From positions 1-26,070 of the IMG/VR virus record IMGVR_UViG_3300028129_000055: 26,070 nt of DNA, one strand, 5' to 3'. A program made the position numbers and the translations under genes. Below the pieces are notes generated by a model that did no database searches, was not told the origin of the DNA, and worked only from the letters and a program-made list of their open reading frames with translations. Source of the stretch: a virus. The number at the start of each line of letters is the position of its first letter. Position 1 is the first letter of the stretch. Below are positions 1-26,070 of this stretch, piece by piece.

Positions 1-876
1 TTTTGATTCTGCCCAAGTCTTCGCACTTTTACCACCCCACAATAAATAAGAAATATATCCGCAGCTTTCTTTGTCGCCTTGGTCGTAGTAAACTTCTGCC
101 CTACTTAAATACGAATACATACGCTTAATTGTCGATACTGAAATAGCTTCTTTGTCTGCTAATTGCTTACTTCTTAACTTTCCAATTTTTGTGGCGCACT
201 TATTACCTACGGCTTCGTTAAGTTCACGACCACGTTTTGCATTGTTGCTTACGCTTTCTGGATAGTCGCTATAGCTTTCTAATTCTTCTTTGCTTAAAAG
301 TTCTTTTAGTTCTTCTACTATATACCTTTTTTCAAGGTCTTGTAAAGATTCCGTGTTTAAGTCGTACTTGTCTGCAAAGTATCCTTCTATTGAAAAGCCT
401 TTTACTTCGCCATTCTTCGCTTTTTCGTAGATTTCATCGTTGTCTATTTTCATAGAAACCATCCACGTACCTTTAGGCATTTCCATACCGTAAAGTGCAG
501 ACTTATCTTTCTTTGGGTCTTCTACTATCCAACTTTCTGTGATGTAAGTACCGTCAACTTTTTCGTTGTGTTCTAACGTTGCGTTATGGTGGTTAGACTT
601 CTTAAAAAATAGTTCTGAAGCTTTGCGTACTGTGTCTTCTGAAAAGTAAATATAATACTCTTCGTCTGTCTTGTCGTTACGTCTGTAAATTTGTTTATTA
701 GGCACTAAAGCCGCACCCATAAGAATACGCTTTTCGCTATCTACTTCTTTAAGTAAGACTTCGTGTTTATTTAGTGCTACAAAGTTTTCTTCTATTGCTG
801 GTGATTCTACTACAGATATTGCTTCTATTCCAGCTTGTTCGTCAGTTAAATCTAAAACCAATTCTACTATCTTCAT
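1..876 (-). CDS. Prohead serine protease (XkdF-like), C-terminus cut by window edge
   Basis: This open frame runs from ATG at 876 to base 1 without a stop, giving 292 residues. Its N-terminal ~170 residues resemble phage prohead proteases of the XkdF type, which cleave scaffold and capsid during head maturation. A histidine in LEHNE (H103) and a serine in GFSIEGYF (S162) are the likely catalytic pair. From about residue 212 there is a second domain (KRGRELNEAVG, then STIKRMYSYL, then SYLLWGGKSAKTWAE). I recognise this as a module appended to many phage head proteins; its role is unknown. The gene follows the tape measure with a 21-nt gap and has a leader shared with two other genes. The assignment is good; the catalytic residues are inferred from motif spacing. 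Confidence 0.8.
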   Translation of the reverse strand, partial: MKIVELVLDLTDEQAGIEAISVVESPAIEENFVALNKHEVLLKEVDSEKRILMGAALVPNKQIYRRNDKTDEEYYIYFSEDTVRKASELFFKKSNHHNATLEHNEKVDGTYITESWIVEDPKKDKSALYGMEMPKGTWMVSMKIDNDEIYEKAKNGEVKGFSIEGYFADKYDLNTESLQDLEKRYIVEELKELLSKEELESYSDYPESVSNNAKRGRELNEAVGNKCATKIGKLRSKQLADKEAISVSTIKRMYSYLSRAEVYYDQGDKESCGYISYLLWGGKSAKTWAESK

Positions 877-897
877 ATTATAATAACTTTTAAAGTG

Positions 898-2637
898 TTA
901 AAGTGTTGCATTTTGAACACGGTTACGGTCTAACGCCTGTGCAGTTGTCACCTCACCACTAACTACGTAAGCTTGTGTTGGTTGTTGCTGAAGTTGTGCT
1001 AATTGGTTTACGCCACTATCACCGACAACGTTAAATTGTGGTGCAGTTGGTGCGTCTGGCACACTACCACTTACACTTGTTCCACCTGTTGCACCGCCGC
1101 CTTCAAATTTTTGTGAAGCTATTTTAGCTACGTTTGCAAGTCCAGCTGCTACTGCAAGACCAGCTGCTATACCACCACGTACAGGCGAAGACGGGTCGGG
1201 CAACGGTAAAAACTGCGATGCATAGGCTTGTGTCGCACTTAAATAAGTTGTTCCTAAAGTAGTTGCTATTTGTGCTGCTTTTTGTACTTCAAAAGCACGT
1301 TTAGCTTGTTTCTCACCTTTCTTTCCAAATAGTTCTGTAATGTTGCTGATTAAGTCTAAAGTTTCAAATGCACTTTTAATTGCAAACTCTTTATTTCTTT
1401 TTCTTAAGTCTTCTTCGTCTTGATAATACTGCAAAGACAATTCACCCATAGCAGCATACTTATTAAACGTACTTTCTACTTCTTCAAAGTTTGCATCTTT
1501 TAAAAAGTCTACGCCTTCTTGTAGAATTGCCTTTTCTGCATCTAATTGCTTTATTCTTTCTTCATTTAGTTTTTCAAGTCTTTTTTGTTCGTCTTCTTGT
1601 CGTTTTTTTCTTGCGTCTGAATTTGATTTATTTACCGCTTCTTGTTCTTTGTCAAGTTCAATAAGTTGCGTTTCTAAAGCAATAATTTGTGCTTGTTTTT
1701 CAATAGCGGTTGCGCTTCTTTGAAATTCTTTTCCTTGAATTTCTGCCAAAAACTTAAATTGTGAATCGAAAAAATCTTGAGATGACTTTAAGGCTGCAAG
1801 GTCTGCTTCTACCTGTTGCCTTCTTAATTTTATTGTGCTTTTACCAAGAGCTTCAAGTTGCGCTATTTCCGCATCACGTAAAGTTTGTTCCGCCTTTTGG
1901 CGTTCCATTTGTGCAACGTTTCTTTTTCTCCGTTCTTCTGCAAGTTCTTCTTCTTTAAAGTTTGTTATGCCTAAAAAGTCACCAACACTTTTTAAACCGT
2001 CTATTGCTACGTCAATAGCATCTGTAAACACCGCAAAATAACCGATTATACCAATTATAGCAGTTGCTAATAAAGCTAAAGGATTAGCTTTTACAATTAA
2101 GTTGAATGCTTTTTGTGCCTTACCAGCAAGACCTATACTTTTTGTGTAGTCTAAAACACCTTGAACGCCTTGTTGCAATGCTAAAGCACCTTGTACTTTT
2201 AAAAGAGATTCTTCTAAAGCTTCACTTTCTGAACCTGTTATAGCCATTACACCTTGAACCGCTGCAAAACCACTTGTAGCACCTGTAAGCGCACCGCCTA
2301 ACTTTTGACTCATTGTCTGCGCTGCTTGGTCTACCGCTAAATCTGTTTGTATTTGTACCTTGCGATATTCTCCGACAGATGCTAAAAGTTCTTGGTATTC
2401 TTTAGAAGTTGTGTCACCAGCTAACGCAAGTTCATAAAGCCTGTCTTCAGCTTCACCCATTCTTGTCGTAAGCGGTTCAATACCTTTGTAAACGTCTTCA
2501 AATTTAGCGTTTAGTTGTTCTGCACTATCAACCGCTTTAAGTGTTCCGTCGCTTAATTTTTCAAATTGTTTAGTGACCTTTTCGCCACCTTCTAATTCTA
2601 CTTCAATTTCAATTATTTTTGTTGTCTTGTCTGCCAT
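898..2637 (-). CDS. Tape measure protein
   Basis: This 579-residue protein looks like a short tail tape measure, the internal ruler that sets siphovirus tail length and is released at infection. It has an alanine/glycine-rich N-terminal third, a hydrophobic stretch around residues 185-205 (LALLATAIIGIIGYFAVF), a long charged coiled-coil block at about 225-395 rich in E, K, R and Q, and a second hydrophobic Ala/Gly segment near 470-510. At roughly 1.5 angstrom per residue it would specify a tail of under 100 nm (rule of thumb). It starts within the end of the preceding 60-aa gene. A tape measure lying after the tip proteins is unusual. The assignment rests on composition and context rather than a specific domain. 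Confidence 0.72.
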   Translation of the reverse strand: MADKTTKIIEIEVELEGGEKVTKQFEKLSDGTLKAVDSAEQLNAKFEDVYKGIEPLTTRMGEAEDRLYELALAGDTTSKEYQELLASVGEYRKVQIQTDLAVDQAAQTMSQKLGGALTGATSGFAAVQGVMAITGSESEALEESLLKVQGALALQQGVQGVLDYTKSIGLAGKAQKAFNLIVKANPLALLATAIIGIIGYFAVFTDAIDVAIDGLKSVGDFLGITNFKEEELAEERRKRNVAQMERQKAEQTLRDAEIAQLEALGKSTIKLRRQQVEADLAALKSSQDFFDSQFKFLAEIQGKEFQRSATAIEKQAQIIALETQLIELDKEQEAVNKSNSDARKKRQEDEQKRLEKLNEERIKQLDAEKAILQEGVDFLKDANFEEVESTFNKYAAMGELSLQYYQDEEDLRKRNKEFAIKSAFETLDLISNITELFGKKGEKQAKRAFEVQKAAQIATTLGTTYLSATQAYASQFLPLPDPSSPVRGGIAAGLAVAAGLANVAKIASQKFEGGGATGGTSVSGSVPDAPTAPQFNVVGDSGVNQLAQLQQQPTQAYVVSGEVTTAQALDRNRVQNATL

Positions 2638-2795
2638 TGTTTAAGTCTTTTTTTTAACACTTGTTCACGTTTCTTTTGCTTGTAGGTTTCCTTAACTCCT
2701 TTTGGCATAGCGTATAATCCTTTTGCTACTTGTATGTTGTAGCTTTCTTCTATAAAGTCGTCTATCTGTAGTAAGTCTATTATGTTCTTTAACAT
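2613..2795 (-). CDS. Small basic protein between tail-tip and tape-measure genes
   Basis: This 60-residue protein is strongly basic in its second half (KQKKREQVLKKRLKQW). Its ATG overlaps the stop of the 804-aa tail protein, and its own end overlaps the tape-measure start by 25 nt, so it is translationally embedded in the tail operon. A small gene immediately before a tape measure is the usual place for a tail assembly chaperone, but I see no frameshift site and the protein is short for that role. I do not recognise the family. The tight overlaps argue that it is real. Confidence 0.6.
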   Translation of the reverse strand: MLKNIIDLLQIDDFIEESYNIQVAKGLYAMPKGVKETYKQKKREQVLKKRLKQWQTRQQK

Positions 2796-5209
2796 TATGG
2801 TTGTTGTTGTATAAATATTTGGTTTGCTACTTGCGTTCCGTCTGCATAATCGTAAGTAACAGTCAAAGTGTAAATAGCTACATTACCTTCTTCGGTTCTT
2901 AATCTTATAAAGTCTTCCGTGTTTATGTAGTCTGCGTCGTCTTCTGTTGTGATTAGTCCAACCGTATCTGTATTTGCTGGTATGCAAACTTCTACCGTTC
3001 CGTCTGTTGACAATGTACTTGGCGTTATGGTTACTCCAGCATCGCTTGTAGTTATCGTTGCACTTACTGCACCATTCGGAAACAATATTCTAACGTCTAA
3101 ACATTGTGCATCGTCTGAAGGTTGCAAAGGTTGTATAGGTTTGCCTCCTCCTTGACTTATAACCTCTGTAAAGTCATTTAACAAAACAAAGTTTACTTCA
3201 CCTGTTGTTAAGTTTGACTTCATATCGTTAATTGTGTAACGCTTGTCTCTAATTATCAGTCTGTCGTTTAGCTTTAGGTTTGTAAGTAAGCTTATAGGTA
3301 AGTTCGTCTTTACGGTGGTTTCTCTGTTCTTTAAATTGTATAGGTTGCTTAAATAAGGTTGGTAATAAACACTATACAAAGTGTTAGGTACAATCGCATC
3401 TAACAACGTGCTGATATCTGCGTTAAAGTTTAGTGTGTAGTTTACGTTTTGGTCTAACAAGTCTTGACCGAAAGGCACGTAAGTTGTTATCTCTTCTGGC
3501 GTCGTATTATCTGTAAACCTAAAAGACGTTGTGAAGTTGTCGTATTGGTATAATATAACAGGCTTTGGAGTATATTGGTTTCCGTCTGCGTTTAATGCTT
3601 CGCCTATTTGTAGGTTAGTACCTTCAAACTTTTGCATCATTAAATTCTCAAAAGGTAGTTCTACTTTAAATTCGCTTCCGTCATAGTCAAAAGTCTGTCT
3701 TGTGTTACCGTAGCCTCTGCTTGTTAAGTCTCTAAATATTGTATTTGTTCCGCTTTCGCTTTCTTGGTAACTAAATTCAATGTTGTTATAAAGCTTTACT
3801 CTGTCTATATTAACACTTTCTATGTCCGTGTATTTCGTGATGTCTACAACTGCGCCTTTGTCGTACCATTCGCTTAATGGTTCAATCTGAAATACATTTT
3901 CTTTCGTACCGTAGCAAGTCAAATTAAACATCTTTAAAATACCAGCAAAGAAATCTGCTACCTTCATTTTAGGAACGTAGTTTATCATGTTAATCTCATT
4001 AGATAAAACAACGCTTGCTGAAGATGTATAAATGTTTTGACCAAAAACGCTTGGCGTTCCGTATATCAATCCTGTTTGCTGATAGCTGCAATTAAATGAA
4101 ATATTTATAGCGCTTTCTGCCCTTACTTGAAAAAAGTATTGTTTGTTTAGATTATCTAAAAAATTGCTATCCTCTGTAATTAGTTGATTTATTTGCCCTT
4201 GCGATTCTATGGTTTGTACTAGCTGATTATTTAAAAACACATCTATAAAATATGTAACATTATCGTCGCTTGTGCTTGTTACTTGCAGCCTTACCGTATG
4301 ATTAAAAAATTGTATGTCTCCTGTATTTCCTGCAGCATTAGGAAAAGCATCAACAAAATTCTGCGTATTATATGTAAGCGTATGATTTGTTAAATCAAAA
4401 TAGTCTGTATAAATCTTTGTAGTATTGCTATTTGATGGCCCTGTTGTTCCATTATCAAAATCTACTATTTGGCTTGCTGTGTTAAATGCAAAACTATTAG
4501 AATTTTGACAAAGTAAATATGCCTTATTGAATCTTGCATCACTAAAAAACGTTCCGCTAAATGTTACTCCGTACCTTGTTTGTAGTGCGTTGAATACTGC
4601 AAGTATTTGAATAGCTGGAAATAATTCGTCGTAATGTACTGCGCCTGTTCCTGTACTATAATTAATATCTGTGCTGCCGCCATTACCATAGGTTATATCT
4701 CTGTCAAATATTAATGGGTATCTTACGCCATAATTCAATGTTCCGTTCGTGATTCTGTTCTTTACTTCGGTTGCATTGTAAGCGTGATTATATAGGTTAA
4801 GCTCTGTAACATCGTTTAGCATGTCATCACCAAACTTATCCTTTAAGCTTAATACATCACCATAGAAAGTTATTTGATAACTATACGCACGATTGTTTTT
4901 TACTTCTGCTTTCTCTAAACTTATTTTACCTGTTCTGAAAGGTGTGTAGTCTATTTCTATGCTTCCGTTTCTGCGTAGATTAAAGTCAAATAGTGTAGAA
5001 GGTTCTAAAAAATCACCTATGTCATTTTGATAAAAGTGGTGAAAGATTTCGTTGTTATTAGGAGTCGCCGCCACCGAAAAGCTTTGGCTAAAGTCTGTAA
5101 ATACTTTGCTTATGTCTTGAACGTTTTGTTGTGTACTTGTGACGTTTATTTGTTCGTCTTCAAATAGGTCTAACCTTTGTCCTTCTATGTAAACTTGTAC
5201 GGTTCTCAT
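2795..5209 (-). CDS. Large tail-tip / baseplate-like structural protein
   Basis: This 804-residue protein is rich in N, T, Y and beta-strand patterns, as expected for a virion protein. The N-terminus carries a motif (DISKVFTDFSQSFSVAAT, about residues 32-49) that I associate with large tail proteins of Bacteroidota phages, probably tail tip or baseplate. Residues about 50-690 look like alternating beta domains. A separate segment from about 699 to the end (DDAQCLDVRILFPNG onward) resembles an Ig-like or carbohydrate-binding add-on. It overlaps its upstream neighbour at 5209 by one base. Exact placement at the tip is inferred from size, position and the absence of another candidate. Confidence 0.6.
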   Translation of the reverse strand: MRTVQVYIEGQRLDLFEDEQINVTSTQQNVQDISKVFTDFSQSFSVAATPNNNEIFHHFYQNDIGDFLEPSTLFDFNLRRNGSIEIDYTPFRTGKISLEKAEVKNNRAYSYQITFYGDVLSLKDKFGDDMLNDVTELNLYNHAYNATEVKNRITNGTLNYGVRYPLIFDRDITYGNGGSTDINYSTGTGAVHYDELFPAIQILAVFNALQTRYGVTFSGTFFSDARFNKAYLLCQNSNSFAFNTASQIVDFDNGTTGPSNSNTTKIYTDYFDLTNHTLTYNTQNFVDAFPNAAGNTGDIQFFNHTVRLQVTSTSDDNVTYFIDVFLNNQLVQTIESQGQINQLITEDSNFLDNLNKQYFFQVRAESAINISFNCSYQQTGLIYGTPSVFGQNIYTSSASVVLSNEINMINYVPKMKVADFFAGILKMFNLTCYGTKENVFQIEPLSEWYDKGAVVDITKYTDIESVNIDRVKLYNNIEFSYQESESGTNTIFRDLTSRGYGNTRQTFDYDGSEFKVELPFENLMMQKFEGTNLQIGEALNADGNQYTPKPVILYQYDNFTTSFRFTDNTTPEEITTYVPFGQDLLDQNVNYTLNFNADISTLLDAIVPNTLYSVYYQPYLSNLYNLKNRETTVKTNLPISLLTNLKLNDRLIIRDKRYTINDMKSNLTTGEVNFVLLNDFTEVISQGGGKPIQPLQPSDDAQCLDVRILFPNGAVSATITTSDAGVTITPSTLSTDGTVEVCIPANTDTVGLITTEDDADYINTEDFIRLRTEEGNVAIYTLTVTYDYADGTQVANQIFIQQQP

Positions 5210-6306
5210 TATACTACGTTATTGATTAAGTCATACGCAAAGTCAAACGTCAATTCGTAATTCATCATACCATTATTCAAACCTGTCTGCTTTTCTAAAC
5301 TTTGTGTCTGTACGTTTACAGGATTGTAGAATTGGTTATAGTCGTAGTCTAACAATGTTACGTTTTCACTTAAAAGAAGTTGTTGTAAGTATTCTGCGTA
5401 GTTGTCGTTTACCCAACCTGTGTTTAGTCTTATGCTTTCGTTTCCTGTCTTGTTAAATTCGTGTATTTGTCCAGCGTCTTGTGTTGGTGAATATGGTAAA
5501 GCTTGCGGGTTCAGTTTATACTTGTCTGCTTTTACTGTTACGTTTCTTTTGTTAGCTTTTAAGAAGTATATGCGTGACCAACTACCATACTTGTTAACAA
5601 AGTCAATTACTACAGGTTTGTACTTTGGTTCACATACAGGCTTAAATTTTGCAGTCCAAATAACGTTACTTCCTGTGTTTAGTTTTTCTACTTTGTTACC
5701 GTACAAGTTCCAACCTGTGTATACTCTGCCAAATGACTTAACACCAGCAGAAGTTGCAACATAGTCTTGTGTCGCTGACGTGCTTAAATTTGTATAGCGT
5801 ATTGTTTCGCCTACTTCCATTTCAACGTCAAAGCTTCCAGCAAGTGCGTTTCCTTGACTTGTAGGTATGTCAGCATCGTAGTTGTAGAAATATGTGCCTT
5901 CGTCTAAAAGAACGTCTTGCATAACTCTATTTTGTCCTTCCATATATTCACTATAGCCATTCATAAATTGACCTGTTACGTTTGGCGTAAGTAGTGTATA
6001 TGTTCCGCTTACTTCTTTGTATTTTTTGACTACATAGTTTACAATGTAATTTGTGCTTATGTCTACGTCAAAATAAATAGCTGCGTCATTGTCCCATTTA
6101 CCGAATGTGTAATATTCTTTTACATATGGTGCAATATCGTAGTACGTGTTTATGTTGTTTGACGCTGGTATCTTTTTGCTTAACGTATATTGTGGTGAAG
6201 CTGGTTGACTTCCTGTAGTCCACAAAAACAATTCTATCTTGCTGCCTGTTTGTCCTGTTTCGTCTATTTCTATAATGAAAGGTGAACGTGATAAATTTAT
6301 ACTCAT
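5209..6306 (-). CDS. Tail structural protein, probable distal-tail component
   Basis: This 365-residue protein has no signal peptide or transmembrane segment and a beta-rich composition with many aromatic and Asn residues. The N-terminus (LSRSPFIIEI) followed by a repeated strand pattern looks like a Bacteroidota phage tail protein usually found next to the large tip protein. Its position between the neck protein and the 804-aa tip candidate suggests a distal-tail or hub role. It starts inside the end of the 184-aa gene and abuts the 804-aa gene, so it belongs to one co-translated tail block. Function is inferred mainly from context; a fibre-anchor role would also fit. Confidence 0.5.
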   Translation of the reverse strand: MSINLSRSPFIIEIDETGQTGSKIELFLWTTGSQPASPQYTLSKKIPASNNINTYYDIAPYVKEYYTFGKWDNDAAIYFDVDISTNYIVNYVVKKYKEVSGTYTLLTPNVTGQFMNGYSEYMEGQNRVMQDVLLDEGTYFYNYDADIPTSQGNALAGSFDVEMEVGETIRYTNLSTSATQDYVATSAGVKSFGRVYTGWNLYGNKVEKLNTGSNVIWTAKFKPVCEPKYKPVVIDFVNKYGSWSRIYFLKANKRNVTVKADKYKLNPQALPYSPTQDAGQIHEFNKTGNESIRLNTGWVNDNYAEYLQQLLLSENVTLLDYDYNQFYNPVNVQTQSLEKQTGLNNGMMNYELTFDFAYDLINNVV

Positions 6307-6857
6307 TTCTTAAAGTTTGATTTCGTTATTTGGTCAAATAAAGTTTCCATTTCAAAGCCGAACATTTCCATAAGTTCGTCTGGTAGTTTATCGTAGTATT
6401 TTTCAAATGGCTTTGTGAAAAAAAGTGTAGGCTTCAGACCTTTAGAATAAATGCTTCGTGCTATTAAATAACCCATAGACTTATAAGACATAAATCTACC
6501 TGTCTTTTTGTCTTTCCATTGGAAGCCTTTCTGTTTTACCCATTTAGTCATAATGCCAGACATACCACCTTTTGCTTTACCTATTAAGCTGCTATTCGTT
6601 CCAAACTTAAATGGCGATTCGCTTTGCTTGTTTCCTTTGTTGCTTGACTTGTTACCTTTTACACCTTGGTCAACAAAAGCACCGTAAGATTCCATTTCGA
6701 AGCTTATCTGAATACTATTCTTTGACTCTTTAACATAACCTTTTAAACTACTGTTAAGATTGCCTTTCGTTTTTAAGTTGCTTTTAGCTTCACGAATTAC
6801 ATTGTCTTTGAAGTCGTCTAATAGTTCTTGTATGTTGTTAAATTGTGCCATTAACAA
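6303..6857 (-). CDS. HK97 gp10-like neck / tail-completion protein
   Basis: This 184-residue basic protein has features of the HK97 gp10-like minor tail family: an N-terminal helix, a central segment with YGAFVDQGVKG (about residues 58-68), where a glycine follows a conserved aromatic-acidic turn, and a C-terminal helix. Family members sit at the head-tail joining region. The presumed start MLMAQ gives an alternative second ATG two codons downstream, which may be the real start. It overlaps both neighbours by a few bases. The next upstream gene looks like a tail terminator, which fits the usual neck order. Confidence 0.6.
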   Translation of the reverse strand: MLMAQFNNIQELLDDFKDNVIREAKSNLKTKGNLNSSLKGYVKESKNSIQISFEMESYGAFVDQGVKGNKSSNKGNKQSESPFKFGTNSSLIGKAKGGMSGIMTKWVKQKGFQWKDKKTGRFMSYKSMGYLIARSIYSKGLKPTLFFTKPFEKYYDKLPDELMEMFGFEMETLFDQITKSNFKK

Positions 6858-7303
6858 ATAGTCATACCGTTAGGAATTAATATGTCTGTTGTCATTGTCC
6901 AACCAGCTAATTTGTTTTCGAATCTGTCTACAAAAGGTTCACAAGTAGGATTGCCGTCTATTTGGAATTTGTCAGTCCATAAGTCACCACGTAGTAAAAG
7001 TTCGTAACATCGTGTCAATACTTGTAGCTGCGTATTCAGAACATATAGTTCGTTGTCATTGCCGTCAAACTTATTTTCTTCTTCGTCTTTTGTTATGTCT
7101 ACGATATCCATTGCAAGTATTGAAATATTATATCGTACTACGTTGCCTTCAAGTGAAGCCGTGTTTACAATGATATGCACCAAAGGAAAGATAGTTTGTT
7201 TGCTTAAGTCTATGTCGAACAGGTTGCCTTGTGTAACTGTGTTTACTAAAACGTCACCGTCAAAGTGTGTTTTTAGTTTGTCTATAATATCAAAATAATT
7301 CAT
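6851..7303 (-). CDS. Possible tail terminator protein
   Basis: This 150-residue protein begins with a helix (MNYFDIIDKLKTHF) and continues with alternating strands and a long helix (LYVLNTQLQVLTRCYELLL). That pattern and size suit a tail terminator, which caps the tail tube and joins it to the neck. I infer the role from size and from its place directly before the HK97 gp10-like gene; I see no decisive motif. The start ATG at 7303 lies a few bases after the stop of the 250-aa gene. It could instead be another neck component. Confidence 0.42.
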   Translation of the reverse strand: MNYFDIIDKLKTHFDGDVLVNTVTQGNLFDIDLSKQTIFPLVHIIVNTASLEGNVVRYNISILAMDIVDITKDEEENKFDGNDNELYVLNTQLQVLTRCYELLLRGDLWTDKFQIDGNPTCEPFVDRFENKLAGWTMTTDILIPNGMTIC

Positions 7304-7307
7304 CGCT

Positions 7308-8060
7308 TCATTTGTTGTTTAATTTCTCTGGCTTCGATTTCGTGTTTTTGCTTTTTGAAGGTAAGATACGTGAGACATTTAGTAAGTCTGTAGCTTGTGA
7401 CTTCATCAAACTTTGTAATGTCTCCGTCAGCCAATCCATAGATACTTCCATACCAACCCCAGTTTTTGCCAAATTGGTATCTTTCGCTAAATTGGTTGAA
7501 TCCGTCATCTTCTTCAGTTCTTTCTTCAAATAAGTCTGGGTAGCTTTCAGTAATTCTATTCCTAAACTTGACAAAAAAAAACTGCTGCTTATAGCTACGT
7601 CTAAAGGTGCAAACTTCATTAAGTCTTGCATATCTTCATTTGGTTCGTAGTCTACTATTTCGTACTTGTCTTTGTTCGTGTTTTTGATTGGTCGGTACAT
7701 AACACTTAAAGCCTTGTGGTACGTGTTCCAATCTTTCATATAGTTTTCTAAATCTACATACTCACCGAAGCTTATATCGTCAAACTTTGGTATGAAGCCA
7801 AACTCTATGTCTTTAATTTTAAACTTTCTTATTAGTTGTGGCTTTTCACTAAACACTTTTGTGAAGTGTGCAATCAATTCGTTCAAGTGCTTCATTTTTA
7901 TCTTCGCTACTTCGCCTAACTTCATACCACAAAATATCTGTATCATCTTTTGCGCTATAAATTCTTCATCGTTGCTTTTTTCTTTCATAGCAATGAATTC
8001 TTGATACCTACTTAAAGGTATTTCTGAAAGGTTAGTAGGTAGTAAAATATCTAACTTCAT
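7308..8060 (-). CDS. Conserved phage protein after TerL, function unknown
   Basis: This 250-residue protein is mostly helical, with a central acidic stretch (ISFGEYVDLENYMKDW, about residues 96-111) followed by HKALSVMYRPI. I recognise this motif from proteins encoded between terminase and tail genes in Bacteroidota phages, but not a known function. A tail assembly chaperone is possible because of the location ahead of tail genes. The C-terminal ~50 residues are low-complexity, rich in K, N and S, and likely disordered. Its ATG follows an AAGTTATTA leader resembling those of the protease and the 24268 gene. It begins 34 bases after the TerL stop. Confidence 0.55.
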   Translation of the reverse strand: MKLDILLPTNLSEIPLSRYQEFIAMKEKSNDEEFIAQKMIQIFCGMKLGEVAKIKMKHLNELIAHFTKVFSEKPQLIRKFKIKDIEFGFIPKFDDISFGEYVDLENYMKDWNTYHKALSVMYRPIKNTNKDKYEIVDYEPNEDMQDLMKFAPLDVAISSSFFLSSLGIELLKATQTYLKKELKKMTDSTNLAKDTNLAKTGVGMEVSMDWLTETLQSLMKSQATDLLNVSRILPSKSKNTKSKPEKLNNK

Positions 8061-8093
8061 ATAGTAATAACTTTTTTTTCGTTTTTTTGTACT

Positions 8094-9251
8094 TTACAGA
8101 ACGTTATACGAACCGTAGTTCTTGTTCATTCCAAGTGTTTCCATTTCGTGATAGCGCACCGCATCTATTGCGTGATTGTAATTGTCTACAGGTTTGTTTA
8201 GTCGTTTTCCTGTCTTGTCTGTGTCCCAACAATAGCTTCTTAACTCTTTTATAAGATTCGTGCTATTAGAAGTAACTAAATAGTTTTCACGTTGCATAAC
8301 ATCAATTCCGTAGTTGATACTGTCACGACCTTTCGTTACGCCTTTAATCGTGATTCCATAGCGTTGAATGTCTGCGATTGATTTAGGTTCTGCACTATCT
8401 GCGTATACAGGTACGTCTTTAGGTAGCTTGTTTGCTATGTCTGAATTAAGCATACCTGTTTGGTAGACTATTTCGTTTAGGATTCGTTTTTCGTTATGCT
8501 TGTAGATTTCTATGCAGCTTGTGGGGTCATTCGTGTAACCAAAGTCAAGCCCAATTCCTACAAGTCGTGCTTCTTTTGGTATTGTGTCTAATTGTTTCCA
8601 GTTGCTAAATACTACACCTTCAAGCATACCAAGTTCACCAAGTCCGTACACCTTCCACCAATTACGCCAGTAAGTGCTTGTTTCTGCTTTTAAACGGTTC
8701 TTTTCTATTTGGTCTACAATTCCTTTGTCAAGTGCTTCGTTGTCTTTGTAGGTTAAAATTATAAAGTCTGCTTCTTTGTCTTCTTTGATTTCTTCAACCC
8801 AAAATTCATTGGCTGGGTTAAAGTCTAAATATACTTCGTGTTTTGTTCGTATGCTTAATTCGTTGTATGCTTCAAAGTTTACATTGTTACATTCGTTCAC
8901 GTAAAGTATGTCTCTTCTTGCACCTCTTAACTTGCTTGAATCGTCTGCGCTAAAAAATTCTATAAAGCTGCCGTTTGCAAATTCGTATTTTAGTAGTGAC
9001 TTGTTGAAGCGTTCATCTACAAATCTATTTGTCCACTTCATAATTTTTAAGAAGTCACGTAAAGCACCTCTTCTTAAATGTGGTATTGATTCAGCTACTA
9101 CGCTAACTTCTAAACCGCTTTGCTTTGCACACTTGTCTATTATTACGGGAATAATACCAAAAGTTTTTCCAGCACTTGTGCCGCCTTGAATAATTTTGAT
9201 TCGTTTTTTTAAAGCGAGTATCTTATTTATCGCTGTCGTTCTCTTTAACAT
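8094..9251 (-). CDS. terL: Terminase large subunit
   Basis: This is the packaging motor: an ATPase that pumps DNA into the prohead and a nuclease that cuts the concatemer. At 385 residues it has the full two-domain layout. Walker A is GGTSAGKT at residues 23-30. The Walker B strand is ILYVNEC at 115-121, with catalytic E120 preceded by Asn rather than the usual Asp. Motif III-like LDFNPAN is at 142-148. The RNase H-like nuclease carries D236 in LDFGYTND, D285 in YADSAEPK and D363 in NHAIDAVRY. Its start overlaps the TerS end by 29 nt. The assignment is firm; the packaging strategy (cos or pac) cannot be read from the motifs alone. Confidence 0.95.
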   Translation of the reverse strand: MLKRTTAINKILALKKRIKIIQGGTSAGKTFGIIPVIIDKCAKQSGLEVSVVAESIPHLRRGALRDFLKIMKWTNRFVDERFNKSLLKYEFANGSFIEFFSADDSSKLRGARRDILYVNECNNVNFEAYNELSIRTKHEVYLDFNPANEFWVEEIKEDKEADFIILTYKDNEALDKGIVDQIEKNRLKAETSTYWRNWWKVYGLGELGMLEGVVFSNWKQLDTIPKEARLVGIGLDFGYTNDPTSCIEIYKHNEKRILNEIVYQTGMLNSDIANKLPKDVPVYADSAEPKSIADIQRYGITIKGVTKGRDSINYGIDVMQRENYLVTSNSTNLIKELRSYCWDTDKTGKRLNKPVDNYNHAIDAVRYHEMETLGMNKNYGSYNVL

Positions 9252-9651
9252 CTGGGAATAATGGTTGCTCTATGTTCGTTTGTTCTATCTGCTCTTTTAG
9301 TGAATTAAGACGTTGTGTAATGCTTGGGTTATACTGTCCAACCATACCGCCAGTTATTTGGTCTTCTCTTATTTCCTTGCGTATACGTGAACAGACGGTA
9401 TAAAATTCTTTGTATTCTTCTTTCTTATTAAAGTAATTGCTTATCGTCAAGTCGTATTGATTCCAACAAAATAGTTCAAAGCCTTCCATTGTTAAAGGCA
9501 CTTCTAAAGGTTCTCCTACCATATCACCGCTTCTTTGGTTTAGGTGGTACTTTATACGTGGGTTGCTTTTTCTTTCTACTTTGTAAGCTTTGAACATATC
9601 GTACATTTGTTCTGTGCTTTCTATCTTTCTTGGTCTACCTCTTTTTGCCAT
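9223..9651 (-). CDS. terS: Terminase small subunit
   Basis: This 142-residue protein recognises phage DNA and hands it to TerL. It starts with MAKRGRPRKIES, a basic AT-hook-like tail typical of small terminases, followed by helices with TMEGFELFCW (about residues 54-63) and an acidic C-terminus that probably contacts TerL. It directly precedes and overlaps the large subunit, the usual arrangement. Its start lies within the last codons of the 57-aa gene. The call rests on the N-terminal pattern plus position; no specific catalytic motif exists for this family. Confidence 0.82.
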   Translation of the reverse strand: MAKRGRPRKIESTEQMYDMFKAYKVERKSNPRIKYHLNQRSGDMVGEPLEVPLTMEGFELFCWNQYDLTISNYFNKKEEYKEFYTVCSRIRKEIREDQITGGMVGQYNPSITQRLNSLKEQIEQTNIEQPLFPDVKENDSDK

Positions 9652-9808
9652 TGTCTTTTTCGTCTTTTTGTAGGTTGTCTCTATAACTTGTACTGCAAAT
9701 TGCTAAACGTTGGTCTGTACCGTATTCGTTTACCATTGTTTTGTCAGACATACAACGTGCCATAAAATCGCGTCTCTTTTCGTTTGCTTTTGGTTTAGGT
9801 ATTGGCAT
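9635..9808 (-). CDS. Small conserved phage protein (RCMSD motif), 57 aa
   Basis: The frame from ATG at 9808 to TAG at 9637-9635 encodes 57 residues. It contains DFMARCMSD followed by QRLAICSTSY. A version of this short motif (aromatic-RCM-S, then QR-L/A-I/V-C) occurs in phage proteins, sometimes as a tail on head proteases, and here is free-standing. Two cysteines (C19, C38) are spaced for a possible metal or disulfide site. The gene overlaps the 131-aa gene upstream by 14 nt and TerS downstream by 17 nt, strong evidence that it is translated. Function is unknown. Confidence 0.65.
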   Translation of the reverse strand: MPIPKPKANEKRRDFMARCMSDKTMVNEYGTDQRLAICSTSYRDNLQKDEKDNGKKR

Positions 9809-10190
9809 CTTCGTAAGTTTCGTATACTTTAAACATTTTCGTGTTAATTTCTCTTAAACAACTTGAACATTGTGTTGCTTGTTGGTTAGTGTCAAAGATT
9901 CTATTGTATATTTCTAACATTCTTCTTTGGTCACTTGGTCTCATAGTTTCACGTCTTTTAGTGTACCATTCATTTAACCATTCGTGTTCGTCTTCTTGTA
10001 GGCATTTAGGTTGTGTATAGCGCCAAAGTTTGTTAAGCTTTTCTTTACGTTCTTCACAACCGCAATCGTCACCAGCTAACCACTTAACCGCTGCTTTTAT
10101 ACCTGTTGCTTCTGTTATCTTTTCTATTGTGTCGCCTAATCCTTCAGACTTCTTTTTTGTAGTTCGTTTTTTTCTTGGTTTCTTTTCCAT
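9795..10190 (-). CDS. Conserved cysteine-containing protein upstream of terminase
   Basis: This 131-residue protein begins with a Lys/Arg-rich tail (residues 1-15), then GLGDTIEKITEATGIK and a DCGCEERK motif (C43, C45). A further Cys lies at 63 and a CSSC pair at 108-111, so a metal-binding fold is plausible. I associate the GIK...AGDDCGC block with an uncharacterised protein that recurs just before terminase genes in Bacteroidota phages. The basic tail suggests nucleic-acid contact, perhaps a packaging accessory; that is inference from location. It is followed by an overlapping 57-aa gene. Confidence 0.65.
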   Translation of the reverse strand: MEKKPRKKRTTKKKSEGLGDTIEKITEATGIKAAVKWLAGDDCGCEERKEKLNKLWRYTQPKCLQEDEHEWLNEWYTKRRETMRPSDQRRMLEIYNRIFDTNQQATQCSSCLREINTKMFKVYETYEDANT

Positions 10191-10194
10191 TTGT

Positions 10195-10497
10195 TTAAAT
10201 TTTACTACCGTTAATACCTTTTTTAAATTTCTTTAATGCGTTATTTTTATTCATAGCACTAACGTATGTGCATTCTTTGTTAATAATTATTTTTTTATTT
10301 GGTACACCTTTATCAAAAACATAACTTGCATTTTCAAACCTTGCTAATTGTATAGCCATAGTATTGTTGTTTATTTCAAATACTCTATGGTTTTTATATG
10401 GTTTTAATGTGCCAACTAATTCTGCTTTTTTTTCTACGTCTTTTTGTATAGAAATTTCTACCTTTTCTTTTATGTTGTTTTGCAGTTCTTCTTCCAT
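10195..10497 (-). CDS. Hypothetical protein, 100 aa
   Basis: I do not recognise this protein. The N-terminal ~30 residues are charged and helical (MEEELQNNIKEKVE), and the C-terminal ~70 look like a small alpha/beta domain ending in a basic stretch (NNALKKFKKGINGSK). There is no signal peptide or membrane segment. It lies in the sigma-factor to terminase operon, with 10 nt to the preceding stop and 4 nt to the next gene, so it is very likely expressed. Confidence 0.6.
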   Translation of the reverse strand: MEEELQNNIKEKVEISIQKDVEKKAELVGTLKPYKNHRVFEINNNTMAIQLARFENASYVFDKGVPNKKIIINKECTYVSAMNKNNALKKFKKGINGSKI

Positions 10498-10507
10498 TTG
10501 TTTTTAT

Positions 10508-10684
10508 TTAAGCACCACACGATAAACATTCATCGTCGTCAAGTTCTGGTTTGTTTTCTATTTCTGGGTTTAAGATTAGCTTTAGTTCGTATATCTGTTG
10601 CATTGTTTCCATATCTTCGTACATATCGCCTTTTATCTTTGTCTTTAGTCTTTTAATTTCTGCTTTAACATCTTTTTCGTTCAT
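10508..10684 (-). CDS. Small acidic protein, 58 aa
   Basis: The frame starts at ATG 10684, overlapping the sigma-factor stop as ATGA, and ends at TAA 10510-10508. The product has an N-terminal basic helix (KRLKTKIKGD), a central amphipathic helix, and an acidic tail ending PELDDDECLSCGA with a CxxC-like pair. The ATGA coupling and clean spacing to the next start at 10497 argue for a real gene. Function is unknown; a helix-plus-acidic-tail peptide encoded behind a sigma factor could be a regulator, but that is speculative. Confidence 0.6.
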   Translation of the reverse strand: MNEKDVKAEIKRLKTKIKGDMYEDMETMQQIYELKLILNPEIENKPELDDDECLSCGA

Positions 10685-11214
10685 AAATGTTCGTAGTCTT
10701 CGTTTATAAAATCTTCGTAGTCTTCGCCTACATTTATTCGTATTTGGTTCTTACAATACTTTAATGTTTGAAATATGCTGCTTGTACTAATCCGTGTTTC
10801 TTCAGAAAGTTTTCTAATTGACTTGCCGCTATCACGATACAGGTTAAATAACATTTCATCGTACCAATGCCAAGTTTCTACTTCGCTATCAATTTTTCTA
10901 ATCAATGAAGTAAAAGCTTCTGTTTCTTCTATGTAATCGTATTCAACACCCAAATTGTAGACTTCTTCTATATTAACTTTCTTATGCTTGTTTTGTTGTT
11001 TACGGTAATCAAAGACTAAATTGTAAAGCACACATCTTATGTAGTATTTGTTTACTTTTCCGTTTTCTTGTAGTATGCGTTCTGGCGAACAATACTTACT
11101 AATCTTAATGTACATTTCCTGTACTATGTCTTCAGCCAAGTCGTCAACTCCTAAACTCTTTACGATTCGCAAATAGTCTTTGTGATGTTCTGCAACTTTC
11201 TCAAGCCATTTCAT
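10681..11214 (-). CDS. Sigma-70-family RNA polymerase sigma factor (phage-encoded)
   Basis: This 177-residue protein has the layout of a small sigma-70 family member. A region 2-like segment (DDLAEDIVQEMYIKI, residues 24-38) binds core polymerase in known sigmas. A region 4-like helix-turn-helix lies around residues 117-158 (DEMLFNLY, then SIRKLSEETRISTSSIFQTLKYC), which would contact the -35 element. The C-terminal tail is acidic. It probably redirects host polymerase to packaging and structural promoters. It has its own TAnnTTTG promoter-like site and follows a terminator, so it looks separately controlled. A transcription regulator with a sigma-like HTH but no sigma activity is the main alternative. 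Confidence 0.75.
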   Translation of the reverse strand: MKWLEKVAEHHKDYLRIVKSLGVDDLAEDIVQEMYIKISKYCSPERILQENGKVNKYYIRCVLYNLVFDYRKQQNKHKKVNIEEVYNLGVEYDYIEETEAFTSLIRKIDSEVETWHWYDEMLFNLYRDSGKSIRKLSEETRISTSSIFQTLKYCKNQIRINVGEDYEDFINEDYEHL

Positions 11215-11229
11215 TGATTAGTATCTAAA

Positions 11230-11237
11230 CAAATGTA
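11230..11237 (-). promoter_or_regulatory. TAnnTTTG -7 element ahead of the sigma-factor gene
   Basis: On the minus strand this reads TACATTTG, matching the Bacteroidota -7 consensus. It lies 15 nt before the sigma-factor ATG and 53 nt after the terminator, so an independent transcript would have a very short leader. No convincing TTG -33 element is present at the expected spacing, which lowers confidence. Confidence 0.5.
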
Positions 11238-11290
11238 GTGATTATTTTCTAATAGTGTATAGACGTAGTTTTTAACGAAACGTTGTGAAT

Positions 11291-11318
11291 AAAAAAACCT
11301 CTCATTTTATAGAGAGGT
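11291..11318 (-). terminator. Rho-independent terminator after the recombination operon
   Basis: On the minus strand ACCTCTC (318-312) pairs perfectly with GAGAGGT (303-297) around an 8-base loop, and a run of seven T follows at 11297-11291. It lies in the 168-base gap between the SSB-like and sigma-factor genes. It should end the ERF/exonuclease transcript so that the sigma gene needs its own promoter. Confidence 0.85.
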
Positions 11319-11382
11319 GAAACATATGTTTTAGCGTTACTTTGGGTTCATTCACTTTTCGCGCTTTTTTCTGTACAGATTT

Positions 11383-11631
11383 TTAAAAAGGTAAGTCGTC
11401 TAATTGATTTGGTAAGTCTTGTGGCATATCTTGTTTAGGTGCTTCAGCTTCTTTGTAAGGTTCTGAAAACTTCAAGCTTAAATACTTCGTGCCGTTCTTT
11501 GATTCGTTTAGCCATACTGCAACGTCTTTAGCTTTGTTGTCTATCATTGCTTTACCTTTGTAGTCTGGGTGTTGTTCCGTCTTTTTGTAGTCGTTCTTAA
11601 AAATTGCACCTGTGTTGTTTTTCTGTTCCAT
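11383..11631 (-). CDS. SSB-like protein (DUF736-like) with DDLPF tail
   Basis: This 82-residue protein has a compact beta pattern (GAIFKNDYK, then YKGKAMI, then KDVAVWLNES, then KYLSLKFSEPY) resembling the small DUF736-type fold, followed by a proline/acid-rich linker and the terminal residues DDLPF. That end copies the DDIPF-type tip by which bacterial SSB recruits replication and repair partners. With ERF and exonuclease genes directly upstream, a single-strand DNA binding or partner-recruiting role is likely. It is half the usual SSB length, so the call is by motif and context. The start overlaps nothing: it follows the RHH stop directly. Confidence 0.6.
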   Translation of the reverse strand: MEQKNNTGAIFKNDYKKTEQHPDYKGKAMIDNKAKDVAVWLNESKNGTKYLSLKFSEPYKEAEAPKQDMPQDLPNQLDDLPF

Positions 11632-11760
11632 TTACTTTATTGTTTTACTTAAAATGTATGCGCTTAACGTCTTTCGTGTGCGCCTTGCTTTCAATTCTAA
11701 AAGCTTCTTTTCTTCGTCCGTTACTCTTAATGTAATGACTTTGCTTTTTCGTGTTTTCAT
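11632..11760 (-). CDS. Small ribbon-helix-helix-like protein, 42 aa
   Basis: ATG at 11760 overlaps the exonuclease stop as ATGA, and TAA at 11634-11632 abuts the next ATG. The product (MKTRKSKVITLRVTDEEKKL, then ELKARRTRKTLSAYILSK) has a short beta strand followed by two helices, the shape of an Arc/MetJ or MobC-like ribbon-helix-helix DNA-binding protein. Such proteins act as dimeric repressors or relaxosome accessory factors. Here it would most simply autoregulate the recombination operon, but that is inference. It is very short, even for this family. Confidence 0.6.
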   Translation of the reverse strand: MKTRKSKVITLRVTDEEKKLLELKARRTRKTLSAYILSKTIK

Positions 11761-12422
11761 TCGATTAGTGTTTTGTAATATTCACGACATTCTTTTACTC
11801 TGTCGTATATTGCTTTTACTACGTCTTTGTCATACTTTACTTCAAACGTTTTTATTCGTCTTTCTGCTGGTATGTTGTCGAAGTTGTGTTGCGCTTCAAC
11901 GTGGTTACGCAGTTCTTCGTTTTCGTCTATTAAATGTTCTTTCCAATGCGCACGTCTTACTTCGTCTTCTACCATAAGTGTAGGCGTATTAATTAAGCAA
12001 TAACATAAGTAAGCTTTGCGTTTTTGAGTAAGTGCCATATAACCTTGCAACTGAAAAAAATAATCACGATTAGGTATATCTTCTGCAAAGAAAGGAAAGG
12101 TTGTTGCGTCCCAACTTGATTTTACATCTAATATTATGTCCGTGTTTACGTCTGGCGTTCCTGTCAAGTAGTCGTTTTCAAAGTGTTCTTCATTCTTATA
12201 CATAAAGCCCAAGTCTAAAACGCTTTCACATAGCTTTATACCTTCGTCTTCTACTGCGTTACCTTTGTCTGTGTACCTACTTGAAAACTCTTTACGCTTA
12301 CCGTACATTTCTTCTATTGCAAGTTCTTGTAAGTATGTCTTGCAAGTCTTACTTAACGTTTCTGTTTTACTTCGTGAATTGGTCATTATTTTACCAATGG
12401 AAGAGCAGCGAATCTTCAACAT
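11757..12422 (-). CDS. YqaJ / Cas4-like PD-(D/E)XK exonuclease
   Basis: This 221-residue protein is a phage recombination exonuclease candidate. It shows GTPDV (88-92) followed by LDVKSS, in which D99 and K101 form the D-x-K of the PD-(D/E)XK core, then QLQGYMAL (124-131), a motif IV pattern seen in RecB/Cas4/lambda-exo-type nucleases. These enzymes resect double-stranded ends to give single strands for an annealing protein. The neighbouring upstream gene is ERF, the expected partner, and their ends overlap by 7 nt. The precise subfamily (YqaJ against Cas4-like) is uncertain. Confidence 0.82.
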   Translation of the reverse strand: MLKIRCSSIGKIMTNSRSKTETLSKTCKTYLQELAIEEMYGKRKEFSSRYTDKGNAVEDEGIKLCESVLDLGFMYKNEEHFENDYLTGTPDVNTDIILDVKSSWDATTFPFFAEDIPNRDYFFQLQGYMALTQKRKAYLCYCLINTPTLMVEDEVRRAHWKEHLIDENEELRNHVEAQHNFDNIPAERRIKTFEVKYDKDVVKAIYDRVKECREYYKTLIE

Positions 12423-12940
12423 AACTCTAAAGCTTTAGATTGTACGTTAGTTAGTGCAAACTTGTCTATTAGTTTGTCTTTCGTAATCTTGCCTTCTTGT
12501 ACTGCAATAAGTGCGTCTGCAAAACGTTTAGTGTTTAACTTTTCTTTCTTAACTACTTTTACTTGTTCGCCAGCTGCGTCTGTGTCTTTGTCTGTGACTA
12601 ATCCCAAGCAGCTTGAAATACAGTAGCGACGAAAATAACTCACGCCACTACCGAAACTTTGATAGTCATTCATATTTTTAAGATTTACTTGCGGAATAAG
12701 TGTGTTTGATTCTAATGTTTCACCGCTTTCTACGTGAAAGATAATAGTGTTTAAATAGTTGTCTTCTTCGTGTGTGTTAATTAGTTGTGTGAATCCTAAT
12801 CCGTGTTTCTGTAGTAGTGGGTTAATCTTGTCGAAGATTGTAGGCAAGTCTGCATAAGAATAGCCATAACCTTTTGTGCCTTTGAATATAGGCTTTACTT
12901 CTTGCTGAAAAGCTGCAAGTGCTTTAAATAAGTGTTTCAT
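12416..12940 (-). CDS. erf: ERF-family single-strand annealing protein
   Basis: This 174-residue protein matches the ERF superfamily of phage annealing recombinases. Visible hallmarks are YSYADLPTIFDKINPLLQKHGL (around residues 27-48, split pattern), then NTIIFHVESGETLES (64-78), then QSFGSGVSYFRRYCISSCLGL (94-114), and the acidic DKDTDAAG. ERF proteins bind single strands and promote annealing, working with an exonuclease, here encoded immediately downstream. A promoter-like site sits 30 nt before the ATG, making this the first gene of a recombination operon. The C-terminal ~45 residues form a helical tail of unknown role. Confidence 0.88.
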   Translation of the reverse strand: MKHLFKALAAFQQEVKPIFKGTKGYGYSYADLPTIFDKINPLLQKHGLGFTQLINTHEEDNYLNTIIFHVESGETLESNTLIPQVNLKNMNDYQSFGSGVSYFRRYCISSCLGLVTDKDTDAAGEQVKVVKKEKLNTKRFADALIAVQEGKITKDKLIDKFALTNVQSKALELC

Positions 12941-12969
12941 AACGTAAATATATTAAGTGTTTGTGTATA

Positions 12970-12996
12970 CAAATATAGTGTTTATTTACTTACCAA
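12970..12996 (-). promoter_or_regulatory. Promoter-like site ahead of the ERF operon
   Basis: The minus strand carries TATATTTG at 12977-12970, matching the Bacteroidota TAnnTTTG -7 element, with TTG at 12996-12994 after a 16-base spacer, slightly short of the usual range. It partly overlaps the end of the preceding gene. The same 17-bp block recurs exactly at 17520-17536. Confidence 0.6.
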
Positions 12997-13335
12997 TGTG
13001 CATACAGGTAATAAAACTCCTTCGCTTGTGTTGTCATCACCACCTTTTACTCTTTTTAAACCTTTAATTTTACATAGTTTCTTTAATTTTTCCATTTCAA
13101 TAATAACTATCTGCTCATTACTTATTATAAATGCCCAAAATGTAGCAATAGAAGTTGATATACCACTAAGTTTATCTCTGCTCTTATATTCAACAAAAAC
13201 ATTTCCTGTTTCTTGGGCTTGAAAATCTGTTTTAACTTCTATCGTATCGCCTTTTAATAATAAAATATTTGCTAATAAATTTTCACCTTTTTCACCTAAT
13301 TTTAAATCATATCTCCAATCATTGTTATATTCCAT
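12982..13335 (-). CDS. PD-(D/E)XK-like nuclease, possible junction resolvase
   Basis: This 117-residue protein has GEKGENLLANILLLKG (14-29) and then EVKTDFQAQETGNVFVEYKSR (33-53 region). The spacing E18 ... E33-x-K35 ... E49 looks like a minimal PD-(D/E)XK nuclease core. It is followed by LSGISTSIATFWAF, a motif I recognise from uncharacterised phage proteins of this type. Placed next to NinG and ERF, a Holliday-junction or branch-cleaving nuclease is an attractive reading. The catalytic assignment is by pattern only. It overlaps the NinG gene by 11 nt at 13325-13335. Confidence 0.55.
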   Translation of the reverse strand: MEYNNDWRYDLKLGEKGENLLANILLLKGDTIEVKTDFQAQETGNVFVEYKSRDKLSGISTSIATFWAFIISNEQIVIIEMEKLKKLCKIKGLKRVKGGDDNTSEGVLLPVCTLVSK

Positions 13336-13858
13336 TCTTTATTTTTTTCTTGTAGACTTCTATAATGTCTTTTAATTCTTCACGTGTATACTTTCGTGTT
13401 TTGTGTGCTTCTTCGTGTAGGCTTATAAGTTCTTCTCCTCCTATTCGTTTTTCTATGCCAATTTGATAGTTTAATAAATCACCGCTTTTATCTTTGTTGC
13501 ACGGTCTACTACACTGGGCGTGGCAATTTAAAAGATTGAACCTAACTGAACCGTGTCCACCAGCAGAATAGTAATGACCAGCGTCAATGTTTCCTTTGCG
13601 TAATGGTTTACCACAAGAAATACACGGATAACCTTTTGCAATATCTCTTGCTCTTATATATGCGTTAAAATAACGTTGTGCTTTTTTTGTTAAGCTTTGC
13701 ACCGTTTCAAGTTCTTCTTTCAATTGTTTCTTTTCTTTCTTCCAGTTCTTGACCTTTGCAGTTTCTACCCATACTTTAACGCATTCAGACTTAAAACAAT
13801 ATTTTTGGTTAAAGTGCTTTGCTTCGTATTTCTCTTTGCAGTTTTTACAACGTGGCAT
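13325..13858 (-). CDS. ninG: NinG / Rap-family recombination protein
   Basis: This 177-residue protein matches lambda NinG, a structure-specific endonuclease that aids phage recombination. An N-terminal zinc-binding cluster (C4, C7, C21, C26) precedes a long charged coiled coil. The core then shows CISCGKPL (79-86), IDAGHYYSAGGHGSVRFN (91-108) and CHAQCSRPCNKDKSG (112-126), the typical HNH-like metal site of the family. The GIEKRIG motif follows. It lies between the zinc-ribbon gene and the PD-(D/E)XK-like gene with overlaps, in a recombination cluster. The family call is firm. Confidence 0.92.
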   Translation of the reverse strand: MPRCKNCKEKYEAKHFNQKYCFKSECVKVWVETAKVKNWKKEKKQLKEELETVQSLTKKAQRYFNAYIRARDIAKGYPCISCGKPLRKGNIDAGHYYSAGGHGSVRFNLLNCHAQCSRPCNKDKSGDLLNYQIGIEKRIGGEELISLHEEAHKTRKYTREELKDIIEVYKKKIKNGI

Positions 13859-14009
13859 CGTCTTTTTGAAATATATAAACTTCTTCTACGTTACAATCTA
13901 TGTTAGTACAAAAGTGTACGTTTATTATGCCTTCGGCTTCTAAATTAAAGTCTTCGTATTCGTGTTGTTCTTGCCATTTTATTGGCTCTGTGCATTGTGG
14001 GCATTTCAT
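13845..14009 (-). CDS. Small zinc-ribbon protein, 54 aa
   Basis: ATG at 14009 overlaps the preceding stop as ATGA, and TAA lies at 13847-13845. The product has two metal-type knuckles, KCPQCTEPI near the start and FCTNIDCNVEE in the second half, with an acidic middle. That is the form of a small zinc ribbon, often a nucleic-acid or protein adaptor. Its end overlaps the NinG start. It is probably part of the replication-recombination operon; its exact role is unknown. Confidence 0.7.
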   Translation of the reverse strand: MKCPQCTEPIKWQEQHEYEDFNLEAEGIINVHFCTNIDCNVEEVYIFQKDDATL

Positions 14010-14299
14010 AATTCTAATTTTAAGTCTTTAATTTCTTCTTTTAGCTTGTCTATTTCGTGTTTATGTTGTGCTATTATAATTTGATTACGTAGGTTCGCTT
14101 TACATTCTAAATAATATTCGTCTTCAAACTGCATAAAAACGGAATGAAAATGCTCTATGTCGTTTGCGCTTTCTTGCATAGAATTTATTAAGTCCGTTCT
14201 GTCTTCGTGTTTTTCACGTAGTTCTTCAAGACTTGACTTAAACTTTATCAAGGTAGTTTTTAGGTTAATCTTGGCTTTAAGTATTTCTAAACTATTCAT
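14006..14299 (-). CDS. Coiled-coil protein, 97 aa
   Basis: This 97-residue protein is nearly all predicted helix: heptad-like runs of L, I and K/E cover residues 1-35 (LEILKAKINLKTTLI) and 72-97 (KHEIDKLKEEIKDLKLEL). It has no membrane segment. It starts by ATGA overlap with the helicase stop and ends by ATGA overlap with the zinc-ribbon start. Position suggests an accessory to the helicase or recombination proteins, but no family is recognisable. Confidence 0.65.
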   Translation of the reverse strand: MNSLEILKAKINLKTTLIKFKSSLEELREKHEDRTDLINSMQESANDIEHFHSVFMQFEDEYYLECKANLRNQIIIAQHKHEIDKLKEEIKDLKLEL

Positions 14300-15195
14300 C
14301 TTTCTTGTGCGTAAATTTTGTTATAAATATTTGGCGCTGAATTTTCTTGCTCATAATACAAAAACTTTTCGACATCGAACCACATAATTAATTGTCCTAT
14401 CTTACCAGCAGAACGTGGCTTTATTTTGTTAAAGTTTATAGTTGCTTGGTTGTAGCCTAAATCTTCACGGTGTACCGTTATCATACACTTGCCACTATTG
14501 AACCATTCAGAACCACCTTTCAAGTCATACGGTGAAGGAACACTTCTTTTTCCGTTTATCTTTTCTGTAAGCTTTGGGTGTATAATCGTGTGTAAGTGTA
14601 GTTCGTTGTCTTCTGCTATTTGGTTTCTATATGGTAGCACTACTTCTAAATATTGTGCGTAACCTCCGTAGTCGTGGTATGGGTGGCTTAAGTCTTTCCA
14701 GCTATCTATACTTGCAGTTTGTAGTCCGTTTTTTTGTTTAAGTTCTACTGCATAGTCATAAAACTGAAACGGCGTCATCTTTGCTTTTACGTCTTTCTTT
14801 GTTAGTATGTGGAAGTGTTCAAATATCCAATCTAAACTGTTTGTTATTTCTCTGTCTTTAATAACATTGTTTTCTAACGGATTAAAGCTTTTACCTGTAA
14901 GCTTGTGTATTAAGTCTGCAACTATTTCTACGTTGTTGCCTACATCTGGAAAGTAAACTAAATGCTTCCAACCATAAAACTTACTTGTGTTTAATAAGCA
15001 TTCCATAAGCACTTGTGTTTTACCACTCATTGGGAAGCCTGTCCAATCTGTGCAGTTGCCTAATTGCATACTGTAGAATTCGTCTAAACCTTGCCAGCCT
15101 AAATACTTGCCTTTTTGATTGTAGTTATCTCTGTGCTTAAATATTTTGTCTATTATGTCGCCTGTTTCTGTTACCTTATAACCTTCTATTCCCAC
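14296..15195 (-). CDS. DnaB/Twinkle-type replicative helicase (SF4), no primase domain
   Basis: This 299-residue RecA-fold ATPase resembles the C-terminal half of T7 gp4 / Twinkle helicases. Walker A is GFPMSGKT (53-60), a hydrophobic strand ending ASID (161-164) supplies Walker B, and HPKL (206-209) matches the HPRK-type motif of this group. A GGSEWFNSG segment (227-235) and KPRSAGKIG (259-267) occupy the DNA-binding and arginine-finger regions. There is no primase or zinc-finger domain, so priming must come from the host or another protein. It overlaps the upstream initiator-like gene by 10 nt. Confidence 0.85.
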   Translation of the reverse strand: MGIEGYKVTETGDIIDKIFKHRDNYNQKGKYLGWQGLDEFYSMQLGNCTDWTGFPMSGKTQVLMECLLNTSKFYGWKHLVYFPDVGNNVEIVADLIHKLTGKSFNPLENNVIKDREITNSLDWIFEHFHILTKKDVKAKMTPFQFYDYAVELKQKNGLQTASIDSWKDLSHPYHDYGGYAQYLEVVLPYRNQIAEDNELHLHTIIHPKLTEKINGKRSVPSPYDLKGGSEWFNSGKCMITVHREDLGYNQATINFNKIKPRSAGKIGQLIMWFDVEKFLYYEQENSAPNIYNKIYAQER

Positions 15196-15758
15196 GGTGC
15201 TTTAAATTTATTAAGTGTTTTTAGTTCGTGTTTTGTTTGTTCTTTCTTTAACCAATTCTTGCAAGTCAAATATAGCGATTTGTATTTCTTATTGTTTTTA
15301 AAGTTCTCTATGCTATCCAAACACGAATCAATGGTCTTCTTTTCGTAGTCAGCTTCTAACTTGTTAAACTCTAAAACAGACATAGACAAATGCGCAAAGC
15401 GCCTATATATATCTTTTTCTTTATCATTATCTTTATCACTATCTCTATCAGTTATGTTTGTTATAGGTTTATAACACTTGTTATCTTTGTTATCTTTTGC
15501 CCAACGTTTTGCCATTCCTTTTTTACCAGCTTCACTTCTTTTTTTACAAGTAGATTCGTATTTACGTAAGTCACGCTTTAGACTTTGTTTTATAGGTTCA
15601 AAACATAAGTCTGTTATTATGTCTTCGGTTTCTGGGTTTAAGTCGTTTACGTACTCTAAAACGTGCTTAAACAACTTACCAGCTTGTTCATCGTTTAACT
15701 TCTTTACCGTATGCAGTAAGTCGCAGTAAAGTAAAAAGCTTTTCTTATTGTCTGCCAT
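15186..15758 (-). CDS. Replication initiator / helicase-loader-like protein (DUF6291-like)
   Basis: This 190-residue protein begins with an N-terminal domain (FLLYCDLLHTVKKL at 8-21, then LFKHVLEYVNDLNP) resembling the DUF6291 N-terminus found in phage replication proteins. It continues with a basic linker, KRSEAGKKGMAKRWA (about 88-102), and an acidic Asp/Lys repeat tract. The C-terminus is helical with several tryptophans (CKNWLKKEQ). Encoded immediately before the helicase and after a DnaA-like gene, it most likely opens the origin or loads the helicase. The family name is from memory of patterns. Confidence 0.65.
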   Translation of the reverse strand: MADNKKSFLLYCDLLHTVKKLNDEQAGKLFKHVLEYVNDLNPETEDIITDLCFEPIKQSLKRDLRKYESTCKKRSEAGKKGMAKRWAKDNKDNKCYKPITNITDRDSDKDNDKEKDIYRRFAHLSMSVLEFNKLEADYEKKTIDSCLDSIENFKNNKKYKSLYLTCKNWLKKEQTKHELKTLNKFKAPWE

Positions 15759-15794
15759 AAATTATTGTAAAAAAAAAGTGCAGCGCTTTCGGTG

Positions 15795-15843
15795 GGTAGG
15801 AACACTTACTAACGCAACACTTAAAAATTTTGATTGTCCTACC
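15795..15843. repeat. Inverted repeat with internal direct repeats in the replication leader
   Basis: Arms GGTAGGA (15795-15801) and TCCTACC (15837-15843) are exact inverted repeats flanking 35 bases that hold a direct repeat of AACACTTA (15801-15808 and 15816-15823). It sits in the ~100-base gap between the DnaA-like and initiator-like genes, downstream of a promoter-like site. It could be an operator, an RNA structure or part of an origin. Confidence 0.5.
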
Positions 15844-15850
15844 AACATTG

Positions 15851-15858
15851 CAAAGTTA
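15851..15858 (-). promoter_or_regulatory. TAnnTTTG -7-like site ahead of the replication genes
   Basis: The minus strand reads TAACTTTG, matching the -7 consensus, at the edge of the intergenic gap, 93 nt before the initiator-like ATG. No TTG -33 element is obvious. Such octamers occur by chance in AT-rich DNA, so support is only positional. Confidence 0.35.
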
Positions 15859-15859
15859 A

Positions 15860-16231
15860 TTAAATTCCGTACATACCATTATCTAAACGTCTTTTTATTA
15901 TGTTTAAGTCAGCTATTGTAGTAGCTTTTCTTACGTCTTTTTCTAAATTGTAACGTTCTTTCGGTACAGGTATTTCACCGAATATTTGTTCGTATTCTTC
16001 TATGTCTACTTTTAGCATTGCATCTTTAGACTTTGTTAAGTCGTTGTAACGTTTTATGCCGTGTATAATCGTAGCGTGATTTCTATTAAAAAACGAACCT
16101 ATCTTTTGAAAGTTCATTCCGTGTTTACGCATAATAGTATACATATACATACGTTTGTTTATTAAAGGTGAAAAACGTTCTTTACTGGCAAGTCCGTCTT
16201 TTTCTATTACCTCTTTAATCAAGTCCTCCAT
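15860..16231 (-). CDS. DnaA domain IV-like DNA-binding protein
   Basis: This 123-residue protein carries GSFFNRNHATIIHGIKRY at residues 45-62. It closely follows the DnaA domain IV signature (the HTTVLHA-type recognition helix that reads DnaA boxes), preceded by helices including MRKHGMNFQKI that fit the domain IV HTH. No Walker motifs, AAA+ domain or room for domains I-III exist, so it is a stand-alone binding domain plus a ~60-residue helical C-terminus. It likely recognises a phage origin or competes with host DnaA; both are inference. It begins the replication gene block. No canonical DnaA box was noticed nearby. Confidence 0.72.
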   Translation of the reverse strand: MEDLIKEVIEKDGLASKERFSPLINKRMYMYTIMRKHGMNFQKIGSFFNRNHATIIHGIKRYNDLTKSKDAMLKVDIEEYEQIFGEIPVPKERYNLEKDVRKATTIADLNIIKRRLDNGMYGI

Positions 16232-16267
16232 ATATCCAAGTTATAACTGCACAATAAATTATTTCTA

Positions 16268-16513
16268 TTAGTCGCATATTTCTACTTTAATTATTAAGCC
16301 TTTCCACAAGTTAAAGGCGTTTATTGCATCGTGTCTATTGTATGCCTTTATGTATTTAATTGCATAGCTTACAGGTGCGCTTGTGTCGCTTCCTTTGTAA
16401 GTCTTGTAAGTAATTCTATAAGTGTTTAACATTTCTTCACGTTTTAGTAAATAGTCAAAGTATAGACTATCGTTGAAATTGTCCCAAAATTCAAGTTTAA
16501 ATGGTTCTATCAT
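16268..16513 (-). CDS. Hypothetical protein, 81 aa
   Basis: I do not recognise this protein. It is mixed alpha/beta with many aromatics (FKLEFWDNFNDSLYFDYLL, then YRITYKTYKGSD) and no membrane segment or Cys motif. Its ATG lies 2 nt after the stop of the 55-aa gene, in a run of small early genes that share transcription direction and leader style. The pattern VSYAIKYIKAYNRHDAINAF suggests a small compact domain. Confidence 0.55.
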   Translation of the reverse strand: MIEPFKLEFWDNFNDSLYFDYLLKREEMLNTYRITYKTYKGSDTSAPVSYAIKYIKAYNRHDAINAFNLWKGLIIKVEICD

Positions 16514-16514
16514 A

Positions 16515-16682
16515 TTATTTGTTTTGGTTTAGTTCTTTAATCTTTTTCCTTACTTGATATTCTTTTTCAAGTAAATTATCATACATAGTGCTATCGCACC
16601 ACGGGTTGTTTTGTAATTCCATTATAGACTCTAATACTTTTTTAAAATCTTGTAATGTTTTTGGCGGTTCTATTATAGGCAT
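16515..16682 (-). CDS. Small hypothetical protein, 55 aa
   Basis: ATG at 16682 and TAA at 16517-16515 define a 55-residue frame (MPIIEPPKTLQDFKKVLESI and onward). It is mostly helical and acidic-basic balanced, with a PWCDSTMYDN turn in the middle and a basic helical end (YQVRKKIKELNQNK). It fills the gap between two other small genes almost exactly, with 14 and 1 nt spacing, which supports it as a gene. Function is unknown. Confidence 0.55.
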   Translation of the reverse strand: MPIIEPPKTLQDFKKVLESIMELQNNPWCDSTMYDNLLEKEYQVRKKIKELNQNK

Positions 16683-16696
16683 TTTCTTTGTTTTAA

Positions 16697-16969
16697 TTAT
16701 TTGTCTTCGTTTAAAATTCGTTCAAGTTCTGAACATATATCTTCTTTCGAATAGTATAAAATGCCTTCACATTCTAAAGTATCTATTCTTACAAAAGTTG
16801 TAGTTTCTTGATGTTCTTCGTATTGTATCGTGTCAGTAAAACTATTGAAGCTTACCGCTTCTTCTATCCAGTACGTTTCTTGTTCTATGCAAACACGAAA
16901 TGAAGTATCGTGTATTCCAAATTCTACAATATCGTCTTCAATGTTGAATATATCTATTTCTCCTCTCAT
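16697..16969 (-). CDS. Hypothetical acidic protein, 90 aa
   Basis: An upstream in-frame ATG at 17023 would give 108 residues, but I choose ATG at 16969. There the TAA of a 26-aa membrane peptide overlaps the ATG as TAATG, and the extra 18 residues would be read over that peptide. The protein is acidic, rich in E, I and T (MRGEIDIFNIEDDIVEFG onward), with predicted beta strands, and resembles no family I know. It belongs to the small early gene run. Confidence 0.55.
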   Translation of the reverse strand: MRGEIDIFNIEDDIVEFGIHDTSFRVCIEQETYWIEEAVSFNSFTDTIQYEEHQETTTFVRIDTLECEGILYYSKEDICSELERILNEDK

Positions 16970-17049
16970 TATCCAAAAATTAAAAGTGTGTAATAAAACA
17001 TAACTATTAAGCTGCATACGCATAAAGCGCCAAGTATTGTGTCTTTCAT
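16969..17049 (-). CDS. 26-aa single-span membrane peptide
   Basis: ATG at 17049 to TAA at 16971-16969 encodes a 26-residue peptide (MKDTILGALCVC, then hydrophobic SLIVMFYYTLLIFG), a probable single transmembrane helix. It has the same 20-nt leader and start context as the gene at 17280 and overlaps the next gene as TAATG. Very short phage membrane peptides can alter host envelope or superinfection; here the role is unknown. Being this short, it may instead be a leader frame. Confidence 0.45.
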   Translation of the reverse strand: MKDTILGALCVCSLIVMFYYTLLIFG

Positions 17050-17055
17050 ATCTAT

Positions 17056-17280
17056 TTATTTATAATATTTATTTACTATCTCTAATGCTTGGAAATAATA
17101 TTGGTCATAATCGTCTTGGTGGTCGTCAATATGAGATTCTCCAAAAGCAAAAATATAAGCTAACACCATTTCACGAAATATGTTTATATTCATTTTTTTT
17201 ATTATTCCTTTATTTAAATAAAACTCTTGCATTATACAGGCTAATGCGACATTTTTAGTTACAGGTACTAATACTTTCAT
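17056..17280 (-). CDS. Hypothetical protein, 74 aa
   Basis: I do not recognise this protein. It starts MKVLVPVTKNVALACIMQEF, contains a helix rich in I, N and K (NKGIIKKMNINIFREMVLAYIF), and ends with a D/H/Q-rich tail (DDHQDDYDQYYFQALEIVNK). There is no signal peptide by the usual rule. It lies in the early small-gene cluster and has a leader duplicated at 17043-17062. Confidence 0.55.
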   Translation of the reverse strand: MKVLVPVTKNVALACIMQEFYLNKGIIKKMNINIFREMVLAYIFAFGESHIDDHQDDYDQYYFQALEIVNKYYK

Positions 17281-17286
17281 ATCTAT

Positions 17287-17505
17287 TTATTTAAGTGTTT
17301 TTAGTTGTTTAGTAAATCGTTCATTTAATCTGTCAATGCACTTTTCCCATATTTCTATGTTATGCGTGTTTTTGTTGCGTATAGATTCAAACTCTAATCC
17401 AGCGCCAAAGTGATTCGACCATACCGCATCGTTTACTCTTTCATAAAAGCTAAACTTTGCTTCTTCAATCTCTAATAAAATCTTTAATTTTTCTGTCCTA
17501 TTCAT
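17287..17505 (-). CDS. Hypothetical protein, 72 aa
   Basis: This 72-residue protein is largely helical (MNRTEKLKILLEIEEAKFSF, later IEIWEKCIDRLNERFTKQL), with a small loop holding WSNHFGAGLEFES. It is the first gene after the promoter-like site at 17529-17560 and has the AACACTTA leader. No family recognised; probably an early accessory protein. Confidence 0.55.
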   Translation of the reverse strand: MNRTEKLKILLEIEEAKFSFYERVNDAVWSNHFGAGLEFESIRNKNTHNIEIWEKCIDRLNERFTKQLKTLK

Positions 17506-17528
17506 TTTTTAAGTGTTAATTGTGTATA

Positions 17529-17560
17529 CAAATATAACAACTCTTACGAATTATGAACAA
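17529..17560 (-). promoter_or_regulatory. Promoter-like site for the early small genes
   Basis: The minus strand carries TATATTTG at 17536-17529 with TTG at 17560-17558 after a 21-base spacer, matching the flavobacterial TTG-N17-23-TAnnTTTG pattern. It lies in the gap after the metallophosphoesterase and before the 72-aa gene. The block 17520-17536 is identical to 12961-12977. Confidence 0.65.
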
Positions 17561-17588
17561 TAAAAGTTACGTTTTTAACAAAAAAGTT

Positions 17589-18617
17589 TTAGAAAAGGTG
17601 TGTAAGTCTTGCTACTTGTCCGTTTTCACGGTGGTGTATAAAGCCTTCTACTGCAGCTAATGAAAGATAACCTTTCCTGTGATGCCAACTGTCGCTTGAC
17701 GAAGGTGAACGCAAAGATTCCACGGTTACACCTATATAGTCTTTACTTGTTTTGTGGTGTACGTGGTGCGTGTAAACGTACCTGTGTTTAGTTTCTGACC
17801 ATTCCATAGGAAACTCTGTAGCCATAAGCAACGGTAAATCTTGGTGCTTTGCTCCGTCACCGTGTGTAGTGCCGATTAAGTTTTGTCCGTATTTATAACC
17901 TTTACGATGTGCTATTGAACAGTCGAAGCTTATGTTTTTGCAGTTTCTGAAGTGCGTTTTTATTACGTCTGCTAAAAAAAAGCCTGTTTGGTAGTCGTGG
18001 TTACTTGGGTTAAATGTAAAATGTACGTCTGCTACTGCGATTAACTGTAGTAAAATATCTACATAAAGTTGTTTAGCTATTAGAAAGTTTGAATACCATT
18101 GTCCGTCTGTATCTTGTGGCGTTCCAGAAGTTGTAGTACGGTGTGGTGTGTCTATGTGTAAAATATCGTTACCACCGATAAATAAAATCTTATCTATAGG
18201 AAAGCCTTGCGCTTTGTTTAAAATGCCTTGTACGCCTTCTTTGACACGTTTAACGGCAATTTGGTTGTTGTAGTCTTCGCCTGTTTCAAAACTATCTGCA
18301 AGTTTGCCTATGTGTATGTCTGCTGGGTCAATTACTAATAAATAATCTTTCGTTTTTTCGGTGCGTACTAACTTTGGAAATTTAGGTGCAAATTGTTTTA
18401 AGTCTTCTACAAGCTTTTTACTTAATTCTTCTAACTTGTTTTCTGCTTCGTTTTTATGTAATGGGTTCTTAAAGAATAGACTTGCTTGTTTAGTTTTTAA
18501 CCAACCGTGCTTTACGCTTTCAATATCTACACCAGCTTCTTCACTTGCTGCTTTTAAACCTCTATATCTAAATAGTATTTCGGCTTCGTCTGGTGTAAGT
18601 CTGTAGCGTTTATTCAT
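17589..18617 (-). CDS. Calcineurin-like metallophosphoesterase with N-terminal HTH-like segment
   Basis: This 342-residue protein has the metal-binding motifs of calcineurin-like phosphoesterases in order: DPADIH (97-102), GGNDIL (148-153), NPSNHD (203-208), THGDG (251-255), and a final histidine cluster THHVHH (283-288). Such enzymes hydrolyse phosphodiesters or monoesters using two metals. The N-terminal ~45 residues (DEAEILFRYRGLKAASEEAG, then SVKHGWLK) look like a helix-turn-helix, which may bring the enzyme to DNA. It overlaps the spanin stop as ATGA, so lysis and this gene are translationally linked. Substrate is unknown: DNA, RNA and nucleotide are all possible. Confidence 0.8.
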   Translation of the reverse strand: MNKRYRLTPDEAEILFRYRGLKAASEEAGVDIESVKHGWLKTKQASLFFKNPLHKNEAENKLEELSKKLVEDLKQFAPKFPKLVRTEKTKDYLLVIDPADIHIGKLADSFETGEDYNNQIAVKRVKEGVQGILNKAQGFPIDKILFIGGNDILHIDTPHRTTTSGTPQDTDGQWYSNFLIAKQLYVDILLQLIAVADVHFTFNPSNHDYQTGFFLADVIKTHFRNCKNISFDCSIAHRKGYKYGQNLIGTTHGDGAKHQDLPLLMATEFPMEWSETKHRYVYTHHVHHKTSKDYIGVTVESLRSPSSSDSWHHRKGYLSLAAVEGFIHHRENGQVARLTHLF

Positions 18618-19012
18618 ATAAACTTTTTAATTAACTGCATAGCTGCTAAAACAAGAACGATAAGAAAAACCCATAGTAAGTAATTAGGTTCTTTACTTGC
18701 TTTTGCTTTCTGTACTTCTACTCTAGTTTCAAATCTTATAGTGTCTCTGTGTATCTTGTATTCTATTCGTGTTTCTAACCTTGTCTTCGGCACAAATACA
18801 TTCTCATAGTGTACTATAGTGTCCTTACTACTAAAGTATTTTTCGTATACAATAGTGTCGTGAACAACAATAGGCACAGAGTCAATAGTTGCTATTCTAA
18901 TTGTATCACTTGAAATAAGCGGTTTTAAGCCTTTCTTTAGTGCCTTTTGGTAGTGATAGTTAGCCGAACAAGAAAACAGCGTTAGAACGCAAATAACACT
19001 ATAAATTCGCAT
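18614..19012 (-). CDS. Predicted unimolecular spanin (lipoprotein with C-terminal membrane anchor)
   Basis: I choose the ATG at 19012, not the upstream in-frame ATG at 19054, because it gives a clean signal: MRIYSVICVLTLFSC with lipobox LFSC at residues 12-15. Residues 16-108 form a charged periplasmic region with four DTI-type strands (DTIRIA, DTIVYE, DTIVHY, DTIRFE). Residues 111-127 (YLLWVFLIVLVLAAMQL) are a transmembrane helix followed by KKFI. An N-terminal outer-membrane lipid plus a C-terminal inner-membrane anchor is the u-spanin plan of phage T1 gp11, which fuses the membranes at lysis. The gene overlaps the endolysin end by 14 nt. The family call is structural inference. Confidence 0.72.
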   Translation of the reverse strand: MRIYSVICVLTLFSCSANYHYQKALKKGLKPLISSDTIRIATIDSVPIVVHDTIVYEKYFSSKDTIVHYENVFVPKTRLETRIEYKIHRDTIRFETRVEVQKAKASKEPNYLLWVFLIVLVLAAMQLIKKFI

Positions 19013-19412
19013 ATTCTTCTTGTACGTTAAAACTTGGACAAGCTTTATTTGCAAATTCGTTGTGTCCGTGAATCGTCATATCTTTATTATACTTATAAAT
19101 TAATTCGTGCATAAGTTTTATAAGTGAATCTTTCTGTGCTTGTGTTCGTGTATCTTTAGCTTTCTTCATATCTTTCGACATACCACCAACGTAACATAGA
19201 CCGATGCTGCCTTTATTTTCTTTAGAACAATGAGCGCCTTGTTTGTTTATTGGTCTGCCTTCTTCTATTGTTCCGTCTATATGTATTAAGTAGTGGTAGC
19301 CTATGTCGTTAAAACCTCTTTTTAAGTGCCACCTTCTAATGTCTGCAACATCGTGTTCACGACCTTCTGGTGTAGCCGTACAATGAATTATAATCTTATT
19401 TATCTTTCGCAT
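18999..19412 (-). CDS. Endolysin, N-acetylmuramoyl-L-alanine amidase (Amidase_2)
   Basis: This 137-residue enzyme cleaves the bond between muramic acid and peptide in peptidoglycan. IIIHCTATPEG at residues 7-17 provides zinc ligand H10. GYHYLIHIDG at 38-47 holds the catalytic Tyr region, and HGHNEFANKACPSF (115-128) gives H117 and C125, matching the T7 lysozyme zinc set H17, H122, C130 in spacing. There is no signal peptide or wall-binding domain, so access to the cell wall depends on the holin. It lies between the holin and spanin genes with overlaps at both ends. Confidence 0.92.
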   Translation of the reverse strand: MRKINKIIIHCTATPEGREHDVADIRRWHLKRGFNDIGYHYLIHIDGTIEEGRPINKQGAHCSKENKGSIGLCYVGGMSKDMKKAKDTRTQAQKDSLIKLMHELIYKYNKDMTIHGHNEFANKACPSFNVQEEYANL

Positions 19413-19869
19413 TTATGTCTTTAAAGTCTTGCGTAACTTCTTTTGCTCTTCTGAACAAGTTTTTTAGTGAAGTCCATAAATCAATACCTTTGACCGCTTT
19501 TATATTTTCGTTCAAAGAAATTACTTCAATACTTACTAAAACTAAAGCAAGTATTTTAGTTATAAGCAGCTCAACAGAAAAAAATGTTAACACTATATCG
19601 TTGATAATAAAATAGTCTATTAAGTAAAATAACATTACGGTAACTTCATACAAAAGTATTTTAGAAATTACTGCACTTAATTTTCTTGACGTTATTGGCG
19701 TTCCAAGTTTTTTAGATTTCCAAACGCCTGTAATCGTGTCAACAATTACAGAAACACCGATAAGAATAAGTATGCCAGATATAGGCAAAAAGAAGCTGCT
19801 AACAATAGCGAATAATTGCATTGAATATAGTTTTAGTTTAGTTGTTAGCAAAAGTAACTGTGTTTTCAT
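19396..19869 (-). CDS. Phage holin (holin 4 / toxin-secretion lysis family)
   Basis: This 157-residue membrane protein has hydrophobic spans around residues 19-45 (AIVSSFFLPISGILILIG onward), 75-92 and 95-115. It carries VDTITGVWKSKKLG, then TSRKLSAVISKILLY, which is characteristic of the phage_holin_4 family. Holins form membrane lesions at the programmed time to release the endolysin. The C-terminus is a basic cytoplasmic tail. It overlaps the endolysin by 17 nt and begins by ATGA overlap with the 50-aa membrane gene. The family assignment is good. Confidence 0.82.
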   Translation of the reverse strand: MKTQLLLLTTKLKLYSMQLFAIVSSFFLPISGILILIGVSVIVDTITGVWKSKKLGTPITSRKLSAVISKILLYEVTVMLFYLIDYFIINDIVLTFFSVELLITKILALVLVSIEVISLNENIKAVKGIDLWTSLKNLFRRAKEVTQDFKDINAKDK

Positions 19870-20018
19870 TGTTCAAGTTGTTCTGTAAGTTGGTAGGTTA
19901 GGTAAATTGCAAGAAAGCACCCAATAGCTTTTACGTGAAAAGTATTATCGTAGAACATTCCAAAGGCTGCAATGTAGCCAAACACGAAATATAATATTTC
20001 TAAAACTTTTGTGTGCAT
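19866..20018 (-). CDS. 50-aa two-span membrane protein in the lysis cassette
   Basis: ATG at 20018 is reached through TAATG overlap with the preceding gene, and TGA at 19868-19866 overlaps the holin ATG. The product has two hydrophobic segments (LEILYFVFGYIAAFGMFY, then AIGCFLAIYLTYQL) separated by a charged turn. Its place directly before the holin suggests an antiholin or second holin, but no family is recognisable and the role is inferred from location. Confidence 0.6.
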   Translation of the reverse strand: MHTKVLEILYFVFGYIAAFGMFYDNTFHVKAIGCFLAIYLTYQLTEQLEQ

Positions 20019-20275
20019 TATTCTACAGGTATAGGTTCAGACCATTCAGAAGTAGCCATAAGCGCTAAAGCTTCATCGTGTGTTAAAGTTTGCAAAGGTA
20101 CAACCGTACCGTCTGCTATAAAAGTAGGTTCGGTATTCCACTTTAAAACGAATTGTGTTTCGTCTAAACTTTTTCTAATCGTGTTTTCGTCAGTTTCGCC
20201 TACTTGACTGAAGTCGATGTTTCCTAAATCTGCAATGTTTATTATTGCGTATGTGTCTGCTATTCTTGTACTCAT
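20018..20275 (-). CDS. Small protein following the LamG gene, 85 aa
   Basis: This acidic 85-residue protein starts MSTRIADTYAIINIADLGNI and ends SEWSEPIPVE. It is alpha/beta with ADGTVVPLQTLTHDEALALM in the middle. Proteins like this often follow a LamG or fibre gene in flavophage genomes. It may be a fibre chaperone or virion component; there is no decisive motif. Confidence 0.55.
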   Translation of the reverse strand: MSTRIADTYAIINIADLGNIDFSQVGETDENTIRKSLDETQFVLKWNTEPTFIADGTVVPLQTLTHDEALALMATSEWSEPIPVE

Positions 20276-20289
20276 TTTTTTATTCGTTT

Positions 20290-21144
20290 TTATGTTGGCA
20301 CATCTGTGCTAAAAGTTGTAAAGTTTGTCATTGTTCCATCATTGCCACCACTTCCATTGTCACTTAAAATCGGAGCCGTATCACCATCTCCACATCTCCA
20401 CCAAGATAAAGGTGAAAGACTACTTATGTCATTAGGTTCACCTCCGTTGTATATTGATGCTACGTTAGAACTTTGGTCAGAATTCCATACTGCAACTTCG
20501 TCTATGTTGCCTTCAAACCTCCAAGCACTACCACCACTTGTTGCGCCAATAGTTGCTTCTGCCGAAGATGTGCTTCTAATTCCTGTGCTTGATGCAGTTG
20601 CAGTAAAAGGCGATGCGCCGTCTACATATAACTTTAAACCATCTGTGTTTGTTGTGCCGTCATAAGTTGCCAATAAGTGATGCCAATTTCCGTCATTTGG
20701 CGTTAATCCACTACTTGAGACAATGTTAAAACTTCCGTTGGTATTGTACACATAAAATTGCCAATTATTCGTACCTGTGCCTCTCCAACTTAGAGCCCAA
20801 TTTCGCGCAGTTCCGCTTGTTGTATCTTCATTTAAAATCATTTGAATATTAGTACCTCCGCCACCTGTGTTTGTTGTTGGTATTTTAACCCAAGCAGAAA
20901 TGCTTATTGCGTTTGTGATGCCTAAACTTGTTGTGCCTATATTTACAAAGTCATCAACACCATCTAATGCTATGCTTTTTGTATTTGAAAATGGAGGAGT
21001 ACCTCCTGTTCCTGTTATGTTAGTTTCTCCGCTTGGAGATAACGTTTGACTTTTACCCCAATTTATCGTATTGTCTGTTGCGCCTTGACCGTAGTCAATG
21101 GTATTATTTATTGCTGCTTGTCCGAAACCTATTGTATTTGCCAT
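20290..21144 (-). CDS. LamG-domain lectin-like tail/fibre protein
   Basis: This 284-residue protein has an N-terminal repeated module: NTIGFGQAA, NTIDYGQGA and NTINWGKSQ in the first ~35 residues. These look like short beta turns that anchor the protein. From about residue 53 (SIALDGVDDFVNIG) it follows the LamG/concanavalin-like lectin pattern, with WHHLLATYDG and LKLYVDGAS, then a Gly/Ser-rich stretch and an acidic end. LamG domains bind sugars, so it is a good candidate for receptor recognition. Similar N-terminal repeats occur in other Bacteroidota phage lectins. It is followed by two small genes and the lysis cassette. Confidence 0.78.
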   Translation of the reverse strand: MANTIGFGQAAINNTIDYGQGATDNTINWGKSQTLSPSGETNITGTGGTPPFSNTKSIALDGVDDFVNIGTTSLGITNAISISAWVKIPTTNTGGGGTNIQMILNEDTTSGTARNWALSWRGTGTNNWQFYVYNTNGSFNIVSSSGLTPNDGNWHHLLATYDGTTNTDGLKLYVDGASPFTATASSTGIRSTSSAEATIGATSGGSAWRFEGNIDEVAVWNSDQSSNVASIYNGGEPNDISSLSPLSWWRCGDGDTAPILSDNGSGGNDGTMTNFTTFSTDVPT

Positions 21145-21148
21145 TTTC

Positions 21149-21592
21149 TTATGTTGTTATTTCACCGAATAAATACCACGTATTCGTATCTGTTTTTAAT
21201 AGTGTTGCTTGTGAATACTGCGCTGATAAACTATCTTTTGCGCCTTCGCTTTTTAATGTTACACCACTTACAGGTACTATTTGAACGCTTCCGCTATCGT
21301 TTTGTATTAGTTCAATTCGTGTTCCTATATCAAAAGCTACAGAAGTGTTGTTAGGTATTCTTGCGATTACGCTTGTAGCATCTGCCAAAAACACGGTCTT
21401 ATTCGCATCTACTAAACTAAAGTTATAAGTGCTATTAGTTGTAAATATTAAGCTACTGTTTTTTAATTCTGCGCCTGTTATCTTTTTAGAAACATAACCG
21501 CCTGCGCCATCATCTTCAGCTATTGCAAATTCGTCTGTACTTGCTAAATTACTTGCCTTTGCCGTTAATTGGCTTATCCGTATTTCTGCCAT
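21149..21592 (-). CDS. Small fibre-like structural protein, 147 aa
   Basis: The N-terminus (ISQLTAKASNLASTDEFAIA, residues 6-25) resembles the adapter of phage fibre proteins that begin with an ISQLT motif. The rest is beta-rich with repeated strands (VIARIPNNTSVAFDIG, then RIELIQNDSGSVQIVPVSG), consistent with a trimeric fibre head. It is short for a full fibre and probably an accessory spike or decoration. It sits directly before the LamG gene. Confidence 0.6.
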   Translation of the reverse strand: MAEIRISQLTAKASNLASTDEFAIAEDDGAGGYVSKKITGAELKNSSLIFTTNSTYNFSLVDANKTVFLADATSVIARIPNNTSVAFDIGTRIELIQNDSGSVQIVPVSGVTLKSEGAKDSLSAQYSQATLLKTDTNTWYLFGEITT

Positions 21593-21653
21593 AGTATTTT
21601 TTTAAATATAGTTCTAAACGTTTAACGTTTTTTGCTTTTGGTTTGTACTTCAT
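21549..21653 (-). CDS. 34-aa basic peptide overlapping the fibre-like gene
   Basis: ATG at 21653 overlaps the connector stop as ATGA, and TAA at 21551-21549 follows 34 codons. The peptide is highly basic (MKYKPKAKNVKRLELYLKKY onward). Its last 44 bases overlap the next gene in another frame. Evidence is the ATGA coupling and the otherwise empty 57-base gap. It may be only an upstream frame. Confidence 0.4.
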   Translation of the reverse strand: MKYKPKAKNVKRLELYLKKYYGRNTDKPINGKGK

Positions 21654-22150
21654 AAAACCCAACCTGTAAAATTATTGTAAGTATTTGGGTACATATCACT
21701 TCCGCTATTTGCATTGTATTCTGGAAACAATGTACTGTTTTGACAAATGTAGTCTATAAACCTTTCTTTGTAATGGTCGTAAGTCTTTCTTTCACGTTCT
21801 ATTAAAAAGTCTATTTCGTCTTTGCTTACCGTTTCGCTATTTTCTGCACCGTGTTTATATACGCCTTTGTTGCCTATTGTAATAGCCGCAAAAGGCAAAT
21901 ACTCTAACATACTTGCGTGTATCAAGCAAGGCTTAATATAAGTCGTTAGAAGGCTTAAATATGGGTCTGCTAAAGTTCCAGCAATTATGTCTGCTTGTAT
22001 CTTTTCAAGTAGTCTTGTTCCTAACATACCTTGTATGTGTATGTCTTGTGCTATAGAAACGTACTGAATAAACTTGTCTACGTCTACATTACCGTTTACA
22101 GAAGTAAACTTTACTACGTCGTTTCGTGAAATTAAAAGTGCTTTTGCCAT
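21650..22150 (-). CDS. Head-tail connector-like protein (DUF6712-like)
   Basis: This 166-residue protein begins with a MAKALLISRNDVVKFTSVNG strand-helix and is otherwise helical (QYVSIAQDIHIQGMLGTRLL at about 29-48), a shape of head-completion adaptors. It lies directly after the portal with a 2-nt gap. I recall this family (DUF6712) as following portals in Bacteroidota phages; function is inferred. The C-terminus ends with an NNFTGWVL tail. Confidence 0.62.
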   Translation of the reverse strand: MAKALLISRNDVVKFTSVNGNVDVDKFIQYVSIAQDIHIQGMLGTRLLEKIQADIIAGTLADPYLSLLTTYIKPCLIHASMLEYLPFAAITIGNKGVYKHGAENSETVSKDEIDFLIERERKTYDHYKERFIDYICQNSTLFPEYNANSGSDMYPNTYNNFTGWVL

Positions 22151-22152
22151 TC

Positions 22153-23925
22153 TTATTGTCTTTTGTTACTTGGTAAAAAACCTCTATTCTTCATATCTAT
22201 TGGTCTTTCAGAAACTAATTTAGGATTCTTTATTACATATCCGTATTTAGCTGCTTTTGCACCAGCAATTTGTCTTGCCTTTGGGCTTTTTACGTCTATT
22301 CCTGTGCCTTCAAAAGCTACATAGATTTGTTTGTTCCAACGGTGGTGACAGTTTCCGCCACCTTTATATAGCCATATCGAATAAGTATCTGTGCCACGTG
22401 GTCCCCAACCTGGATTGACTGCTACGTTTTGCATTCTTATAATATCTTCTTTTCTATATATCTTATTCTTTTCTGTCATAAGTTCGCAAAATGGTCTTAC
22501 TTGACCTGTTTTGCCACCATTCATACCACCAGCATAAACATAACGTGTAATAAACTTAATGCCGTCTATTACTTCGTCTTGTGCGCTTTTTGCGTTTGGA
22601 TTTGCAGTACCTGTAGAAACAAGGTTTATAAGTTTGTCTTTTAGGCTTAATTTAACTTCTGAAGATAATAGTTCGTTTTCTGCTTCGTCATTGTCATAGT
22701 CTACTTCAAATTCGTCAAGTAAAAGCCAATCTTTGTGTGGTTCTTCGCCCAAGTCTATAAAGTCTTGTAAGTCCTTGTTTACTTCGCTTAATTCTACGCC
22801 TGTTTCTTCTTCAAGTTCTTCTGTTCCTACTTGAACACCGATTTCTACAAACTCAAGTGGTTTAAGTGTCTTAAAATACAAGTTTAAAGCTATTCCGTTG
22901 TAAGCAAGTATTTCGTCAAATGCATCTGTTAGAAGTTCTTGCATTGGCTTAATTACCATATTGTTGAATAGTGCAAAACTGTCTTTTAGTTCGTCTGAAT
23001 TACTACTAAAGCCATTGCTTGAAGCAATACCAAATAATAAAGGCGAAGTAACGTTATGCGCTAACATTATTTTTCTTAAACATTCTTCGCTTAAAGTTGA
23101 ATACAAGTCTGGCGCATCGTTTACAGGCATTGCGTCGACGGTAGTCTTACTTTCTGCGTTATTGTTAAAAGCAACTATTAGCTTTTCACCGTAAGTACCT
23201 GTAAGTTGGTTAAGCACTTTGTTCTTTATAAGGTGTTGTTGTTCTTCGCTTGGTATTCCGTTGTTGAAGTTTACTACCGTACGACCACTAAAGCCGTTGT
23301 TTACTTCGTTGATTAAGTAGCAGCTTATGTCTTCTTCTAAAGCACAATAAGGTAAGCCTCCTGTATAGTCTACAAGTGCGAAATATTTCATTCCTACACT
23401 ATAAGGCTTTACCATATATATTTCAAGTCCGTCTTTTGAACAACCAAAAGCACTAATTCTTTTTGGTGGGTATTTCTTTACGTCTGACCAATCGTCTGAA
23501 TAATAGTAAGCTTCTATTTTGCCTTCTTCGTTACACTTTTCTGGTCTTAATAATTGAACAGGTATATGGTGCGTGTTTACAATCTTCTTACGGTCTTTAG
23601 AGTAAATAACTTGCATTGCACATTGTCCAAGTAGTTTTAAGTCTGTTACAAGTTGTCTAACGTCTTGCTTCTTAAACAACGACATCATTACTGCGTAGTC
23701 ATTTGGCTTTACTTGTGCGTCTGTAGCGTTTAAGCCTTTACCGTATACTAACCTTGTAATGTTGTTTATAATAGCATTGTTCGTTGTGCTATTAGTATAC
23801 ATATTGATAAGGTGATTATAATAATCGTTGGATTCACCGTATTCTACCCAATCGTTGCGCTTACTTTCTGTTATTACAGGTGCTTCGTATGTGCTTAATT
23901 CTAATAAGTGTATGTTATTACTCAT
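22153..23925 (-). CDS. Portal protein with appended C-terminal domain
   Basis: This 590-residue protein is the likely dodecameric head vertex ring. Residues about 1-360 look like a phage portal body (YGESNDYYNHLINMYTNS, and IKNKVLNQLTGTYGEKLI near 233-250). After an acidic linker (365-425), a separate C-terminal region carries RYVYAGGMNGGK (461-472), PFCELM (478-483), NPGWGPRGTDTYSIWLYKGG (504-523), and CHHRW (526-530). That second part resembles a module attached to phage head proteins of Bacteroidota; Cys and His residues suggest metal binding. It starts inside the end of the small 23918 gene. The portal assignment rests on size, position and pattern. Confidence 0.78.
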   Translation of the reverse strand: MSNNIHLLELSTYEAPVITESKRNDWVEYGESNDYYNHLINMYTNSTTNNAIINNITRLVYGKGLNATDAQVKPNDYAVMMSLFKKQDVRQLVTDLKLLGQCAMQVIYSKDRKKIVNTHHIPVQLLRPEKCNEEGKIEAYYYSDDWSDVKKYPPKRISAFGCSKDGLEIYMVKPYSVGMKYFALVDYTGGLPYCALEEDISCYLINEVNNGFSGRTVVNFNNGIPSEEQQHLIKNKVLNQLTGTYGEKLIVAFNNNAESKTTVDAMPVNDAPDLYSTLSEECLRKIMLAHNVTSPLLFGIASSNGFSSNSDELKDSFALFNNMVIKPMQELLTDAFDEILAYNGIALNLYFKTLKPLEFVEIGVQVGTEELEEETGVELSEVNKDLQDFIDLGEEPHKDWLLLDEFEVDYDNDEAENELLSSEVKLSLKDKLINLVSTGTANPNAKSAQDEVIDGIKFITRYVYAGGMNGGKTGQVRPFCELMTEKNKIYRKEDIIRMQNVAVNPGWGPRGTDTYSIWLYKGGGNCHHRWNKQIYVAFEGTGIDVKSPKARQIAGAKAAKYGYVIKNPKLVSERPIDMKNRGFLPSNKRQ

Positions 23926-24268
23926 AAATTATAAATTCGTTATTTGAAACGTTAGACGTATATTGACCGTCATTGACTGAATAGTTGACTACTGGCGTTT
24001 GGTTCGTGCAGAATATTCTGTCTTTATGTACTGTTGTAGTTCCGTTTTTTAGTGTAAGCTTATAAAAGTTGTTTTCAATTAAGCTAAAGTCACCGTTTAC
24101 AAAGGTAGCGTTTATTGTATCGTAGTAGTCGCCATTTGTAAAACTTGTAATTGTAATAGTTACTTCTTCGCCTGTTGCTTCGTTCTGAACAAGTAACGTA
24201 TCGTAAGTTTGGCTTCTTGGAATGAAGCTAAAACTTTGCTGTGTTGCTATTGCTTGAAGTATTACCAT
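23918..24268 (-). CDS. Small structural protein before the portal
   Basis: An upstream in-frame ATG at 24310 gives 130 residues, but I choose ATG at 24268 (116 residues). The extra 14 codons run over the foot of the terminator and a leader (24266-24290) that matches 22 of 25 bases before the protease gene. The protein (MVILQAIATQQSFSFIPRSQ onward) is beta-rich, with a TYDTLLVQNEATGEEVTITI stretch. It could be a head decoration or adaptor; no family recognised. Confidence 0.6.
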   Translation of the reverse strand: MVILQAIATQQSFSFIPRSQTYDTLLVQNEATGEEVTITITSFTNGDYYDTINATFVNGDFSLIENNFYKLTLKNGTTTVHKDRIFCTNQTPVVNYSVNDGQYTSNVSNNEFIIYE

Positions 24269-24312
24269 ACTATAATAACTTAAAAAGTGTAAATCTGTTT
24301 TATATTGCAAAG

Positions 24313-24335
24313 AAAAAGCACCCCGAAAGGTGCTT
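24313..24335 (-). terminator. Rho-independent terminator after the tail tube gene
   Basis: On the minus strand AAGCACC (24335-24329) pairs with GGTGCTT around a six-base loop, followed by T residues at 24317-24313. It lies in the gap between the tube gene and the small pre-portal gene. The stem is compact and GC-rich for this genome. Confidence 0.8.
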
Positions 24336-24361
24336 AATCTACATTATGAAAGGAAGGAAAC

Positions 24362-24946
24362 TTAAGAAGTTACAATAACTGCATCGTCAGTACCATTATT
24401 AAATACTGCTTTTAATGTTGCTTCGTCTGTGCAATCAATAAAGTTTGCTGGAAGTTCTTCTTCTGCCGTGAACGTTAAAGAGTAACCGTTGAAGTCACCT
24501 AACGCCGCACCGCTTGAAATTTCACCAGCAGAAACGTCTGCACCTTGGTCTAATCCCATTAGAAAAAATTGGTCTGTCATTGTTCTAACTACAATTCTTG
24601 GTCTTCCGTATGCAAGAAGCTTTACGTTTTTAGTAGTTACTACATCTTGTCTTTTAAGTGCAGCTACTAAAGTTTGTGTAAAAAAAGTAGTACCGTTATC
24701 ACGTGAAGAATTAATTGCAGTTGTAAAAGAATTTTGTGTAGACTTCAATTCAAACTTATATAAGTTCATTGCCGTAGCCGTATCAATAGGTACCCAAGTA
24801 TCTATTTCGTCTTCTTCTCCTGTTCCTGTTGAATAAACAACAGAATCTGAATTTAATTTGTCGTAGTTGATTATGTAAATTGCCTTTAAGCCAGAAACTG
24901 AATCCTTACATTGTTCTATACGACCATTGCTAATATCACAAGCCAT
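24362..24946 (-). CDS. Probable major tail tube protein
   Basis: This 194-residue protein carries LLAYGRPRIVVRTMTDQFFL, then GLDQGADVSAG, then ALGDFNGYSLTFTAEEE, a pattern I associate with tail tube proteins, which stack as hexameric rings. Beta content is high. It lies two genes from the capsid, between two terminator-like hairpins, consistent with high expression. It could be a capsid decoration protein instead. The call relies on sequence pattern plus size. Confidence 0.58.
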   Translation of the reverse strand: MACDISNGRIEQCKDSVSGLKAIYIINYDKLNSDSVVYSTGTGEEDEIDTWVPIDTATAMNLYKFELKSTQNSFTTAINSSRDNGTTFFTQTLVAALKRQDVVTTKNVKLLAYGRPRIVVRTMTDQFFLMGLDQGADVSAGEISSGAALGDFNGYSLTFTAEEELPANFIDCTDEATLKAVFNNGTDDAVIVTS

Positions 24947-24966
24947 TTGTTTTTAGTTTTATGAAC

Positions 24967-24999
24967 AAAAAAAGGAGAAGGCGCTTTACCTCCTCCTTT
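24967..24999 (-). terminator. Terminator-like hairpin after the capsid gene
   Basis: The minus strand has AAAGGAG (24999-24993) pairing with CTCCTTT (24977-24971), with an inner AGG/CCT stem across one mismatch. It is followed by a run of T (through 24967). It may partly attenuate rather than fully stop transcription, because the tube gene starts just beyond it. Confidence 0.75.
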
Positions 25000-25018
25000 A
25001 ATATAGTTCTGGTTTATA

Positions 25019-25960
25019 TTATGCTCCGTAGTAAATTACGTCTGAAGCAACTCCGATTTGCGCACCAGCAGCCATTCGCATAACTACGCGCACATTGTCA
25101 CTGCCGTCATAAGCGCTGACATCTATAACTCTTGCTTCTTGCGTGTCTGACAATAAAGAAACACCGTAGTAAAGGTTAGAAACCTGTGCAGCTAACATTC
25201 TGTCATTTGCAAGACCTTCAGCCATAAACAACTTGATACCGTCGAAAGAAACTCCGCCACCGTCAGCATACCACATTGTACCTCTGTTGTCTACACCGTT
25301 TGCACCTGTAGCAGCGAAACCACCTAAAGCACGAACGTAAGCAGCCATTACATTTCTTGAAACAAAGATTCTTGTATCTTCGTGTCCGTAAATGTTAGTT
25401 TCTGCGTTAATTTTATCGACCACCTTTCCAAGCTCATCTATCACATTTAAAGCGGTCACGGCAGCTGGAGCAATAATGTTAGAAGCTGGACATTGTGCAG
25501 CAGCTAATACTGTGAAACCACCGTCAGTAAGTCCACCAGCAGCACCAGCAGCACCAGACCAAAGTGTAGTTTCCATTTCAGCAGCAACCTTTCCTGCAAC
25601 ATATCCTAAAAGATAGTCAGAGAAAGATTTTGGTAAGTCTGAAAATTGAGAAGCACCCATTTCAGCCGATTGCCAAGTATTAAAGAATTGTGATTTACAC
25701 AACTGCATATTTACTTGTAAGTCGTTAGTTGTTAAGATTTTTTCTGTTAGCGTAACAGTTGAACCAGCAGCGTCAAAGTCGCAAGTTGCGTTAGCTAATA
25801 AAGTTGAAGTTGCTACGTTTTGTAGTACCTCTTTGAATTTAACGTTAGGAAGTACAGTTACTCCTCCGTTGTCGATTGTACTTGGAGATAGTAATGCTGC
25901 GGAAATGTATTTTCCAGCAAACTGTCCAGCGTACGTTGTTGTGATTGTTGGCTCTGCCAT
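25019..25960 (-). CDS. Major capsid protein
   Basis: This 313-residue protein is the most likely HK97-fold shell subunit: an N-terminal Ala/Thr-rich start, a central helix (NTWQSAEMGASQFSDL), a Gly-rich loop, and a C-terminal beta region with IFVSRNVMAAYVRALGGFAA (about 208-227) and VVMRMAAGAQIGVA. It lies directly after a scaffold-like C-terminus and before a probable tail tube gene. Codons look well optimised for the AT-rich genome. The assignment is from size, order and fold-like pattern rather than a single motif. Confidence 0.75.
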   Translation of the reverse strand: MAEPTITTTYAGQFAGKYISAALLSPSTIDNGGVTVLPNVKFKEVLQNVATSTLLANATCDFDAAGSTVTLTEKILTTNDLQVNMQLCKSQFFNTWQSAEMGASQFSDLPKSFSDYLLGYVAGKVAAEMETTLWSGAAGAAGGLTDGGFTVLAAAQCPASNIIAPAAVTALNVIDELGKVVDKINAETNIYGHEDTRIFVSRNVMAAYVRALGGFAATGANGVDNRGTMWYADGGGVSFDGIKLFMAEGLANDRMLAAQVSNLYYGVSLLSDTQEARVIDVSAYDGSDNVRVVMRMAAGAQIGVASDVIYYGA

Positions 25961-25989
25961 AATTGAAATTATTTATTTATTAAAAATTG

Positions 25990-26070
25990 TTATTTACTTA
26001 ATTTTGCAAATACTCTGTCCATTGTAGTTTGTGGTCTATTTTGACCGTACTTAATGTCATTCGTGTTTGT
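25990..26070 (-). CDS. C-terminus of a probable scaffold protein, cut by window edge
   Basis: Only the last 26 residues are in the window. They end QTTMDRVFAKLSK and then TAA at 25992-25990, 30 bases before the capsid ATG. A short helical, basic end just upstream of a capsid gene fits a phage scaffolding protein. The rest lies beyond the window, so identity is inferred from position. Confidence 0.5.
   Translation of the reverse strand, partial: TNTNDIKYGQNRPQTTMDRVFAKLSK

Follow-up and report, generated by a model that had tools for sequence, protein, structure and literature searches.

The window is a contig of 26,070 bases from an IMG/VR virus record and belongs to a marine Flavobacteria-type phage, whose terminase has its nearest relatives in Flavobacterium phages (56% identity). 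All identified genes in the part of the contig around dnaA-C lie on the minus strand, in the order dnaA-C, DUF6291, RecA/DnaB-like ATPase and then NinG, ERF and exonuclease genes. An earlier note on this DNA had placed dnaA-C just before initiator-like and helicase genes, and Pfam and PHROG profiles give the same arrangement, with a DUF6291 protein followed by a helicase-like ATPase. The DUF6291 gene, which lies directly 3′ of the leader RNA described below, encodes a protein that weakly matches primosomal protein and replisome organizer in PHROG; its structure prediction reached a pLDDT of 53, so we make no claim about its fold. The protein-coding features are:

16215–16277, minus strand: conserved small ORF of 20 codons, MRLIEIIYCAVITWIYGGLD, which overlaps the start codon of dnaA-C (sequence; pattern in relatives)
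15860–16231, minus strand: dnaA-C gene, encoding a 123-aa stand-alone DnaA domain IV protein, P0001 (PF08299 over cut-off; AlphaFold model; PDB matches)
16046–16081, minus strand: residues 51–62 of that protein, NHATIIHGIKRY, start of the recognition helix (H434- and T436-aligned residues near-invariant)
15186–15758, minus strand: DUF6291 protein, initiator or helicase-loader-like (Pfam PF19808, E 6e-26)
14296–15195, minus strand: RecA/DnaB-like ATPase, helicase-like (PHROG DNA primase/helicase, E 1e-12)

A stand-alone DnaA domain IV protein

The ORF at 15860–16231 is read from the minus strand; many stops interrupt the plus strand there. Its product matches Pfam PF08299 (Bac_DnaA_C) with 35.4 bits (E 1e-8), against a curated cut-off of 31.5 bits, and of the NCBIfam profile for full-length DnaA it hits just the last ~75 positions (381–456 of 462). 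Judged by sequence, this likeness to DnaA is far beyond chance. No domain was found besides DnaA domain IV and, as the protein is only 123 aa long, it lacks the AAA+ ATPase part of a full DnaA, in keeping with a profile match that is C-terminal only. An AlphaFold2 model built from 13 viral relatives (A3) had a mean pLDDT of 86. The top three Foldseek matches to this model were all DnaA domain IV, 1j1v and 3pvp among them, and the best PDB matches by VIA-align were 3pvp (Z 10.3) and 1j1v (Z 10.0), followed by two more DnaA entries at 7.8 and the first non-DnaA fold at Z 6.9. A PDB search by sequence alone, with only this one protein as query, gave phycobilisome matches that are put down to chance. 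Profile, fold and residue evidence together establish that the ORF encodes a stand-alone DnaA domain IV. This is what the earlier note had proposed, including the missing AAA+ module, and the structure prediction that it had named as a check gave the DnaA domain IV fold.

The same note had described a motif resembling the DnaA recognition helix at residues 51–62, where NHATIIHGIKRY is indeed found. When 107 viral relatives were aligned with E. coli DnaA and Bacteroidota DnaA, the equivalents of E. coli R399, R407, H434 and T436, the DNA-contacting residues in 1J1V, proved to be kept in 102/106, 105/106, 107/107 and 104/107 viral relatives, respectively. The remainder of the protein varies widely, and the reading residues are therefore under strong constraint. 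The column of T435 holds mostly A or S in the viral relatives, as in Bacteroidota host DnaA, and residue 51 varies (N, D or H) where DnaA has D433. The recognition-helix sequence is close to that of Bacteroidota DnaA, with NHAT in the phage protein and DHAT (DHATVLHA) in host Flavobacteriaceae DnaA. The phage protein thus shares with DnaA domain IV (PF08299; 1J1V, 3PVP) its fold, its helix-turn-helix and the invariant Arg/His/Thr reading residues, but has an extra conserved C-terminal helix pair (residues 96–117); unlike DnaA, it is without domains I–III, and so without an ATPase or a helicase-interaction domain, and its gene is located in a phage replication operon.

The small ORF overlapping the dnaA-C start was found in 64 of 89 relatives, with the peptide pattern kept in most of those 64. 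The peptide is hydrophobic, and its conserved pattern suggests either that translation is coupled here or that the ORF encodes a very small membrane protein.

The viral relatives of the protein are all stand-alone, at 81–189 aa, so the lack of AAA+ characterizes the family as a whole and does not reflect a truncated gene. Close relatives came from viral contigs only, and genome scans gave distant protein matches. The stand-alone domain is not unique: annotated examples already exist in phage isolates, as “DnaA protein” in Cellulophaga phages phi13:2 (gp011) and phi19:3 (gp013) and Flavobacterium phage tooticki6-1 (gp026), with more in Olleya phage Harreka_1 and the pelagiphages Pelagibacter HTVC204P and Skadi. 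Like the protein studied here, these annotated phage proteins are short, with a PF08299 domain and no AAA+, but identity is low where compared, roughly 25–40% over the matched part. DnaA genes have been reported for Polaribacter phages P12002L/S and for HTVC010P-type phages (PMC4615864, PMC6811365). A search of open-licence papers found DnaA genes annotated in phages, but no functional study of a stand-alone domain IV. Two Bacteroidota genomes carry short stand-alone DnaA-domain-IV ORFs besides full DnaA (G008:C78:3682-3906 and G011:C197:5429-6008, the latter with two such ORFs in tandem), which are possibly prophage or mobile-element genes.

Replication synteny and DnaA boxes

In more divergent phages, the genes after dnaA-C encode a DnaD-like helicase loader and an ATPase (L187, L194, L196, L203), a BT4734-type primase-helicase (e.g. 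L191, L193, L209) or another primase-type protein (L216), and DUF6291 is again found downstream in L197 and L207. Cellulophaga phages phi13:2 and phi19:3 resemble the window in having a DUF6291 homologue and then a replication gene, here a COG1484 replication protein, downstream of the “DnaA protein” gene. In some relatives (e.g. L161–L163) the adjoining gene is of exonuclease type, with no obvious replication gene there. What speaks most strongly for a role linked to replication is that dnaA-C adjoins at least three unrelated replication modules. This repeated synteny supports the link to replication that had earlier been drawn from gene placement, and makes a replication-associated DNA-binding role likely on the basis of gene neighbourhood. 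It also fits a regulatory role, including that of a transcription regulator, and does not tell such a role from a direct one in initiation.

One function suggested in the earlier note was that the protein marks the phage’s own origin through DnaA boxes. The window and 60–92 relatives were scanned for such boxes and compared with dinucleotide shuffles and permuted words. In the window, in 92 relatives and near the dnaA-C gene, canonical DnaA boxes showed no enrichment and formed no clusters, and no cluster was found in the gap at 15759–15859; origin-marking by way of the phage’s own DnaA boxes is therefore unsupported. Nor was an array of the kind expected at the own origin of a full DnaA found in the window or the relatives; the contig may be incomplete. 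Depletion of TTWTNCACA was suggested by the shuffles but not by the permuted-word control, and we claim neither enrichment nor depletion. An iteron reading of the TAAGTGTT repeats, which number 10 where 3.9 would be expected, was rejected: several copies coincide with start codons, and the two in the gap belong to RNA helices and do not persist in other variants. GC skew showed no turning point at the gap element.

The leader RNA of the 15759–15859 gap

The gap between dnaA-C and DUF6291 shows strong conservation, also where the proteins on either side are different, and its structured RNA element is present in 68 distinct viral loci. The earlier note had pointed to this gap as a possible binding site; the conserved object there is a leader RNA that has a promoter of its own, and no DnaA-box cluster was found. 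Its parts, on the minus strand throughout, are:

15851–15858, minus strand: TAACTTTG, flavobacterial sigmaA −7 box (TAnnTTTG) of the leader RNA (box 6–8 nt before P1 in 64/65 leaders)
15769–15846, minus strand: leader RNA (alignment A5 and pair counts)
15843–15837 with 15801–15795, minus strand: P1, the pseudoknot (alignment A5, pair counts)
15822–15813 with 15785–15776, minus strand: P2 (alignment A5, pair counts)
15805–15803 with 15794–15792, minus strand: P3 (alignment A5, pair counts)
15777–15769, minus strand: U-tract (alignment A5)

Since the sigmaA box of flavobacteria extends from −12 to −5 (PMC9723704), the leader is predicted to start at 15846. From the TAnnTTTG box and the start, the leader continues with the P1 5′ strand GGUAGGA, a conserved ACAAUCAAA, the P2 5′ strand, UUAGUA and P3, followed by the P1 3′ strand UCCUACC (within the hairpin loop), YGAAAG, the P2 3′ strand and the U-tract, which ends 10 nt before the DUF6291 AUG. 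As P1 crosses P2 and P3, the fold is a pseudoknot. Covariation was counted over 25 distinct sequences, the divergent copies L169 and L172, whose loop was misaligned by MAFFT, being excluded. Standard pairs fill 97% of the pair cells, and 14 of 20 pairs show compensatory change on both sides, a level of covariation reached by none of 500 shuffles and lost when the partner strand was slid. P1 occurs as GGUAGGA, GGUCGGA, GGCGGGA, GGUGGGA, GCUGGGA and GUUGGGG, with a perfect complement in 64/65 leaders, and a U-run of at least 6 is present in 62/65. By eye, the UUAGUA/GAAAG internal loop would resemble a loop-E (sarcin-ricin) motif.

As read from the sequence, the element has the make-up of a terminator-type leader: a promoter, a conserved structure and a terminator-like hairpin with U-tract before an ORF. 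In its own promoter, its conserved pseudoknotted fold and the terminator-like hairpin with U-tract just before the ORF it resembles attenuators and terminator riboswitches, the structured leader RNAs with intrinsic terminators. Unlike known leaders of that type, it has no Rfam match, was virus-only in the searches made and precedes phage replication genes. Among 4227 Rfam families, none matched the window or the divergent leader copies at gathering score; the leader pattern had no match in bacterial genome contigs, nor did a covariance model, run with no positive control, in 397 genomes, all from one Flavobacteriaceae genome’s family. Inside the ERF gene of the window (12617–12675, minus strand) the model has a weak match (19 bits, E 0.017), which is probably chance. 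It is the leader RNA, and not the dnaA-C protein, that appears to be the new part.

In all 66 leader loci that could be judged, either because the gene was detectable or because the upstream sequence exceeded 2.4 kb, dnaA-C lies upstream on the same strand; ~50 of these loci had been fetched by the RNA pattern alone. The two are adjacent in 39, ~350 nt apart in 6 and 1.5–1.9 kb apart in 21. Longer gaps hold variable cargo, comprising C5 and MT-A70 methyltransferases and small ORFs. In L118, L166, L031, L011, L321, L345 and others, each methyltransferase is followed by a different small ORF of ~120–170 aa, which may encode a nuclease, and the slot looks like one for swapped modification or restriction-modification genes. 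Linkage of dnaA-C and leader could also arise by shared descent in one phage lineage, with no functional tie.

Downstream, the leader precedes DUF6378 instead of DUF6291 in L164 and L172, dnaA-C remaining adjacent, and in L169 and L172 the fold is kept without a U-tract, which leaves room for uses other than termination. Seven DUF6291 genes without the motif were searched for a leader of the same topology (promoter, P1/P2 pseudoknot, U-tract); it was found in front of three, those of L197, phi13:2 and phi19:3, but not of the remaining four. Among 864 control ORFs the pseudoknot pattern occurred before 29, and with the promoter box right before it in 3, and the recurrence is suggestive only. 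The matching leaders (L359:2380-2500 in phi13:2, L362 in phi19:3 and L197:5380-5540) are unrelated in sequence (CTCTCACAA/TTGTGAGAG; CCTTCGAC/GTCGAAGG).

Roles of the protein and the leader

A cis-acting leader fits the own promoter, the position before the start codon, the two downstream families (DUF6291 and DUF6378) and the terminator-like P2 with U-tract. It would control transcription read-through or start-codon access, and its inferred function is that of an attenuator, a riboregulator or a priming transcript; the DUF6291 protein, the DnaA-C protein or a nucleotide are candidates for its ligand or regulator. On balance we lean slightly towards a new, virus-only family of pseudoknotted leaders that meters replication-initiation genes and is co-inherited as a module with a stand-alone DnaA DNA-binding domain, an architecture that may recur with unrelated sequence before DUF6291 in other flavophages (phi13:2, phi19:3, L197).

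For the protein, our preferred reading, on which we are evenly balanced, is a free-standing DNA-binding domain IV working in the phage’s own replication-initiation module. Its recognition helix would enter the major groove of a DnaA-box-like site, with an arginine reaching into the minor groove. Without AAA+ the protein could not melt DNA itself, which points to a sequence-specific landing or regulatory protein that would direct the loader encoded downstream (DUF6291 or DnaD-like) and the ATPase. The downstream genes of this phage group begin with the structured leader, with its own promoter and pseudoknotted terminator-like hairpin, which most likely sets the amount of initiator by attenuation or by limiting start-codon access.

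DnaA domain IV is able to bind DNA by itself, and the protein might instead regulate early or replication genes as a helix-turn-helix repressor or activator, with the TAnnTTTG promoter as one conceivable target and without any direct part in initiation. Of the 66 loci with dnaA-C, 39 have that promoter at the stop codon of the gene, and no origin-like DnaA-box array was found; we nevertheless think this role unlikely, as the flank upstream of the promoter is unconserved beyond the box, leaving no operator visible, and dnaA-C precedes replication genes even where there is no leader. Competition with host DnaA for boxes at oriC and DnaA-regulated promoters, shutting down host initiation, would agree with recognition residues that match host Bacteroidota DnaA, including the A/S in place of E. 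coli T435, and with canonical boxes not being concentrated in the phage genome. The variable residue 51 speaks against such a take-over, and the steady placement beside unrelated phage replication modules is better explained by a role in phage replication; we hold host take-over to be improbable. It is similarly doubtful, if compatible with the preferred replication-module reading, that the gap element is itself the phage origin, where a promoter-driven structured RNA would prime the leading strand (R-loop type) with the domain IV or DUF6291 protein acting there. Transcript-primed origins are established in T4 and T7 and give this idea a precedent, and a promoter, a structured transcript and a T/A-rich tract directly before an initiator gene, tightly linked to dnaA-C, would suit it. 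GC skew does not turn at the element, though, and the covariation demands RNA (or single-strand) structure that priming does not require; the two loci with structure but no U-tract, before DUF6378, fit a cis-regulatory leader better.

Stand-alone DnaA DNA-binding domains thus recur in Bacteroidota and SAR11 phages, so far, as far as we found, as annotation only. Their conserved operon context gives a concrete hypothesis, that of a phage replication factor, for which the isolates phi13:2 and phi19:3 offer test systems. The leader is a strongly supported new structured RNA before phage replication genes, and could show how these phages time or limit the replication of their genomes.
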